From assembly GCF_006716355.1 (NCBI RefSeq), contig NZ_VFOW01000001.1, positions 5,456,001 to 5,520,000 of the forward strand: a stretch of 64,000 bases of DNA. The letters run 5' to 3'. Shown piece by piece: positions 1 through 64,000 of this stretch. The stretch's first letter is position 1. Every line of letters starts with the position of its first letter. The notes below the pieces were generated by a model. That model was not told the origin of the DNA, ran no database searches, and saw only the letters and a list, made by a program, of their open reading frames with translations. The DNA comes from Stackebrandtia endophytica (lineage in GTDB: Bacteria; Actinomycetota; Actinomycetes; Mycobacteriales; Micromonosporaceae). The position numbers and the translations under genes are program-made.

Positions 1-1
1 A

Positions 2-784
2 TCGGGTGACCTGGCGGCCGTCCTCACCTCCCTGGGCCCCTCGGAGGTCCTGTTCATCGACGAGATCCACCGCATGGCACGCCCGGCGGAGGAACTGCTG
101 TACACCGCCATGGAGGACTACCGCGTCGACGTCATGGTCGGCAAGGGCCCCGGTGCGACCGCGATTCCGTTGGACCTGGAACCGTTCACGCTGGTCGGCG
201 CGACCACCAGGTCGGGCCTGTTGACCGGACCGCTGCGCGACCGGTTCGGCTTCGTCGGTCAGCTCGACTTCTACGACCGGGTCGATCTGGAGGCCATCGT
301 GGGACGCACCGCGACGATCCTGCAGGTCGACATCACCGACGAGGGCGCCGCCGAGATCGCCGGCCGATCCCGTGGCACACCACGTATCGCCAACCGCCTG
401 CTCCGCCGGGTTCGCGACTTCGCGCAGGTGCGCGCCGACGGTGTCATCACCCGACCGATAGCCCGTGAGGCCCTTGCGCTGTACGACGTCGACGAGATCG
501 GCCTGGACCGGTTGGACCGCGCGGTGTTGACCGCGCTGGTCGACCTGTTCTCGGGTGGTCCGGTGGGGTTGAACACGCTGGCGGTAGCGGTGGGGGAGCA
601 ACCCGACACCGTCGAGGAGGTGTGTGAACCGTTCCTGGTCAGAGCCGGAATGTTGGCGCGCACCCCCCGGGGGCGGGTCGCGACGGTCCACGGTTGGCGG
701 CACCTGGGGCGCACACCCCCCGTTTCGGGTGCCGGGGTGGCGCCGGCTCCGCTGTTCGACGAGGCAGACCACTCTCCACCTTGA
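2..784 (+). CDS. ruvB: Holliday junction branch migration ATPase RuvB (5' truncated)
   Basis: C-terminal 260 residues of RuvB, the hexameric AAA+ motor that drives Holliday junction migration with RuvA; the Walker A part lies outside the window. The reading frame is open from base 2. Visible are the Walker B segment LFIDEIHR (local residues 17-24), the sensor segment GATTRSGLL, the RDRFGF motif that carries the trans-acting arginine region, and the C-terminal winged helix ending in [13 protein letters not shown]. It lies directly upstream of yajC-secD-secF, the usual actinobacterial order. No frameshift or missing motif in the visible part. Confidence 0.97.
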
Positions 785-830
785 GTCGTTGAACGGTTGT
801 GGCGGCGTTCACGGAGTCAGCTGGGCAAGC

Positions 831-836
831 TAGACT
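831..836 (+). promoter_or_regulatory. Candidate -10 box (TAGACT) before yajC
   Basis: TAGACT matches the actinobacterial TANNNT -10 consensus, 43 bases before the yajC GTG codon, in the 95-base gap after ruvB. No convincing -35 box is visible. It would let yajC-secD-secF be transcribed independently of ruvB. Confidence 0.35.
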
Positions 837-879
837 CCGCAGACGTTCCAGAATCCGATCTCAAGGAAGGGCCCTGCGC

Positions 880-1299
880 GTGGAAGGCGACGGCTCCGGC
901 GGCTTGGTAATGCCCCTCATCCTCATCGCGATGCTTGCGGCGATGTATTTCCTCGTCATGCGTCCGAACAACAAGCGGCGACGGGAGATGCAGGAGAAGC
1001 AACGCAACGCGTCCTCAGGACAGACGATCGTCACCATCGGTGGGCTGCACGCCACCATCATCGACAGTGACGACACCACCGTGACGCTGGAAGTCAGCCC
1101 GGGTGTCATGTGCGTATACGAACGTGGCGCCATCGCCAGGGTGCTCGAGGACGACGTCGAGGACACCACGGTGCCCGACAACGCCGCTGAACTCACCGAG
1201 GACCAGCCTGAGCTCAAGCACACCGACGAGAAGTCGGACAGCAAGGACGCCGACGAGGCCGCCGGCAACAAGCCGCGGAACGACGGCACCCAGAACTAA
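880..1299 (+). CDS. yajC: Preprotein translocase subunit YajC
   Basis: Small single-span membrane protein that joins SecD and SecF in the accessory Sec complex. The GTG at 880 is chosen over the longer open frame because AAGGAAGG lies 9 bases upstream and the product then begins just before the membrane segment (MPLILIAMLAAMYFLVMRP, residues 11-29), followed by the family signature of basic residues NNKRRREMQ. The soluble part carries the YajC core GQTIVTIGGLHATI. The C-terminal third is acidic and low in complexity. 139 residues, normal for the family. Followed by secD. Confidence 0.93.
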   Translation: MEGDGSGGLVMPLILIAMLAAMYFLVMRPNNKRRREMQEKQRNASSGQTIVTIGGLHATIIDSDDTTVTLEVSPGVMCVYERGAIARVLEDDVEDTTVPDNAAELTEDQPELKHTDEKSDSKDADEAAGNKPRNDGTQN

Positions 1300-1392
1300 C
1301 TACCTGGCGCGCTGACCCACGCGCCGCCCGAGACGGCTGCCGGACCACCCCCAACCGACCTCCGGCACCCGAAGTGAGGAGATAACACGGCT

Positions 1393-3306
1393 GTGGCTCG
1401 TAGACGAAAAGGGCTGGCTCGCAAACAGTTGCGAGTGATGCCCTACTTCATCGTGCTGGGCGTGGTGACGTGCCTGCTATGGCTGTCGGCCTTCGCCGGG
1501 GTCGATTTCCAGCGTTTCCCAACGCCTAAGCTGGGCCTGGACCTGCAGGGCGGCATGAGCATGACTCTGTCGGCCGAGATGCCCGACGGTGGCACTCCCG
1601 ACGCCGCCAGCATGGAGCAGGCACGTCAGATCATCGAGGATCGGGTCAACGGCACCGGTGTCGCCGAACCGGAGATCTACGTCGAGGGCACCAGCAACAT
1701 CGTCGTCAACGTCGCCGGTCAGGAATCCGACGCCGACGAGTTGCGTGAGGTCGGTGCCCCGGCCGAACTGCGTTTCCGCCAGGTGTTGTCCGGACCGGTT
1801 CCCGACTACACGATGCAGGACCCCGAGGACTTCGCCAACCTGCCCGAGGAGGAGCCCTCGACGGAGCCGTCCGACGACCCCGACGCCGACCCCAGCGAGG
1901 AGATCGACGCGTCTCCGAGCCCGGACGGTGAGGAGCCCGCCGACGACGCCTCCGAAAGCCCCGACCCCGACGCCGGTGAGACCCCGGCCGAGGACGAGGT
2001 CGACGACCCCGCCGACAGCGACCCGGCGCTGGAGGACCAGCGGGAAGCCGTCCGCGCCAAGATCGACCCGCAGACCTGGTCGATGGCCGAAAGCTTCATC
2101 GCCGCCGGCCAGGCGATCTCTCCCCAGGAACTGCCGATCTACATGGAGGCGCTGGCCGAGTTCGGCGAGCTGACCCCCGACGAGGTCGGTGCGCTCTCCC
2201 TGGAGATGCAGCTGATGATCCCCACCATCGGTTGTGGACAGCTCAACGCACGTTCACCGGGCTCGATCTCGGCAATGGACCAGCAGGTCGTCGCATGTGA
2301 CCGTGCGACCCCCGAACAGATGGCCGCCGCCGCCGAGGCGGGACAGTCGCCGTTCGCCAAGTACCTGCTCGCCGAGTCCACCGTTGAGGGACAGGACGTC
2401 GCCACCGCGGCGATCCAGCAGGACTCGACCAACCCGCGCAACTGGGCGGTCGGTCTCTCCTTCACCGGCGCCGGACAAGACCGTTGGATCGCTCTGGCCC
2501 AACAGGCTCAGGGCACCCAGGTCGCGGTCGTCCTCGACAACGTCGTGGTGACCGCACCGACGATCCAGCCGGGCGCCGCCAGCGGCGGCAACGTCGAGAT
2601 CACCGGCCAGTTCACCGCCGACCAGGCGCGATTGTTGGCCGAACAGCTGAAGTACGGTTCGCTGCCGTTGGCGTTCAAGGTCGAGACGATCGACAAGGTC
2701 TCCGCGACTCTGGGCCTCGGCCAGATGCAGGCCGGCCTCCTGGCCGGTGCGATCGGTGTGGCCTTGGTGGTCCTGTACTGCCTGGCTTACTACCGATTCC
2801 TCGGCATCATCGTGATCCTGAGCCTCGTGGTCTCCGGCGCGCTGGTCTACCCGGCGGTCGCGATGCTGGGACAGCAGATCGGGTTCACCCTGACGCTGGC
2901 CGGTATCGCCGGTCTCATCGTGGCCATCGGTATCACCGCCGACTCCTTCGTGGTGTTCTTCGAACGATTGAAGGACGAGATGAAGGAGGGCAGATCACCG
3001 CGCAGCGCCGTCCCCAGAGCCTGGGTGCGTGCACGCCGCACGATCATGTCGGCCAACACCGTGTCCATTCTGGCCTCGATCATCCTGTACTTCCTGGCGA
3101 TCGGTGCGGTCAAGGGATTCGCGTTCACCCTGGGACTGTCGACCATCATGGACATCGTCGTGGTGTTCCTGTTCACCCACCCGGTGGTGTCGTGGATGTC
3201 GCGGCGCGGCCGGGTCCTCTCCTCGGCGCGGCTCTCGGGCCTGTACTCCGGTACCGCCATCGGTTCGCGTCCCACCAGTGGCGCCGTCGCCGTGAAGGAG
3301 TCGTAA
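1393..3306 (+). CDS. secD: Protein translocase subunit SecD
   Basis: SecD pulls exported proteins out of the SecYEG channel using the proton gradient. GTG start at 1393, with GAGGAGA 9 bases upstream. Membrane segment at about residues 15-34, then the SecD hallmark GLDLQGGMSM, the periplasmic-type P1 domain, and a C-terminal block of membrane spans from about residue 430 (start KVSATLGLGQMQAG; conserved GITADSFVVFFERLKDE). An acidic Pro/Asp/Glu/Ser-rich stretch at about residues 150-212 interrupts the extracellular P1 domain. 637 residues, long compared with about 570 in close relatives. Ends 3 bases before secF. Confidence 0.97.
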   Translation: MARRRKGLARKQLRVMPYFIVLGVVTCLLWLSAFAGVDFQRFPTPKLGLDLQGGMSMTLSAEMPDGGTPDAASMEQARQIIEDRVNGTGVAEPEIYVEGTSNIVVNVAGQESDADELREVGAPAELRFRQVLSGPVPDYTMQDPEDFANLPEEEPSTEPSDDPDADPSEEIDASPSPDGEEPADDASESPDPDAGETPAEDEVDDPADSDPALEDQREAVRAKIDPQTWSMAESFIAAGQAISPQELPIYMEALAEFGELTPDEVGALSLEMQLMIPTIGCGQLNARSPGSISAMDQQVVACDRATPEQMAAAAEAGQSPFAKYLLAESTVEGQDVATAAIQQDSTNPRNWAVGLSFTGAGQDRWIALAQQAQGTQVAVVLDNVVVTAPTIQPGAASGGNVEITGQFTADQARLLAEQLKYGSLPLAFKVETIDKVSATLGLGQMQAGLLAGAIGVALVVLYCLAYYRFLGIIVILSLVVSGALVYPAVAMLGQQIGFTLTLAGIAGLIVAIGITADSFVVFFERLKDEMKEGRSPRSAVPRAWVRARRTIMSANTVSILASIILYFLAIGAVKGFAFTLGLSTIMDIVVVFLFTHPVVSWMSRRGRVLSSARLSGLYSGTAIGSRPTSGAVAVKES

Positions 3307-3309
3307 CCA

Positions 3310-4467
3310 ATGAAGAGACTGCTGGACGGTTGGCGCACGCTTTACCACGGCGACAACAATTACAAGATGATGGACTACCGGCCACGGTGGTACATCTTCT
3401 CGGCGAGCCTGGCGATCATCTCGATCTGCGGGATCGCGATCGTCGGCTTCAACCTGGGCATCGAGTTCTCCGGAGGCAGCCAGTTCGACGCCCCGGTGCA
3501 CAGCTCGGTGTCGGTGGCCGAAGTGCGTTCCGCCGTCGAGGACGCCGGTGTGGAGGTCGCTTCGGCCCAGGAGTTCGCCGACGGTGCCAGGTACCTCATC
3601 CGCACCGAGATCGTCGACGACGCGAAGTCCGCTGAGATCCGTGAGCTGCTGGCGACCGAGTTGAACACCACGATCGACGAGGTCGGGGTATCGGAGGTCA
3701 GTTCGTCCTGGGGAACCAGCGTCAGTCGCCAAGCCGTCATCGCGTTGATCGTGTTCCTGGTCGCGGTGTCGGTGTACCTGTGGTGGCGTTACGAACCCAA
3801 GATGGCGTTCACCTCGATCGCCGGTCTGCTGCACAACCTGGTGTTCACCGCCGGTATTTACGCCATCGTCGGTTTCGAGGTCACCCCCGGAACCGTCATC
3901 GGCATGTTGACCATCCTCGGTTACTCGCTGTACGACACCGTGGTGGTCTTCGACAAGGTCGACGAGAACACCAAGAACCTGTTGTCGCAGAGCAGGTACA
4001 GCTTCAAAGACGGTGCCAACCTGGCCGTCAACCAGACGCTGATGCGGTCGGTGAACACCTCGATCATCGGTCTGTTGCCGGTCGCCGGCCTCCTGTTCGT
4101 CGGTGCCGGAATGATGGGCGTCGGAACCCTGAAGGACCTGGCGTTGGTGTTGTTCGTCGGTATGTTGACCGGCGGATTCTCGTCGCTGTTCCTGTCGACT
4201 CCGTTGCTGATCGACATGCGCAACCGCGAACCCGCGATCCGCGCGCACACCCGCAAGGTGGAGGCCAAGCAGGCCGCCAACCCGTCCGATGAGCCGATCG
4301 TCATCGCCTCCGATGACGACGAGGACGAGGACGACGAGTTCGAGGTGACCGCCGAAGCCGAGGACGACAAGGTGCTTTCGGGTACCTCGTCGAGTCCACG
4401 GTCCGGTGCACGCCCCGCAGCCCGTAAGCAACAACAACGGCCGGGAAAGAAGCGCAAGCGCCGTTAG
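3310..4467 (+). CDS. secF: Protein translocase subunit SecF
   Basis: Partner of SecD in the accessory Sec translocase. ATG start 3 bases after secD stop, with the Shine-Dalgarno inside the end of secD (AAGGAGTCG). First membrane segment at about residues 33-53, then GIEFSGGSQFD, the SecF signature, and five more spans including the conserved GYSLYDTVVVFDKVDEN. After about residue 310 the protein has a charged cytoplasmic tail: an acidic run (SDDDEDEDDEFEV) then a strongly basic end (GKKRKRR), typical of actinobacterial SecF. 385 residues. Confidence 0.97.
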   Translation: MKRLLDGWRTLYHGDNNYKMMDYRPRWYIFSASLAIISICGIAIVGFNLGIEFSGGSQFDAPVHSSVSVAEVRSAVEDAGVEVASAQEFADGARYLIRTEIVDDAKSAEIRELLATELNTTIDEVGVSEVSSSWGTSVSRQAVIALIVFLVAVSVYLWWRYEPKMAFTSIAGLLHNLVFTAGIYAIVGFEVTPGTVIGMLTILGYSLYDTVVVFDKVDENTKNLLSQSRYSFKDGANLAVNQTLMRSVNTSIIGLLPVAGLLFVGAGMMGVGTLKDLALVLFVGMLTGGFSSLFLSTPLLIDMRNREPAIRAHTRKVEAKQAANPSDEPIVIASDDDEDEDDEFEVTAEAEDDKVLSGTSSSPRSGARPAARKQQQRPGKKRKRR

Positions 4468-4477
4468 AACGCGAAGA

Positions 4478-4514
4478 ACGGGGGCGGTGAACCAAAACGG
4501 TTCACCGCCCCCGT
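4478..4514. terminator. Bidirectional terminator hairpin between secF and csbD-like gene
   Basis: Perfect 16-bp inverted repeat (4478-4493 with 4499-4514) around a 5-base loop AAAAC, directly between two convergent genes. No U-run, as usual for high-GC actinomycetes. Confidence 0.8.
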
Positions 4515-4522
4515 CGCGTTGA

Positions 4523-4816
4523 CTACCGGCCTTGGCCGGTGGCATCCTTCACCTTGTCGGCGGCCCGATTGACCTGGTCGCGGTATTTGTTGTTCGTCTT
4601 GTCGTTGACGAAACCCGCGGCCTTGTCCACCGGGGAACCGGAGGAGGAACGTTTGGCCTGGTTCTTGGCCTTCGACGCCTTGCCCTTGGCCTCGGACTTC
4701 TTGCCCTTGGCGCGGCCCTGGACCTCGGCGGACTTGCCCTTGATCTCGCCCTTGAGTTCTTCGGCCTTGCCCCGAGCCTTGTCCTTGAAGTCATCGAGCT
4801 TGTCGGTGATGCCCAT
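4523..4816 (-). CDS. CsbD-like general stress protein
   Basis: Small, highly charged, lysine/alanine-rich soluble protein (97 residues) resembling the CsbD/YjbJ family, whose members are induced by general stress and have no known activity. The start MGITDKLDDFKDKARGKAEE matches the family; the longer frame back to 4861 is unlikely. The middle consists of irregular repeats of the type K-G-K-x-x-E-x-K-G-K. The C-terminal half (VDKAAGFVNDKTNNKYRDQV) resembles the antitoxin/Rv0909-like helical segments of similar proteins. It sits between relA and secF, where many actinomycetes have apt. Confidence 0.75.
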   Translation of the reverse strand: MGITDKLDDFKDKARGKAEELKGEIKGKSAEVQGRAKGKKSEAKGKASKAKNQAKRSSSGSPVDKAAGFVNDKTNNKYRDQVNRAADKVKDATGQGR

Positions 4817-4941
4817 TGCGGTGATGCCCCCGTCGTAGTCGGAATGGCTGAGTACCGCCATACACGCTAAAGCGGGCCGAGCCGAACGGGGCCGACTTGC
4901 GCCGAATTGGTAACCGAGGGACGACTGTGTCCAACGAGAGC

Positions 4942-7350
4942 TCAGTTGTTCCCATCCGAGTCGTCACCGGTGATCCGATACGCGTCGTAGACGCCCTCGA
5001 CCTTGCGGACCACGCGCAACAGGTGATCCAGGTGTTTGGGGTCGGCCATCTCGAACGTGAACCTGGACAGTGCCACCCGGTCGCGTGTCGTGGTGACGGT
5101 CGCCGACAGAATGCTGACCCGTTCCTCCGAGAGAGCCTGCGTGACGTCGGCGAGCAACCGGTGCCGGTCCAACGCCTCGACCTGCATCACCATGAGGAAC
5201 GTCGAGTCGGAGGCGGTCTGCCAGGAGACCTCGACGAGGCGCTCGGGTTCGTCTTCGACCTTCAACAGGTTGGTGCAGTCGCTGCGGTGCACGCTGATGA
5301 CGTTGTAGCGGGTGACGAAACCGATGATGTCCTGATGCGGTACCGGGTTGCAGCACCCGGCCAGTTTGACCGCGGCGTCGCTGTTTCCCATGCCTGCGAC
5401 CAGGACCGCGGCGTCGGGGACGTTGCGTTGCGGCTTGCGGTCGGGGGAGGCGACCTCGGCGATGTCCTCGACGGCGCCCTCGGCACCGCCGTACCCGGTC
5501 ACCAGTCGCTGCACGATGTGCTGTGCCGACACCTGGCTCTCGCCGACGGCGGCGTACAACGCCGACACGTCCTGAAGGTGCAGTTCCCGCGCGATCGCGT
5601 TGAGCGCACTGGTGGTGAGCAGGCGTTGCAGCGGCAGTCCCTGCTTCCGCATCGCCTTGGTGATCAGGTTCTTGCCGTTGTCGATCGACTCTTCCCGGCG
5701 TTCCTTGTTGAAGTGCTGCCGGATCTTTGTGCGGGCGCGGGGACTCTTGACGAACGACAACCAGTCCTGGCTCGGGTTGGGTGCCTCGTTGTTGGAGGTG
5801 AAGATCTCCACAACGTCGCCATTGGACAGTGGTTCGTGGAGCGCGACCAGCTTCTCGTTGACCTTCGCGCCGATGCAACGGTGCCCGATGTCGGTGTGCA
5901 CGGCATAGGCGAAGTCGACCGGGGTGGCGCCGGCGGGCAGCGCGATCACGTCGCCCTTGGGCGTGAACACGTAGGCCTCGGAGCTGGCCAGGTCGAACCG
6001 CAACGCGTCCAGGAACTCGCTGGGGTCGGCGGCCTCCCGCTGCCAGTCGAGCAGTTGACGCAGCCACGCCATCTCGTCGATGTGGGCCGGGGGACCGGCG
6101 ATGGTGGCGCCCTTGGTCTCCTTGTACTTCCAGTGCGCAGCGATACCGTATTCGGCGGTGCGGTGCATCGCCCAGGTACGGATCTGCATCTCCACGGGCT
6201 TACCGGTCGGGCCGATCACGGTCGTGTGGAGCGACTGGTACATGTTGAACTTCGGCATGGCGATGAAGTCCTTGAACCGGCCGGGCACCGGTTGCCAGTT
6301 GGCGTGGATGACGCCCAACGCCGCGTAGCAGTCGCGTTCGCTGTCGACCAGGATGCGGATGCCCACCAGGTCGTAGATGTCGGAGAAGTCGCGTCCCCGC
6401 ACGATCATCTTCTGATAGATCGAGTAGAGGTGCTTGGGGCGTCCCGACACGGTCGCCTTGATGCGTGCCTCGCGAAGATCGGCGTTGACCCGGTCGGTGA
6501 CCTGCGCCAGCAACATCTCCCGCTGCGGGGTGTGCTCGGCGACCAGGCGGCCGATCTCGGCGTACCGCTTGCGGTACAGGGTGGCGAAGGACAGGTCCTC
6601 CAGCTCCCACTTGATGGTGTTCATGCCCAGCCGGTGAGCCAGCGGCGAGAGGATCTCCAGCGTCTCGCGGGCCTTCTGTTCCTGTTTGGCGGGCGGAAGG
6701 AAGGTCAGGGTGCGCATGTTGTGCAGTCGGTCGGCCAGTTTGATGACCAGGACCCGGGGGTCCTTGGCCATGGCGACGACCATCTTGCGAATGGTCTCGG
6801 CCTTGGCGGCGTCGCCCAGTTTCACCTTGTCGAGCTTGGTGACCCCGTCGACGAGCAGTGCGACCTCACCCCCGAAGTCGCGTTGAATGTCCTCGATGGT
6901 GCATTCGGTGTCCTCCACGGTGTCGTGCAGGAGGGCGGCGACCAACGTCGTGGTGTCCATGCCCAGTTCGGCGAGGATCGACGCGACCGCCAACGGGTGG
7001 GTGATGTACGGGTCGCCGGACTTGCGGAACTGGCCCTGGTGCAGCCGCTCAGCGGTGTCGTAGGCGCGTTGCAGCAGTCGGACGTCGGTACGGGGGTGGG
7101 AGGCGCGGTGAGTGGCCACCAGCGGCTCGAGGACCTCGGGAAGCTGCGGAGTCTGCCAAGGCGTGTTGAAGCGCGCGAGTCTGGCGCGAACGCGGCGTCC
7201 GGTCGGGGCGCTCGACAATCCCGAGCGCCCCGCGTCGGATTCGCCGCCCTGGGTCTGGGCGGACCCGGGCGTATCGTTCTTCGGCCCCTGGGCAGCAGAG
7301 GTCGCCTTGCTGTCGTTGTCTCCTGAAGAGACCACTGTCTCACCAGCCAC
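4942..7350 (-). CDS. relA: Bifunctional (p)ppGpp synthetase/hydrolase RelA/SpoT
   Basis: Long RSH enzyme that makes and degrades (p)ppGpp in the stringent response. In order: an unstructured N-terminal 60 residues, the HD hydrolase domain ([14 protein letters not shown] and [10 protein letters not shown], about residues 115-150, catalytic HD present), the synthetase domain ([27 protein letters not shown] with the catalytic region intact), a TGS domain ([22 protein letters not shown]), and a C-terminal ACT domain. Start taken at GTG 7350, with GAGGAG 7 bases upstream; a GTG at 7365 would add five residues. About 802 residues, as in other actinomycetes. Confidence 0.97.
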
Positions 7351-7465
7351 TTGATGGCTCCTCACCGCCGCGTACGTCGATGTAGCGTCTCGGGGGACTT
7401 CTTTGTTCCCGAAGCACTAAACGCCCATCGTAGTGGCCGGGTGTCGAGGTCAGCGACAGCGCCCG

Positions 7466-8389
7466 TCAGCCCATCGGCATCTGACCCGAGGCAGGAGCCT
7501 CGGCACCGGCCTCGGCAACCGCCCTGACCAGGTCCAATCCTTCGGTGATTTGTCCGAAAATGGTGTAATCGGCGGGCAGGTAGGTGTCTTCGTAGACGAT
7601 GAAGAACTGGCTGCCGTTGGTGTCGGGGCCGGAGTTGGCCATCGCGATCGTGCCGGCCGGGTAGTTCGGCTCGGGCCGTTCACCGGCTGCGGCCTCCTCC
7701 TCGGTGAGGTCGGCGGCGGTGTCGACCGGCTCGTTCTCGTTGGCGAAGCTGTAGCCGGGACCGCCCATGCCGGTCGCCGACGGGTCGCCGCACTGGAGGA
7801 CGAAGATGCCCTCGGTGGTCAGCCGGTGGCAGCTGGTGCCGTCGAAGTAGCCCTCGCCGGCCAGGTGCGTGAAGCTGGCGGAGGTGCAGGGCGCGTTGGT
7901 GGTGTCCAGCTCGACCTCGATGGCGCCCTGGTTGGTGTCGATCGTCATGGTCTGGGTGCCGGTGTTGGGCTGCGGCCCGCTGGTGGGCGCGCCGACGTCG
8001 ACGATGTTCGGGTTACCGGCCAGTTCCTCCTCGCCGGCGGGAACGAACTCGCAGTCGACGGTTCCGGCGTCGGCGGAGGCCGCGGCGCTGACCGTCAGCG
8101 TGGCGATGTCGACCGGTTCGACCGGCGAGCCGTCGCCGGCGGGCACCATCTCCGGTTCCTCCGAAGGTTGCTCGGAGGAGCCGGGATCGGCGGTGTCGCT
8201 GGAGCTGGAGTTGGTGTCGATGACCTTGTACAGCAGGAAGCCGACCCCGCTGACCAGAATGACGGCCAGCACGCTGGCGATCGTGATCTGGATGCGTCGA
8301 GTGCGGCGCGCGGCGGCGGCCTTTTCGGACATGCGAGCTTCGAGTTTCGCGCGCGCGGCTTCCCGCTGCTGGCGAACTGAGGATGACAC
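7466..8389 (-). CDS. Membrane-anchored peptidyl-prolyl cis-trans isomerase, cyclophilin type
   Basis: Folding catalyst expected on the outer face of the membrane. A basic N-terminus (about residues 1-32) is followed by one membrane segment (IQITIASVLAVILVSGVGF, about 34-52), an acidic Ser/Glu linker, and a cyclophilin domain with the family signatures GYFDGTSCHRLTTEGIFVLQ and GSQFFIVYEDTYLPADYTIF. The GTG start at 8389 follows CGGAG by 9 bases. 307 residues. Lies between relA and hisS, the usual place of this gene in actinomycetes. Same strand as a second small membrane protein upstream with the same layout of basic head, one span and acidic tail. Confidence 0.93.
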   Translation of the reverse strand: MSSSVRQQREAARAKLEARMSEKAAAARRTRRIQITIASVLAVILVSGVGFLLYKVIDTNSSSSDTADPGSSEQPSEEPEMVPAGDGSPVEPVDIATLTVSAAASADAGTVDCEFVPAGEEELAGNPNIVDVGAPTSGPQPNTGTQTMTIDTNQGAIEVELDTTNAPCTSASFTHLAGEGYFDGTSCHRLTTEGIFVLQCGDPSATGMGGPGYSFANENEPVDTAADLTEEEAAAGERPEPNYPAGTIAMANSGPDTNGSQFFIVYEDTYLPADYTIFGQITEGLDLVRAVAEAGAEAPASGQMPMG

Positions 8390-8449
8390 CGGGTTACTCC
8401 GATCAGTGGTTAAGTCGAATTGAGGGTGGTGGTCTGGCGGTATCGCCGG

Positions 8450-8818
8450 TCAGGCGTCGCCTTCGGTGTCCGCTTCGCCGTCGGTCGGCTCGTCGGTGGA
8501 CTCCTCATCCGCGGATTCGTCGCCCGAACCCTCGTCGTCGGTAGCGGGGTCGCCGGCGTCGGATTCCTCGGCCGGGTCCTCGGCGGGTTCGTCTGCCGGT
8601 ACGGTGACCTCGGTGTCGGGCTGCGTCTCCGGCTCGTCGGAATCAAAGGCGCCCAGCCACCAGGCCAGTCCGATCGCGGCCAGAATCAACAGCACGACCA
8701 CTATTCCGGCGATCCACTGGCGTCGCCGTCGCGCCGATGCGGCCCGACGTGCCAGTTGCCGCTCGTATTTGGCTCGCGCCAGTTGCCGCTCGCGAGCCTT
8801 GCCCTTGGTAGAGGACAC
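8450..8818 (-). CDS. Small single-span membrane protein with acidic tail, function unknown
   Basis: 122 residues. Basic, helical N-terminus (MSSTKGKARERQLARAKYER, then an Arg-rich stretch to about residue 34), one membrane span (WIAGIVVVLLILAAIGLAWW), then about 65 residues almost wholly Asp, Glu, Ser, Thr and Pro. The basic head should stay in the cytosol and the acidic tail outside. GTG start with AAGAGG upstream. It lies 60 bases upstream of the cyclophilin gene on the same strand and has the same architecture without the catalytic domain, which suggests a truncated paralog or a partner. Small proteins of this kind are common before ppi in actinomycetes; no function is known to me. Confidence 0.72.
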   Translation of the reverse strand: MSSTKGKARERQLARAKYERQLARRAASARRRRQWIAGIVVVLLILAAIGLAWWLGAFDSDEPETQPDTEVTVPADEPAEDPAEESDAGDPATDDEGSGDESADEESTDEPTDGEADTEGDA

Positions 8819-8993
8819 AGCTGAATACCTCTTTTACTTACGGATGAAGGTGAATCCTGCCTACTTTTCCGTGGCGGTTCTGGTCGGGGAGTCTATAACG
8901 TCAAACCCGGCTGCGTATACGTCCGTGCCGTCGGTACGCTTGCCGGGAACCGGGTGAAAAGACCCCACAAAACCACCGAAAAGGGACAAATCC

Positions 8994-9698
8994 GTGCTAA
9001 TTCAGGGCTTGGTCGCCGAGGCGTTCGCCACAAATTGTTATGTGGTTGCGCCCGAAGCCGGTTCTGAATGTCTCGTGATCGATCCGGGAATCGGTGTGGT
9101 GCCCGGATTGGACGAGGTGTTGCGGCGGCACCGGTTGAAACCGGTCGCCGTCATGATGACCCACGGTCACCTGGATCACACGTTCTCGGTGACCCCGATG
9201 TCCGGTTCCCGCGACATCCCGGCCTACATCCACCACGGTGACCGTGAAATACTCGCCGACCCGCTCAAGGGAATCGGTCCCCAACTGGGCGCGATCTTCG
9301 GCGGTCGGCTGGAGTGGACCGAACCCGACGACGTACGAGAACTGTCCGACGGCGACACCATCTCGTTGGCGGGCATGGAGTTCACCGTCGACCACGCACC
9401 GGGGCACACCCCCGGCTCGGTGTTGTTCCAGTTCCCCGGTGACGACGACGCCCAGTCCTACTGCTTCTCCGGCGACGTCCTGTTCGCCGGATCCATCGGG
9501 CGCACCGATCTGCCCGGCGGCAGTGACCAGCAGATGCGCGCGACGCTGCGGGACAAGATCCTGTCGATGAACGACGACGCCGTGGTCCTTCCCGGTCACG
9601 GTGGCCGCACCACGATCGGCAGGGAACGCGAGACCAACCCGTTCCTCCAACCGGCGCATTTGACCGGCCATACCCAGGCACCGACTCGAGGCATGTGA
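8994..9698 (+). CDS. MBL-fold metallohydrolase, glyoxalase II-like
   Basis: Metallo-beta-lactamase-fold hydrolase with a complete two-metal site: THGHLDH (HxHxDH), HAPGHTPGSV (third histidine), FSGDVLFAGSIGR (bridging Asp) and VLPGHG (last His). The closest named family is hydroxyacylglutathione hydrolase/glyoxalase II, but actinomycetes lack glutathione, so the substrate may be a mycothiol or bacillithiol-type thioester or something else; this is inference. 234 residues, GTG start with an A/G-rich AAAAGGGA upstream. Directly precedes hisS, as in Streptomyces and Mycobacterium. Confidence 0.9.
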   Translation: MLIQGLVAEAFATNCYVVAPEAGSECLVIDPGIGVVPGLDEVLRRHRLKPVAVMMTHGHLDHTFSVTPMSGSRDIPAYIHHGDREILADPLKGIGPQLGAIFGGRLEWTEPDDVRELSDGDTISLAGMEFTVDHAPGHTPGSVLFQFPGDDDAQSYCFSGDVLFAGSIGRTDLPGGSDQQMRATLRDKILSMNDDAVVLPGHGGRTTIGRERETNPFLQPAHLTGHTQAPTRGM

Positions 9699-9759
9699 TC
9701 CCTGCGAGCCGGTGCCCGCGTTCGCCGACCGTCACGTCAATCGCTCAAGGAGTTACGTC

Positions 9760-11085
9760 ATGAGCCGTCCGGCTCCGCTCTCGGGTTTCCCCGAACTGCT
9801 GCCCCGTCAACGCATCGTCGAGCAACGCGTCATCGAGCAACTGTCGCGCACCTTCGAATTGCACGGCTTCGCCTCGATCAGCACCCGCGCCGTCGAACCA
9901 CTGGACCAGTTGCTGCGCAAGGGCGAGACCTCCAAGGAGGTCTACGTGTTGCGCCGCCTGCAGGCCGAGGAGGGCGACTCGTCCGATTCCGGTCTGGGCC
10001 TCCACTTCGATCTGACCGTCCCGTTGGCGCGATACGTGTTGGAGAACGCCGGCAAGCTTCAGTTCCCGTTCCGTCGCTATCAGATCCAACCGTGTTGGCG
10101 AGGCGAACGTCCCCAGGACGGCCGGTTCCGGGAGTTCTGGCAGGCCGACATCGACGTCGTCAACCGCGATGACCTACCCGGACACTACGAAGTGGAACTT
10201 CCGCTGGTGATCGGGGACGCGTTGCGGTCGCTCCCGATTCCGGCGATGCGCATGCACGTCAACAACCGGAAGCTGTCACAGGGGTTCTTCCGAGGAGTGG
10301 GGTTGTCCGACCCGATGGCCGCGGTGCGGATCATCGACAAGATCGGCAAGATCGGCCCCAACGGGGTGTCGAAGCTGCTGACCGAGACCCTGTCGGCCAC
10401 CGACGCCCAGATCAAGCTCTGCCTGGAACTGGCCGCCATCACCACCGAGGATCAATCCTTCGTGGACCGGGTCCAGGCGTTGGGCGTCGTGGATCCGATG
10501 CTGGACGAGGGCTTGGCGGAGCTGTCGGCGGTTGTGGGCGCCGCCGCCGTCGACGCACCCGGCCTGGTGGTCGCCGACCTGAGTATCGCGCGCGGACTCG
10601 ACTACTACACCGGGACGGTCTACGAGACCTTCATGACCGGGTACGAGCGGTTGGGCTCGGTGTGCTCGGGCGGCCGTTACGACAACCTCGCCAGCGACGG
10701 CAAGAACCGGTTCCCCGGTGTCGGCCTGTCCATCGGGGTCTCCCGGATCCTGGTGCCGTTGTTGAATCAGAACGTGCTGTCGGCCAGCCGCGAGGTACCC
10801 ACCTGTGTTCTGGTCGCGCTGCCCGACACCGAATCCCGTCGCGACTGCGACCGGATCGCGCGATCGCTGCGGAGCCGGGGCATCGCCGCCGAGGTCGCGC
10901 CCGCCGCACAGAAGTACGGCAAGCAGATCCGGTTCGCCGAGCGTCGCGGCATCCCATACGTGTGGTTCCCCGGCGAGGCGGACCAGCCGGGTGAGGTGCG
11001 GGACATCCGTTCCGGTGACCAGGTCGGAGCCGACGTCGACACCTGGACACCGCCGGAGTCGGACCTGCGACCGACGGTCGGTTGA
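9760..11085 (+). CDS. hisS: Histidyl-tRNA synthetase
   Basis: Class II aminoacyl-tRNA synthetase charging tRNA-His. Start at ATG 9760 with AAGGAG upstream; the frame is open further back but that part has no family match. Visible are motif 1 (the region around LPRQRIVEQRV), motif 2 (FRRYQIQPCWRGERPQDGR), the histidine A box (ARGLDYYTGTVYE), and motif 3 (PGVGLSIGVSRI). The C-terminal anticodon-binding domain contains KYGKQIRFAERRGIPYVW. 441 residues. The sequence after it may form a weak terminator (arms 11131-11138 and 11160-11167). Confidence 0.97.
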   Translation: MSRPAPLSGFPELLPRQRIVEQRVIEQLSRTFELHGFASISTRAVEPLDQLLRKGETSKEVYVLRRLQAEEGDSSDSGLGLHFDLTVPLARYVLENAGKLQFPFRRYQIQPCWRGERPQDGRFREFWQADIDVVNRDDLPGHYEVELPLVIGDALRSLPIPAMRMHVNNRKLSQGFFRGVGLSDPMAAVRIIDKIGKIGPNGVSKLLTETLSATDAQIKLCLELAAITTEDQSFVDRVQALGVVDPMLDEGLAELSAVVGAAAVDAPGLVVADLSIARGLDYYTGTVYETFMTGYERLGSVCSGGRYDNLASDGKNRFPGVGLSIGVSRILVPLLNQNVLSASREVPTCVLVALPDTESRRDCDRIARSLRSRGIAAEVAPAAQKYGKQIRFAERRGIPYVWFPGEADQPGEVRDIRSGDQVGADVDTWTPPESDLRPTVG

Positions 11086-11220
11086 CAGTGCGGGGCGGTT
11101 GTTCGACCATGACAATATTGACGCCGAATCGGGGCACCCTTCGGTCGTTCACCGGGTGAGGTGCCCCACCGACACCGATACTGCGGTTCATTGAACGATG
11201 AAACGAGAGGTCTCACCCCG

Positions 11221-11721
11221 ATGGCCACCTACGCCTTGTATCGCCACACGATTCGCGCCGTCGTCGTGGGGCGACACAACGAGGTCAAGTTGTTTCTTCG
11301 GCAGATTCCCGAGGAGGATCTCGCCAACTTCAACAACTTTCTGATGGCCGCCTTCTACGGCGCGGCGATCCTGGAATTCGCCTACGACCGAGGTGATGAG
11401 GCGGTCAACAAGTTCGCCAAGGAGATGGTCGAAGCCCATCCGGACGTCGACCCGCCGCTGGAGGAGCGGTACGTCGAGTACTGCGTGCTCGGGATTTTCG
11501 GTGAACACCATCTGATGGAGAGCTTGGAACCGAGACACCTCCACCGGACCCAGATGCTGTCGATCCGGCTCATCGCAACTCGGCATCCGAAGATGCGTGA
11601 ACGGGTTCAGGGCTATCTGGCATGTGCCGAACAGCTGGCTCGGCAGTGGGCCGCCGGTGAGGAGCCGGATGTTGACTTCGGCTGGTTCGACGACGTGCCC
11701 GATGCGGACCCGGCGGCCTGA
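11221..11721 (+). CDS. Conserved-looking protein of unknown function
   Basis: 166 residues, not recognised. ATG at 11221 preceded by GAGAGG at a slightly long spacing. Predicted soluble and helical; begins ATYALYRHTIRAVVVGRHNE and has an aromatic-rich middle (NFLMAAFYGAAILEFAYDRG). A segment near the C-terminal third (GIFGEHHLMESLEPRHLHRTQ) holds five histidines, which could bind metal, but no known motif fits. Codon use matches the neighbours, so it is likely a real gene. It stands alone after hisS and is followed by a strong hairpin. Confidence 0.7.
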   Translation: MATYALYRHTIRAVVVGRHNEVKLFLRQIPEEDLANFNNFLMAAFYGAAILEFAYDRGDEAVNKFAKEMVEAHPDVDPPLEERYVEYCVLGIFGEHHLMESLEPRHLHRTQMLSIRLIATRHPKMRERVQGYLACAEQLARQWAAGEEPDVDFGWFDDVPDADPAA

Positions 11722-11742
11722 TCGGGCGAATCGACTCAAACC

Positions 11743-11791
11743 GAAAGACCGGTTCGGTGGGCGTGCAAGCGCCTTGCCGAACCGGTCTTTC
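11743..11791. terminator. Terminator hairpin
   Basis: Perfect 15-bp inverted repeat, arms 11743-11757 and 11777-11791, with a 19-base spacer that can fold further (GCGTGCAAGCGC). Lies 21 bases after the stop of the preceding gene. Confidence 0.75.
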
Positions 11792-12504
11792 GTTGTCGGG
11801 TCGGAGCGCGGAAAGCGGTTCGCCGGCGTTGCTTGGTGGGGGTTGTTCGGCCGGTGTTGTTCGGTGGGTGTTGTTCGGTGGCGCCGATACCCGCATAAAA
11901 AATCCATAGACCTAGATATATCGAAGCGTGGGAACGGTCCCAGTTTGCCTGGAACACAGTGCTTTTCAGGCAAACGACCCTGAGGATTTCGGGCGAAAAC
12001 GACGCCGCACACGTCTAGCGCAAATCGATCAATGACGATACCGTCATTCGCACCCAGGCGATCGCGGAGTTGAGTCCACGGAGGACGGGACCGGTTTCGC
12101 GTGAGCGACGAAAGAGGAGGGCCGCGGCCACCTGCGTCGCGGTTCGGCGACTCGAGCCGACTGCTTGCTCGGAGTGTTCCATGATGCACCATAGGCGACC
12201 TCACCACCGGTTCACTCGGTGTCCCTCGCCCCGGTGCGCACTCGGTACGGGTAGCGGTGCCTCGACCCGATCGACTCGACAGGTCCGGTCGTCGGTATTC
12301 CTCCATCGAACGGTCATCGAATCGGCGCGGCCGCAGCGCCCCGGCGAACACACGTCACGCCGGACGAACCCGGTCATCCGGTCCACGCGACCGAATCACC
12401 GTCTCCACGTGTCATCGGCCCCGGCGACATCGTTGACAACACCGACATGGCCAACTCGCCTTCGGCGTGCTCACCCGCGGTGAGTCGTCGAGAAAGAAGG
12501 AAAG
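11792..12504. other. 713-bp gene-free gap with short repeats and hairpins
   Basis: No frame here looks coding: the open frames are Arg/Pro-rich and lack ribosome sites. It holds a tandem repeat (11826-11880), an AT-rich patch around 11896-11925, an inverted repeat GTTTGCCTG/CAGGCAAAC (11943-11951 and 11967-11975, 15-base loop), and a small hairpin AATGACG-ATAC-CGTCATT (12031-12048). TTGACA-like sequence occurs at 12432-12437. It most likely carries the leader and control region of the following mctB-like operon, but a small RNA is possible. Confidence 0.5.
11826..11880. repeat. Short tandem repeat, 14-bp unit
   Basis: Two exact copies of a 14-base unit GGTGTTGTTCGGTG at 11853-11866 and 11867-11880, preceded by two degraded copies (GGCGTTGCTTGGTGG and GGGTTGTTCGGCC). 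The unit is not a multiple of three and no gene spans it. Confidence 0.8.
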
Positions 12505-12861
12505 ATGACCGATTCGGAAGGTTCCGATCCAGAACAGACGGTCAACAGCGTGGCCGTCCAGAACAGTCCCGAATTCGCTGCGCTGCGCAAGGCGCTGCGA
12601 CGATTCGTGTTTCCCGCCACGGTGGCGTTTCTGGCGTGGTACGCCCTGTACGTCCTGTTGTCCACCTACGCCGTCGGGTTCATGTCCATACAGGTGTGGG
12701 GACACATCAACATCGCGTTGATCTTCGGCATGCTCCAGTTCGTCAGCACGTTCCTGCTGGCATGGGCGTACTCGCGATACGCCGACCGACACCTTGACCC
12801 CAAAGCCGAGGCGATCCGTGAGCGGGTCACCTCCTCGACGACCCCGGAGGAGACGCCGTGA
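12505..12861 (+). CDS. DUF485 membrane protein, symporter partner (MctB/YjcH-like)
   Basis: 118 residues. Soluble N-terminus (to about residue 30), then the DUF485 core with two membrane spans (FPATVAFLAWYALYVLLSTY and HINIALIFGMLQFVSTFLLA) and a charged C-terminus. Proteins of this family are encoded next to acetate/pyruvate sodium-solute symporters (YjcH with ActP in E. coli, MctB with MctC in Corynebacterium); their exact role is not settled. ATG with AAGGAAAG upstream. Its TGA overlaps the GTG of the next gene (GTGA), so the two are translationally coupled. Confidence 0.9.
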   Translation: MTDSEGSDPEQTVNSVAVQNSPEFAALRKALRRFVFPATVAFLAWYALYVLLSTYAVGFMSIQVWGHINIALIFGMLQFVSTFLLAWAYSRYADRHLDPKAEAIRERVTSSTTPEETP

Positions 12862-14531
12862 ACCTGTTCGCACAAGGAGTCGACAGCACCTCCAGAGGCT
12901 GGACACTGGGACTGTTCCTACTGTTGGTGGTGGCCACCCTGGTGATCACGGCATACGCCGGCACCAAGACTCGAAGCGCCAAGGACTTCTACGCCGGCGG
13001 TCGGTCGTTCACCGGATTCCAGAATGGAATGGCGATCGGTGGCGACTACATGTCGGCCGCGTCGTTCCTGGGCATCGCGGGGATCATCGCGCTGTCCGGA
13101 TACGACGGTTTCCTCTACTCGATCGGCTTCCTGGTCGCATGGCTGGTCGCGCTGCTGCTGGTGGCCGAACTGCTGCGCAACTCCGGCAAGTACACGATGG
13201 CCGACGTCCTGGCGTTTCGGATGCGGCAGCGCCCGGTGCGCACCGCCGCCTCGGTATCGACCGTGACGGTGTCCATCTTCTACCTGCTGGCTCAGATGGT
13301 CGGTGCCGGCTCACTCGTGGCCCTGTTGTTGGGCATCGGTGAGGCGGACACGTTCCTGGGAATGAGCGCCGCCACCGCCAAGGCGTTGACCGTCGTACTC
13401 GTCGGCATCCTGATGATCACCTACGTGGTCATCGGAGGTATGAAGGGAACGACGTACGTTCAGATCGTCAAGGCGGTCCTGCTGCTGGTGGGGACCGCGC
13501 TGATGACGGTCCTGGTCATGTGGGCCTTCAAGTTCAACCTGTCGGATCTGTTGGGAACGGCCGCTCGGGAGTCCGGTGAGAACGAGGCGTTCCTGACCTC
13601 GGGCTTGAAGTACGGTACCGAGGTCGCCGGCGACGTCTGGCAGACCACCGTCAACAAACTCGACCTGCTATCGCTGGGATTGGCACTGGTGCTGGGAACC
13701 GCGGGACTCCCGCACATCCTGATCCGGTTCTACACCGTTCCCACCGCCAAGGCGGCCCGAAAGAGCGTCCTGTGGGCGATCGGCATCATCGGCGCCTTCT
13801 ACCTCATGACCCTGGCGCTGGGCTTCGGTGCGGCCGCCCTGGTCGGCAGCGAGGCGATCCTCGAACAGGATCCGGCGGGTAACGTCGCCGCACCGTTGCT
13901 GGCCAAGGAACTGGGTGAACAGTTCTTCGGCGGCGACACCGGAGGCGCCATCCTGCTCGCCCTGATCGCGGCGGTGGCGTTCGCGACGATCCTCGCCGTG
14001 GTCGCCGGACTCACACTGGCGTCCTCGTCCTCTCTGGCGCACGACCTGTACGCCAACGTATTCCGGCACGGCAAACCCGCCAACGAGAAGCAGGAGGTCG
14101 TCGTCGCCCGATTCGCCGCGCTGATCATCGGAGCGGTGGCGATCGTGTTGGCCATCTTCGCGCAGAACCTGAACGTGGCGTTCCTCGTCGCGCTGGCCTT
14201 CGCGGTGGCGGCATCGGGCAATCTCCCCGCGATCCTGTACAGCCTGTTCTGGAAGCGCTTCAACACATCCGGCGCCACCTGGGCCATATACGGCGGCCTG
14301 GGTTCGGCCGTCTTGCTGGTGGTGTTCTCACCGGTGTTGTCGGGTGCGGACACCTCGATGTTTCCGGGTGTCGACTTCGCGTACTTCCCGTTGAGCAACC
14401 CGGGTCTGGTCTCGATCCCGGTCGGGTTCCTGTGTGGATGGCTGGGAACCATCCTGTCCAAGGAGCCGGCCGATTCCGAGAAGTACGCCGAGTTGGAGGT
14501 GCGGTCGCTGACCGGTATCGGTGCCCACTGA
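12858..14531 (+). CDS. Sodium:solute symporter for acetate/short monocarboxylates (ActP/MctC-like)
   Basis: SSS-family transporter of 557 residues with about 13 membrane spans. The family hallmark is seen in KDFYAGGRSFTGFQNGMAIG followed by GDYMSAASFLGIAG, and later in GTAGLPHILIRFYTVP, which marks the ActP/MctC branch (uptake of acetate, propionate or pyruvate driven by Na+ or H+). No histidine kinase domain is fused to it. GTG start overlapping the stop of the DUF485 gene. Followed by a strong terminator, so the operon has two genes. Exact substrate is inference from the family. Confidence 0.92.
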   Translation: MNLFAQGVDSTSRGWTLGLFLLLVVATLVITAYAGTKTRSAKDFYAGGRSFTGFQNGMAIGGDYMSAASFLGIAGIIALSGYDGFLYSIGFLVAWLVALLLVAELLRNSGKYTMADVLAFRMRQRPVRTAASVSTVTVSIFYLLAQMVGAGSLVALLLGIGEADTFLGMSAATAKALTVVLVGILMITYVVIGGMKGTTYVQIVKAVLLLVGTALMTVLVMWAFKFNLSDLLGTAARESGENEAFLTSGLKYGTEVAGDVWQTTVNKLDLLSLGLALVLGTAGLPHILIRFYTVPTAKAARKSVLWAIGIIGAFYLMTLALGFGAAALVGSEAILEQDPAGNVAAPLLAKELGEQFFGGDTGGAILLALIAAVAFATILAVVAGLTLASSSSLAHDLYANVFRHGKPANEKQEVVVARFAALIIGAVAIVLAIFAQNLNVAFLVALAFAVAASGNLPAILYSLFWKRFNTSGATWAIYGGLGSAVLLVVFSPVLSGADTSMFPGVDFAYFPLSNPGLVSIPVGFLCGWLGTILSKEPADSEKYAELEVRSLTGIGAH

Positions 14532-14547
14532 CCGACGGATTCGTTGA

Positions 14548-14586
14548 GGCGACGGCGATCCCGCACGATGCGGGATCGCCGTCGCC
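14548..14586. terminator. Strong terminator hairpin after symporter gene
   Basis: Perfect 18-bp stem (14548-14565 with 14569-14586) with a 3-base loop CGA, 16 bases after the stop codon. Confidence 0.85.
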
Positions 14587-14907
14587 GTGTCCCGGTGATT
14601 CGATCCACTTCGGTGGTCGATACCGACCGATCGGGGGAGGAGGCGGCGCGATCGGGCCGCCGCGCAACGACGACCAGCATTGACAGTTAACTATATAAAG
14701 AGTTACCAATATGTTATATTCTTTATCGATACATTCGGTAACGTAAATGTCTAGGACGCGCTGTTGGAGGCCCCTGTTGGGAGCGGCGTCCCGGTGACTT
14801 CCGGGACGTAAGCGGAGGCCGATCGCACACCATGACCTGCCATCGTGGTGCGCGGGAAACACCGGCGAGTCGTCACCGAATTGTCCCTGCGCCGGAAAGG
14901 CACGGCG
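14587..14907 (+). promoter_or_regulatory. AT-rich control region of the DoxX-like gene
   Basis: Gene-free stretch. From about 14686 to 14750 the base composition drops to well under 40% GC inside a genome of about two thirds GC. TTGACA at 14680-14685 fits a -35 box; possible -10 boxes lie 17-18 bases further (TTACCA/TACCAA) or at TATGTT 14710-14715 and TATATT 14715-14720. The patch also holds an inverted pair GTTACC (14702-14707) and GGTAAC (14737-14742), a possible operator. The DoxX start is about 160 bases downstream. Confidence 0.5.
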
Positions 14908-15489
14908 ATGACCGATACCACTTCCCTGACCAAGACCCCCACGGTGCCGACCACTCCCGGCACCGCACCCATTCCACCCGCACCGGAGGCGACGACACCG
15001 ACCCGACCCCGGGTCGCACTGGGCGTCGCCCGCATCGCGCTGGGCTGGATCTTCCTGTGGGCCTTCCTCGACAAGGCCTTCGGATTCGGGTTCGCGACCC
15101 CGCCGGAGTCCGCCTGGATCAACGGCGGCAGCCCCACCACCGGTTACCTGACGGGGCAGGGCGGCAGCGACAAGGCGCTGTCCGACCTGATGACCACCAT
15201 GAGTGGACAGACCTGGGTGGACTGGCTGTTCATGCTCGGCATGTGCAGCGTGGGGATCGCCCTGATCCTCGGCATCGGAATGCGGTTGGCCGCCCTCGGT
15301 GCCACCTGTCTGATGGGGACACTGTGGCTGTCCCAGTTCCCGCTGGCTCAGAACCCCTTCATGGACCAGCACCTGCTGTACCTGCTGCTGGCCATCGCCC
15401 TGGCCGCCACCAACGCCGGTGACACGATAGGCCTGGGACGCCCCTGGTCCCGAACCGCGCTGGTACGGACGTTGCCGATCTTGCGGTGA
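14908..15489 (+). CDS. DoxX-like membrane protein
   Basis: 193 residues with four predicted membrane spans after a Thr/Pro-rich cytoplasmic head (residues 1-35). The first span (GVARIALGWIFLWAFLDKAF) and the following extracellular stretch with W, G and P resemble the DoxX/DoxD family, some of which are small subunits of thiosulfate:quinone oxidoreductase; most have unknown roles. ATG at 14908 with GGAAAGG 9 bases upstream is preferred to the longer frame from 14845. Stands alone between two strong hairpins. Confidence 0.75.
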   Translation: MTDTTSLTKTPTVPTTPGTAPIPPAPEATTPTRPRVALGVARIALGWIFLWAFLDKAFGFGFATPPESAWINGGSPTTGYLTGQGGSDKALSDLMTTMSGQTWVDWLFMLGMCSVGIALILGIGMRLAALGATCLMGTLWLSQFPLAQNPFMDQHLLYLLLAIALAATNAGDTIGLGRPWSRTALVRTLPILR

Positions 15490-15500
15490 ACGCACGAAAA

Positions 15501-15537
15501 AACCCGGGCGCCGGAGGGAGACTCCGGCGCCCGGGTT
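15501..15537. terminator. Bidirectional terminator hairpin
   Basis: Perfect 16-bp stem, arms 15501-15516 and 15522-15537, loop GGAGA, between convergent genes; preceded by an A-run (15497-15502) that serves as a T-run for the minus-strand gene. Confidence 0.85.
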
Positions 15538-15551
15538 GAGTACTTGGCTCA

Positions 15552-16394
15552 CTAAGGGGTCTTGACGCACATGACCCACTCGTACGGGGCGAACGACTCG
15601 GATGCGAAGTAGGTCTCCGCGCCGGTGGGCGTGCAGAACGCCTCCACCTTGTCGTCGTCACCGATCTGGGCGGGGTCCATCGAGGAGGCGGTCACCTCGT
15701 AGCTCGCCTCAGGCGCACCACAGTCGACGATCTCCAGGTAGTCGGCGGAGTCGTTGATGCACTCGCCGTCGGCGGGCAGCTCGCCCCACTTCGGGGTGGT
15801 GATGTTGATCGGGTCGAGGCAGATGATCCACTCGAGACTGGTGCCCTTCTCGTAGTAGATGTACTCCGCGGCGTCGGTGCCGGCGCAGACCTCGTCGGCC
15901 ACGGCCTCGTGATCGTTGCTGGACGGATCGTCGGTGCGGGCGACGATCTTGAAGAACGCCTCCTCCGAGCTGCAGTCGACGGTCTTGACGTCGCTGGCGT
16001 CGTCGCTGCTGGTGTCGGCGGTCTGGTTGGTGCAGTCGCCCACGGCGGCAACCGAGGTGTCACCGGTGAGCACGCTGACGACCCAACCACCGACGAGCAG
16101 CAGCAGGATCACCGCTCCGGCGACTCCCAGCCGGATGAGGAGGCCCTTGCCGGCGCTCTTGGCGGCGTTCTTCGCGTTGTCACCGAAGCCACCACCACCG
16201 GGCGGAGGCGGCGGGGTTCCCGGCGCACCCGGTGGCGGGAAACCGCTCGGGGTCTGCTGGGTGTTGTCGTAACCGGGTTGGTAACCGGGCTGCTGCGCCT
16301 GTCCCGGAACAGGCTGGTAACCGGGCTGCTGCGGCTGTCCCTGGCCGGGCTGTTGCGGCGGGTAGCCACCCTGATAGGGCGGTGGCTGAGTCAT
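15552..16394 (-). CDS. Pro/Gln-rich single-span membrane protein with Cys-containing extracellular domain (LppU-like)
   Basis: 280 residues. The cytoplasmic head is made of Pro, Gln, Gly and Tyr repeats (variants of QQPGYQP) up to about residue 75. One membrane span follows ([20 protein letters not shown]), then an extracellular domain with paired cysteines spaced as in two similar halves (VGDCTN...[14 protein letters not shown]-x-D...[21 protein letters not shown]). This resembles the LppU/SCO3897-type proteins of Streptomyces, of unknown function. Start at ATG 16394 ([13 protein letters not shown]) rather than the longer frame. Divergent from gltB. Confidence 0.75.
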
Positions 16395-16668
16395 TATTCG
16401 TCTCCGAAGGGTGTCAATTTGTACGCCTGCGCGTATGGGGATATGGGGTGCCCAGGCCAGGGAGACAATAACGTCCCGCCGCAACCGTCATGACCAGGGA
16501 TCGGAATGGTCACGACCAGATCACGAGATGGGCCTTCAAGTAGCCGATCCCGTCGCATACACTGGCACGACCACCGGGCCGACGTCGTCCCTACATGTGC
16601 ATCCTCCGCCGGTTTCCCCGCCCAACGCTCAACCGGCTTCACGAGACGACGAATGGAGGGCCCTCAGC

Positions 16669-21172
<4,504 letters not shown>

Positions 21173-21180
<8 letters not shown>

Positions 21181-22666
21181 CCCCAACGGTTTCCTGCACC
21201 ACCGCCGTGAACTCCCGCCGCGCCGGCCGGTACCGATCCGGTTGATGGACTGGAAAGAGGTGTACGAGCCCGGCGACGAGGGCCGGATGCGCGACCAGGC
21301 CGCCCGATGCATGGACTGCGGTATCCCGTTCTGCCACCAGGCCTGCCCACTGGGCAACAAGATTCCGGAGTGGAACGACCTCGTCCGCACCGGACGATGG
21401 CGCGAGGCGGCACGGCAACTCCACGCCACCAACAACTTTCCCGAGTTCACCGGGAAGCTCTGCCCGGCGCCGTGCGAGGCGTCGTGCGTGCTCGGCATCG
21501 GCTCCGAGACCGTCGAGTACGGCGCCGACGTCGGTGCGGTCACGATCAAGCAGATCGAGGCCGACATCGCCGAGCGGGCCTTCGTCGACGACGAGGTGAC
21601 ACCGCGACCACCGGCGGAGCTCAGCGGCCGCACCGTCGCCGTCGTCGGGTCGGGCCCGGCCGGACTGGCGGCGGCCCAACAGTTGGCCCGCGCCGGGCAC
21701 GCCGTCACCGTCTACGAACGCGACGACGCCATCGGTGGCCTGCTGCGCTACGGAATCCCCGACTTCAAACTGGAGAAGCACCACATCGACCGCCGCGTCG
21801 ACCAGCTGTGGGCCGAAGGGGTCACCTTCGTGACCGACTGCCGCATCGGCGTCGACATCACCATGGAACGGCTGCGGCAACGCCACGACGCCGTCCTGCT
21901 GGCTACCGGCGCCCTCGAAGGCCGTGCCACCGACACCCCCGGACACCGGTTGCGGGGCATTCACCTGGCGATGGACCACCTGGTCGACTCCAACCGCGTC
22001 GTCGCCGGGAAGGCGCCGTTCGCCACGATCGACGCGGCCGGGAAACACGTGGTCATCATCGGTGGCGGAGACACCGCCGCCGACTGCCTGGGCGTGGCCC
22101 ATCGACAGGGCGCCGCATCGGTGACCCAATTGGACTCCTACCCGCGGCCATCCGTGGAGCGCGACCCGAGTCGGGATCCGTGGCCGGTCTGGCCGACCCT
22201 GCTGCGCGACTACCCGGCCCACGAGGAGGGTGGCACCCGGGTGTTCGCCTCCGCCACCGCCGAGTTCCTGGGCGATGACGCCGGGCACGTCCGTCACATG
22301 CGCATCAGCGAGGTCACCGTCGACAAGTCGACGGGACGGCGGGTGGTGACCCCGGTCGAGGGCACCGCCCGCGACATCCCCGCCGACCTGGTGCTGTTGG
22401 CCATCGGGTTCGTCGGCACCGAGGAACAACCCCTGCTGGCCCAGTCCGACCTACAGCGCGACCGAGGCGTCATCACCTGCGGACCGGACTGGCAGACCGA
22501 CGCACCGGGAGTGTTCGTCGCCGGAGACGCCCACCGCGGTGCCTCGCTCATCGTGTGGGCCATCGCCGAGGGCCGGTCCGCCGCCGCGGCCATCCACCGT
22601 TACCTCGGAGGCGACACACCACTGCCGTCGCCGGTGACCTACGACGCGGTCGCGTTGGGAGGATGA
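21173..22666 (+). CDS. gltD: Glutamate synthase (NADPH), small subunit
   Basis: Beta subunit that passes electrons from NADPH through FAD and two 4Fe-4S clusters to GltB. Start ATG 21173 lies inside the end of gltB and has AAGGAGG upstream. Cysteine clusters: [17 protein letters not shown] and [16 protein letters not shown] site: [20 protein letters not shown] site: [15 protein letters not shown]. The last conserved FAD segment is [20 protein letters not shown]. 497 residues. Coupled to gltB, so the two subunits are made together. Confidence 0.98.
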
Positions 22667-22712
22667 GCCGCAGTTACTCGACCGCGCTTGGGCATCGTTC
22701 GGGGGAAGCCGA

Positions 22713-22718
22713 TACGGT
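22713..22718 (+). promoter_or_regulatory. -10 box of a leaderless promoter (TACGGT)
   Basis: TACGGT ends 6 bases before the GTG start at 22725, the spacing expected if transcription begins at the start codon. No ribosome site is present. Confidence 0.55.
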
Positions 22719-22724
22719 GGCCGG

Positions 22725-23144
22725 GTGTCGCAGCAACCCGGTGATCCCGCTTCCCCCGAATCCGGCCATGACTCCCATGAGGACCATCGCCAGGAGAGCC
22801 AACGCGATCTGACGGCGGCGAAGGAGACTCTCGATCGGGTGCGCAGAGAGGTGCCGTTCCGGCGTGCCCTGTGGGGATTCCGGTTGTACTACATCGCGAT
22901 GTTCTCCAGCCTGGGAACCATCATCGTGGGTTGTTTCGACGGGCTCGACTCGGCGATGCTGATCGTCCCGATCGCGCTGCCGTTCGCGCTGATCGGGTAC
23001 CTGTACGGGTACATGCAGAACCGCAACGAATACCGGGAGTTCCTGGCTGCCGCCTCCACAAAGGTCTGGCATGCCCGTCGGGACCGCAAGAACCAGTGGC
23101 AGGCGGCGATTCTGCGGGACGCCTTCATGGGGCGCCTGGAGTAG
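22725..23144 (+). CDS. Small two-span membrane protein of unknown function
   Basis: 139 residues, family not recognised. A polar N-terminus rich in His, Glu and Ser (to about residue 45) precedes two membrane spans (LYYIAMFSSLGTIIVGCF and MLIVPIALPFALIGYLYGYM) and a basic, helical C-terminal tail of about 45 residues with several Arg, Lys and Trp. Both ends should face the cytosol. GTG start directly behind a leaderless-type -10 box. It lies between gltD and pyk, on the same strand, but with its own promoter. Confidence 0.68.
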   Translation: MSQQPGDPASPESGHDSHEDHRQESQRDLTAAKETLDRVRREVPFRRALWGFRLYYIAMFSSLGTIIVGCFDGLDSAMLIVPIALPFALIGYLYGYMQNRNEYREFLAAASTKVWHARRDRKNQWQAAILRDAFMGRLE

Positions 23145-23170
23145 ATCGCTCGGCGACACCCGCTATTTAG

Positions 23171-23184
23171 TTAATGACCATTAA
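23171..23184. promoter_or_regulatory. Palindrome upstream of pyk, possible operator
   Basis: TTAATG-AC-CATTAA, a perfect 6-bp inverted repeat with a 2-base centre in an AT-rich patch, 54 bases upstream of the pyk start and upstream of its putative -10 box. Confidence 0.4.
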
Positions 23185-23224
23185 AATCACATGCCCACGT
23201 GATCATCCAGAAATTTTTGTGGAC

Positions 23225-23230
23225 TAGGCT
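23225..23230 (+). promoter_or_regulatory. -10 box of pyk (TAGGCT), leaderless type
   Basis: TAGGCT ends 7 bases before the pyk GTG at 23238, and no ribosome site is visible. Confidence 0.5.
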
Positions 23231-23237
23231 CAATTTC

Positions 23238-24659
23238 GTGACCCGTCGAGCCAAGATTGTCTGCACCATCGGACCCGCCACCGCGACCCCCGAACGCATC
23301 AGGGAACTGGTCGAAGCCGGAATGGACGTCGCCAGGCTGAACTTCAGCCACGGCAGCCATGCCGACCATGAGTCGGTGTACCGACTCGTCAGGGAGGCCG
23401 CCGCCGAATCCGGGCGCGCCATCGGCATCCTGGCCGACCTTCAGGGGCCCAAGATCCGGCTCGGCAAGTTCGAGGGCGGCAGTGCCGAGTGGAACACCGG
23501 CGACCACGTCACCATCACCAGCCAGGACATCCTCGGTACCGCCGAGCGGGTCAGCGTCACCTACGCGAAGCTGCCCGCCGAGGTGCACGCCGGTGACCGC
23601 CTCCTCGTCGACGACGGGAAACTGGCGCTTGAAGTCCGTGACGTCGAGGGTGACGACATCCACTGCCTGGTTCTCGAAGGCGGCCCGGTATCGAACCACA
23701 AGGGCCTATCGTTGCCCAATGTGGCGGTCAGTGTGCCCGCGCTGTCTGAAAAGGACACCGAGGACCTGCGGTTCTCGCTGGGCCTGGGCGTCGACATGAT
23801 CGCGCTGTCCTTCGTGCGCAGCGCCGAGGACATCAAACCCGTCCACGCCGTCATGGCCGAACTCGACGCCAAGCGTCCCGTCCTGGCCAAGATCGAGAAA
23901 CCCGAGGCCGTCGACCGGTTGGAGGCCATCGTCATGGCCTTCGACGGCATCATGGTCGCCCGCGGCGACCTGGGCGTCGAACTGCCGCTGGAACAGGTCC
24001 CCCTGGTCCAGAAACGCTGTGTCCAGCTGTGCCGGGAGAACGCCAAACCCGTCATCGTCGCCACCCAGATGCTCGACTCGATGATCAGCAACGCCCGGCC
24101 CACCCGCGCCGAGACCTCGGACGTCGCCAACGCCGTCCTCGACGGCGCCGACGCCGTCATGCTGTCCGGAGAGACCAGCGTCGGCAAATACCCGATCGAG
24201 ACCGTGCGCACCATGGCCCGCATCGTCGCCACCACCGAGGGCGGCCAGTTCACGCCCCCGCGACTGGAGCACGACCCCAAGACCCAGGGCGGAGCCATCA
24301 CCCACGCCGCCTCCCGAGTGGCCCGCGCCGTCGACGCCAAGGCCCTCGTGGCGTTCAGCCAGACCGGTGACACCGTGCGTCGCCTCTCCCGCCTGCACTG
24401 CCCGCTGCCTCTGCTGGCATTCACCCCCGAGGAGAAGACCCGCGGTCAACTCGCGTTGTCCTGGGGCGTCGACAGCCACCTCGTCGAGTTCGTGCACCAC
24501 ACCGACGAGATGTTCCAGCAGGTCGACGAGGCCATGCTCGGTCTCGGCGCGGCCAAGATCGGCGACCTCGTCGTGATCGTCGCCGGTTCCCCGCCCGGAA
24601 CCCCCGGATCCACCAACACGCTGCGGGTACACCGGATCGGATTGGCGGAACACGGGTGA
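23238..24659 (+). CDS. pyk: Pyruvate kinase
   Basis: Converts phosphoenolpyruvate and ADP to pyruvate and ATP. 473 residues. Motifs in order: RRAKIVCTIGPAT, LNFSHGSHADH, LQGPKIRLG, the Lys/Glu active-site segment LAKIEKPEAVDRLEAI, ARGDLGVELPLEQVP, and TQMLDSMISNARPTRAETSD; then DGADAVMLSGETSVGKYP and the C-terminal regulatory domain. GTG at 23238 starts right before the conserved TRRAKIVCTIG; the extension to 23199 would add nonconserved residues. Its TGA overlaps the GTG of tesB. Confidence 0.97.
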   Translation: MTRRAKIVCTIGPATATPERIRELVEAGMDVARLNFSHGSHADHESVYRLVREAAAESGRAIGILADLQGPKIRLGKFEGGSAEWNTGDHVTITSQDILGTAERVSVTYAKLPAEVHAGDRLLVDDGKLALEVRDVEGDDIHCLVLEGGPVSNHKGLSLPNVAVSVPALSEKDTEDLRFSLGLGVDMIALSFVRSAEDIKPVHAVMAELDAKRPVLAKIEKPEAVDRLEAIVMAFDGIMVARGDLGVELPLEQVPLVQKRCVQLCRENAKPVIVATQMLDSMISNARPTRAETSDVANAVLDGADAVMLSGETSVGKYPIETVRTMARIVATTEGGQFTPPRLEHDPKTQGGAITHAASRVARAVDAKALVAFSQTGDTVRRLSRLHCPLPLLAFTPEEKTRGQLALSWGVDSHLVEFVHHTDEMFQQVDEAMLGLGAAKIGDLVVIVAGSPPGTPGSTNTLRVHRIGLAEHG

Positions 24660-25552
24660 ACGGTCTCCTGACCGGGCAGGCCGCCGTCGACGAACTGCTG
24701 CACGTCCTCGACCTCGAACGCATCGAAGTCAACATCTTCCGGGGCATCGGGCCGCAGGTCTCCACCCCGCGCGTCTTCGGTGGCCAGGTCGCCGGGCAGG
24801 CACTGATCGCCGCCGGACGCACCGTCGACTCCGACCGCGCGGTCCATTCCCTGCACGGTTACTTCGTCCGGCCGGGGGACTCCACCAAACCCATCGTCTA
24901 CCAGGTCGACCGCATCAGGGACGGCCGATCCTTCTCGGTCCGTCGCACCCAGGCGTTCCAGAACGGACAACCGATCTTCTTCATGTCCGCCTCCTTCCAC
25001 GTGGGGGAGACCGGCCTGGAACACTCCGAACCGGCACCGCAACACGTGCCGCCGCCGGAGGAGGTCCCCACCCTGCCCGAACGGCTCGCCGACCACCCCG
25101 ACCGATTGGGGATCTGGTCCCGGACCGCCCGTCCCATCGACGTGCGCTACATCGGCGAATCCGGATTCGCCGCATCCGGGGAACGGCCCGCCGCACACGA
25201 ACAACGCGTCTGGATGCGCGCCGCCGGAACCCTCCCCGACGACCCGCTCATCCACGTCTGCGTCCTGACCTACGCCAGCGACCTCACCCTGCTCGACACC
25301 GTGCTCAACCAGCACGGGCAAGTCTGGGGCCCCGGCGGATACCTCGGAACCAGCCTCGACCACGCCCTCTGGTTCCACCGTCCGTTCCGAGCCGACGAAT
25401 GGTTCCTCTACGACTCCATGTCACCTTCGGCGGCAGCCGGCCGAGGACTGGCCACCGGCAGATTTTTCACCCGCGACGGCGCCCACATCGCCTCGGCGGT
25501 GCAGGAGGGCCTCCTGCGGGAGATGCCGGGAACCCCACCAGGTGTGCCCTGA
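24656..25552 (+). CDS. tesB: Acyl-CoA thioesterase II
   Basis: Double hot-dog-fold thioesterase that releases CoA from acyl-CoAs. 298 residues, full length. Visible are RVFGGQVAGQALIAAGRTVD and HSLHGYFVRPGDSTKPIVYQ in the first hot-dog, and SLDHALWFHRPFRADEWFLY in the second, which is the TesB signature near the C-terminus with the catalytic Asp of the first part (LDH). GTG start overlaps pyk stop (GTGA). The pyk-tesB pair is conserved, for example as Rv1617-Rv1618 in M. tuberculosis. Confidence 0.95.
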   Translation: MNGLLTGQAAVDELLHVLDLERIEVNIFRGIGPQVSTPRVFGGQVAGQALIAAGRTVDSDRAVHSLHGYFVRPGDSTKPIVYQVDRIRDGRSFSVRRTQAFQNGQPIFFMSASFHVGETGLEHSEPAPQHVPPPEEVPTLPERLADHPDRLGIWSRTARPIDVRYIGESGFAASGERPAAHEQRVWMRAAGTLPDDPLIHVCVLTYASDLTLLDTVLNQHGQVWGPGGYLGTSLDHALWFHRPFRADEWFLYDSMSPSAAAGRGLATGRFFTRDGAHIASAVQEGLLREMPGTPPGVP

Positions 25553-25716
25553 TTCGTGCGAATGCGGAGGAATTACCGTCACAACGGGCGGAAGCCGCGA
25601 TTCCTCCGGTCCAGACGCTCGCCCGCCGGAGCACCTTTTGTCATGGCGTCATCACCATCCGGCACTGTCCGCCGACCGGTGGACCCGACCAACCGGCGTA
25701 GGCGACAATGTTTGCC

Positions 25717-26166
25717 ATGCGACTGTCGGCCCGAGTTGACTATGCCCTTCGCGCCTGCCTGGCGCTGACCGAGGCCGGTGATGTCTGGACCTCCGCCGAA
25801 CGCGTCGCCACCGCGCAACAGATCCCCGCGAAATTCTGCGAATCGATCCTCCTGCAACTGCGACGCGGCGGCATCGTCGAATCCCGTCGCGGACCCGACG
25901 GCGGACACCGGCTCGCCGGTGACCCCCACGGCATCTCCCTCGCCGACGTCATCCGCGTCGTCGACGGCCCCCTCGTCGGAGTCCGCGGCCAACGCCCCGA
26001 ACACGTCGACTACACCGGAGCCGCAGCCACCCTCCAAGACGTCTGGATCGCCCTCCGCGCCAACGAACGCAAGATCCTCGAATCAGTGAGCCTGCACGAC
26101 GTGGCCACCTCGAACCTTCCCGAGGGTGTCGCAAGGCTAACCGCCGACCCCTCCGCCTGGACCTGA
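25717..26166 (+). CDS. Rrf2 family transcriptional regulator
   Basis: 149 residues. N-terminal winged helix-turn-helix typical of Rrf2 (MRLSARVDYALRACLALTEA; wing region RRGPDGGHRLAGDP). The three cysteines that hold an iron-sulfur cluster in IscR, NsrR and RsrR are absent from the central loop; the only non-N-terminal cysteine is in KFCESILLQL. So it more resembles cluster-free members such as CymR, which control sulfur metabolism. ATG 25717 chosen; ATG 25708 would add three residues. A GACAAT box lies 7 bases before 25717. Followed by a repeat block and then a TauE/SafE gene. Confidence 0.9.
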   Translation: MRLSARVDYALRACLALTEAGDVWTSAERVATAQQIPAKFCESILLQLRRGGIVESRRGPDGGHRLAGDPHGISLADVIRVVDGPLVGVRGQRPEHVDYTGAAATLQDVWIALRANERKILESVSLHDVATSNLPEGVARLTADPSAWT

Positions 26167-26183
26167 TTCGCTCGCCCAGGCAC

Positions 26184-26645
26184 GTGTCTGGCGGCGTCGC
26201 TCGCGGGCTTGCCTACCAAAACCGTAGGCGGCGCCCGCGAGCGTCTTGCCATACGCGCACCTGGACGGGCGAATCCGTGGCTCGGAGTCGCACCTCGCTG
26301 CGTTGCGGTCTCCCTTGCCTACCAAAACCGTAGGCGGCGGGAGCCCACGTCTTGCGCTCTGTTGTCTGGTCTGCCTCCGGCAGAACACGTGTCTGGGCGG
26401 GCGAATCGCGGGTGTGGGGGTAGGTGTCTGGCGGTGTCGTGGCTCGGCTTCCCTACCAAGACCGTAGGCGCCCGCGAGCGTCTTGCCATACGCGCACCTG
26501 GACGGGCGAATACCGGGGTTGGGGTACGTGTCTGGCGGTGTCGTGGCCCGGCTTGCCTACCAAAACCGTAGGCGGCGGGAGCCTGCGTTTTGCGCTCTGT
26601 TGTCTGGTCTGCCTCCGACAGAACGCCGCGCCGGACGGGCGAATC
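26184..26645. repeat. Composite direct-repeat block, about 240-bp unit in two copies
   Basis: Four modules recur. Core A (CTTGCCTACCAAAACCGTAG plus GCGG), itself a small hairpin GCCTAC/GTAGGC, starts at 26208, 26314, 26448 (variant) and 26552. Module B, 42 bases, is identical at 26233-26274 and 26470-26511. Module C, 48 bases, occurs at 26339-26386 and 26577-26624 with four differences. Module D (GTGTCTGGCGGTGTCGTGG-type) precedes A at 26184, 26424 and 26528. The order D-A-B-A-C appears twice with a period of 238-240 bases, the second time with an extra D. All six frames give only repeat-encoded peptides and have no ribosome sites, so I read it as non-coding. Confidence 0.9.
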
Positions 26646-26757
26646 CCGTGCCCACCTTTGAACCGGGTCCTGCGTCTTGGAGCCGCAGTGCTCCTTCCGG
26701 CTCGTTGGCCGTTTCCATTGCCGGCCCGTCATTCAGTGTCACCAATGGCCGAATTGG
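26646..26757. other. Spacer between repeat block and palindrome
   Basis: About 110 bases without a credible frame, hairpin or promoter element that I can see. Confidence 0.5.
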
Positions 26758-26789
26758 AGCTTGACTAGTCCTACTAATTTAGTCAAGCT
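26758..26789. promoter_or_regulatory. Promoter with operator-like palindrome before tauE
   Basis: Perfect 10-bp inverted repeat AGCTTGACTA (26758-26767) / TAGTCAAGCT (26780-26789) with a second, smaller palindrome inside, ACTAA-T-TTAGT (26773-26783). TTGACT at 26761-26766 fits a -35 box, with CAAGCT as -10 at a 17-base spacing. The next start codon is 35 bases downstream. The palindromes would overlap RNA polymerase contacts, as expected for a repressor site; the Rrf2 protein encoded upstream is the obvious candidate (inference). Confidence 0.6.
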
Positions 26790-26824
26790 TATGGGAATCG
26801 CCGTCGAGTCCCATGGAGTCCGTC

Positions 26825-27709
26825 ATGACCACCCTGATCGTCATCGCCCTCTTCGGACTGGTCGCCCAGCTCATCGACGGCGGACTCGGAATGGGCTACG
26901 GCGTCATCTCCACATCGCTGCTGTTGACCGTCGGGCTCACCCCGGCGGCTGCGTCGGCGTCGGTGCACCTGGCCGAAATCGGCACCAGCCTCGCCTCCGG
27001 CATCTCCCACTGGCGCTTCGGCAACATCGACTGGTCGGTCACGGCTCGCATCGCGGTCCCGGGTGCGGTCGGTGCGTTCATCGGCGCGACCGCACTGGCC
27101 AATCTGCCCACCGGTGCGGCCTCCGGATGGACCGCCGCGATCCTCATCGGACTCGGAATATTCCTGCTGTTTCGGTTCAGCAGACCCCGCAACAACACCA
27201 AACCGCCGAGCCGGCCGCGCAATCGGCTGCTGGCTCCACTGGGATTGATCGCCGGGACCGTCGACGCGACCGGAGGTGGCGGCTGGGGGCCCATCGCCAC
27301 CTCGACGCTGCTGGCATCGGGCAAGCTCGAACCGCGAAAGACCATCGGTTCGGTGTCGGCCGCGGAGTTCGCGGTCGCCGTCGCCGCCAGCATCGGGTTC
27401 CTGTTGGCACTGTCCGATGCGGCGATCCTGTGGCCGACCGTCATCGCCCTGTTGATCGGTGGAGTGATCGCCGCCCCGGCGGCGGCGTGGTTGGTGCGGC
27501 GACTGCCCACCCACATCCTCGGCGTCGCGGTGGGCGGCATCATCATCACCACCAACACCCGCATCGTGTTGAGCACGGTGGAGGCGCCGACGGTGGTGCA
27601 CACCGTCGCCTACGTCCTCATCGGTCTCGGCTGGCTCGGCGTCCTGGCGGCGACGCTGCGCGGCCACCGACGCACCGTCGTCGAGGCGGAGCCCGCGCCG
27701 GTCGGGTGA
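26825..27709 (+). CDS. TauE/SafE family sulfite/organosulfonate exporter
   Basis: 294 residues, about eight membrane spans in two similar halves. Family signatures: QLIDGGLGMGYGVISTSLLL in the first half and GLIAGTVDATGGGGWGPIAT in the second, the repeated G-rich motif that defines TauE/SafE transporters. Members export sulfite, sulfoacetate or related anions. Start at ATG 26825 with GGAG 7 bases upstream. A palindromic promoter lies before it and an Rrf2 regulator gene upstream, which supports a link to sulfur metabolism or sulfite stress. Substrate not determined by sequence. Confidence 0.9.
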   Translation: MTTLIVIALFGLVAQLIDGGLGMGYGVISTSLLLTVGLTPAAASASVHLAEIGTSLASGISHWRFGNIDWSVTARIAVPGAVGAFIGATALANLPTGAASGWTAAILIGLGIFLLFRFSRPRNNTKPPSRPRNRLLAPLGLIAGTVDATGGGGWGPIATSTLLASGKLEPRKTIGSVSAAEFAVAVAASIGFLLALSDAAILWPTVIALLIGGVIAAPAAAWLVRRLPTHILGVAVGGIIITTNTRIVLSTVEAPTVVHTVAYVLIGLGWLGVLAATLRGHRRTVVEAEPAPVG

Positions 27710-27823
27710 GTCGTGATGAAACCACCGGGGACGGTGGCGCCACCTGAGGCAGATGACGGCGACCGGCGTCGGATTCGGGTCGGGGCAACCGAAGTGATGA
27801 CCGCCGGCGACCCGTCGAACCGA

Positions 27824-27829
27824 TAGACT
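27824..27829 (+). promoter_or_regulatory. Candidate -10 box (TAGACT)
   Basis: TAGACT 23 bases upstream of the ATG at 27852, with the ribosome site GAGAGGAG between; would start a short-leader mRNA for the MBL-monooxygenase pair. Confidence 0.45.
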
Positions 27830-27851
27830 CGGTGGGGGAGAGGAGCATCAC

Positions 27852-28811
27852 ATGAGTCGACCCTTCGCCTCCAGCGCGGACACCACGCCGAAGAAGCAGA
27901 CACTGGAAATGCTTGCCGACGGCGTGTACGCGCTCACCGCCGAGGGCGACCCCAATGTGGGGGCGATCGAGGGCGAGGACTTCGTCCTCTGCGTCGAGGC
28001 CACCGCGACCCCGCATACCGCCCGCTCCTGGCTGCAGCAGCTGCGTCAGCACACCGACAAACCCATCCGGTACCTGGTCCTGACCCACTACCACGCGGTT
28101 CGCACTCTCGGTGCCAGTGCCTTCGGCACCGATATGGTGATCGCCCACGAGAACACTGCCGCCCTGATCGACGAACGGGGCCGCGACGACTGGGAGTCCG
28201 AACTGGGTCGCATGCCGCGGTTGTTCGACCACCCCGAATCGATCCCCGGATTGACCCATCCCACCATCACCTTCACCGGTCAGCTGACGATTCAGCTGGG
28301 CGGTGACCGGGGCGAAGCCGTCATAGCCCACTGTGGATTCGGGCATACGGAGGGCGACATCGTCGTCTGGTTGCCGAAACAGCGGGTCCTGTTCACCGGA
28401 GATCTGGTCGAGTCGCAGGCCGCGCTGTACACCGGCGACGCCTACCATTCACCCTGGGCGACGACCACCCTCGATCACATCGCCGGCTTCGAGGCCGACG
28501 TACTCGTCGGTGGTCGGGGAGCGGCCACTTATGGACGGACCGAGGTCGACGAGGCGATCGCGCAGACCCGGAGATTCCTCACGACCATGATCAGCCACAC
28601 CACGGCGGTGCACGCCGCCGGTGGTGGCATGGAACAGGCGTTCGCCGACGTTCACGAGGCTCTGGCGCCGGCCTACAGCGGTTGGCCGATCTTCGAACAC
28701 TGCCTGCCGTTCAACGTCGCCCGGCTCTGGGATGAACTGTCGGGGATCACCCGCCCCCGCATCTGGACCGCCGACCGCGACCGTGACGTCTGGGCGAAAC
28801 TCCAGGGCTGA
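27852..28811 (+). CDS. MBL-fold protein with half-degenerate metal site
   Basis: 319 residues with the metallo-beta-lactamase fold but an altered centre. The usual HxHxDH reads THYHAVR: His79 and His81 are kept, the Asp is Val83 and the last His is Arg84. The third His is kept (GHTEGD, His165) and so is the bridging Asp (FTGD, Asp184), but the last His of the family (GHG) is Arg222 (GGRG). So the ligands of metal site 1 remain while those of site 2 are lost. The ORF ends 2 bases before an FAD monooxygenase gene, so the two are one operon. Similar HYHAVR proteins occur beside oxygenases in other actinomycetes, to my memory, with no proven role. Confidence 0.85.
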   Translation: MSRPFASSADTTPKKQTLEMLADGVYALTAEGDPNVGAIEGEDFVLCVEATATPHTARSWLQQLRQHTDKPIRYLVLTHYHAVRTLGASAFGTDMVIAHENTAALIDERGRDDWESELGRMPRLFDHPESIPGLTHPTITFTGQLTIQLGGDRGEAVIAHCGFGHTEGDIVVWLPKQRVLFTGDLVESQAALYTGDAYHSPWATTTLDHIAGFEADVLVGGRGAATYGRTEVDEAIAQTRRFLTTMISHTTAVHAAGGGMEQAFADVHEALAPAYSGWPIFEHCLPFNVARLWDELSGITRPRIWTADRDRDVWAKLQG

Positions 28812-28813
28812 TC

Positions 28814-30358
28814 ATGTCGGCGACGGTCATCGTGGTGGGAGCCGGGCCGGTCGGTCAGACGGCCGCTCTGTTGTTGGCGCGCTGGAAGCTCGACGTGGTC
28901 CTGCTCGACGCGGCGCCGACTCGAGCCCTCGCCGGTTCCCGATCGATCTGTCAGCAACGCGACGTACTCGACATCTGGAGTCACGTCGGCGCCTCCGCGA
29001 TCGGCGAGGAGGGATTGACCTGGACCACGGCGCGTACCTTCTACCGAGGCCGCTCGATCGCCGAATCCCGTTTCGAGGTCCGCTCGGGAACCCCGCCGTT
29101 CGTCAACCTGTCGCAGACGCGAACCGAGGCGGTCCTCGACGGACTCATCGCGGCCGAGCCTCGAATCCGGTTGTGTTGGAACCAGCCGGTGACCAGGCTC
29201 ATCGGAGAGGACGACGCCGTCACCGTTCACACCCTCACCGACACCTACTCCGCCGACTACGCGATTCTCGCAACCGGAGCCCACAGCGGGCCGATCCGCG
29301 ACCAACTCGACATCGACTTCCCCGGGACCACCTGTCCGGACCGGTTCCTGATCTGTGACATCGCCGCCGATCTGCCCGAGCTGCGCACCGAACGACACTT
29401 TCACTTCGACCCGCCCGACAATCCGGGTCGACAGCTACTGATACATCCGTGTCCCGACAACACCTTCCGCATCGACTGGCAGGTTCCGCCCGATTACAAC
29501 GCCGCCACCGATCAACTGGACGACCGGGTTCGCAGCGTCACCGGCAACCTCGGCTATCGGTTGTTGTGGAGCACCACCTACCGATTCCACTCAAGGGTGG
29601 CCGGGCGGTTCAACCGCGGTCGGATCATGCTGGCGGGCGACGTGGCGCACCTGTACGCGCCGTTCGGGGCGCGCGGGCTGAACTCCGGTGTCGCCGACGC
29701 CGAGAACGCCGCCTGGAAGATCGCGGCGCACGCCCACGGCTGGTCGGGCGAATCCATCTTGGACAGCTACCATGCCGAACGGTACCCCGCGGCGCTGGAG
29801 AATCAGGAGGTCGTGGACACCACGATGCGATTCCTGGCGCCGCCGACCGATCAGGACCGACGGCGACGTCACGACCTACTGGAGGCCGCGGCCACCGACT
29901 CCGACGCCGCCGCCAAGATCGACTCCGGCCGTTTCGCCGAGCCCTACTGGTATTCGGCGTCTCCGCTGACCACACCGGATCCCGATAGGCCACCACCGTG
30001 TCGCCCACCCAAGAACACCGGCCAGCCCGCCGCGCCCGGAGTGATCTTCCCCGATGGCCCACCCGACACCGCCGGTCTGCGTCAATCGCTGCGTGGCGCG
30101 TTCACACTGGTCACCCGTGACGAGCAACCGGACGCCTGGTTCCACGCCGAAACCGACGCGCCCACCCGCTACCTGGCGTTGAGTCGCTGTGATCGCGGTG
30201 AGGAGTTGGCCGAACACATCGGTCTGTCGGCGGGGGAGGGCTGGTTGGTTCGCCCGGACTCGCACCTGGCCGCGACCCTGCCCCAGGCGACACCCGATGC
30301 GGTGGCCGCCGCACTGCGGCGGGTACTGGGCCGCACCGACGAGGGCTTACCCCTCTAG
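28814..30358 (+). CDS. FAD-dependent aromatic-type monooxygenase (class A)
   Basis: 514 residues. N-terminal FAD-binding fold VIVVGAGPVGQTAALLL, and the second FAD motif GRIMLAGDVAHLYAPFGARG followed by LNSGVADAENAAWKIA, both typical of PheA/TetX/MhpA hydroxylases. The middle DG motif of this class is changed to ATGAHSGPIR. The C-terminal 120 residues look like the thioredoxin-like domain of these enzymes (RGAFTLVTRDEQPDAW; GWLVRPDSHLAA). Substrate is likely an aromatic compound, but none can be named. Start ATG 28814 two bases after the MBL gene stop; terminator hairpin follows. Confidence 0.9.
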   Translation: MSATVIVVGAGPVGQTAALLLARWKLDVVLLDAAPTRALAGSRSICQQRDVLDIWSHVGASAIGEEGLTWTTARTFYRGRSIAESRFEVRSGTPPFVNLSQTRTEAVLDGLIAAEPRIRLCWNQPVTRLIGEDDAVTVHTLTDTYSADYAILATGAHSGPIRDQLDIDFPGTTCPDRFLICDIAADLPELRTERHFHFDPPDNPGRQLLIHPCPDNTFRIDWQVPPDYNAATDQLDDRVRSVTGNLGYRLLWSTTYRFHSRVAGRFNRGRIMLAGDVAHLYAPFGARGLNSGVADAENAAWKIAAHAHGWSGESILDSYHAERYPAALENQEVVDTTMRFLAPPTDQDRRRRHDLLEAAATDSDAAAKIDSGRFAEPYWYSASPLTTPDPDRPPPCRPPKNTGQPAAPGVIFPDGPPDTAGLRQSLRGAFTLVTRDEQPDAWFHAETDAPTRYLALSRCDRGEELAEHIGLSAGEGWLVRPDSHLAATLPQATPDAVAAALRRVLGRTDEGLPL

Positions 30359-30379
30359 GAAAGCCCTCACAGACGAGAC

Positions 30380-30403
30380 AAGCCCGGCTGGTAAGCCGGG
30401 CTT
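30380..30403. terminator. Terminator hairpin between monooxygenase and tRNA-Leu
   Basis: Perfect 10-bp stem AAGCCCGGCT / AGCCGGGCTT with loop GGTA, 22 bases after the stop and 15 bases from the tRNA 3' end on the other strand. Confidence 0.8.
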
Positions 30404-30417
30404 GACGATAATTTCGG

Positions 30418-30501
30418 TGCCGAGAGCGGGAGTCGAACCCGCATGCTCTTTCGAGCAATGGATTTTGAGGCCATCGTGTATACCAATTCCACCATCTCGG
30501 C
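30418..30501 (-). tRNA. tRNA-Leu (anticodon CAA)
   Basis: 84 bases, class II tRNA. Acceptor stem GCCGAGA/TCTCGGC with discriminator A, D arm around GGTGGAATTGGTATACAC, anticodon loop CTCAAAA (CAA, reads UUG), long variable arm TGCTC-GAAA-GAGCA, T arm GCGGG-TTCGACT-CCCGC. The 3' CCA is not fully encoded (CCG follows). The last pair of the anticodon stem is C31-U39, a mismatch. Confidence 0.95.
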
Positions 30502-30766
30502 GTGGGACAACGCCTCATTCCGGTGCATCAATACTGATCCACCCGACTGATGTCGTGTCCGGTGCAACATACTACCGGGCGGTCATCGACCCCTGAATCA
30601 CGGCCCGCCCATTGGCGCCGTCGGTCGGCGAACCCGGTGGCCGAACGTGAGCAATCTGTGTGCCCGGTGCGCCGGAACCGCTGGCCGGGCCGACCGGTTA
30701 GGCTTTTCTTTCGCGATTCGGCGGTTCGCCGACTCGATGGATGAGCATGGAAGGGTGCCAGGGGCA

Positions 30767-31390
30767 ATGACGGGTAACGCCGAGGCCACGCGCCGCCGGG
30801 TCTTGATCGCCGAAGACGAAGGTCTGATTCGCCTCGACTTGGCGGAGATGCTGACCGAGGAGGGCTACGAGGTGGTCGCCGAGGCCGCCGACGGTGAGAC
30901 CGCCGTGAGGTTGGCCGAGGAAAAGCAGCCGGACCTGGTGATCTGTGACATCCAGATGCCCATCATGGATGGCCTCCAGGCGGCGGAGAAGATCGTGGCG
31001 GCTCGCATCGCCCCTGTGGTGATCCTGACCGCGTTCAGCCAACGTGACCTCATTGCCCGCGCCCAAAGTGCCGGCGCGATGGCCTACCTCGTCAAACCGT
31101 TCCAGAAGAGCGACCTGGTGCCGGCGATCGAACTGTCGCTGGCCCGCTTCGCCGAGATGGTCGCGTTGGAGCGCGAGGTCGACAATTTGAGCGAACGGCT
31201 GGAGATCCGCAAGCTCGTCGATCGCGCCAAAGGCCTGTTGATGACGCGGTACGGCATGTCGGAACCCGACGCGTTCCGCTGGATCCAGCGTGCGGCAATG
31301 GATCACCGATTGGCGATGCGTGATGTCGCGACGCGGATCATCGAGGAGTCGGAGCCGACCGAAACCGCCGGTGGCGACACCGAGAGCTGA
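30767..31390 (+). CDS. pdtaR: ANTAR-domain response regulator (PdtaR-like)
   Basis: 207 residues. Receiver domain at residues 10-125 with the acidic pocket (AEDEG), phospho-acceptor in DLVICDIQMPIMDG, and the Thr and Lys switch residues (ILTAF, YLVKPF). The C-terminal 70 residues form an ANTAR RNA-binding domain (RKLVDRAKGLLMTRYGMSEP, AFRWIQRAAMD), which stops terminator formation when phosphorylated. Closest known relative is PdtaR (Rv1626), partner of the kinase PdtaS; no kinase gene is in the window. ATG 30767 follows CAGGGG; a TAGGCT -10 box lies at 30699-30704. Position before liv genes and polA is conserved. Confidence 0.93.
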   Translation: MTGNAEATRRRVLIAEDEGLIRLDLAEMLTEEGYEVVAEAADGETAVRLAEEKQPDLVICDIQMPIMDGLQAAEKIVAARIAPVVILTAFSQRDLIARAQSAGAMAYLVKPFQKSDLVPAIELSLARFAEMVALEREVDNLSERLEIRKLVDRAKGLLMTRYGMSEPDAFRWIQRAAMDHRLAMRDVATRIIEESEPTETAGGDTES

Positions 31391-31490
31391 CCGTTCGGCC
31401 CTGTAATGGGCTAATTGTCGTGTGGTCGCTCGCATGGCGCGACTTGATAACAGCTTCGCAACGGTGTCGGGTGTGACGGGTCTGGCTGGG

Positions 31491-31496
31491 TATGAT
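31491..31496 (+). promoter_or_regulatory. -10 box (TATGAT) of the liv operon
   Basis: TATGAT, the best -10 match in the 222-base gap between pdtaR and livH, 117 bases before the livH start. No clear -35 box, so an activator may be needed. Leaves a leader of about 110 bases. Confidence 0.55.
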
Positions 31497-31612
31497 CCCG
31501 GACACGTCTGTTTGAGGCTGTCTTTGAACCTTGTTTGTTGTGCGACGCAACGGCGGGCTCGGTAACGGCCTCTCAGCCAGGATCTGTCCGTCCGTGTTCG
31601 ACAGGAGCCCCG

Positions 31613-32989
31613 TTGCGGAGATTCGCGATATCACTGTGTGCTTTCATCGGCACGCTTTTCGTGCTGGTTGGTTTGGGGGCTTCGGCTGCCTGGGCACAAG
31701 AAGAACAGGGCTTCAAGGGGGTATTGGAGAACAAGGACGCCGGCGACGAACCGGTGTCGGGAGTGACTCTGACCGTCTTTGACGCCGATGACAAAGAGGT
31801 GGCCTCCACCGAGAGCGCCGACGACGGGTCGTGGGAGTTGTTGGTCCCCGAACCCGGTGAGTATCGGGTCGAACTGGATGTGTCGACCCTCCCCGACGGT
31901 CTGGTCGTGCGGACCGGTCGCAACGCGACCGACCTGCTGCGAGTCGATGCCGGGAACGTTCGAAACGCGTTGTTCCCGTTGGGAACGACGGTGAATCAGC
32001 CGGACGACTCCGACACCGCCGACCCCTCCAGCCAGTCGACCACCCCCGAAGACGAATGCGTCGTCGACGAGGAGACCGGTGAGGAGATCTGCGGCGGTGG
32101 CAGTGGTGTCCTCGGCATGTGGGGCAACATCATCTACAACGGACTCCACTTCGGTCTGATCATCGGTTTGGCCGCGGTCGGCCTCTCGCTGATCTTCGGC
32201 ACGATGGGTCTGACGAACTTCTCCCACGGCGAACTGGTCACCCTCGGCGGCGCCTTCACCTACATCATCAACGTCAGTTTCGGTCTGCCGGTACTGGTCG
32301 CGTTGCCCGCGGCGGTGATCCTCGGTGGACTGTTCGGCTGGGTTCAGGACCGCTACTTCTGGGGTTGGTTGCGTCGCCGCCGAACCGGGCTGGTCACCAT
32401 GATGATCATCTCGATCGGCGTGGCTCTGATGCTGCGTTACCTCATCAACTACATCATGGGCCCCAACACCGAGCGCTACACCGACTTCGTCCGACAGTCC
32501 TCAATCGACCTGGGTCTCTTCCAGGCCACCCCCAAGAAGCTCATCGTCGATGCGATCGCGATCGTCGCCGTCGTCACCGTCGGCATCGTCTTGATGTACA
32601 CCCGGGCCGGAAAGGCAATCCGCGCGGTTGCCGACAACCCGTCGCTGGCGGCGGCCTCCGGCATCAATGTGGACCAGGTGATCCGGTGGGTATGGACCGC
32701 CGGTGGCGCCCTGGCGGCCCTGGCGGGCGCCTCGTTGGCATTGGAACGCGGCGTGAAGTTCGACATGGGCATGCAGTTGCTGTTGTTGATCTTCGCGGCG
32801 GTCGTCCTGGGTGGACTAGGTACGGCGTTCGGCGCCATCCTGGGTGCCCTCATCATCGGCGTGTTCACTCAGATTTCGACGATATGGATTGAGCCGCAAC
32901 TGAAGTACGTCGGTGGTCTCGCCGTGTTGATCGTGGTGTTGCTGATACGGCCACAGGGGATTCTGGGTCGCCGAGAGCGGATCGGATAA
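31613..32989 (+). CDS. livH: Branched-chain amino acid ABC permease LivH with exported N-terminal domain
   Basis: 458 residues from a TTG start with AGGAG 5 bases upstream. A signal peptide (LRRFAISLCAFIGTLFVLVG, cleavage near AWA-Q29) leads to an extracellular beta domain at about residues 30-125 that resembles CnaB/carboxypeptidase-regulatory folds (PVSGVTLTVFDADDKEVAST, GSWELLVPEPGEYRVEL). A Thr/Asp/Glu-rich linker with two cysteines follows, then from about residue 166 a normal LivH permease with the hallmark TNFSHGELVTLGGAF. Typical LivH has about 300 residues and lacks the front part. First gene of livHMGF. Confidence 0.9.
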   Translation: MRRFAISLCAFIGTLFVLVGLGASAAWAQEEQGFKGVLENKDAGDEPVSGVTLTVFDADDKEVASTESADDGSWELLVPEPGEYRVELDVSTLPDGLVVRTGRNATDLLRVDAGNVRNALFPLGTTVNQPDDSDTADPSSQSTTPEDECVVDEETGEEICGGGSGVLGMWGNIIYNGLHFGLIIGLAAVGLSLIFGTMGLTNFSHGELVTLGGAFTYIINVSFGLPVLVALPAAVILGGLFGWVQDRYFWGWLRRRRTGLVTMMIISIGVALMLRYLINYIMGPNTERYTDFVRQSSIDLGLFQATPKKLIVDAIAIVAVVTVGIVLMYTRAGKAIRAVADNPSLAAASGINVDQVIRWVWTAGGALAALAGASLALERGVKFDMGMQLLLLIFAAVVLGGLGTAFGAILGALIIGVFTQISTIWIEPQLKYVGGLAVLIVVLLIRPQGILGRRERIG

Positions 32990-33001
32990 GGGTATATCGC
33001 T

Positions 33002-34012
33002 GTGGATTTCATTCAGATACTTTCGAGCGCATTGCAGCAGGCCTTCGGGCCCACGATGCTGGCGTACGCGATCTGTGCGATCGGCCTGAACGTCCATTTC
33101 GGTTACGCGGGCTTGCTGAACTTCGGTCAGGCCGGCTTCGCCGCCGTCGCCGCCTACGGCCTGGCCATGGCCATCGCGGCCTTCAACATGCCGTTCTGGC
33201 TGGCGATCGCGATCGGTCTACTCGCGGCGGTGCTGTTGGCGCTGCTGTTGGGCGTCCCGACACTGCGACTGCGAGCCGATTATCTCGCGATCGTGACGAT
33301 CGCGGCAGCCGAGATCATCAGGCGATTGGCACGGTCGACGACCTTCAGCGAGCACACCGGTGGTTCCGACGGAACACGCACGGTGGGAAGTTTCAACGAC
33401 TCGTTCGTCGCCATGAACCCCTACACCTCCGGCCTGGACATCAACCTCGGTTTCATGATGATCCGGTACACCCGCTCTGACCTGTGGGTCATGACCGTCG
33501 GATGGGGACTGGTCGCCGTCTGCCTCCTGGTGATGTTCCTGGCGATGCGCAGCCCGTGGGGCCGCGTCCTCAAGGGCATCCGCGAGGACGAGCAGGCGGT
33601 GCGCAGCCTCGGAAAGAACGTCTTCGGGTTCAAGATGCAGGCCCTGGTCCTAGGTGGACTCTTCGGCGCGCTGGGAGGGTTCGTGTTCGCTCTGGGACGT
33701 GACAACGTTCAAGCCGACCTGTTCTCCACCGAGTTGACGTTCTACTGCTACGTGATGCTGATCCTGGGTGGAGCGGCCAGACTGTTCGGTCCGCTGCTGG
33801 GCGCGATGTTGTTCTGGTTCCTCTACAACTTCCTGGTCGGTGTGCTCAACGGCCTGTCGGCGCTGCAGGTCCTGCCGAGCTGGCTGCTGGCCACGACGAA
33901 GTCCGGCCCACTGGTGTACGTCCTCATGGGAGCCGGAATGGTTTTGCTGTTGATATATCGGCCACAGGGAATCCTGGGCGACAAGAGGGAGTTGAGCCTT
34001 GATGTCCGGTGA
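33002..34012 (+). CDS. livM: Branched-chain amino acid ABC permease LivM
   Basis: 336 residues, second membrane subunit of the importer for leucine, isoleucine and valine or related amino acids. About 9-10 membrane spans; family signatures NVHFGYAGLLNFGQAGFAAV near the start and GRVLKGIREDEQAVRSLGKN, the cytoplasmic coupling loop that contacts the ATPases. GTG start 12 bases after livH, in a short AT-rich gap (AAGGGTATATCGCT). Its 3' end overlaps livG by 11 bases. Confidence 0.95.
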   Translation: MDFIQILSSALQQAFGPTMLAYAICAIGLNVHFGYAGLLNFGQAGFAAVAAYGLAMAIAAFNMPFWLAIAIGLLAAVLLALLLGVPTLRLRADYLAIVTIAAAEIIRRLARSTTFSEHTGGSDGTRTVGSFNDSFVAMNPYTSGLDINLGFMMIRYTRSDLWVMTVGWGLVAVCLLVMFLAMRSPWGRVLKGIREDEQAVRSLGKNVFGFKMQALVLGGLFGALGGFVFALGRDNVQADLFSTELTFYCYVMLILGGAARLFGPLLGAMLFWFLYNFLVGVLNGLSALQVLPSWLLATTKSGPLVYVLMGAGMVLLLIYRPQGILGDKRELSLDVR

Positions 34013-34892
34013 CGAGACGGCGACCACGACCACCGCGAAGCAGCGGGCGACGGCGGCGCTGGCGGGTATCGACCCCCAGCCCGGCGTGGCGAAGTCCGAC
34101 CCGATTCTGGTCGTCGACCAGGTGACCAGAACCTTCGGTGGCCTCAAGGCCGTCGACGTGTCCCATCTGGAGGTTCAGCGAGGCGCGATCACCGCGCTGA
34201 TCGGACCCAACGGGGCTGGAAAGACCACGCTGTTCAACCTGTTGACCGGTTTCGACCGGCCGGATTCGGGAACCTGGTCCTTCGAGGGCAACTCGCTGGC
34301 GGGCCGCCGGGCCCACCAGGTCGCTCGACGCGGAATGATCCGCACCTTCCAGCTGACCAAGGCGTTGTCGCGCATGACGGTCATGGACAACATGCTGTTG
34401 GGCGCGATGGGACAGTCCGGTGAGAGTTTCTGGCGCGGCCTGATTCCGCCACTGTGGGAACGCCAGGAATCGGCCAACCGAACCCGTGCGATGGACCTGC
34501 TGACCCGGTTCAAACTCGACAAGAAGGCCGACGAATTCGCGGGCAGCCTATCCGGAGGCCAGCGAAAACTGCTGGAAATGGCACGAGCCCTGATGGCCCA
34601 CCCGACGATGGTCATGCTGGACGAGCCGATGGCAGGTGTGAACCCGGCGCTGACGCAATCGCTGTTGGGACACGTCAAGGAACTGCGTGAAGAGGGCATG
34701 ACGGTCCTGTTCGTCGAACACGACATGGACATGGTGCACGACATCAGCGACTGGGTCGTGGTCATGGGACAGGGACAGGTTATCGCCGAGGGGCCACCGG
34801 ATTCGGTCATGGCCGACTCCCGGGTCATCGACGCCTACCTGGGGCAGCAGCACGACGGTGCCGAGACCGCCGCAACCGAGGATGATGCCTGA
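34002..34892 (+). CDS. livG: Branched-chain amino acid ABC transporter ATPase LivG
   Basis: 296 residues from ATG 34002. Walker A GPNGAGKTTLFNLLTGF, Q-loop RTFQLTKALSRMTV, ABC signature LSGGQRKLLEMARALM, Walker B VMLDEPMAGVNP and switch His in LFVEHDMDMV. The DEPMAGVNP form and the roughly 40-residue insert after the Q-loop mark it as LivG rather than LivF. Overlaps livM and shares bases with livF, so the three are translationally coupled. Confidence 0.96.
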   Translation: MSGDETATTTTAKQRATAALAGIDPQPGVAKSDPILVVDQVTRTFGGLKAVDVSHLEVQRGAITALIGPNGAGKTTLFNLLTGFDRPDSGTWSFEGNSLAGRRAHQVARRGMIRTFQLTKALSRMTVMDNMLLGAMGQSGESFWRGLIPPLWERQESANRTRAMDLLTRFKLDKKADEFAGSLSGGQRKLLEMARALMAHPTMVMLDEPMAGVNPALTQSLLGHVKELREEGMTVLFVEHDMDMVHDISDWVVVMGQGQVIAEGPPDSVMADSRVIDAYLGQQHDGAETAATEDDA

Positions 34893-35740
34893 TGAGCGAA
34901 GACAACACGCAACCCGAGACCGATGCGCCGGACGACGGTCTGACCCAGACCGACCTTGAGGACGACACGGCGGGCGTTCGCCACATCGACAGGACGAAAC
35001 ATCTGGCCGAGTCGGAGGGCGCCCTGTTGGTGGCCGACGAACTCTACGCCGGGTACACCGCCGATGTGGACATTCTGCACGGTGCCGACCTGTACGCCAA
35101 GGAGGGCGAGCTGGTCGGCATCATCGGACCCAACGGGGCCGGGAAGTCGACGCTGCTGAAGTCGCTGTTCGGGATGGTCAACATCCGCACCGGAACACTG
35201 ACCCTGCGCGGTGAGGAGATCACCAACGTCAAGGCTCACGGGCTGGTTCCCCGCGGAGTCGGATACGTTCCGCAGACCAACAACGTGTTCTCCGCGTTGA
35301 CCATCGAGGAGAACCTGGAGATGGGCACGTTCCTGCGGCCCAAGCAGTTCCGTGAGCGGTTCGAGTTCGTCACCGGCCTGTTCCCGGCTCTGGCGGACCG
35401 CCGCAAGCAACGCGCCGGATCGCTGTCCGGTGGGGAACGGCAGATGGTCGCGATGTCCCGGGCGTTGATGATGAGTCCGAGCCTGCTGCTGCTGGACGAG
35501 CCGTCGGCGGGACTGTCGCCCATGATGCAGGACGAGGTGTTCCGCCAGACCAAGCAGATCAACTCCACCGGGGTCACCGTGGTCATGGTGGAGCAGAACG
35601 CTCGCCGGTGCCTCCAGATCTGTGATCGGGGCTATGTACTGGACCAGGGCCGAAACGCCTACACCGCGTCGGGTGAGGACCTGGTGAACGACCCCAAGGT
35701 GATCGAACTCTACTTGGGAACATTGGCGCGGGCGCGGTAG
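34892..35740 (+). CDS. livF: Branched-chain amino acid ABC transporter ATPase LivF
   Basis: 282 residues. Longer N-terminus than usual (about 50 acidic, unstructured residues before the ABC fold begins at GALLVADELYAGYTADVDIL). Walker A GPNGAGKSTLLKSLFGM, signature LSGGERQMVAMSRALM, Walker B LLLDEPSAGLSPMM, switch region VVMVEQNARRCL. The EQNA form is typical for LivF. ATG overlaps the livG stop (TGATG). Followed by a strong terminator; the binding protein is encoded on the other strand. Confidence 0.96.
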   Translation: MSEDNTQPETDAPDDGLTQTDLEDDTAGVRHIDRTKHLAESEGALLVADELYAGYTADVDILHGADLYAKEGELVGIIGPNGAGKSTLLKSLFGMVNIRTGTLTLRGEEITNVKAHGLVPRGVGYVPQTNNVFSALTIEENLEMGTFLRPKQFRERFEFVTGLFPALADRRKQRAGSLSGGERQMVAMSRALMMSPSLLLLDEPSAGLSPMMQDEVFRQTKQINSTGVTVVMVEQNARRCLQICDRGYVLDQGRNAYTASGEDLVNDPKVIELYLGTLARAR

Positions 35741-35750
35741 CCGGCGAGTC

Positions 35751-35788
35751 GAAGCCCCGCCCATCGCTTGTTGGATGGGCGGGGCTTC
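35751..35788. terminator. Terminator hairpin after livF
   Basis: Perfect 15-bp stem, arms 35751-35765 and 35774-35788, loop GCTTGTTG, 11 bases after the stop. Confidence 0.85.
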
Positions 35789-35831
35789 GGCCGTCCGGGG
35801 CGGCGATCGGTTCGTGTGAACCCCACACAAG

Positions 35832-35869
35832 GACGTCGCGCCCGACCGGATCCGGTCGGGCGCGACGTC
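35832..35869. terminator. 38-bp perfect palindrome, terminator of the liv binding-protein gene
   Basis: Arms of 19 bases meet without a spacer at GGATCC (35832-35850 and 35851-35869). It lies 20 bases beyond the stop of the minus-strand gene, so it probably ends that transcript. Confidence 0.75.
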
Positions 35870-35888
35870 GAGGGGTTGAACGAGGTTC

Positions 35889-37133
35889 CTACACCTGGCC
35901 TTCTCGGAAGCCGACCAGCTCGTAGGTGTTGTCGGTGCCGTATTCATAGATACCGATGCTGCCGACGGAGATGTCGCCTTCCTCGGTCCACTCGATGGGG
36001 CCGGAGAAGCCGTCGTAGTCGATGTCCTTGCCCTCGTCGAGCAGGGCCTTGCAGGCGGCGAAGTCGGTGCACTTCTCGCCGCCCTTGGTGACGTTGACCA
36101 GTTCGGCCTTGATGGCGTTGGGGTGGTCGCTGCCGGCGGCGATGGCGGCCAGCGCGGCGATGACGGTCGCGTCGTAGGACTCGGCGCTGTAGGTGAAGTC
36201 GGTCAGGTTCGGGTCGACTGCCAGCAGTTGGTCCTCGAAGTCCTGGCCGGTCTCCACGGCGGGCTTCGATCCCTTGACGCCTTCGAGCAGGCCTTCCGGC
36301 AGGTCGTCACCGTAGTTGGACAGGTTGCCGTCAACCATGTACCAACCCAGTTCGTCCGGGCCCTGGCCACCCTCGGCCAGCTGTGGAGCCAGGGTGGTGA
36401 ACTCCTCGAACGTGATCAGAACCAAGGCGTCGGCGTCGGAGGCGGCGACCTTCGAGACCTCGGCGGTGAACTCGGCGGCCTGCGGGTCGTAGACCTCTTT
36501 CAGAACGACTTCGCCGCCGGCGCCCTCGATGTTCTTGGCGACCTCGTCGGCCAATCCGGTGCCGTAGGAGTCCTGCAGAGCCAGGATCGCGACGCTGGAG
36601 TGTCCGTCGGCGATGATCTCGTCGGCGAGTACCCGGCCCTGGATGACGTCGGAGGGGGCGGTCCGGTAGTAGTACTCGGCCTTGGGGTCGGTCGTGAAGG
36701 CCGGCGAGGTGTTGGCCGGGGAGATCTGGATGATCTCGGCGTCGTTGAGTTTGGCCATGATGTTGAACGACACCGCCGAGGACGCCGCACCGATGATCAC
36801 GTCGGCACCCTCGCTGATGAGGGCGTCGGCCGACTGGTTGGCGATGTCGGTGTTCGTGTCGCCGGAGTCCTTGTGTTTGATGACGACGTCTTTGTCGAGG
36901 ACGCCCCCGGCCTCGTTGATGTGTTTGATGGCCAAGTCGACGCCGGCGAACTCGGGCGGGCCGAGGAACGCGAGGGTCCCCGTCTGGGGCAGGATCGTAC
37001 CGATGGTCAAGACACCGTCGCCTTCGGGCACGTCTCCGTCGGCACTGTCCCCGTTGCCACCGCAGGCGGTCAACGCGAGCGCGGCGACGGTGGCCGCAGC
37101 CAGTCCGCGCCAGGCGATGCGTGAGCGAAACAT
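35889..37133 (-). CDS. livK: Branched-chain amino acid ABC transporter substrate-binding lipoprotein
   Basis: 414 residues. Lipoprotein signal peptide with lipobox LTAC at Cys24 (ALALTACGG), so it is anchored on the outside of the membrane. Periplasmic-binding fold type I: GTILPQTGTLAFLGPPEFAG, IGAASSAVSFNIM, VDGNLSNYGDDLPEG. This is the Leu/Ile/Val-binding protein family (Peripla_BP_6). ATG 37133 preceded by AAGGAG. Transcribed toward livHMGF from the opposite strand and from its own promoter; no other binding protein gene is near, so it very likely serves this transporter. Ligand range cannot be read from sequence. Confidence 0.94.
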   Translation of the reverse strand: MFRSRIAWRGLAAATVAALALTACGGNGDSADGDVPEGDGVLTIGTILPQTGTLAFLGPPEFAGVDLAIKHINEAGGVLDKDVVIKHKDSGDTNTDIANQSADALISEGADVIIGAASSAVSFNIMAKLNDAEIIQISPANTSPAFTTDPKAEYYYRTAPSDVIQGRVLADEIIADGHSSVAILALQDSYGTGLADEVAKNIEGAGGEVVLKEVYDPQAAEFTAEVSKVAASDADALVLITFEEFTTLAPQLAEGGQGPDELGWYMVDGNLSNYGDDLPEGLLEGVKGSKPAVETGQDFEDQLLAVDPNLTDFTYSAESYDATVIAALAAIAAGSDHPNAIKAELVNVTKGGEKCTDFAACKALLDEGKDIDYDGFSGPIEWTEEGDISVGSIGIYEYGTDNTYELVGFREGQV

Positions 37134-37308
37134 TGAGTGGTCTCCTTGATTGGCGTTAGGCAAGCACGAGTTTCCAGCTGTGATTTGGATGACAACCTAT
37201 TACGAATGTCCATCGTCACACCAGAGCGCCACCCCTATTGAAGGCATAGAGTTATGCAGTTGTGATGATGCCTCCGGCGTCGCTGGTGGCAGTGTCGGTG
37301 GTGGCCGT

Positions 37309-37314
37309 TAGAGT
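37309..37314 (+). promoter_or_regulatory. -10 box of polA (TAGAGT)
   Basis: TAGAGT ends 8 bases before the GTG at 37323; no ribosome site, so polA may be leaderless. Confidence 0.45.
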
Positions 37315-37322
37315 CTGGTGGC

Positions 37323-40022
37323 GTGACACAGACTGTTCCTCGCTTGTTGTTGATCGACGGCCATTCGATGGCGTACCGGGCCTTCTTCGCGTTGCCGGCC
37401 GAGAATTTCTCGACGACCACCGGCCAGACCACCAACGCCGCCTACGGCTTCGCCTCGATGCTCATCAACGTGTTGCGGGACGAGGACCCCACACACGTCG
37501 CCGTCGCGTTCGACGTGTCGCGTGCTTCGTTCCGGACGGAGCAGTACCCCGAGTACAAGGAGGGTCGGGCGGCCACCCCTGACGAGTTCAAGAGCCAGAT
37601 CCCGCTGATCCAGCAGATCCTGGACGCGATGGGCGTCGGCTGGTTGACCCTGGAGGGCTATGAGGCCGACGACATCCTCGCCACGCTGGCCACCCAGGCG
37701 ACCGAGGCGGGTTTCGAAACCCTGATCTGTAGCGGCGACCGCGATGCGCTTCAGTTGGTCAACGAGCAGGTCACCGTCCTGTATCCGGTGAAGGGTGTCT
37801 CCGAGTTGAGCCGCATGACGCCGGCCGCGGTCGAGGAGAAGTACGGTGTACCGCCGCAGCGTTACCGTGACCTGGCCGCGCTGGTGGGGGAGAAGAGCGA
37901 CAACCTTCCGGGCGTTCCCGGTGTCGGACCCAAGACCGCCGCCAAGTGGATCACCGCCTACGACGGGCTTGCCGGTGTGATCGCCTCCGCCGATCAGATC
38001 AAGGGCAAGGCAGGTGAGAACCTGCGGGCGCACATGTCGGACGTGATCCGCAATGGACAGCTCAACAAGTTGGTCACCGACGTCGTTCTCGCCAAGAGCG
38101 CCGGCGAACTGCGCTGGGAGGGCTGGGACGCCACCGCCACCGCCGAGTTGTTCCAGGTGCTGGAGTTCGTCACGTTGCAGGACCGACTGCGGACGCAACT
38201 GGGGCAACGTCAGATCGGCGACATCGCGGAGGTGTCTCCGGTTCCGGTCGTCACCGCGCGACTGAAACTGCTGGGCACCGGGGAACTGGCGGCCTGGCTT
38301 AGCGAACACGCCACCGACACCACCGTCGGCCTGGCGGTGGAGGGCCGGTTCGCCGCCGGTGGCGGGGGCATCGACGCGATCGCACTGGCCGTCGAGGGCG
38401 AGGAGGCCTGGTGTGACCCGGCGGCCTTCGACGGATCCGACGAGGCCGCCTGGTTGGCGTGGTTGGCCGATGCCGACGCCGTCAAGGTCGTCCACGAGGC
38501 GAAACAACTGTTGTGGGCGGCGGCCCCGCTGGGTTGGAAGGTCGCCGGTATCACCTGTGACACCGCGCTGGCGGCCTACCTGATTCGGCCCGACCTGCGT
38601 TCCTACGGCCTCGACGTGTTGGTGGAGCGATACCTGGGACGTCAACTCGGTCCGGTCGTGGAAGAGGAGGCTCAGCCGACTCTGGTCGGACTGGACGAGT
38701 CCGGTCCCGGTGAGGCGGCGGCAACGCTGGCCCGTCGGGCCACGGCCGTGCACGATCTGGCCGCGGTTCTGGTCAAGGAATTGGAGTCTCACAACGCCGA
38801 CGAACTGTTGACCGACATGGAACTGCCGGTGCAACGGGTGCTGGCCGACATGGAGACCCGCGGTATCGCCGCCGACGTGGCACACCTGTCGGACCTGGCC
38901 GCGTCCTTCGCCGCACAGGCCGCTGAAGCGGTCACCGACGCGCACGCCGCCGTGGACCAACAGTTCAACCTGCGTTCCCCGAAACAGTTGCAGGAGATCC
39001 TGTTCGACAAACTGGGGATGCCCAAGACCAAGCGCACCAAGACCGGTTACACCACCGACGCCGAGGCGCTGGCGAGCCTGTTCGCCAAGACCGAACACCC
39101 GGTGCTGGCGGCGATCCTGCGGCACCGCGACGTCGAGAAGCTCAAGCAGACCGTCGACGGGCTGCTGGCGTCGGTGGCCGACGACGGCCGCATCCACACC
39201 ACGTTCCACCAGACGGTCGCGGCCACCGGCCGGTTGTCGTCCTCGGACCCCAACCTTCAGAACATTCCGGTGCGCACCGAGGCGGGGCGCCGCATCCGGC
39301 GCGGGTTCGTCGTCTCGCAGGGTTTCGACGCCCTGATGACCTGTGACTACAGCCAGATCGAGATGCGGATCATGGCGCACCTGTCGGCCGACGCCGGCCT
39401 GATCGAGGCGTTCAACACCGGCGAGGACCTGCACACCACGGTCGCCTCCCGCGTGTTCGGTGTCGAACCCGGCGCGGTCGACGCCGAGCAGCGACGCCGG
39501 ATCAAGGCGATGTCCTATGGGCTGGCCTACGGTTTGTCGGCCTACGGACTGTCTCAGCAGCTGGGCATCAAGCCCGAAGAGGCCCGCGGCCTCATGGACG
39601 AGTACTTCGACAGGTTCGGCGGGGTCCGCGACTATCTGCGTTCGGTGGTCGATGAGGCCCGCCGCAAGGGATACACCGAGACGATGTTCGGCCGACGCCG
39701 GTACCTGCCGGACCTGTCGAGCGACAATCGCCAGCGGCGTGAGATGGCCGAGCGGGCGGCGTTGAACGCGCCGATTCAGGGCAGCGCCGCCGACATCATG
39801 AAGATCGCGATGCTGCGTGTCGAGCGGGCGTTGGCGGACCAGGGATTGACGTCTCGACTGTTGCTCCAGGTGCACGACGAGCTGGTCCTGGAGGTGACCG
39901 GGGACGAACGTGTCGCCGTTGAATCGTTGGTGCGGGAGCAGATGTCGGCCGCCGCGACGCTGGCCGTTCCGTTGGAGGTGTCGGTCGGCTTCGGGACCGA
40001 TTGGGACACCGCTGCGCACTGA
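37323..40022 (+). CDS. polA: DNA polymerase I
   Basis: 899 residues. The 5' nuclease domain (about 1-300) is complete (LLLIDGHSMAYRAFFALP, TLEGYEADDILATLA, GDRDALQLV, GVPGVGPKTAAKWI). The middle exonuclease-like domain lacks the proofreading acids: the first motif reads GLAVEGRFAAGG and the second HEAKQL, so no 3'-5' activity is expected, as in other actinomycetes. The polymerase domain has motif A DYSQIEMRIMAH (about 674), motif B RRIKAMSYGLAYGLSAYG and motif C QVHDELVLEV (about 849). GTG start. Works in Okazaki fragment and repair synthesis. Confidence 0.97.
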   Translation: MTQTVPRLLLIDGHSMAYRAFFALPAENFSTTTGQTTNAAYGFASMLINVLRDEDPTHVAVAFDVSRASFRTEQYPEYKEGRAATPDEFKSQIPLIQQILDAMGVGWLTLEGYEADDILATLATQATEAGFETLICSGDRDALQLVNEQVTVLYPVKGVSELSRMTPAAVEEKYGVPPQRYRDLAALVGEKSDNLPGVPGVGPKTAAKWITAYDGLAGVIASADQIKGKAGENLRAHMSDVIRNGQLNKLVTDVVLAKSAGELRWEGWDATATAELFQVLEFVTLQDRLRTQLGQRQIGDIAEVSPVPVVTARLKLLGTGELAAWLSEHATDTTVGLAVEGRFAAGGGGIDAIALAVEGEEAWCDPAAFDGSDEAAWLAWLADADAVKVVHEAKQLLWAAAPLGWKVAGITCDTALAAYLIRPDLRSYGLDVLVERYLGRQLGPVVEEEAQPTLVGLDESGPGEAAATLARRATAVHDLAAVLVKELESHNADELLTDMELPVQRVLADMETRGIAADVAHLSDLAASFAAQAAEAVTDAHAAVDQQFNLRSPKQLQEILFDKLGMPKTKRTKTGYTTDAEALASLFAKTEHPVLAAILRHRDVEKLKQTVDGLLASVADDGRIHTTFHQTVAATGRLSSSDPNLQNIPVRTEAGRRIRRGFVVSQGFDALMTCDYSQIEMRIMAHLSADAGLIEAFNTGEDLHTTVASRVFGVEPGAVDAEQRRRIKAMSYGLAYGLSAYGLSQQLGIKPEEARGLMDEYFDRFGGVRDYLRSVVDEARRKGYTETMFGRRRYLPDLSSDNRQRREMAERAALNAPIQGSAADIMKIAMLRVERALADQGLTSRLLLQVHDELVLEVTGDERVAVESLVREQMSAAATLAVPLEVSVGFGTDWDTAAH

Positions 40023-40254
40023 CCGCGCCAGGGATGTCGCTCTCGGTGATGACGGGCAGGTGACGCGCGCTATAAGGGTCGGGTTGACTTTGGGTGCGAC
40101 TGCGTGTGGTAGGTGAGGACACGGTAGGCTGGTTGACGCGATCGTGGGAGCCGGTGGCCTCGGCATGGAGTAGGTCTACACCACCTGGCGGATTCAGGTG
40201 ACGGCCCCGCACTTCAGGCACGAGAGTTCACCAGTTACCGGAGCACCAACCCAC
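40023..40254 (+). promoter_or_regulatory. Leader/promoter region of rpsA
   Basis: 232 gene-free bases. TTGACT at 40084-40089 could be a -35 box and TAGGCT at 40125-40130 a -10 box of a second promoter; neither has a well-spaced partner. No strong hairpin is visible. Confidence 0.35.
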
Positions 40255-41757
40255 ATGACGAGCAGCATCGAGGCCACCTCGAGCACCGCCGCGGAAAACG
40301 GCTCCAAGGTCGCCGTCGACGACCTTGGTAGTGAGGAAGCCCTCCTCGCCGCGATCGACGAGACCATCAAGTACTTCAACGATGGCGACATCGTCGAAGG
40401 CACCGTCGTCAAAGTCGATCGGGACGAAGTCCTGCTCGACATTGGCTACAAGACCGAGGGGGTCATCCCCTCCCGTGAACTATCCATCAAGCACGATGTG
40501 GACCCGGCCGAGGTCGTGTCCACTGGTGACCACGTCGAGGCTCTTGTTCTCCAGAAGGAGGACAAGGAAGGCCGCTTGATCCTGTCGAAGAAGCGTGCGC
40601 AGTACGAGCGCGCTTGGGGCACGATCGAGAAGGTCAAGGAAGAGGACGGCGTCGTGCGCGGCTCCGTCATCGAGGTGGTCAAGGGTGGTCTGATCCTCGA
40701 CATCGGCTTGCGGGGCTTCCTGCCCGCGTCGCTGGTGGAGATGCGTCGGGTCCGCGACCTGCAGCCGTACGTCGGCCGGGAGCTGGAAGCCAAGATCATC
40801 GAGCTGGACAAGAACCGCAACAACGTGGTTCTGTCCCGCCGGTCCTGGCTCGAGCAGACCCAGTCCGAGGTCCGCACCGAGTTCCTCAACAAGCTCGCCA
40901 AGGGGCAGGTCCGCAAGGGCGTCGTCTCGTCCATCGTCAACTTCGGTGCCTTCGTGGACCTGGGTGGCGTGGACGGTCTGGTGCACGTCTCCGAGCTGTC
41001 CTGGAAGCACATCGACCACCCCGGCGAAGTCGTCGAGGTCGGCAAAGAGGTCGAGGTCGAGGTGCTGGAAGTCGACATGGAGCGCGAGCGCGTCTCCCTG
41101 TCGCTGAAGGCGACTCAGGAAGACCCGTGGCGTCAGTTCGCCCGTACCCACGCGATCGGCCAGATCGTGCCGGGCAAGGTCACCAAGCTGGTGCCGTTCG
41201 GTGCGTTCGTGCGGGTCGAGGACGGTATCGAAGGTCTGGTTCACATCTCGGAGCTGGCCGAGCGCCACGTCGAGGTGCCCGAGCAGGTCGTCGAGGTCGG
41301 CAGCGATGTCATGGTCAAGGTCATCGACATCGACCTGGACCGTCGCCGGATCTCGTTGTCCCTCAAGCAGGCCAACGAGGCGTACGTGGAGAACGAGGAG
41401 GCGTTCGACCCGACTCTCTACGGTATGGCGGCCCAGTACGACGACCAGGGCAACTACATCTACCCGGAGGGCTTCGACTCCGAGACCGGCGAATGGCTGG
41501 ACGGATACGACACCGCCCGCGAGGAGTGGGAGCGGCAGTACGCCGACGCCCGCGCCCGCTGGGAGGAGCACGGCCGTCAGATCGCCGAGCGAGTCATCGG
41601 TGAACCCCCGGCCGACGCCGGTGAAGGTGCTGCCGAGCGCAAGCCCGCCGAGAAGAAGAAGCAGGCTCAGGCCCCCCAGGCGGAGCAGGGACCCTCGGGA
41701 ACCCTGGCCACCGACGAGGCCCTGGCCGCGCTTCGGGAGAAGCTGGCCGGTAGCTAG
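40255..41757 (+). CDS. rpsA: 30S ribosomal protein S1
   Basis: 500 residues. Four S1 RNA-binding domains in a row (about 45-110, 125-195, 213-283, 298-370), marked by GTVVKVDRDEVLLDIGYKTE, GSVIEVVKGGLILDIGLRGF, GVVSSIVNFGAFVDLGGVDG and GKVTKLVPFGAFVRVEDGIE. Domains three and four are most alike. The C-terminal 120 residues contain DDQGNYIYPEGFDSETGEWL and a Lys/Ala/Gln-rich tail, typical of actinobacterial S1. Start at ATG 40255 (MTSSIEATSS) rather than the longer open frame. Helps mRNA bind the small subunit; less needed for leaderless mRNAs, which seem common here. Confidence 0.97.
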   Translation: MTSSIEATSSTAAENGSKVAVDDLGSEEALLAAIDETIKYFNDGDIVEGTVVKVDRDEVLLDIGYKTEGVIPSRELSIKHDVDPAEVVSTGDHVEALVLQKEDKEGRLILSKKRAQYERAWGTIEKVKEEDGVVRGSVIEVVKGGLILDIGLRGFLPASLVEMRRVRDLQPYVGRELEAKIIELDKNRNNVVLSRRSWLEQTQSEVRTEFLNKLAKGQVRKGVVSSIVNFGAFVDLGGVDGLVHVSELSWKHIDHPGEVVEVGKEVEVEVLEVDMERERVSLSLKATQEDPWRQFARTHAIGQIVPGKVTKLVPFGAFVRVEDGIEGLVHISELAERHVEVPEQVVEVGSDVMVKVIDIDLDRRRISLSLKQANEAYVENEEAFDPTLYGMAAQYDDQGNYIYPEGFDSETGEWLDGYDTAREEWERQYADARARWEEHGRQIAERVIGEPPADAGEGAAERKPAEKKKQAQAPQAEQGPSGTLATDEALAALREKLAGS

Positions 41758-41787
41758 TAGGTATCCCGCGAAGTCGCGTTGAACCTT

Positions 41788-41829
41788 TCCTGGGGTTGAG
41801 ATCGGTAGCCGCCGATCTCAACCCCAGGA
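41788..41829. terminator. Terminator hairpin after rpsA
   Basis: Perfect 18-bp stem, arms 41788-41805 and 41812-41829, loop TAGCCG. Confidence 0.85.
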
Positions 41830-41937
41830 GTCGTTTTCACCCCGTCGGCGTCTTCGAAACAGCTGGTGAGCCCACTCGCCGTGACGTCACGGTCGCCTCG
41901 TGGCATATCCGGCGCCCATCCGATTTGCGTCACCCCG

Positions 41938-41943
41938 TACGGT
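41938..41943 (+). promoter_or_regulatory. -10 box of a leaderless promoter (TACGGT)
   Basis: TACGGT ends 6 bases before the GTG at 41950; identical box and spacing occur before the gene at 22725. Confidence 0.55.
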
Positions 41944-41949
41944 TGCCGG

Positions 41950-42669
41950 GTGGCTGACTTCGTATACCCCCCGGTGATCGGTTTGGCTCGGACCATGTTC
42001 CGGGTCCTCGACATGCGGATCACCGTGATCGGGGAGGAACACATCCCCACCACCGGTGGCGCGGTGTTGGCCAGCAACCACATCAGTTATCTGGACTTCA
42101 TCTTCTGCGGATTGTCGGCCCGCCCGTCGAAACGACTGGTGCGATTCATGGCGAAGCAGGAGATCTTCAGCCACGGCATCGGCGGGCCGCTGATGCGCGG
42201 CATGCACCACATCCCGGTGGATCGGGAGTCGGGCAGCGCCTCGTACGAGGCGGCGGTCTCCGCATTGACCGCCGGTGAGGTCGTCGGGGTTTTTCCGGAA
42301 GCGACCATCAGCACCTCCTTCACCGTCAAGCAGATCAAGTCGGGCGCGGTCCGGATGGCGTCGGCCGCAAGGGTTCCACTGATTCCGGTGGCGCTGTGGG
42401 GGACTCAGCGGTTGTGGACCAAGGGACGCCGACGAGAGCTGACGAAGCGGCACGTCCCGATCATGATCGTGGTGGGGGAACCGCTGACATTCGGCGCCGA
42501 TGACGATCCCGCAGAGGTCACTCGGACGCTTCGCGTTCGCATGCAGCAACTGTTGGACCAGGCCCAACGCGATTACCCGGAGACCCCCGGTGAGGACGAG
42601 ACCTGGTGGCAACCGGCTCACCTGGGCGGTTCAGCGCCGGAGCCGATCGATTTCGCCACCGAGGACTAG
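41950..42669 (+). CDS. 1-acyl-sn-glycerol-3-phosphate acyltransferase (PlsC-like)
   Basis: 239 residues. Acyltransferase block I NHISYLD (the catalytic H-x4-D), block II in GGPLMRGMHHIPVDRES, block III VVGVFPEATIS, and block IV VPLIPVALWGTQRLW. The family moves an acyl chain onto lysophosphatidate or a related acceptor at the inner membrane face. GTG at 41950 fits a leaderless promoter and starts at the conserved ADFVYPPVIGL; the longer frame to 41866 is not needed. Between rpsA and coaE; the exact acceptor is not certain. Confidence 0.9.
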   Translation: MADFVYPPVIGLARTMFRVLDMRITVIGEEHIPTTGGAVLASNHISYLDFIFCGLSARPSKRLVRFMAKQEIFSHGIGGPLMRGMHHIPVDRESGSASYEAAVSALTAGEVVGVFPEATISTSFTVKQIKSGAVRMASAARVPLIPVALWGTQRLWTKGRRRELTKRHVPIMIVVGEPLTFGADDDPAEVTRTLRVRMQQLLDQAQRDYPETPGEDETWWQPAHLGGSAPEPIDFATED

Positions 42670-42731
42670 CGGCGCACCTCGCCCGGGGCCGCCGCCGACG
42701 GGTGGACCCGATGGGGTGAGATGATCGTGTC

Positions 42732-43922
42732 GTGCTGACTGTGGGCCTCACCGGCGGAATCGGATCGGGAAAGAGCACCGTGTCGGGCTACCTGGTCGAA
42801 CAGGGAGCCGTCCTCATCGACTCCGATGTCTTGGCGCGCGAGGTCGTCGCCGTCGGTACCGAGGGGCTCGCCGAAGTCGTCGAGGCTTTCGGCGCCGAGG
42901 TCCTGGACACCGAGGGCGGCCTCGATCGGGCCGAACTGGCACGGCGAGTCTTCGGGGACGACGCCGCCCGACGGCGCCTTGAGAAGATCATCCACCCGAG
43001 GGTTCGTGCCCGCGCCGTCGAGATCACCGAGGGGGCACCGGCCGACGCCGTCGTCGTACAGGATATTCCACTATTGACGGAGGTGGGTCTGGCGCCGACC
43101 TTCGACCTCGTCATGGTGGTGGAGGCGCCCCGGACGCTGCGTCGCGACCGCCTGGTGGGGCGGGGTATGACCTTGGAGGCCGCCGACGCCCGAATCAACG
43201 CCCAGACGACCGATGAACAGCGCCGTCGAGTAGCCGATGTGGTTATCGACAACTCCGGATCGCTGGAGGCGACCGCCGTCGCCGTCGCGACGGTGTGGCG
43301 TGACCGGTTGATCCCCTTCGAGGACAACAAACGACACCGTCGCAGCGTCCAGCACGAGGGTCCCGTCCGCGTCGTCGACTACGACCCCGACTGGCCGCGT
43401 CGTTACGAGCGGATCGCCGCCCGACTGCGCCACATCCTCGGCGACGAGGTCGAACGCATCGACCACATCGGATCGACGTCGGTGCCGGGACTGCCCGCAA
43501 AGGACATCATCGACGTCCAGATCACCGTCACCGATCTGGCGGTGGCCGACCGGTTCGCCGACCGCCTCACCGACGCCGGTTTCCCGCGGTCCTCGATACG
43601 ATATGACGATCCCAAACCGGACGCCCCCGACCGTGCCGCCTGGCGGAAGCGGTTCCACGGCTGTGCCGACCCGGCGAATCTGTGCAACATCCACGTCCGA
43701 GCCGTTGGATCAGCCGGGTGGGCGTTCGCGCTGTCGATGCGCGACTTCCTGCGTGAGCACCCCGACGAACGCGACGCCTACGCCGACCTCAAGAGGTCGG
43801 TGGCCGACGAGGCCACCGACCTGGTCGACTACATCCAACGCAAGACCCCCTGGTTCGACGAACTGGCGCCCCGACTGAGCCGGTGGGCGGCCGAGTCCGA
43901 CGTGTTGGCGCACTACCGCTGA
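42732..43922 (+). CDS. coaE: Dephospho-CoA kinase fused to a GrpB/UPF0157 domain
   Basis: 396 residues. The N-terminal 200 residues are CoaE, last step of coenzyme A synthesis: P-loop GLTGGIGSGKSTVSG, VLIDSDVLAREVV, the lid region RRRLEKIIHPRVRARAVE, and QDIPLLTEVG. From about residue 210 a GrpB-like nucleotidyltransferase-fold domain follows (VRVVDYDPDWPRRYERIAAR, DHIGSTSVPGLPAKDIIDVQ, DLVDYIQRKTPWFDEL). The same fusion is found in M. tuberculosis CoaE (Rv1631), where the second domain affects stability. GTG start without a clear ribosome site. Its 3' end overlaps the convergent methyltransferase by 10 bases. Confidence 0.95.
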   Translation: MLTVGLTGGIGSGKSTVSGYLVEQGAVLIDSDVLAREVVAVGTEGLAEVVEAFGAEVLDTEGGLDRAELARRVFGDDAARRRLEKIIHPRVRARAVEITEGAPADAVVVQDIPLLTEVGLAPTFDLVMVVEAPRTLRRDRLVGRGMTLEAADARINAQTTDEQRRRVADVVIDNSGSLEATAVAVATVWRDRLIPFEDNKRHRRSVQHEGPVRVVDYDPDWPRRYERIAARLRHILGDEVERIDHIGSTSVPGLPAKDIIDVQITVTDLAVADRFADRLTDAGFPRSSIRYDDPKPDAPDRAAWRKRFHGCADPANLCNIHVRAVGSAGWAFALSMRDFLREHPDERDAYADLKRSVADEATDLVDYIQRKTPWFDELAPRLSRWAAESDVLAHYR

Positions 43923-44671
43923 GGTTTGGCCCCCTCGATCAGGAACCGGCTTGAATGCGCCACGAAGGAGCCGTTGGCGACGATGTGATCGTGCAGCGCC
44001 CGCAATCGGTGTTCATAACGTTCCACGGTGAACTCCGGGAGGATCCAGATCACCTTGCGCAGGAAATAGATCATCGCCCCGACGTCGAAGAACTCCATGC
44101 GAAGTCGTTCACAACGTAGGTCGATGATGGACAGGCCTGCGGCTTCGGCCTCGGCGCGGTCGGTCTCGGGGCGGCGATGCTCCCAGGCGTCCGGCTGCGG
44201 GCCCAGGAACCACTCGGTCACCTCGACCGCGCTCGCCGGGCCGACGTGCTGGGCGAAGTAGGTCCCGCCGGGTGCCAGAACCCGCGCGATCTCGTGCCAC
44301 CACACCTTGACCGGGTGCCGACTGGTGACCAGGTCGAACACCGCGTCTCGAAACGGCAGAGCCGAGGCATCCCGTGTGCGGACCAGGTTGACCCCACGCG
44401 GTGACAGCGACTCCGCCGCTCGCGCGAGGTTGGGTGGCCACGACTCGGTCGCGACCGTCAACGCGGGCAGGTCCGCCGCCTCGTTGAGGACTTCGCCGCC
44501 TCCGGTGTCGACGTCCAATGCCCGGTTCGCGGTCGACAACCGTTCGGCCATGGCGGAGGCGTACCCCCACGAGGGCCGCTGCTCGTCGGCGCGGCCGGCC
44601 AGCCAACTGAAATCCCAACCGTCGACCGACACCGAGGCCGCTTCGTCCACGAGGGCACGATAGTCACGCAT
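43913..44671 (-). CDS. Class I SAM-dependent methyltransferase
   Basis: 252 residues from ATG 44671. Rossmann-type methyltransferase: motif I is the degenerate ALDVDTGGGEVLNEA, then VNLVRTRDASALPFRDAVFD (motif for the acidic base reader and SAM site) and ARVLAPGGTYFAQHVGP. The C-terminal part (MEFFDVGAMIYFLRKVIWIL) resembles a group of uncharacterised actinobacterial methyltransferases that are often named after rRNA G745 methyltransferase without strong reason. Substrate unknown. A CAGGGT box lies 7 bases before the start, so it may be leaderless. Confidence 0.82.
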   Translation of the reverse strand: MRDYRALVDEAASVSVDGWDFSWLAGRADEQRPSWGYASAMAERLSTANRALDVDTGGGEVLNEAADLPALTVATESWPPNLARAAESLSPRGVNLVRTRDASALPFRDAVFDLVTSRHPVKVWWHEIARVLAPGGTYFAQHVGPASAVEVTEWFLGPQPDAWEHRRPETDRAEAEAAGLSIIDLRCERLRMEFFDVGAMIYFLRKVIWILPEFTVERYEHRLRALHDHIVANGSFVAHSSRFLIEGAKPQR

Positions 44672-44719
44672 GTGCTCGACCCTGGCAGTTTCGCCGTGGC
44701 TGGGCAACCGAGTTCCTCC

Positions 44720-46204
44720 TTACCCGGCCAGTGCCGTGACGATTCCGTAGGGAATGTTGATCACCGGGGGTTCGGCCGAGGTGAGATCGAGACGGCCGAA
44801 ACCGAAACCGTTGGTGCGCAGCTGGATGCGATGCAACAGCGGCTCGTCGCGATCCAACCAATACCGGAACGACGCGGTCCCGGGGTCGGTCTCCGCCTCG
44901 CCGGCACCACCGAACTCGACGACGTCGACGGTGGCGTCGTCGACGGTGTCCTCGCGCAACCAGGCACCGGTCTCGGTGACCTGGTCGACGGAGTCGGGTT
45001 CCAGCGCGGCCATCGCCAACAGCTTGTACAGCATGGTGTCGATGTCACCGGCCTCGCCGCTGTCGACCCGGTCGCCCCAGCGCTGCGCCGTCCACCCCTC
45101 CTGCGGCGGTGTTTGCGGTGGCGGCCCGTCGACCGGGGTCGTCAGTGTCGCCGCCCCACTGGGCAACACGAACAGCAGTCCGTCGTTGTCCTCCCCGGGT
45201 GCGTCCACCGCGAGGTAGACCACCGCCGAGCGCCAGTCGACCCAGCCGCGTGCGGTGAGCACCGCGTCGTCGGCGACCGGCAACGCCAGCTCGACCTCGG
45301 CGGCCCGCTGACTGTTGGCGTACCGCAGTCCGGCCAGCCGAGAAGCCTCTTCGTCGGTGAGGTCGCGAGGGTCGACCATTGCGCCACCCAGGACGTCGAC
45401 GGGTTCGATCGCGGCGGCCTGGGGCTGGTCCAGCAGCAGGTCCACCGTCGCCAACCCGGTTCCGGCGGGGTCGACCTGCAGGCGACGCAACCGAGAGTCG
45501 CGATCGACCCAGAACATCGCGTCGGGGGAGGTCGTCGCCTGCTCGCCCTCGCCGCCGGTGTCGGCCTGCAACAGCAGCGGTGCCCGGATCACGTCGACGG
45601 TCGCGCCGTCGACGATCGCCTCCTCCAACCACACCCCCTGATCCTCCAGGAAGTTGGTGTCGACGTTGCCGATCGTGCCCAGCGCCAGGATCGCCGACAG
45701 CATGATGTCGATGACCGCCTGGGTCGGGTCGGCGTCGGGATCCTCGGAGGCCTGCATCCGCCTGACCGTCCAACCGGTCTCCGGCGCCTGCGTCGGGTCG
45801 GCCTCGGCGCCGTTGACGTTGCTAGCGATCAGCCCGGGAATCGCCTGAACCAGCCCGGTCGTCTCGGAACCGTCGCCGGTCACCGCGTGCACGATCGGAG
45901 CGCTCAGGTCGATGTAGCCCTCAAGGCCGGTGTCACCCATCGACTCGGGGAGGTCCAGCCGCACGGCGACGGTGCCGGCTTCGACACCGGTGGCCCTGAT
46001 CTGGGCGAGTCGCCCCGCCTCTTCGGCGCTGATCGGCCGGGCCTCCTCGGCGGGAAGGTTGTTCAGGCAGCCGACGGCGCCCCAACCCAGCCCCGCGACC
46101 AGACCGGACACCACCAGCCACACCATCAACTTGTCGAACTTTTGACGCCTTGTTGTACCCACATAGATGTGCAACGAGCCAGGCGACCGGAAGTGATTGG
46201 TCAC
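44720..46204 (-). CDS. Membrane-anchored extracellular protein with two LolA/LppX-like repeats
   Basis: 494 residues from GTG 46204; a GTG at 46162 would remove 14 residues. One membrane span (LMVWLVVSGLVAGLGWGAVG, about residues 26-45) anchors two homologous halves. Each half has a strand-rich start, a segment DTNFLEDQGVWLEEAIVDGA / DQVTETGAWLREDTVDDATV, and then FWVDRDSRLRRLQV / RYWLDRDEPLLHRIQL. The last motif resembles the strand found in LolA/LppX lipid-binding proteins (W-x-D...R). So I infer a tandem lipid-binding-type fold outside the cell; no function is known. Divergent from uvrB. Confidence 0.72.
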   Translation of the reverse strand: MTNHFRSPGSLHIYVGTTRRQKFDKLMVWLVVSGLVAGLGWGAVGCLNNLPAEEARPISAEEAGRLAQIRATGVEAGTVAVRLDLPESMGDTGLEGYIDLSAPIVHAVTGDGSETTGLVQAIPGLIASNVNGAEADPTQAPETGWTVRRMQASEDPDADPTQAVIDIMLSAILALGTIGNVDTNFLEDQGVWLEEAIVDGATVDVIRAPLLLQADTGGEGEQATTSPDAMFWVDRDSRLRRLQVDPAGTGLATVDLLLDQPQAAAIEPVDVLGGAMVDPRDLTDEEASRLAGLRYANSQRAAEVELALPVADDAVLTARGWVDWRSAVVYLAVDAPGEDNDGLLFVLPSGAATLTTPVDGPPPQTPPQEGWTAQRWGDRVDSGEAGDIDTMLYKLLAMAALEPDSVDQVTETGAWLREDTVDDATVDVVEFGGAGEAETDPGTASFRYWLDRDEPLLHRIQLRTNGFGFGRLDLTSAEPPVINIPYGIVTALAG

Positions 46205-46252
46205 TCACGCCGGTCGTGGTGTCGCGGTCTCGTCGATGTCATAGTCGCGACG

Positions 46253-46258
46253 TAGGTT
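46253..46258 (+). promoter_or_regulatory. -10 box of uvrB (TAGGTT), leaderless type
   Basis: TAGGTT ends 7 bases before the uvrB GTG at 46266; no ribosome site and no LexA-type box that I can see. Confidence 0.55.
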
Positions 46259-46265
46259 AGGGCAC

Positions 46266-48368
46266 GTGACAACCGACGACATTCCACGTCACGACGGTAC
46301 GTTCACCGTCGTCAGCGACTATGAACCCTCCGGTGACCAGCCCGGTGCGATCAAGGAACTCTCTCGCCGGGTCAACGCCGGTGAGCGCGATGTGGTGTTG
46401 CTTGGTGCCACGGGAACCGGCAAGAGCGCCACCGCGGCCTGGTTGGTCGAGCGGTTGCAGCGGCCCGCGTTGGTGATGGCCCACAACAAGACCCTCGCGG
46501 CGCAGTTGGCCAAGGAGTTCCGGGAACTGTTGCCCAACAACGCCGTCGAGTACTTCGTCTCCTACTACGACTACTACCAGCCCGAGGCGTACGTTCCGCA
46601 GACCGACACCTACATCGAGAAGGACTCCTCGATCAACGACGAGGTCGAACGGTTGCGTCACTCGGCGACCCACTCGCTGTTGACCCGGCGCGACGTCGTG
46701 GTGGTGGCGACGGTCTCGGCCATCTACGGTCTGGCCACCCCGGCGGAGTACCTGCTGGGCGCCACCGACTTGAGCGTGGGTCAGGAGTATGACCGCAACA
46801 CGCTGCTGCGGCGCCTGGTCGACGTCCAGTACACCCGAAATGATCTGGCCTTCACACGGGGAACGTTCCGCGTGCGCGGTGACACGATCGAGATCATCCC
46901 GGCCTACGAGGAACTGGCGATCCGCATCGAGATGTTCGGTGACGAGATCGAGCGGCTGTACTACCTGCACCCGTTGACCGGAGATGTGGTTCGGGAGACC
47001 GACCGGGTGTTGATCTTTCCCGGCAGTCACTACGCCACCGGCAACGAGCGCATGGAACGCGCGATCGGTGCGATCGAGACTGAACTGACCGACCGGTTGG
47101 CCGAGTTGGAGCGCCAGGGCAAGTTGTTGGAGGCGCAGCGGTTGCGGATGCGCACCACCTACGACGTGGAGATGATGCGGCAGATCGGCAGCTGTTCGGG
47201 CATCGAGAACTACTCCCGGCACATCGACGACCGCCCGGCCGGCAGCGCGCCCCACTGTCTCCTCGACTACTTCCCGAGTGACTTCATCACCATCGTCGAC
47301 GAATCGCACGTGACGGTTCCCCAGGTCGGTGGCATGTACGAGGGCGACGCCTCCCGGAAGCGAACCCTGGTTGAACACGGCTTCCGGCTTCCCAGCGCGA
47401 TGGACAACCGCCCGCTGCGTTTCGACGAGTTCCGCGACCGGGTAGGCCAGACGGTGTACATGTCGGCCACGCCCGGCAACTGGGAGATGGAACAGGCGCA
47501 GGGGCAGTACGCCGAGCAGGTGATCCGGCCGACCGGTCTGGTCGATCCGCAGGTGGTGGTGCGTCCGACCAAGGGACAGATCGACGACCTCATGCACGAG
47601 ATCGGAGAGCGGGCCGGCCGTGACGAGCGGGTTCTGGTCACCACCTTGACGAAGAAGATGGCCGAAGACCTCACCGACTACTTCCTCGACAACGACATCC
47701 GCGTGCGGTATCTGCACTCCGAGGTGGACACCCTGCGTCGGGTGGAACTGTTGCGGGAGTTGCGATCCGGTGAGTTCGACGTGTTGGTGGGCATCAACCT
47801 GCTGAGGGAGGGGTTGGACCTACCCGAGGTCTCGCTGGTGGCGATTCTCGATGCGGACAAGGAGGGTTTCCTGCGGTCGGGTACCTCGCTGATTCAGACG
47901 ATCGGACGCGCGGCGCGAAACGTGTCGGGCGAGGTCATCATGTACGCCGACAAGATCACCGATTCGATGCGCAAGGCCATCGACGAGACCGATCGCCGAC
48001 GTGCCAAGCAGGTCGCCCACAACACCGAGCACGGCATCGACCCGCAGCCGTTGCGCAAACGTATCGGGGACATCCTCGACGACATCTACACCGAGTCCGA
48101 GGATTCGCAGACCCTGCTGGGCGGATCGGGGCGCCAACAGAGTCGCGGTAAGGCACCGGTGCCTCAGGTACGCAGCCGGGCGGGTGCGATCGTGGGCGCG
48201 GGTGAGGGGGCGCCGCGTGAGGAACTGGAGGCCATGATCGCCCAGTTGAACGAGCAGATGTTGACGGCGGCCCGTGAACTGCAGTTCGAGGTGGCGGCTC
48301 GCTACCGTGACGAAATCGGTGAGCTGAAGCGCGAGTTGCGGCAGTTCGACGAGGCGGGCGCGAAGTAG
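46266..48368 (+). CDS. uvrB: Excinuclease ABC subunit B
   Basis: 700 residues. Damage-verifying helicase of nucleotide excision repair. Walker [15 protein letters not shown] (about residue 48), the beta-hairpin that probes the lesion [20 protein letters not shown], helicase motifs [45 protein letters not shown], and the arginine-finger region [14 protein letters not shown]. The C-terminal UVR domain that binds UvrC is present (about 646-685: [20 protein letters not shown]). GTG start fits a leaderless mRNA. Confidence 0.98.
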
Positions 48369-48373
48369 CAGAG

Positions 48374-48399
48374 GCGGGCGTACCGCGCGGTACGCCCGC
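48374..48399. terminator. Palindromic terminator after uvrB
   Basis: 26-bp perfect palindrome (13-base arms, 48374-48386 and 48387-48399) 5 bases after the stop. Confidence 0.75.
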
Positions 48400-48534
48400 T
48401 CCCGCACCGACCGATCCAACGAGTATGGCGATCCGGCCTCCGACCGTGTCGACGAAGGCGCATGATCGACGGGTGGGAGGATCACCGGTGCCGTCCTTCA
48501 CCGTTTGCCGATAGGGCAGAATGGATCGGTACGA

Positions 48535-48675
48535 CAGGAGGGGAGTATCCCCCAAGCGTCAAGGTCGTCAACACGGCACGGTGGAACCACCGTCCCGGCC
48601 TTGTCGGTCGTCCCGGCGCCGCTCGATGCCAGCCACGGCATGGATGGTCGTCGGCGGCGGGAGAGACCTCCGGTA
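48535..48675 (+). promoter_or_regulatory. yybP-ykoY (Mn2+) riboswitch before terC
   Basis: The leader holds the conserved parts of this aptamer in order: GGAGGGGAGTA at 48537-48547 opening P1, AAGGTCGTCAACACGG at 48561-48576, a closing strand CGGCCTT at 48596-48602 that pairs with AAGGTCG, and the second conserved loop GGAGAGACCTCC ending at 48671. CCTCC (48667-48671) pairs with GGAGG (48537-48541) to form P1. The inner hairpin ACGGTGG/CCACCGT is visible at 48578-48593. The match to the B. subtilis yybP aptamer covers both metal-binding loops. The terC ribosome site (GGAAGG at 48696-48701) is 25 bases after P1, so control is probably at translation start. Confidence 0.88.
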
Positions 48676-48710
48676 TTCACCACGCAGTGTTAGCCGGAAG
48701 GTATCTGACC

Positions 48711-49778
48711 GTGAATGTTCCCGTATGGGTGTGGGTTGCCACCTTGGTCGCGGTGGCGGTGCTGCTGACCGTTGACTTGATCATCGTGGGCCGTCGACCG
48801 CATGAGCCGTCGGTCAAGGAATCCTCGCTGTGGGTCATCTTCTATGTCGGCTTGGCCGCGCTGTTCGGTGGCGGGGTGTGGTTGACCGCCGGGCCGGAAT
48901 ACTCCGGGCAGTTCTTCGCCGGTTGGGTCACCGAGTACAGCCTCTCGGTCGACAACCTGTTCGTCTTCCTCATCATCATGAGCAGTTTCGCGGTTCCCCG
49001 GGTCTATCAGCAGAAGGTGCTGATGATCGGGATCATCACCGCGTTGGTGCTGCGCGGCATCTTCATCGCCGTCGGCGCCGCCCTGGTGGCGCGGTTCGTG
49101 TGGGTGTTCTTCATCTTCGGTGCGTTCCTGATCTACACCGGTTTCAAACTGGTGCGCGGGGGTGACGAGGACGACGACTACAACGAGAACGCGATCATCC
49201 GGTGGAGCCGCAAGATCATGCCGGTGACCAAGGAGTACGACGGCGGCAAACTGTTCGCTCATGTGAACGGACGCCGGATGGCCACTCCGATGCTGATCGT
49301 GATGGTCGCGATCGGAACGACCGACCTGATGTTCGCCGTCGACTCGATTCCGGCGATCTTCGGGCTGACGCAGGAGGGCTATCTGGTCTTCACCGCCAAC
49401 GTGTTCGCGTTGATGGGATTGCGCCAGCTGTACTTCCTTCTGGGCGGTTTGTTGGACCGGTTGGTGTACCTGTCCTACGGGCTGGCCGCCGTACTGGGAT
49501 TCATCGGTGTGAAGCTCGTGCTGCACGCGCTGCACGAGAACAACCTGCCGTTCATCAACGGTGGGCGACCGGTCGAGTGGGCACCGGATATCCCGACCCT
49601 GGCGTCGCTACTGGTGATCGTGGGCATTCTGTTGATCGCCACCGTGTTGAGCCTGATCAAATCGGCCTCGACGCGACGCGCCACAGGTGTCTCGACGGCG
49701 GGTGGCGGTACCGACCCGGTCGCGCCGACCGAGTCGTCGACGACGACGGCTCCGCACGAGGTCGGCCGCAAACGGTAG
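48711..49778 (+). CDS. terC: TerC family membrane protein, probable Mn2+ exporter
   Basis: 355 residues, about nine membrane spans. GTG 48711 with GGAAGG 9 bases upstream gives the normal N-terminus (MNVPVWVWVATLVAVAVLLT). TerC signatures: acidic intramembrane motifs EYSLSVDNLFVFLIIMSSF and GTTDLMFAVDSIPAIFGLTQ, with the paired Asp residues thought to bind the metal. The loop DEDDDYNENAIIRWSRKIMP is typical. Members such as MeeF/MeeY move Mn2+ to exported enzymes or out of the cell. The Mn2+ riboswitch in the leader supports this. Named after tellurite resistance, for which there is no evidence here. Confidence 0.93.
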   Translation: MNVPVWVWVATLVAVAVLLTVDLIIVGRRPHEPSVKESSLWVIFYVGLAALFGGGVWLTAGPEYSGQFFAGWVTEYSLSVDNLFVFLIIMSSFAVPRVYQQKVLMIGIITALVLRGIFIAVGAALVARFVWVFFIFGAFLIYTGFKLVRGGDEDDDYNENAIIRWSRKIMPVTKEYDGGKLFAHVNGRRMATPMLIVMVAIGTTDLMFAVDSIPAIFGLTQEGYLVFTANVFALMGLRQLYFLLGGLLDRLVYLSYGLAAVLGFIGVKLVLHALHENNLPFINGGRPVEWAPDIPTLASLLVIVGILLIATVLSLIKSASTRRATGVSTAGGGTDPVAPTESSTTTAPHEVGRKR

Positions 49779-49785
49779 AAACGGT

Positions 49786-49819
49786 AACGAGGGGCTGAGG
49801 TTCACCTCAGCCCCTCGTT
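49786..49819. terminator. Bidirectional terminator after terC
   Basis: Perfect 15-bp stem, arms 49786-49800 and 49805-49819, loop TTCA, between convergent genes. Confidence 0.85.
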
Positions 49820-49833
49820 CGTTCTTACCCGCC

Positions 49834-50775
49834 TCAGGCGGTGAAGACTCGATGCGCGCCTACGAAGGTCTCGGCGCGTTCGTCGGTGAACTCCTCCGAC
49901 ACCACCTTGCCGTAGTTGCCCGCGGCGTGAATCATGCTGGGCTTGCCCGAGTCGCCGGGTTTGGTGGCGATACCGATGTGGTGGATGCGCTTACCGTTGC
50001 GCGCGAAGAAGTACAGGTCGCCCGGCTGGGCCTCCTCCGCCTCGATCCGGTGGGTCGCATCTGCTTGGTCGTGGGCGTCGCGCGGCAGTTCGATCCCCAA
50101 CATGCGGTAGGTGAGGTACACCAACCCGGAACAGTCGACGCCGTAGGCGGTCATCCCGCCCCAGACATAGGGCACGTCCAATAGCTGCGACGCGATGTTG
50201 ACGGCGTCGATGCGTCCGGAGGTGGCGCCTTCGGGCTCCTGCGGACTGGCCGTGAGATCACGTATCAGAACCCAACCGGGCGGCTGTGCGCCCGGCAGCG
50301 TCACCCGTGACCAACCGCGGTAGGTGGGCTCGTCGATGACGTTCAACCTGGTGCCGATGGTGACGCCGGGGATAAGGACCTCGCCGTCGGGTTCGTCACG
50401 GATGGCGGTGGAGGTGGCGGCGACCATGTGGGGGACCACCGCGGGGGTGGGGACCGGAGTCGTCAACTGTCGCAACGGAATCCATCCGGGGTAGCCACGT
50501 TCGTCTAGGCTGGAACGCTGTCCCGGTACCACCACCTTCGCCCAATCGTGATCGATGTCCTCGACTACGACCTCGTCGCCGAGCAGGACCTGACTCAACG
50601 AACGGTCGACTAGTCCGTCCACCCGCTGTTCACGTGTCATGCCGCTGACCCAGTCACGAATGGCGGAGTGGTTGCCCACCGCGAGGCGGTCAGAGGTCTC
50701 GGCAGCCTTGGGGGAAGTCCACAATGTAGCCGCAGCGACCGCCACGAGTGCATTATGTCCGATTTCGACTGTCAC
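49834..50775 (-). CDS. NlpC/P60 (C40) murein-peptide hydrolase with SH3-like domains
   Basis: 313 residues, no signal peptide seen at the N-terminus. Two bacterial SH3-like regions (about 60-105, GWIPLRQL, and 120-175, PPGWVLIRDL) precede the C40 domain with catalytic Cys in VDCSGLVYLTYR, His in IHHIGIA and a third polar residue in MIHAAG. The layout matches YkfC-type gamma-D-Glu-L-amino acid peptidases that cut muropeptides after uptake or in the wall. GTG with GGAGGGG upstream. Lies 150 bases downstream of a dipeptide epimerase gene on the same strand, as ykfC does with ykfB in Bacillus. Confidence 0.88.
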   Translation of the reverse strand: MTVEIGHNALVAVAAATLWTSPKAAETSDRLAVGNHSAIRDWVSGMTREQRVDGLVDRSLSQVLLGDEVVVEDIDHDWAKVVVPGQRSSLDERGYPGWIPLRQLTTPVPTPAVVPHMVAATSTAIRDEPDGEVLIPGVTIGTRLNVIDEPTYRGWSRVTLPGAQPPGWVLIRDLTASPQEPEGATSGRIDAVNIASQLLDVPYVWGGMTAYGVDCSGLVYLTYRMLGIELPRDAHDQADATHRIEAEEAQPGDLYFFARNGKRIHHIGIATKPGDSGKPSMIHAAGNYGKVVSEEFTDERAETFVGAHRVFTA

Positions 50776-50925
50776 GTGTTCCCCTCCCGGGGTGTGTATC
50801 TAAGGGTTGTCGGTGATCGCTGGAACCATAGACGTAATCATCAACCTGATGCACCCTCGGCGCGCCGAGTGAGATCAGAATGCGTTGAAAAAGTTACGAA
50901 ATCCCATTTGGTGTGGGTTTCAACT

Positions 50926-51996
50926 TCATGTTGCAAAAGCTACGTTGCTCAGACCCGGCCCGGTCGTGAGTTGAAGTGCGCCATTTGAATACCGCAATGC
51001 GCTGTCTTGCTTCGACAACCACCAGGCGGCGTCCAGGTCCGAGGTGATGCTGACGCCCACCGCCGCTGCCAGCGAGGATATCGCGGCAACGCCGATCGGC
51101 CCCTCCATCATGGATCCCACGGTGGTGCCGATATCGTGTTGGCGCGCCAACTCCAGTAGGGTGCGGGCCGTCCGCAACCCGCCGCACTTGGCCAGTTTGA
51201 CGTTGACCGCGTCGGCGGCACGGTTGACGATGACCTGCGACAGGTCCCGTACTCCGTGGACGGACTCGTCGGCCAGGATCGTCGTGCCGACCGCCGAGGT
51301 GACGAACGCCAACCCCTCGATGTCGTGTGCGGGCGTCGGTTGCTCCACCAACTCGATGCCCAGATCGGCGTCCTCCATGCCCGAGATGATTCGCACCGAC
51401 TGCTTCGGGGTCCATCCCTGATTGGCGTCGATGCGGATCGTGACCCGCGGACCGACCGCCTGTCGGATGGCTGCCAACCGCGCCAGGTCGCCGGCCGGGT
51501 CGAGTCCGACCTTGACCTTCAACGCGGAGAACCCCTCGGCCACACGTGCGGCGGCGGCCTCGGCCAACTGTTCGGCGTCGCCGGCGGCCAACGTGACCAC
51601 CGTGGGCAGTGAGGTCGCGGTGCCGCCGAGGGCCTCGACCAGTGGCAGTCCGCGTTTGCGGGCCCACAGATCGTGTAGCGCGACGTCCAGGGCGGCCTTG
51701 GCCGCACTGTTGCCCACCACGGCCTCATCGACGCGATCGAGACAGTCGTTGAGATCCAACGGGTCTCGCCCGATCAGTGCGTCTTGCAGCGGGCCGAGTG
51801 CGCAGGCGCGGGCCCCGGCCAGCGACTGCCCGGTGATGCGCCAGGTCTGTGGTGCCTCGCCGCGGCCCTGATCGCCGTCGGAGTCGTGCACGGTGACCAC
51901 CACGGTCTCGATGTCGGCGGTGCGACGCAATGCGGTGACGAATTCGGTGTGCAGGGGTGCGGTCACCACGTCGGCGGTGACCTCTGTGATCGACAT
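50926..51996 (-). CDS. L-Ala-D/L-Glu-type dipeptide epimerase (enolase superfamily)
   Basis: 356 residues. Enolase-superfamily barrel of the muconate-lactonizing/dipeptide epimerase branch: base pair Lys in ALKVKVG, metal ligands Asp in RIDANQG, Glu in ELVEQP and Asp in LADESV, and second base Lys in NVKLAKCGG. The C-terminal DLDAAWWLS is the dipeptide-recognition segment of these epimerases. It likely converts L-Ala-D-Glu from murein to L-Ala-L-Glu, and the NlpC/P60 gene beside it supports that. ATG at 51996 is 6 bases after a TATGGT box, so the mRNA is probably leaderless. Other dipeptides are possible substrates. Confidence 0.88.
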
Positions 51997-52002
51997 GTGG
52001 GT

Positions 52003-52008
52003 ACCATA
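52003..52008 (-). promoter_or_regulatory. -10 box of the epimerase gene (TATGGT), leaderless type
   Basis: Read on the minus strand, TATGGT ends 6 bases before the ATG at 51996; no ribosome site. Confidence 0.6.
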
Positions 52009-52044
52009 CGGCATTCAAAATTAGCGGAATCATCCGAATGTTTC

Positions 52045-52059
52045 TGGAGGGTTCCTCCA
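52045..52059. promoter_or_regulatory. Small palindrome upstream of bioB, possible operator
   Basis: TGGAGG-GTT-CCTCCA, a perfect 6-bp stem with a 3-base centre, 19 bases upstream of the bioB ATG. Could be an operator or a leader hairpin. It does not match a BirA or BioQ site that I know. Confidence 0.35.
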
Positions 52060-52077
52060 AAAGTCCGCGGAACGATT

Positions 52078-53181
52078 ATGGCAGGATCATGGACCGTGAC
52101 GAGCTTTCGATCGACTCTGGACAAACTGGTGACCGACGGGCTGGCCGGTGTTCCCACTGACCGCGACGCCCTCATGGAGGTCATGGCCAGCGGGGACGAG
52201 CACCTGTTGGACGTGGTCGTCGCCGCCGCCCGACTTCGCCGCCACCACTTCGCCAACCGGGTGAAGCTCAACTACCTGGTGAACCTGAAGAGTGGACTGT
52301 GCCCGGAGGACTGCGGATACTGCTCGCAACGGCTCGGGTCAACCGCCGACGTATTGAAGTACAGCTGGTTGAAACCGCAGCAGGCGGCCACCGCCGCAGC
52401 AGCCGGAATCGATGCCGGGGCGGTCCGGGTGTGCCTGGTCGCCAGCGGCCGCGGCCCCTCCGACCGCGACATCGATCGGGTGGGTGACATCGTCGAGGCG
52501 ATCCGCGACCGTGCGCCCGGTGTGGAGGTGTGCGCCTGCCTCGGGTTGCTCGCCGACGGCCAGGCCGATCGGTTGGCCGACACCGGGGTCGACGCCTACA
52601 ACCACAACCTCAACACCAGTGACCGGCGGTACGGCACCATCTGCACCACGCACGACTTCGCCGACCGGGTCGACACCGTCGACCGCGCCAAGAGCGCCGG
52701 CCTGTCACCCTGCTCGGGGTTGATCGCCGGGATGGGGGAGACCGATGCGGACATCGTGGACGTCCTGATGGAGTTGCGCCGCATCGGCTCGGCCTCGGTG
52801 CCGGTGAACTTCCTCATCCCGTTCGAGGGCACGCCGCTGGCCGGAACCTGGGACCTCACCCCGCAACGGTGCCTGCGCATCCTCGCCGCAGCCCGATTCG
52901 CCTGCCCCGGCGTCGAGGTGCGGGTCGGCGCCGGACGCGAGGTGCACCTGCGCAGCCTCCAACCGCTGGCGCTGCACGTGGCCAACTCGATCTTCCTGGG
53001 CGACTATCTGACCTCGGAGGGCCAGGCGGGCAAGGCGGACCTGGCGATGATCGCCGACAACGGCTTTGTCCTCGAAGGTGCCGAAGACACCGAGGCGGAC
53101 GCTTCGACCGCGGGCGCCCGAACCGAACTGGTGCGGCCGCGAAAGCGCGGCGCCGGGACGGCGTTGGCCCCCAACACCTGA
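52078..53181 (+). CDS. bioB: Biotin synthase
   Basis: Radical SAM enzyme that inserts sulfur into dethiobiotin. 367 residues. Radical SAM cysteines C75-x3-C79-x2-C82 in [12 protein letters not shown]; further BioB motifs [24 protein letters not shown] and [15 protein letters not shown]. The C-terminal 45 residues ([20 protein letters not shown]) extend beyond the family core and are low in complexity. Start ATG 52078, with GTG 52096 as an alternative. No other bio gene lies near. Divergent from the epimerase gene, with 81 bases between the starts. Confidence 0.96.
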
Positions 53182-53235
53182 TCCGTTCGGTGAGCCGGTG
53201 CCCCCGATTGAGGCTCGTGGGGTCGCCGGGTCGGA

Positions 53236-53241
53236 TATCGT
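53236..53241 (+). promoter_or_regulatory. -10 box (TATCGT) before a 10-codon ORF
   Basis: TATCGT ends 6 bases before the ATG at 53248, the same spacing as at other leaderless genes in the window. Confidence 0.4.
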
Positions 53242-53247
53242 GCGTCC

Positions 53248-53280
53248 ATGGTGTCCGATTTGGTGTGTTTCGGCGGGTGA
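53248..53280 (+). CDS. Possible leaderless leader peptide, MVSDLVCFGG
   Basis: 10-codon frame that begins 6 bases after a -10 box and ends 6 bases before the GTG of the next gene, so its translation would bring ribosomes to that start, which has only a weak ribosome site (GGCGGGTGA). One Cys codon. It may be chance. Confidence 0.3.
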   Translation: MVSDLVCFGG

Positions 53281-53286
53281 TGCGCG

Positions 53287-54870
53287 GTGCTGCGGTACCT
53301 GACACTGGCATTGGCCCTGGCGTTGCTCATCGTCGGTGCCCTGCTGACCGCGGTGGTGTCCCCGTGGTGGCTGTGGCTGGCGCTTCCGGCGTTGGTCGTG
53401 GTCGCGGTCGGGGTCTGGGACCTGCTACAGACCAGGCACAGCGTGTTGCGTAACTATCCGGTGCTGGGGCACTTCCGGTTCTGGTTCGAGTCGGTGCGGC
53501 CCGAATTGCAGCAGTACTTCATCGAACGCGACACCGACGGCCGTCCCTTCGACCGGGTCGCGCGGTCACTGGTGTACGAACGCGCCAAGGGCGACAACCA
53601 GGAGAAGGCGTTCGGAACCGAACTCGACGTCTACGAGATCGGGCAGGAGTTCCTGGTCCACTCGATAGCGCCGAAGACCATGCCCACGACTCAGCATCGG
53701 GTCGTCGTGGGCGGCCCACAATGCCGCCGACCGTATTCCATGGCGCTGCTGAACGTGTCCGCGATGAGTTTCGGTTCCCTGTCCGCCAACGCGATCCTGG
53801 CGTTGAACACCGGGGCGAAACTGGGGGGATTCGCTCACGACACCGGTGAGGGCGGTCTGAGCCGGTATCACCTGGAACCCGGCGGTGACCTGGTGTGGGA
53901 GATCGGTTCGGGCTACTTCGGATGCCGCACCCCCGCGGGCGGTTTCGATGTGGAACAGTTCGCCGACAAGGCCTCGGCGGAACAGGTCAAGGCGATCTCC
54001 ATCAAGTTGTCGCAGGGTGCCAAACCCGGTATCGGCGGGGTCATGCCGGCCGCCAAGATGACCGCCGAGATCGCTCGGGCGCGCGGGGTGCCGGTAGGGG
54101 AGAAATGTGTCTCACCGCCCGCCCACTCGGCCTTCGAGGGTCCGGCCGGGCTGCTGGAGTTCGTGGCGCGGCTGCGGGAACGCTCCGGCGGAAAACCCAC
54201 CGGCTTCAAACTGTGCGTGGGTGATCCGGCCGAGTTCCTCTCGGTGTGCAAGGCGATGTTGGCCACCGAGATCCTGCCGGACTTCATCATCGTCGACGGC
54301 TCCGAGGGCGGAACCGGTGCGGCTCCGGTGGAGTTCGAAGACCACATGGGAATGCCACTGACCAATGGGCTCATCTTCGTCCACAACGCGCTGACCGGGG
54401 TCGGTGTCCGCGACCGGATGCGCGTCGGGGCCAGCGGGAAGATCGCCTCTGGTGCCGACATCGTCAAACGCATGATCCAGGGCGCCGATTACACCAACGC
54501 CGCCCGGGCGATGATGATGGCCCTGGGTTGCATCCAGGCGCAACGTTGCCACACCAACACCTGTCCGGTGGGCGTGACCACACAGGACCCGACACGGACC
54601 CGGGCGCTGGTGATCCCGGATAAGGCGCAACGGGTGGCGAGGTTTCAGCACGAGACGGTGGCCAGCGCGGCCCAACTGATCGCGGCGATGGGGCTGGCCG
54701 GACCACAGGAGCTTCGGCCGAGTCTGCTCATGCGGCGCACCGCCGATCACACCGTGCTCCGCTACGACGAGATCCACCATCCGTTGACGACCGGGCAACT
54801 GCTGTCGGACCCTCCGGGATGGTGGGCCAATCACTGGGGTCGCGCGCGGGCGGACCGATATGAGCATTGA
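53287..54870 (+). CDS. Membrane-anchored FMN-binding glutamate-synthase-like protein
   Basis: 527 residues. Two membrane spans at the N-terminus (LTLALALALLIVGALLTAVV and WLALPALVVVAVGVW) carry a soluble domain equal to the FMN synthase domain of GltB. Seen are LNVSAMSFGSLSANAILALN, GAKPGIGGVMPAAKM, VDGSEGGTGAAPVEF, and a 3Fe-4S motif C-x5-C-x4-C in CIQAQRCHTNTCPVG. There is no amidotransferase domain and no GXGXG helix, so it cannot use glutamine as GltB does. Family is widespread but its reaction is unknown. The next gene starts 11 bases after the stop. Confidence 0.9.
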   Translation: MLRYLTLALALALLIVGALLTAVVSPWWLWLALPALVVVAVGVWDLLQTRHSVLRNYPVLGHFRFWFESVRPELQQYFIERDTDGRPFDRVARSLVYERAKGDNQEKAFGTELDVYEIGQEFLVHSIAPKTMPTTQHRVVVGGPQCRRPYSMALLNVSAMSFGSLSANAILALNTGAKLGGFAHDTGEGGLSRYHLEPGGDLVWEIGSGYFGCRTPAGGFDVEQFADKASAEQVKAISIKLSQGAKPGIGGVMPAAKMTAEIARARGVPVGEKCVSPPAHSAFEGPAGLLEFVARLRERSGGKPTGFKLCVGDPAEFLSVCKAMLATEILPDFIIVDGSEGGTGAAPVEFEDHMGMPLTNGLIFVHNALTGVGVRDRMRVGASGKIASGADIVKRMIQGADYTNAARAMMMALGCIQAQRCHTNTCPVGVTTQDPTRTRALVIPDKAQRVARFQHETVASAAQLIAAMGLAGPQELRPSLLMRRTADHTVLRYDEIHHPLTTGQLLSDPPGWWANHWGRARADRYEH

Positions 54871-54881
54871 CAGGGGGAGAC

Positions 54882-56621
54882 ATGGCGCGACGACCGACGG
54901 TCAGTGAGACCATTGTGGCTGGATTGATCCATAATGGGGTGACACAGGTGTTCGGGGTGGTCGGAGACGCTCTCAACAGCGTCACCGACGCCATCCGCCG
55001 AACCGACGGCATCGACTGGATCGGCACCCGGCATGAGGAGGTCGCCGCCTTCGCCGCGGGTGCGCAGGCCCAGTTGACCGGAGGCCTCGCCGCTTGCGCG
55101 GGCACCGTCGGCCCCGGCGGAATCCACCTGCTGAACGGTCTATACGACGCGGCCAAGAGCCACGCACCGGTGCTGGCGATCGCCGGTCAGGTGCCGTTGG
55201 CCGACTTGGGATCCGACTACTTCCAAGAGGTCGACAACGACCGGTTGTTCTCCGATGTCGCGGTGTTCACCCAGACCATCACCAGCCCGGAGCAGGTGCC
55301 CGTGGTCGTCGATCAGGCGATCTCGGCCGCGTTGTCGCGGCGCGGAGTGGCGGTGCTGAGTCTGCCTGGTGACGTCGGCGCCCAACCCGTCGGCAGTGAC
55401 CGACCGGTTCGGGTCTTCCGGGACGTCACCACGGTCAGTCCCGCCGACGAGGCCGTCGCCCGCGCCGTCGAGACGATCAATCGGGCCGGCCGGGTCACCA
55501 TCCTGGCGGGTATCGGTGCCGCGGGCGGGCGGGCCGAGACCCTGGCGCTGGCCGAGCACCTGATGGCGCCCATGGTGGTCACCATCAAGGGTAAGGAGGC
55601 ATTCGACTGGGACAACCCGTTCCAGGTCGGCCAGTCCGGCCTGCTGGGCAACCCGGCGGCCGCCGCCGCTCTGAAGGACTGTGATCTGCTTCTGATGGTC
55701 GGTACCGACTTTCCCTACCGTGACTGGTATCCCACATCGGCCACAGTGGTGCAGATCGACCGGCGAGCCGACCATATCGGACGTAGGGTGCCGGTGGACG
55801 TCTCCGTGACCGGTGATGCCGCGCTCACGGTCCAGTCGCTGTTGTCCAAACTGCACGCCAAGCACGACCGGGGCCACCTCGACAAGGCACTGCGCCACCA
55901 CGACCGCTGGCGTCATCGCCAGTCCGAACTCGCCGACCCGGAGTTCGATGAACGTGTCGGAGGTCGAGCACGATCCGTGCTGGACAACCCCGACGCCCGC
56001 ATCCGACCCGAGGCGGTCGCCGGCTTCATCAACGAACTGGCCGACGATGACGCCATCTTCACCGTCGACACCGGAATGTCGGCGGTGTGGCTGGCCCGTT
56101 TCGTGCAACTGCGCAAAGGTCAGCGCCTGTTGGGGTCGTTCAACCTCGGCTCGATGGCCAACGCGATGCCCCAGGCGGTGGGCGCCCAGTCCCGATACCG
56201 GGATCGACAGGTGATCGCGTTCTGCGGCGACGGCGGTCTGACCATGCTGCTGGGGGACCTGTTGACCATCGCACGCCACCGGCTACCGGTCAAACTGGTG
56301 GTCTTCGACAACCATCGACTGGGAATGGTCAAACTCGAACAGGAACAGGCGGGGCTGCCCGAGTTCGGTACCGAACTGGACAACCCGGACCTCGCCGCGA
56401 TCGCGAAGGCCTGCGGCCTGGCAGGAGTCCGCATTACCGAACCGGGCGACCTGGGGCGCAAACTCACCGAGGCGCTGAGCATGCCCGGCCCGGTACTCGT
56501 CGACGTGCTCACCAATCCCGACGAGGTCTCGGTACCACCGGAGACGACTCCAGGTCAGGCATGGGGTTTCGCCATCGCCAAGGTCAAGGAGACCTTGCGC
56601 AGCGTCGGGGAGGGCGACTGA
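54882..56621 (+). CDS. poxB: ThDP-dependent pyruvate dehydrogenase (quinone)/oxidase, PoxB-type
   Basis: 579 residues. Three-domain ThDP enzyme: the PYR domain with the activating Glu in GTRHEEVAAFAAGAQ, a central FAD-type domain, and the PP domain with the ThDP/Mg motif CGDGGLTMLLGDLLTIA...DNHRLGM (about 447-475). TGGLAACAGTVGPGGIHLLN and AKSHAPVLAIAGQVP are typical of PoxB and pyruvate oxidase. It would decarboxylate pyruvate to acetate (or acetyl phosphate) and reduce quinone. Start ATG 54882 after CAGGGGGA. 11 bases after the GltB-like gene, so one operon; why these two go together is unclear. Confidence 0.88.
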   Translation: MARRPTVSETIVAGLIHNGVTQVFGVVGDALNSVTDAIRRTDGIDWIGTRHEEVAAFAAGAQAQLTGGLAACAGTVGPGGIHLLNGLYDAAKSHAPVLAIAGQVPLADLGSDYFQEVDNDRLFSDVAVFTQTITSPEQVPVVVDQAISAALSRRGVAVLSLPGDVGAQPVGSDRPVRVFRDVTTVSPADEAVARAVETINRAGRVTILAGIGAAGGRAETLALAEHLMAPMVVTIKGKEAFDWDNPFQVGQSGLLGNPAAAAALKDCDLLLMVGTDFPYRDWYPTSATVVQIDRRADHIGRRVPVDVSVTGDAALTVQSLLSKLHAKHDRGHLDKALRHHDRWRHRQSELADPEFDERVGGRARSVLDNPDARIRPEAVAGFINELADDDAIFTVDTGMSAVWLARFVQLRKGQRLLGSFNLGSMANAMPQAVGAQSRYRDRQVIAFCGDGGLTMLLGDLLTIARHRLPVKLVVFDNHRLGMVKLEQEQAGLPEFGTELDNPDLAAIAKACGLAGVRITEPGDLGRKLTEALSMPGPVLVDVLTNPDEVSVPPETTPGQAWGFAIAKVKETLRSVGEGD

Positions 56622-56638
56622 CGCCATGGCATGCGAGA

Positions 56639-56666
56639 ACCCGAGCGGGTGGCAGCCCGCTCGGGT
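56639..56666. terminator. Terminator hairpin after poxB
   Basis: Perfect 11-bp stem, arms 56639-56649 and 56656-56666, loop TGGCAG, 17 bases after the stop and before the convergent gene's end. Confidence 0.75.
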
Positions 56667-56690
56667 CGTGGCAGAAGTGTGAACTCCCGG

Positions 56691-57773
56691 CTAATGAACC
56701 ACCACCTGTGGCAGTGAGATCGCCAGCTCGACCATGTCGTCGGCGCTCATCGCCGGGTCGATGTCGGCGAGATCCAGATAGGCGCCGTGCTCACCGTCGA
56801 CCTCGGTGGACCCGTACATGTTGGTGAAGACCACCGCGTTGCCGTTCTCCAGGGTCACGATGACCGTGATGGCCTTCATCGAGATGAAGTCGTGGTTGCC
56901 GTTGTTCCCGACGGACAAGGTGAGCTCGACGACCTGCACCGGCTCGCCGTTGGGGCCGGTGGACTCCGAACAGGTGTAGTCCTGCTCGAAGTTGTCGGTG
57001 CCGCCTTGGCCGCTGTTGAGCTGGTCCTCGCAGCCGGTCGTCAGATGCGGTACGGGCGGCTTTGACGCCGATCCGTTGGGGTACGACTTCGGCTCGGTGT
57101 CGAAGCTGCCCTTGGGGTGGATGGTGAGGTCGAACTCGTCATAGACCTTGCGGTCGGGATCGGTCACCGTCCAGATCGTTCCGTAGAACCCGGCATTCTC
57201 GGCGAAACCGTAGATCGGCCTGCTGTAGCCGATCGGTTCACCCTCATCCCCATATGTGGTGGTCGGATACTCGGTGTCCTCGTCCATCAGTAGAAGGTCA
57301 CTTTCGGAGCGGGACATGGTCGGGTACAGGTCCGGGGGTAGCGGATCGGCGCCGCCGAAGCTGAAGACCACCATGTCGGGAAACGACGCGGCCATCAGCG
57401 ACCAGAACACCTCGGTAAGCTGCTCGGTCTCCGGGACGGAGGTGTTACTGCTGTTGCCGTATCGGTACTTCCGATCGGGATCGAGCGGCGGGACCGGGTA
57501 CTCGCCCTGCTCGTTGTCGGTTTCGAGGTTCTGGTCCTCATCTGCGGCGACCGACGAGGTCTCATTCGATCCGGTCCCGCCGAAGGCCCCCGGTAGGATC
57601 AGTGCCGCTGCGGTGACCACGGCGAGTGTTCCCGCCGCCGCGCCGGCCACACCGAGTCGGTTGCCGCGTATCCGGCGGTTTCCCTCCGCCGCCAACGCAT
57701 CCACGTCCAGCGGTTTGGCCGGTGGCTCGTTCTTGATCGCCTCGTTCAACAGTTCTTTGATGTCGCGGTTCAC
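56691..57773 (-). CDS. Single-span membrane protein coupled to an ECF sigma factor
   Basis: 360 residues from GTG 57773, which overlaps the sigma gene stop (GTGA). A cytoplasmic part of about 38 residues (MNRDIKELLNEAIKNEPPAK), one span (LGVAGAAAGTLAVVTAAALI, about 39-60), then a large acidic extracellular domain rich in Tyr, Pro and Gly with two cysteines (TTGCEDQ, YTCSES). It sits where an anti-sigma factor usually is, but has no zinc-finger (HxxxCxxC) motif in the short cytoplasmic part. It may regulate the sigma factor or be its target. Family not recognised beyond similar proteins next to SigE-type factors. Confidence 0.75.
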   Translation of the reverse strand: MNRDIKELLNEAIKNEPPAKPLDVDALAAEGNRRIRGNRLGVAGAAAGTLAVVTAAALILPGAFGGTGSNETSSVAADEDQNLETDNEQGEYPVPPLDPDRKYRYGNSSNTSVPETEQLTEVFWSLMAASFPDMVVFSFGGADPLPPDLYPTMSRSESDLLLMDEDTEYPTTTYGDEGEPIGYSRPIYGFAENAGFYGTIWTVTDPDRKVYDEFDLTIHPKGSFDTEPKSYPNGSASKPPVPHLTTGCEDQLNSGQGGTDNFEQDYTCSESTGPNGEPVQVVELTLSVGNNGNHDFISMKAITVIVTLENGNAVVFTNMYGSTEVDGEHGAYLDLADIDPAMSADDMVELAISLPQVVVH

Positions 57774-58282
57774 TGCTGTGCCCCTTGTGATGTATCGGAG
57801 ATCGATTCGATGACCATGCCGCGTAGGGTTTGCAGACCACGCGAGGTTTGACTCTTGACCGTGTTGACCGAACACCTCATGATCTGCGCGGTCTGTTCGA
57901 CGGAGAGGTCCTCCCAGAACCGCAGGATCAGTGTCGCCCGGCGTTTCACGGGCAGGCGTTCCAGCGCCGACATGACGGCGATGCGTTGCGTGGGATCCTG
58001 GCTGTTGCTCGTGGACTCGGGGATCGTGTCGGTGACGCGCTCCCGGCGAAATCGGCTTCGGCGGCTCTCGTCGATCACCGTGTTCACGATGATCCGGCGA
58101 GTATAAGCCTCCAAAGAGGACTTTGATGCTCGAGGCCAGGCGGCGTAGAGTTTGACGAACGCTACTTGAACGATGTCCTCGGCACGGTGCCAGTCTCCAC
58201 AGTTGAGGTAGGCGAATCGGCGCATCCGGTCCTGCCGGGTGACGACGAATTCGCGATACTCCGCTTCGTGGTCGGGTCGCAT
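57770..58282 (-). CDS. ECF RNA polymerase sigma factor, SigE family
   Basis: 170 residues. Sigma region 2 (RMRRFAYLNCGDWHRAEDIV, then QVAFVKLYAAWPR) and region 4 (LERLPVKRRATLILRFWEDL, then the helix-turn-helix SVEQTAQIMRCSVNTVKSQT). The FAYLNCGDWHRAEDIVQ variant is that of the actinomycete SigE-like family (TIGR02983), of which genomes have many copies. ATG 58282 preceded by GAGGAG. Coupled to the membrane protein gene by overlapping stop and start codons. Confidence 0.92.
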   Translation of the reverse strand: MRPDHEAEYREFVVTRQDRMRRFAYLNCGDWHRAEDIVQVAFVKLYAAWPRASKSSLEAYTRRIIVNTVIDESRRSRFRRERVTDTIPESTSNSQDPTQRIAVMSALERLPVKRRATLILRFWEDLSVEQTAQIMRCSVNTVKSQTSRGLQTLRGMVIESISDTSQGAQQ

Positions 58283-58386
58283 CTGCTCTCCTCAGGTTCT
58301 CTTACACCGGTAGAGACGAGGCGAATGATGCGTCAGGGGTGTCCGGGATCGCGAGAAATTCTCGTGAACGCGAAACGGGGCCGGGT

Positions 58387-59238
58387 TTAGGAGGCGCGGA
58401 CCACCGCGCCCAGCCGATGCCGGTTCTTCCAGACGATGGCGCTGAGGTCGGCGAACGTCTCACACACCGGGTCGTCCCCCTCATCGGAGGTGGCCAGCGG
58501 GGTGGTGGCGCAGGCGACCAACACGTACGGCTCGGTGTCCTCGGGCAGGACCAGCATCGCGCCGTGCCGAACCCCGGTGATCCAGCCGTTCTTCGACGCC
58601 GAGGCGACCCCGCTGGGCAGTCCCCGCACCAGATCGGTGTTCAACTCCTGAGCGGACAGAACCGAGATCATCTCGGCGCAGGCATCGCGGGAGGCCATCC
58701 GGCCGGAGTGAATCGCCGACAACTGCGCTGCCAGGTCGGCCGCGGTGACCTCGTTGTCGACGCCGGCGTCGCGCGCACTGTAATCCTCGATCCCGCGGCG
58801 GGTGATACTGCGAGTGTCGCCGGCGACTCGGAAGGCGTCTTGAGCCGCGCCGTAACCGACTTGTTCCAGGACCAGGTTCGTCGCCAGGTTCGAGGACCGG
58901 ACGATCATGCGTCGAATCAACCAGCGCAACGAGGCGGTGTCGCCCAGCCGATTCCACACCTCGGTGTCGCTGTCGTAGTGGGGATCCATCGCGAATATCC
59001 CGCCCACCGCCGAGGTGAACTGGTCGTGAACGGTCACCTCGGCGTCCAGGTCCAACAAGCCCGTGTCGGCCAGCCGATAGGCGGCCGCCATCACACCGAT
59101 CTTCATCGTGCTGGCCGGATAGTGAGTGGCATCGGGCAGCCTGCTGTAGGCCGCGGTGAGGCCCGGGCGGCCGCACCATACGGAAACCGTGCCCTCCAAC
59201 GCGACCAGTCGTTCCTCAAACGATGTCAATTCCTCCAT
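58387..59238 (-). CDS. Class A beta-lactamase-like serine hydrolase without signal peptide
   Basis: 283 residues. Serine beta-lactamase fold: S-x-x-K as Ser43-T-M-Lys46 (ASTMKI), the second motif as SSN in VRSSNLATNLV (SDN in true lactamases), the omega-loop-like GIEDYSARDAG, and K-N-G in SKNGWITG where lactamases have KTG. No signal peptide or lipobox, so it should stay in the cytosol, where cell-wall drugs do not act. Such proteins in actinomycetes are of unknown function and resistance should not be assumed. ATG at 59238 lies 8 bases after a TAGCCT box. Confidence 0.85.
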   Translation of the reverse strand: MEELTSFEERLVALEGTVSVWCGRPGLTAAYSRLPDATHYPASTMKIGVMAAAYRLADTGLLDLDAEVTVHDQFTSAVGGIFAMDPHYDSDTEVWNRLGDTASLRWLIRRMIVRSSNLATNLVLEQVGYGAAQDAFRVAGDTRSITRRGIEDYSARDAGVDNEVTAADLAAQLSAIHSGRMASRDACAEMISVLSAQELNTDLVRGLPSGVASASKNGWITGVRHGAMLVLPEDTEPYVLVACATTPLATSDEGDDPVCETFADLSAIVWKNRHRLGAVVRAS

Positions 59239-59299
59239 GGCGCCAGAGGCTACCCGGTAGTCACTGTTCGCGCTATCCGCAAAAAGGCCGATCGCGCGG

Positions 59300-60553
59300 T
59301 CAACCGCTCACCGCGTCCGCGCGGGCCCGAAGCAGCCGTTGCTCAACTTGATTGTCGGTGAGACCGGCGGCCAGTAGGAACGCGTCCCGAGCCTCCTCGG
59401 CGCGATCGAGGCGGGCCAACAGGTCACCGCGAACCGCCGGCAGCAGATGATAGGACGACATCAGTTCGGTCTGCGCCAACGCGTCGACGATGTCCAATCC
59501 GACCTGGGGTCCGTAGGCTCGCGACACCGCCACCGCCCGGTTGAGCTCGACGACCGGCGACGGCGACACCGCGACCAGCCGGTCGTAGATCGCGGCGATT
59601 CCCCGCCAATCGGTGTCGGCCACGGTGACCGCCCGCGCATGACAGGCGGCGATGGCCGCCTGCAACGTGTACACCCCGGGATCGTCGCTCAGCGATTCCG
59701 CCTTGGCCAGCGCGGTCAGACCACGACGAATCAACAGTCGGTCCCACTTGGTGCGGTCCTGATCGGCCAACAACACCGGCTCGCCGGTCGACGTGACGCG
59801 GGCGGAGAACCGGGAACCCTGCAACTCCAGCAACGCCGACAACCCGTGTGCTTCGGCGTATCCGGGGGCGACCTGAACGAGGATGCGCGCCATTCGGATG
59901 GCGTCGTGGCACAACTCCGGTCGCAGCAGATCGTCACCGGCGGTCGCCGAGTAGCCCTCGTTGAAGATCAGATAGAGCACTTCCAGGACCGAGGAGAGCC
60001 GGGCCGGGATCTCCTCCGCCTGCGGTATCTCAAACGGCACCTCGGCTTTGGCCAGAGTACGTTTGGCTCGCACGATCCGTTGCGCCACCGTGGATTCGGG
60101 CACCATGAAGGCTCGCGCGATCTCGCCGGTGGTCAGCCCACCGACCACCCGCAACGTCAGCGCGACCTTCGCCGGAGTGGCCAGTACGGGGTGGCATGCG
60201 GTGAAGATGAGTCGCAGCAGATCGTCGCCGATGTCCTCATTGGCCTCGGCGAACTCGTCGACGGTGACGGTGCCCAACCGGCGGGCCAGCTGGGCCGTAC
60301 GATCGGCCAGTCGTTCATCACGTCGGAACCTGTCGATCGCGCGATTCTTGGCGGCGGTCGTCAACCACGCCCCGGGATTGTCGGGGACACCGGTGTGAGG
60401 CCACTTCTCCAACGCGAGGACCAACGCATCCTGTGCGAGTTCCTCCGCCAACCCGATGTCACGAACCATTCGCGACAGTGTCGCGATCAGTCGTGTCGAT
60501 TCGATGCGCCACACCGCCTCGATGCGGGTGCGGGTCTGGTCCTCTTCGGTCAC
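59300..60553 (-). CDS. ECF42-family RNA polymerase sigma factor with C-terminal extension
   Basis: 417 residues. Regions 2 (SRMVRDIGLAEELAQDALVL, then ALEKWPHTGVPDNPGAWL) and 4 (LTTGEIARAFMVPESTVAQR, helix-turn-helix) are followed by about 220 residues of TPR-like helices (LSALLELQGSRFSARV, VELNRAVAVSRAYGP), which is the mark of ECF42 (DUF6596). This group uses its C-terminal part instead of an anti-sigma factor and is encoded with a DGPF/YCII protein, here just upstream. GTG start 6 bases after TAGACT (60560-60565 on the minus strand), so a leaderless housekeeping-type promoter. Confidence 0.93.
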   Translation of the reverse strand: MTEEDQTRTRIEAVWRIESTRLIATLSRMVRDIGLAEELAQDALVLALEKWPHTGVPDNPGAWLTTAAKNRAIDRFRRDERLADRTAQLARRLGTVTVDEFAEANEDIGDDLLRLIFTACHPVLATPAKVALTLRVVGGLTTGEIARAFMVPESTVAQRIVRAKRTLAKAEVPFEIPQAEEIPARLSSVLEVLYLIFNEGYSATAGDDLLRPELCHDAIRMARILVQVAPGYAEAHGLSALLELQGSRFSARVTSTGEPVLLADQDRTKWDRLLIRRGLTALAKAESLSDDPGVYTLQAAIAACHARAVTVADTDWRGIAAIYDRLVAVSPSPVVELNRAVAVSRAYGPQVGLDIVDALAQTELMSSYHLLPAVRGDLLARLDRAEEARDAFLLAAGLTDNQVEQRLLRARADAVSG

Positions 60554-60559
60554 CGCGTC

Positions 60560-60565
60560 AGTCTA
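60560..60565 (-). promoter_or_regulatory. -10 box of the ECF42 sigma gene (TAGACT), leaderless type
   Basis: On the minus strand TAGACT ends 6 bases before the GTG at 60553. Confidence 0.55.
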
Positions 60566-60611
60566 GGTCGGGCCCGAGAGAACGGACCCGACCTGGGACG
60601 GTGGTGGTGAA

Positions 60612-60968
60612 TCAATCACCGGCTCCGGTGAACAGTGGAGAGACGTAGCCGTAGCCGTCGCCGCCACCGACCTTGAAGAACCGGGTGGACCACTCGACGG
60701 CCTCCTCCATGCTCTTCACATCGACGATGGCAAAACCACCGATGAGCTCCTTGGTCTCGGTGAACGGACCGTCGGTGTGGGTGATCTTGCCGCCCTCGGA
60801 GGTGATGCGCACCACCTGCGAGCTGGGCGGGCAACCTCCCGCGGTGACCAGGATGCCGGCCTGGGCGACCTCGTTCATGAACTCGGCCATGTCGGCCATC
60901 AGCTCCGGCGACGGCGGGGTGCCGGCTTCGGACTCCGGGCTGTGGCTGCTCCACATGATGAACTGCAA
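60612..60968 (-). CDS. DGPF/YCII-domain protein, partner of ECF42
   Basis: 118 residues. YCII-fold protein with the DGPF motif HTDGPFTETKELIGGFAIVD, found beside ECF42 sigma factors and known as their main target gene. Catalytic activity is unknown. Start taken as TTG 60968 because GAGGAG lies 6 bases upstream; ATG 60956 would be 4 codons shorter. The 5' flank holds a promoter of ECF42 type and a leader hairpin. In the order promoter, DGPF gene, sigma gene, the sigma would activate its partner. Confidence 0.92.
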   Translation of the reverse strand: MQFIMWSSHSPESEAGTPPSPELMADMAEFMNEVAQAGILVTAGGCPPSSQVVRITSEGGKITHTDGPFTETKELIGGFAIVDVKSMEEAVEWSTRFFKVGGGDGYGYVSPLFTGAGD

Positions 60969-60991
60969 GGTGTCTCCTCGATCTCGTCGGG

Positions 60992-61010
60992 CCGGCTCGA
61001 TTCGAGCCGG
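60992..61010 (-). other. Hairpin in the leader of the DGPF gene
   Basis: Palindrome CCGGCTCGA-T-TCGAGCCGG, 9-bp arms, at the very start of the predicted transcript. Could stabilise the mRNA 5' end or be a repressor site. Confidence 0.45.
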
Positions 61011-61020
61011 ACACCCAACC

Positions 61021-61047
61021 GACGAATGAGCCGATCGGATTTCGACA
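61021..61047 (-). promoter_or_regulatory. Predicted ECF42-type promoter
   Basis: On the minus strand TGTCGA (61042-61047) is followed after 17 bases by CGTC (61021-61024). ECF42 promoters are reported to have TGTCGA at -35 and CG(A/T)C at -10. The site lies 53 bases upstream of the DGPF gene start. Confidence 0.72.
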
Positions 61048-61204
61048 CCTTCGACGAATTTCTTCAAAGAATTTCTCGAACGCTCCAGTGTCGTCGATCA
61101 CGACGGTGATCGCGCAGGTCAGGCGGCGGGTGCGGCTCCACCGGAGGAATCAACGCGGCGGCCCGGCCACACCACACGGGGTGACCGGGCTGCGAACGGT
61201 TGTC

Positions 61205-63064
61205 CTAGCGGGCGTTGAGACGCCGATTGCGCTCGCGCTGTTTGGCGTCGAGCACCACCTTGCGGATGCGCACCGCGGTGGGGGTGACCTCGACGCACTC
61301 GTCCTCACGGCAGAACTCCAGCGCCTGCTCCAGCGACAGCTTGCGCGGCGGAATCAGCCGCTCCAACTCCTCCGCGGTGGAGGAGCGAACGTTGGTGAGC
61401 TTCTTCTCCTTGCAGATGTTGACATCCATGTCGTCGGCGCGAGAGTTCTCGCCGACGATCATGCCCTCGTAGACCTCGGTCGTCGGTTCGACGAACATCG
61501 TTCCGCGTTCCTGCAGGTTGAACATCGCGTAACTGGAGGCCACGCCCGGGCGATCTGCCACCAGCGAACCCGACTGCCGAGTGCGGATGTCACCGAACCA
61601 GGGCTCGTAGGACTCGAAGACGTGGTGCGCGATACCGGTGCCCCGGGTATCGGTGAGGAACTCGGTGCGGAAGCCGATGAGACCGCGCGCCGGAATCAGC
61701 CACTCCATCCGGATCCACCCGGTGCCGTGGTTGACCATCTGCTCCATGCGGCCCTTCCGGGTGGCCAGCAGCTGCGTGATGGCTCCCAGGTATTCCTCGG
61801 GGGCGTCGATGGTGAGTCGTTCGACCGGCTCGCAACGCTTTCCGTCGATCTCACGGGTGACCACCTGGGGCTTGCCCACGGTCAACTCGTAGTTCTCGCG
61901 TCGCATCTGCTCGACCAGGATGGCCAACGCCAACTCGCCTCGGCCCTGCACCTCCCAGGCGTCGGGTCGCTCGGTCTCCAGGACGCGCAACGAGACGTTA
62001 CCGATGAGCTCCTTGTCGAGGCGGTCCTTGACCATGCGCGCGGTCACCTTGGCGCCCTTGGCCCTCCCGGTCAGGGGCGAGGTGTTGGTGCCGATGGTCA
62101 TCGAGATGGCGGGTTCGTCGACGGTGATCAACGGGAGCGGTTGCGGGTTCTCGGCGTCGGCGAGGGTCTCACCGATCATGATCTCGGGGATTCCCGCGAC
62201 CGCGATGATGTCGCCGGGCCCGGCCTGTTCGGCGGGCTTGCGTTCCAGCGCCTCGGTCATCAGCAGTTCGGAGATGCGGACGTTGGTCTGGCTGCCGTCG
62301 GTGCGGCACCACGTGACCGTCTGTCCTTTACGGATGATTCCCTGGCGGACCCGGCACAGTGCCAACCGACCCAGGAACGGTGAGGCGTCCAAGTTCGTCA
62401 CGTGCGCCTGAAGCGGCGAGCCCTCGTCGTACTCCGGCGCCGGAATGGTGCTCAACAACGTGTCGAACAACGGCAACAGATCGGTGCTGTCACTGGGGAT
62501 CTCACCGTCGGCGGGTTCGGTCAGCGAGGCGAGGCCGTCCCTGGCGCAGGCGTAGACGATCGGGAAGTCGATCTGGTCCTCGTCGGCGTCCAAATCCAAG
62601 AACAGCTCGTAGGTCTCGTCGACCACCTCTTTGATGCGAGCGTCCGGCCGGTCTACCTTGTTGATGACCAGCACGATCGGCATGCGAGCCGACAGGGCCT
62701 TGCGCAACACGAAACGGGTCTGCGGCAGCGGCCCCTCGGAGGCGTCGACCAGCAGGACCACACCGTCCACCATCGTCAGGCCGCGCTCGACCTCGCCACC
62801 GAAGTCGGCGTGGCCGGGGGTGTCGATGATGTTGATGGTGATGTCCTCACCGGCGGGGGTGCGGTGGCGTACCGCGGTGTTCTTCGCCAGGATGGTGATG
62901 CCCTTTTCACGCTCCAGATCCATGGAGTCCATGACCCGGTCGTCTACCGCCGCGCCCTCCCGGAACGCGCCGGCTTGGCGCAGCATGGCGTCGACCAGGG
63001 TTGTCTTACCGTGGTCGACATGGGCGATAATCGCGACATTGCGCAGGTCAGTGCGTTGGGCCAT
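61205..63064 (-). CDS. typA: Ribosome-associated GTPase TypA/BipA
   Basis: 619 residues. Translation-factor GTPase that helps 50S assembly and stress growth. G1 [14 protein letters not shown], switch/G3 [17 protein letters not shown]4 [12 protein letters not shown]. Then the EF-G-like beta barrel domain and the BipA-specific C-terminal parts ([59 protein letters not shown]). ATG 63064 follows a GACAAT box by 7 bases; ATG 63073 would add three residues. Not near elongation factor genes. Confidence 0.97.
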
Positions 63065-63187
63065 GACCTCCATTGTCGGTTATTCCCGGCAAGCCGTTTT
63101 TAGCGGGCTGGGTGCCGCCGGTCACAGTGGCTTGACCCGGTCGTCGTCGTGGCGCGTGATGATGGGTCAAATAGGGGGCTGACCAGG

Positions 63188-63691
63188 TCAAATCGGGCGG
63201 TGACCGCGCCACCGGAACCGTTGCCGGCTTCCGCCGTCGGGTCCGGTGGGTTCGAGCCGACCGGGTTCGAACCCCAGCCGTTCGTAAAACGCGCGGGCAC
63301 CACCGTGCACCGCCGCCGGATGGTCGACGCCGAACGTCACGACGTCGACGGTGACGGCGGCTTGGACGTCCGCTGAATCGGGCGGGGCGGTGAAACGGCG
63401 CATGGCCTCGGCCACCAGCGATCGGCCGACCCCGGTGCCACGGGCCGCCGTCGCCACCACCAGCCAACCGATGTGAAAGTCGGGGAACCGGCCGCCGAAC
63501 AGCAGGCCACCGTGCAGACCGTCCTCGCCATCGGCCACCAAGGCCCGAGATTTATCCACACGGGACAAAACCGCCGCGTGAAATCCGGGTTCGTCGACCA
63601 TCGGTCCGAACCAGTGCTCGACCTCGGCGGCCAGTTTCAGGAACTCGGGCAGATCCGCCCGGGTGGCCAACCGGATGCCTTCGCCGATCAC
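63188..63691 (-). CDS. GNAT family acetyltransferase
   Basis: 167 residues. GNAT fold with acetyl-CoA-binding motif A in GWLVVATAARGTGVGRSLVA (R/Q-x-x-G-x-G/A as RGTGVG) and the later strand GARAFYERLGFEPG typical of motif B. The substrate is unknown. The GTG start overlaps the stop of the acetylxylan esterase gene (GTGA), so the two are coupled. Confidence 0.88.
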   Translation of the reverse strand: MIGEGIRLATRADLPEFLKLAAEVEHWFGPMVDEPGFHAAVLSRVDKSRALVADGEDGLHGGLLFGGRFPDFHIGWLVVATAARGTGVGRSLVAEAMRRFTAPPDSADVQAAVTVDVVTFGVDHPAAVHGGARAFYERLGFEPGRLEPTGPDGGSRQRFRWRGHRPI

Positions 63692-64000
63692 AGTCGCCGC
63701 AACAGATCCAACTGGATCTCGGTCTGGAACGCCATCCCGCCCTCATGCTCGTTCCACGGCCACACGTCGATCTCGGCTTCGCCACCCCAGTGGTTGTAGG
63801 CGGCGAAGACCGTCGACGGTGGACATGTGGTGTCCCGCAGCGCCACCGAGTATCGCGCCGTCGTCGTGGCTCGCGCCGCGAAGTGCATTCCATCGAAGTA
63901 GGACAGTGTCCGCATGACCCGGTCGGCGTCCAACCGCTGACCCGCGAGGTATTCCACCAGTTCCGGGTAGGGGCCGGTGGAGGCGAGGTCGAGGGCACGC
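63688..64000 (-). CDS. Acetylxylan esterase/cephalosporin-C deacetylase (C-terminal part)
   Basis: The last 103 residues; the gene continues beyond the window. The frame is open to the edge. Typical AXE1-family C-terminus: RTLSYFDGMHFAARATTTAR, the catalytic Asp in VALRDTTCPPST, TVFAAYNHWGGEAEIDVWPW, and the catalytic His in NEHEGG. The serine nucleophile is outside the window. The family removes acetyl groups from xylan, sugars and similar esters. Coupled to a GNAT acetyltransferase gene. Confidence 0.88.
   Translation of the reverse strand, partial: RALDLASTGPYPELVEYLAGQRLDADRVMRTLSYFDGMHFAARATTTARYSVALRDTTCPPSTVFAAYNHWGGEAEIDVWPWNEHEGGMAFQTEIQLDLLRRL

Follow-up and report, generated by a model that had tools for sequence, protein, structure and literature searches.

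The repeat block between an Rrf2 regulator gene and tauE of Stackebrandtia endophytica is probably, at a probability of about 0.6, an array of a dispersed, non-autonomous, REPIN/BOX-like palindromic repeat that spread as single-stranded DNA at the replication fork and was then amplified locally. Its units are dispersed through the genome, have been copied unit-exactly, sit at gene ends, point with the replication fork, and fold into a long hairpin. It thus has the look of a mobile DNA repeat that expanded in this species, not of a purely local oddity, and a new family of palindromic repeats is the best reading of the evidence laid out below.

The repeat block and its hairpin unit

The block spans positions 26167-26644 of the window, the 64,000-nucleotide stretch of DNA that was analyzed. 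It begins directly 3′ of the TGA of the Rrf2 gene and not at 26184, where the earlier note had placed its start. That note had described four cores (A), a period near 238 nt, two identical copies of a module B, and no credible gene, and all of these are found in the sequence. TRF reports a period of 238 with 1.8 copies and a score of 648, and the open reading frames that cross the block are readings of the repeat itself. By reading of the sequence, the two B copies (26230-26274 and 26467-26511) share 45 identical nt instead of the 42 first given. The core of unit 3 carries one mismatch (CCCTAC).

The natural unit is one imperfect hairpin of ~107 nt, of which core A is only the apex. The block is a tandem of four such units (Table 1), and units 2-4 are without the terminal 5′ arm. 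The earlier parse into modules D-A-B-A-C, occurring twice, captured a real doubling, which is a duplicated pair of units, and was otherwise too fine: D together with the sequence preceding it forms the 5′ arm, and B and C are two alternative 3′ arms. In unit 1, the 5′ arm is TTCGCTCGCCCAGG and the 3′ arm is CCTGGACGGGCGAA; the base of this first hairpin adjoins the Rrf2 TGA, whose G and A have possible pairing partners in the 3′ arm. Unit 2 has a small extra hairpin, TCTGCCTCCGGCAGA, at 26370-26384 on its 3′ side, and unit 4 has the small hairpin at 26608-26622 with one change. The spacers at 26407-26430 and 26512-26526, like those of other arrays (e.g., genome position 4445595), are G-rich (GGGGTTGGGG, GTGGGGGTAGG) and might form G-quadruplexes.

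Table 1. Positions in the window of the repeat units and the sequences adjoining or matching them.
Feature	Position	Strand	Basis or remark
TGA stop codon of the Rrf2-family gene (25708-26166)	26164-26166	+	Rrf2 by NCBIfam and Pfam
Unit 1, complete ~107-nt hairpin; apex core 26211-26229	26167-26273	+	Folding; R1 and R2 matches
Unit 2, without terminal 5′ arm, long 3′ side; core 26317-26335	26274-26406	+	
Unit 3, G-rich spacer then hairpin with short 3′ side; core 26451-26469	26407-26511	+	
Unit 4, G-rich spacer then hairpin with long 3′ side; core 26555-26573	26512-26644	+	
114-nt stretch identical to the copy at genome 3408090	26163-26276	+	Flanks differ

Folded as RNA, unit 1 reaches a ΔG of -76.8 kcal/mol, compared with a mean of -49.1 for shuffled sequences (z -7.6; 0 of 200 shuffles as stable), and it folds as DNA too (z -5.1). 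Among 34 distinct units, 92.6% of cells pair and 23 pairs have changed at both partners; the covariation score reaches 0.344, compared with 0.149 for shuffled and at most 0.113 for slid versions. For 30 sequences from this genome and seven others, belonging to several genera, the score is 0.541 against 0.201 for shuffled. None of 500 shuffles reaches either score and all slid controls lie far below; the scores are not probabilities, because the copies are kin, a kinship that the slid controls preserve. The terminal arms pair, yet their sequence varies from locus to locus. Mismatches and bulges occupy fixed positions that are conserved between genera, unit length and apex-to-stop distance are nearly constant, and the stem pairing takes in part of the stop codon (GATTCGC/GCGAATC). 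On the sense strand, G.T exceeds A.C (68 versus 27), mainly in three columns, and the antisense strand is no less stable than the sense strand.

Copies, placement, and orientation in the genome

The genome holding the window is a single contig of 5,663,490 bases with 46 exact occurrences of the core and none of a reversed control pattern; the core is absent from all 40 relatives examined. The block matches 64 places in the genome, and R1, a covariance model of the unit, gives 95 matches, which include some antisense matches or members of a second family, described below. The copies are many, dispersed, and mostly intergenic, and are counted as about 33 arrays of one to about eight units each. 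One 114-nt unit (CTGATTCGC...GAATCC) is identical at the block and at genome 3408090, where it also lies 3′ of a gene's stop codon. Since both flanks differ, this identity indicates recent copying of exactly one unit, by transposition or gene conversion. A mobile non-coding repeat, as the earlier note had proposed, is supported by the exact cores, the arrays, and this unit at two distant loci. Its alternative of a local duplication without wider meaning supposed that no other copies existed and fails on the copies found genome-wide, and its small-RNA or binding array receives no direct support. The full-length hairpin, the placement at stop codons, the leading-strand orientation, and the wider family had escaped it.

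In 23 of the 33 arrays, the first unit starts -8 to +6 nt from the stop of a co-oriented upstream gene. At three more (genome 2381520, 3736438, and 4488597), an open reading frame enters the array through an in-frame TTA at the boundary. This TTA is the native stop position in both cases that were checked, and the third case, whose reading frame has no family match, is uncertain. In G003, a genome of the same genus, the orthologue of a MATE transporter ends in GAER followed by TAA, and TTA stands at that place here; the homologue of a permease ends in GGVKG and a stop, where this genome reads GSLKG and then TTA. Because the native stop position reads TTA, the MATE transporter (4488597, L097) and the sugar ABC permease (3736438, L090) apparently gain about 58 and 99 residues, respectively, that the repeat encodes. 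One array starts at the 3′ end of a tRNA-Gln gene, for a total of 27 gene-end arrays, and the remaining six lie away from gene ends.

The upstream genes are unrelated and include those for acyl-CoA dehydrogenase, FolE, 4-hydroxyphenylpyruvate dioxygenase, EccD, Rrf2, and a protein kinase, among others. In G003, the end of the orthologous protein falls at an identical or almost identical position, which places the element behind the native stop, and the sequence that follows the stop is mostly a different one; most of the G003 loci are therefore empty counterparts, without the element. A ROK-type gene has the element in both species, and degenerate elements seem to be present at eccD and at a serine dehydratase gene. 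The trinucleotide at the left boundary is TAA, TGA, TAG, or TTA, with TAA over-used (9 of 23 versus 12%, P 7e-4).

A T-N-A or T-R-A target, even if coding DNA is avoided, would bring only 7.5-13% of copies to stops and is rejected as a sufficient cause. Truncation of genes by a stop within the element is rejected in most cases by the (nearly) equal ends of the G003 orthologues, although the acyl-CoA dehydrogenase falls about three residues short of its orthologues. Arms growing outward until they meet coding DNA would not keep the apex-to-stop distance nearly constant. Native terminators are not favored as targets, given that other strong hairpins spread roughly 0-70 nt behind stops.

The orientation of the arrays follows replication. 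The origin is placed by dnaA at 3.017 Mb and by a flip in the GC skew of non-coding DNA, which is negative over most of the stretch between 0.05 and 2.82 Mb and positive over most of that between 3.2 and 5.56 Mb. Arrays point with the replication fork in 30 of 33 cases overall and in 27 of 27 at gene ends, compared with 168 of 302 sampled genes (56%), and no array was found at the end of any lagging-strand gene. A binomial test that takes arrays as independent gives P 2e-5 for 29 of 32 arrays, before the array at 132 kb was assigned, and P 2e-7 for 26 of 26 gene-end arrays, which is still 6e-4 if 75% of such genes were leading. Arrays that point with the fork have the sense strand of the element on the lagging-strand template.

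Relatives and known repeat families

Of 101 genomes from the same taxonomic family, 21, counting this one, carry R1 matches, some of which belong to the second family of repeats; related single hairpins are present in other genera. In G012, a genome from a different genus, 20 hairpins occur singly, and the arms of several are near-perfect. Ten of the 20 start at an upstream stop and at least four end at a convergent stop, namely L243 and the hairpins L235, L236, and L237, each of which spans exactly the distance from one convergent stop to the other. The preference for the leading strand in this genome is weak, at about 12 of 17 on a single contig, and the origin is only guessed from noisy skew. 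At another G012 copy (G012:C2:3369766-3369934, L250), an insert of ~60 nt in the apex shows that the apical loop tolerates extra sequence. More stop-abutting copies are present in G015, G020, G022, G058, and G003. The R2 scan of the phylum found nothing convincing outside the family, which is weak negative evidence as nine candidates were scored per genome. A plasmid similarity search with a G012 copy found no match, viral contigs gave one pattern match, and 257 Gb of bacterial genome contigs gave one 19-mer match, on a Litoreibacter contig, a level expected by chance.

A second dispersed hairpin family is seen in this genome (L140, L142-L148) and in G001 (L129) and G004 (L137). It is MITE-like, with apparent terminal repeats GAAGCTGTCTTT / AAAGACAGCTTC and, in most inspected copies, TTA or TAA flanks on both sides, and some copies lie near gene ends. 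It has an inner motif, GGCGTTGTCGG...CCTCCGCCTTGC, in common with the family studied here. Between two genes of the window, positions 31514-31525 read GAGGCTGTCTTTGAACC, one mismatch from a second-family end and perhaps a remnant; a search for its inverted partner found none.

The earlier note could name no IS, CRISPR, or REP class for the block, and as far as tested this stands. Flanking target duplications and a common transposase, which it had put forward as a check, did not appear: the flanks, as read, have no matching short direct repeats at both ends, and a search of the genome for Y1_Tnp (PF01797; RAYT) had no match, the same search being positive in 5 of 14 control genomes. Rfam covariance models gave nothing above the gathering score. 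The GT[AG]G sequence at the hairpin foot is absent in alignment A1, where the foot is variable and follows the stop codon. The arms pair and differ between loci, so conserved terminal inverted repeats, a trait of MITEs, are not seen, and the four diverged hairpin units have no unique spacers of the CRISPR kind.

Integron attC sites are long imperfect bulged hairpins just behind a gene's stop codon, as are the units described here. However, the AAC...GTT terminal triplets of attC are absent in alignments A1 and A3, and the units are dispersed over the chromosome and form tandem arrays without genes between them. REP, BIME, and REPIN elements are likewise non-autonomous, intergenic, and hairpin-forming, with many copies and clusters, and REPINs are REP doublets predicted to fold in single-stranded DNA or mRNA (PMC3116915). 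Unlike REP and REPIN with their RAYT (TnpA_REP), the present element comes with no Y1_Tnp gene found and no GT[AG]G foot; in place of two conserved REP ends it has one long asymmetric hairpin with variable, covarying outer arms; and it starts at stop codons, with gene-end copies on the leading strand only.

The pneumococcal BOX (A-Bn-C, modular) and RUP (107-bp) elements are also small interspersed repeats that fold as RNA; they are over-represented between convergent genes and mirror the coding bias, at about 61% leading (PMC3049150). They have terminal repeats and target duplications, whereas no duplication is seen here, placement is exact at stop codons, and all gene-end copies are leading. 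The IS200/IS605-type elements IS608 and ISDra2 target the lagging-strand template and recognize hairpins (PMC6006769), which would explain the orientation found here, but no such transposase domain was found in this genome and no tetranucleotide target is evident beyond the stop codon. In the literature searched, no description was found of repeats that combine native-stop placement, a leading-only orientation of gene-end copies, and a fold shared by several genera.

Proposed spread of the element and competing explanations

As a mobile palindromic repeat, the element would spread when an enzyme acting in trans copies the hairpin that single-stranded DNA forms, for which the lagging-strand template offers the easiest place. 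Arrays would then grow by tandem duplication after insertion, and arms and modules may be shuffled between copies. The hairpin RNA would probably serve the upstream gene as a strong 3′-end structure, either a termination aid or an exonuclease barrier, as a side effect. Present mobility and the mobilizing enzyme are what we infer from these patterns. Counting against this explanation are that the search for Y1_Tnp found no mobilizing enzyme, that the flanks, as read, gave no matching target-site duplications, and that the outer arms differ from one locus to another, which the conserved ends of transposons do not. The weak leading bias in G012, the sense strand being no stabler than its complement, with its G.T excess concentrated in a few columns, and the stop-codon precision, which lacks a worked-out mechanism, weigh on the same side. 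A more specific form, in which the insertion machinery of a mobile single-stranded hairpin targets gene 3′ ends (stops and the tRNA end) on the lagging-strand template, is offered tentatively, as less likely than not; to our knowledge, such a targeting mechanism has not been described for any repeat family.

The main rival, itself unlikely, is that these are selected RNA elements of gene 3′ ends, acting as bidirectional terminators or mRNA stabilizers and spread mainly by gene conversion and duplication instead of transposition. It is in keeping with arrays that sit at stop codons and, once, at the 3′ end of a tRNA, with the strong covariation, with the exactly filled convergent gaps of G012, and with the few sites in common with G003 orthologues. 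Such elements would nonetheless be found at only about 27 gene ends of a 5.66-Mb chromosome, behind genes without obvious common function, and at no lagging-strand gene end, though termination is needed there too; most G003 orthologues are without them. A ribosome that terminates at the stop codon, which the hairpins touch or overlap, would melt them. The intrinsic terminator scan found one weak plus-strand match inside the array (26337-26355) and no T-tract behind the full hairpin; across the block, the few matches that resemble terminators and have T-rich tails are weak.

That the elements are MITEs in decay, derived from an IS5-like DDE transposon that targets T-N-A, kin to the second family and with ends rewritten by palindrome correction, is improbable. 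The apparent terminal repeats, TTA/TAA flanks, and common inner core motif of the second family speak for it, as do the left-boundary trinucleotides of the studied family and their over-use of TAA. The right side of the studied copies, however, has no matching T-N-A, T-N-A targeting alone cannot yield the concentration at stops, and a DDE transposon is not expected to show leading-strand orientation.

Very improbable is that the repeats are inert by-products whose arm covariation stems from quasi-palindrome correction (template switching at the fork) and not from structural selection: template switching perfects imperfect palindromes, and the pairing does include part of the stop codon, but correction would erase the fixed mismatches and bulges conserved between genera, and unit length and apex-to-stop distance are nearly constant.

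Interspersed palindromic repeats are already known in many bacteria. If the elements of this family move, they reveal a targeting rule, with the gene end as a safe site, and an enzyme not yet known; if they stay in place, they form a class of repeated gene-end hairpins that is itself unusual. In both cases, the block would be expected to affect read-through from the Rrf2 regulator gene to tauE.

Follow-up and report, generated by a model that had tools for sequence, protein, structure and literature searches.

A metallo-beta-lactamase-fold family with HYHAVR in place of HxHxDH, its pairing with an FAD monooxygenase and its links to homogentisate-pathway genes

Comparative analysis of a 64,000-nucleotide stretch of the Stackebrandtia endophytica genome (contig NZ_VFOW01000001.1, positions 5,456,001 to 5,520,000; hereafter the window) demonstrated that a metallo-beta-lactamase (MBL)-fold protein encoded there belongs to a family in which HYHAVR replaces the HxHxDH metal-binding motif throughout, and that its gene is paired with that of an FAD monooxygenase in many bacteria. 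Since the two genes travel together, often inside a homogentisate cluster, the conserved pair very probably serves one aromatic-acid pathway.

Metal ligands of the HYHAVR family

The MBL gene (window positions 27852..28811, + strand) encodes 319 amino acids and was identified by Pfam, a PDB match and an AlphaFold model. The matches to Lactamase_B (46 bits) and to PDB chain 8d2z (300 bits) were far above chance, and the model (pLDDT 94.3) found its best solved match in 8d2z (Z 45.0). Together with a Z of 25 to CphA, these scores place the protein in the MBL-fold superfamily (alpha-beta-beta-alpha). Its stop codon (TGA, 28809-28811) is separated by 2 bp from the ATG of the FAD gene (28814). A TauE/SafE-family exporter gene, recognized by family match (26813..27709, + strand), lies 142 bp upstream of the MBL gene, and the order TauE-MBL-FAD is repeated in a congener (L108); the exporter gene's place in the module is uncertain. 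Downstream, a perfect 10-bp inverted repeat read from the sequence (30380..30403, + strand) begins 21 bp past the FAD stop codon and is a possible end-of-operon hairpin with a weak T run; the terminator scan gave no call at this repeat. A promoter scan for the sigma-70-like type found none in the region. A tRNA-Leu (CAA) gene (30416-30501, - strand) is convergent with the FAD gene and lies 57 bp after its stop codon.

HYHAVR occupies residues 79-84 (28086..28103, + strand). According to the motif, the metal-site-1 ligands His79 and His81 are retained, and Val83 and Arg84 stand at the positions of the site-2 Asp and His. The remaining ligand positions on the same strand are His165 in the GHTxGD motif (28344..28346), a site-1 ligand; Asp184 in the GDLVE motif (28401..28403), normally the bridging ligand; and Arg222 in GRG (28515..28517), at the position of the last site-2 His. 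These residues, the HYHAVR and ATGAHS motifs, the coordinates, the strand and the 2-bp gap had all been read correctly in the original prediction.

Relatives were gathered from annotated plasmids, from 84,980 species genomes (80 loci) and from the window's own taxonomic family, and the resulting family alignment had 107 rows, representing about 97 distinct genes. His165, Arg222 and the whole HYHAVR motif were invariant in 107/107 rows and Asp184 was kept in 106/107; R120, E187, Y193, D196, W202, H283, R291 and E295 were also invariant. The nearest outgroups retain HxHxDH and PGHG. The fixed HYHAVR and Arg222, set against HxHxDH and GHG in the outgroups, therefore indicate a derived clade character rather than decay, and the many other invariant residues point to an active or ligand-binding site. 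The hallmarks of a canonical two-metal MBL hydrolase, HxHxDH and the final His of GHG, are replaced by HYHAVR and GRG in all 107 rows. Judged from these motif statistics and the outgroups, metal site 2 is lost and site 1 retained as a fixed trait of the HYHAVR clade, in agreement with the original prediction of one site kept and one lost. An Arg after the Asp position of the motif occurs also in class B1 and B2 beta-lactamases (HxHxDR); thus, relative to those classes, the real losses are Asp120 to Val and His263 to Arg. Two disrupted matches were observed separately. In Paraburkholderia sprentiae (L158), the MBL gene matched in two pieces with a partial FAD gene nearby, apparently a module copy in decay. 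In genome G031 (L104/L106), the match was split into adjoining halves that lie in different frames, which looks like a frameshift, either real or a sequencing error.

The several conserved polar residues on hand in the alignment could allow the protein to remain a two-metal hydrolase, with H283, D196, E187 and H199 replacing the lost site-2 ligands. However, Arg84 and Arg222 would place two fixed positive charges at site 2, which should disfavour a metal, and the nearest relatives have the canonical ligand set; we consider this reading improbable.

The solved relative 8d2z, an MBL protein of Burkholderia cenocepacia, is a family member that carries HYHAVR; it is 48% identical to the window protein and aligns to it with Z 45.0 over 303 residues. 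Unlike the window gene, the homologue on a B. cenocepacia replicon (L159) has no FAD gene within 8 kb. The family is already visible in databases as an orphan crystal structure and under generic "MBL fold metallo-hydrolase" names; our literature search found no paper on 8d2z, and the literature and database sources searched named no substrate for any HYHAVR-family enzyme.

The class B2 beta-lactamase CphA (Z 25.4) has a mono-zinc MBL fold. Its active metal sits at site 2, which makes it the mirror case of the window protein, where site 1 is kept. Chlorothalonil dehalogenase Chd (6uxu) was the second structural match (Z 30.1) and is an MBL-fold enzyme in which each active site has one catalytic metal; its zinc ligands are Asp116, His117, His257 and Asn216 (PMC12784990). 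Chd therefore uses site-2-type ligands, whereas in the window protein exactly site 2 is gone. Three identities were rejected. Chlorothalonil dehalogenase was ruled out on scores and motifs. The SoxH-related quinoprotein relay (PQQ) metallohydrolases (TIGR04559/TIGR04558) gave the best NCBIfam match, at 93.6 bits against a cut-off of 280 (TIGR04559), and they keep HxHxDH and GHG. A class B1 metallo-beta-lactamase was excluded by its score (NF033088, 60.5 versus 200 bits) and by Val83, Asp184 and Arg222 in place of HxHxD, Cys221 and His263.

The FAD monooxygenase and its DG motif

The partner gene (28814..30358, + strand) encodes a 514-aa FAD monooxygenase of class-A type, PRK08132/MhaA-like, as determined by Pfam, NCBIfam and an AlphaFold model. 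FAD_binding_3 matched with 142 bits, and the model (pLDDT 90.2) was similar to PieE (Z 44.6), HbpA (Z 42.9) and PHBH (Z 30.8). Class A features are therefore present as FAD_binding_3, a PHBH-type fold and the motifs GxGxxG (G9/G11/G14) and GD (G275-D276). The DG motif is one of three flavin-binding motifs in class A flavoprotein monooxygenases (PMC6315137); here, alignment and tree show that it has decayed to ATGAHS (A153-S158; 29270..29287, + strand), so the protein is labelled class-A type rather than full class A. It also scored below the PRK08132 cut-off (NF006002; 363 versus 416 bits), which a Sinorhizobium relative in the same module type exceeded with 767 bits, and it was 32-35% identical to its proteobacterial counterparts.

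Replacement of the DG Asp was found in 45/86 rows of the FAD tree and traced to a single event (support 97) in an actinobacterial clade. Most actinobacterial copies linked to hmgA or fahA fall within this clade, suggesting that the DG-less enzymes presumably still work. DG was intact in all sampled proteobacterial FAD partners. The original prediction had taken the two altered enzymes as coupled, and joint evolution of the two motif changes was rejected on these grounds: the MBL change is family-wide, Proteobacteria included, and the DG loss is one later event in a single actinobacterial clade, so the two are independent. On the MBL tree, the DG state needs 6 changes with many branches unresolved; the FAD tree is only partly mirrored, and strict co-inheritance is therefore not claimed.

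The altered motifs in both proteins, and the drift of the former DG Asp position among A, T, P, S, L, G and M, could also be taken to mean that both genes are decaying or non-functional. This explanation is hardly credible, given that the frames are open, the motifs are fixed across phyla, the operon is conserved, and the FAD protein has intact GxGxxG and GD motifs.

Gene pairing and the homogentisate neighbourhood

At 73/80 survey loci, the FAD gene lay no more than 3 kb from the MBL gene. Of 297 sampled genomes of the window's class, 25 contained the MBL gene and 30 a member of the FAD clade; the FAD gene was present in all 25 MBL genomes (Fisher p 9e-32), and 25/26 MBL genes were within 3 kb of one. 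A search from an independent starting point, the DUF2783 protein, detected it in 13 of 274 gammaproteobacterial genomes, and MBL and FAD genes were both in the fetched stretch at 10 of these 13 loci. One of the other three loci was at a contig end, a second had its MBL gene at another place in the genome (G063, L038), and the third had none nearby. These results bear out the predicted partnership with the monooxygenase. DUF2783, a protein of 60-70 aa, is the third member of the module in Proteobacteria; it was absent from the window's own genome and was not found beside the actinobacterial pairs at the surveyed loci. Our literature search found no functional paper on DUF2783, only a listing in a Bradyrhizobium NnrR regulon.

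The pairing is not universal, as the original prediction had asked whether it might be. Solitary MBL genes occurred at eight loci; five of those genomes have an FAD gene elsewhere, and no orthologous FAD gene was found in the other three (G062, G065 and G046, the last from the window's own genus). The MBL protein is therefore not an obligate subunit of the monooxygenase. The locus in G046 (L107, about 9372-12719) has the order Rrf2-MBL-ANTAR regulator and is missing the TauE and FAD genes of the window and of G004. Variovorax paradoxus (L160) carries two MBL genes separated by about 7 kb: a solitary copy, and another accompanied by FAD and DUF2783 genes.

The near-perfect co-occurrence and the tight MBL-FAD adjacency could also be explained if the MBL protein were a non-enzymatic accessory or coupling partner of the monooxygenase that binds substrate or product. 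Where no DUF2783 gene accompanies the pair, as in the actinobacterial loci and the window genome, the MBL protein may do the coupling job. However, Proteobacteria carry MBL and DUF2783 together, the MBL gene stands alone in some genomes, the FAD gene lacks an MBL gene in 5/30 FAD-bearing genomes of the class sample, and the two genes are far apart in several gammaproteobacteria. The strictly conserved metal ligands also suggest a metal-dependent role, and we regard a pure coupling function as unlikely.

The pathway context was provided by the neighbouring genes. In alpha- and gammaproteobacteria, the MBL-FAD-DUF2783 module is found with hmgA, fahA, maiA and MarR regulators; examples with genes for homogentisate 1,2-dioxygenase, fumarylacetoacetase and maleylacetoacetate isomerase are Sphingobium, Dinoroseobacter, Sinorhizobium and Paracoccus. 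Actinobacteria such as Nocardiopsis and Pseudonocardia show the recurrent order MBL-FAD-HmgA-like-(X)-FahA. HmgA or FahA was inside the fetched stretch at 24/80 loci, compared with a chance expectation that we estimate at roughly 0.3% (a single-copy gene; 17 kb of a 5-Mb genome). Every one of the 25 MBL genomes in the class sample encoded fumarylacetoacetase, which was present in 158/297 of the sampled genomes as a whole (p 5e-8); 16 of these 25 had its gene no more than 10 kb from the FAD gene. The HmgA-like gene and the FahA gene of the window genome lie at about 3.046-3.049 Mb (G000:C1), away from the MBL-FAD pair. Aromatic hydroxylation followed by ring handling, one of the roles that had been suggested for the pair, fits this recurrent hmgA/fahA/maiA neighbourhood. 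Overall, the original observation was confirmed and its interpretation partly supported.

Two further proteins of the actinobacterial clusters were noted. The HmgA-like proteins (L110:8253-9437, L024:10611-11807) are 24-29% identical to canonical HmgA and reach 56-58 bits where the TIGR01015 cut-off is 511, and they share an operon with a true FahA; by sequence, they appear to be a divergent dioxygenase group. Between the HmgA-like and FahA genes of the window genome sits the gene of an approximately 280-aa protein with no Pfam match (L110:7290-8132, - strand; window genome G000:C1, about 3047289-3048131). It was directly upstream of FahA in 11 survey loci (L012, L017, L023, L027, L031, L035, L040, L044, L047, L048 and L087), and between the HmgA-like and FahA genes wherever HmgA was detected among them. 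For actinobacterial loci in which MaiA was not found, this protein might be considered a candidate maleylacetoacetate isomerase.

Retention of site-1 ligands only would also suit a mononuclear iron redox enzyme acting on a hydroquinone or quinone product, in the manner of ETHE1, a persulfide dioxygenase with mononuclear iron. The solitary MBL copies near oxygenase-type genes identified by reading the sequence (Rieske-type at L028, luciferase-like at L068) and the TauE/SafE exporter gene upstream in the window are in line with such a role. However, ETHE1 itself retains HxHxDH, and a ring-opening dioxygenase (HmgA) is already present in the same clusters, making an iron redox function rather unlikely.

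A characterized counterpart is MhaAB, the 3-hydroxyphenylacetate (3-HPA) 6-hydroxylase of Pseudomonas putida U, which consists of the 566-aa flavoprotein MhaA and the 60-aa coupling protein MhaB; in Paraburkholderia xenovorans LB400, the corresponding two proteins have 560 and 60 aa and their genes adjoin hmgA1 (PMC3053370). MhaA of LB400 was up on 3-HPA, by a rise without statistical significance (PMC10983741). MhaAB (Bxe_A2727/A2726 in LB400) has a similar flavoprotein, and the proteobacterial relatives share the 60-70 aa partner (DUF2783) and the neighbouring hmg genes. Because the proteobacterial FAD and DUF2783 proteins agree with MhaAB in size, partner and neighbourhood, they are presumably MhaAB-type, a likeness drawn from these three features rather than from sequence identity to MhaA. 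In contrast, the window pair has no small partner, its FAD protein is 514 aa long and has lost the DG Asp, and it has an MBL neighbour; whereas MhaAB adjoins hmg genes, the window pair does not. MhaAB has been described as a two-component system for the 3-HPA step, so that no obvious job is left in it for the MBL protein. Our literature search found no paper joining an MBL protein with hydroxyphenylacetate.

Proposed route and its meaning

It is likely that the MBL-FAD pair is a homogentisate-pathway module, and we infer its substrates, metal occupancy and chemistry as follows. The MhaA-related FAD protein would hydroxylate a hydroxyphenylacetate-type acid to homogentisate, with 3-hydroxyphenylacetate as the most likely substrate and the 4-isomer as a possible one; by analogy with MhaAB, we somewhat favour its assignment as a hydroxyphenylacetate hydroxylase. 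The MBL protein would be a one-metal enzyme using site 1 only (His79, His81, His165 and Asp184), with the invariant Arg84 and Arg222 occupying the site-2 cavity and binding a carboxylate or oxyanion. It would probably hydrolyse an ester, an amide, homogentisate lactone or a similar carboxylated compound that arises on the route as a precursor or by-product, although the designation of one-metal hydrolase is tentative. Finally, the HmgA-like dioxygenase would open homogentisate and FahA would hydrolyse the product; the genes of both are present elsewhere in the genome.

The model as a whole, an actinobacterial form of a widespread peripheral homogentisate module with a one-metal MBL protein at work, stands at about even chances. 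Against it are the lack of DUF2783 and of adjacent hmg genes at the window pair, the score of the FAD protein below the PRK08132 cut-off, the loss of its DG Asp, and the three genomes that retain an MBL gene but yielded no orthologous FAD gene. A bolder version, in which HYHAVR proteins are a distinct MBL class that works with site 1 alone, has two arginines in place of the second metal and performs an unrecognised step from hydroxyphenylacetate to homogentisate, with DG-less partners handling NAD(P)H or flavin differently, is speculative and on balance doubtful.

Although homogentisate catabolism is textbook biochemistry, its actinobacterial and proteobacterial clusters hold an MBL gene whose job is named in no source that we found. 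The once-only DG loss in an apparently working clade is a test of how essential this flavin/NAD(P)H fingerprint is. The HYHAVR protein amounts to a naturally occurring single-site mutant of the fold and is the mirror of the mono-zinc CphA and Chd; because a crystal structure of a relative exists, the metal content and the substrate of the HYHAVR protein can be tested directly.
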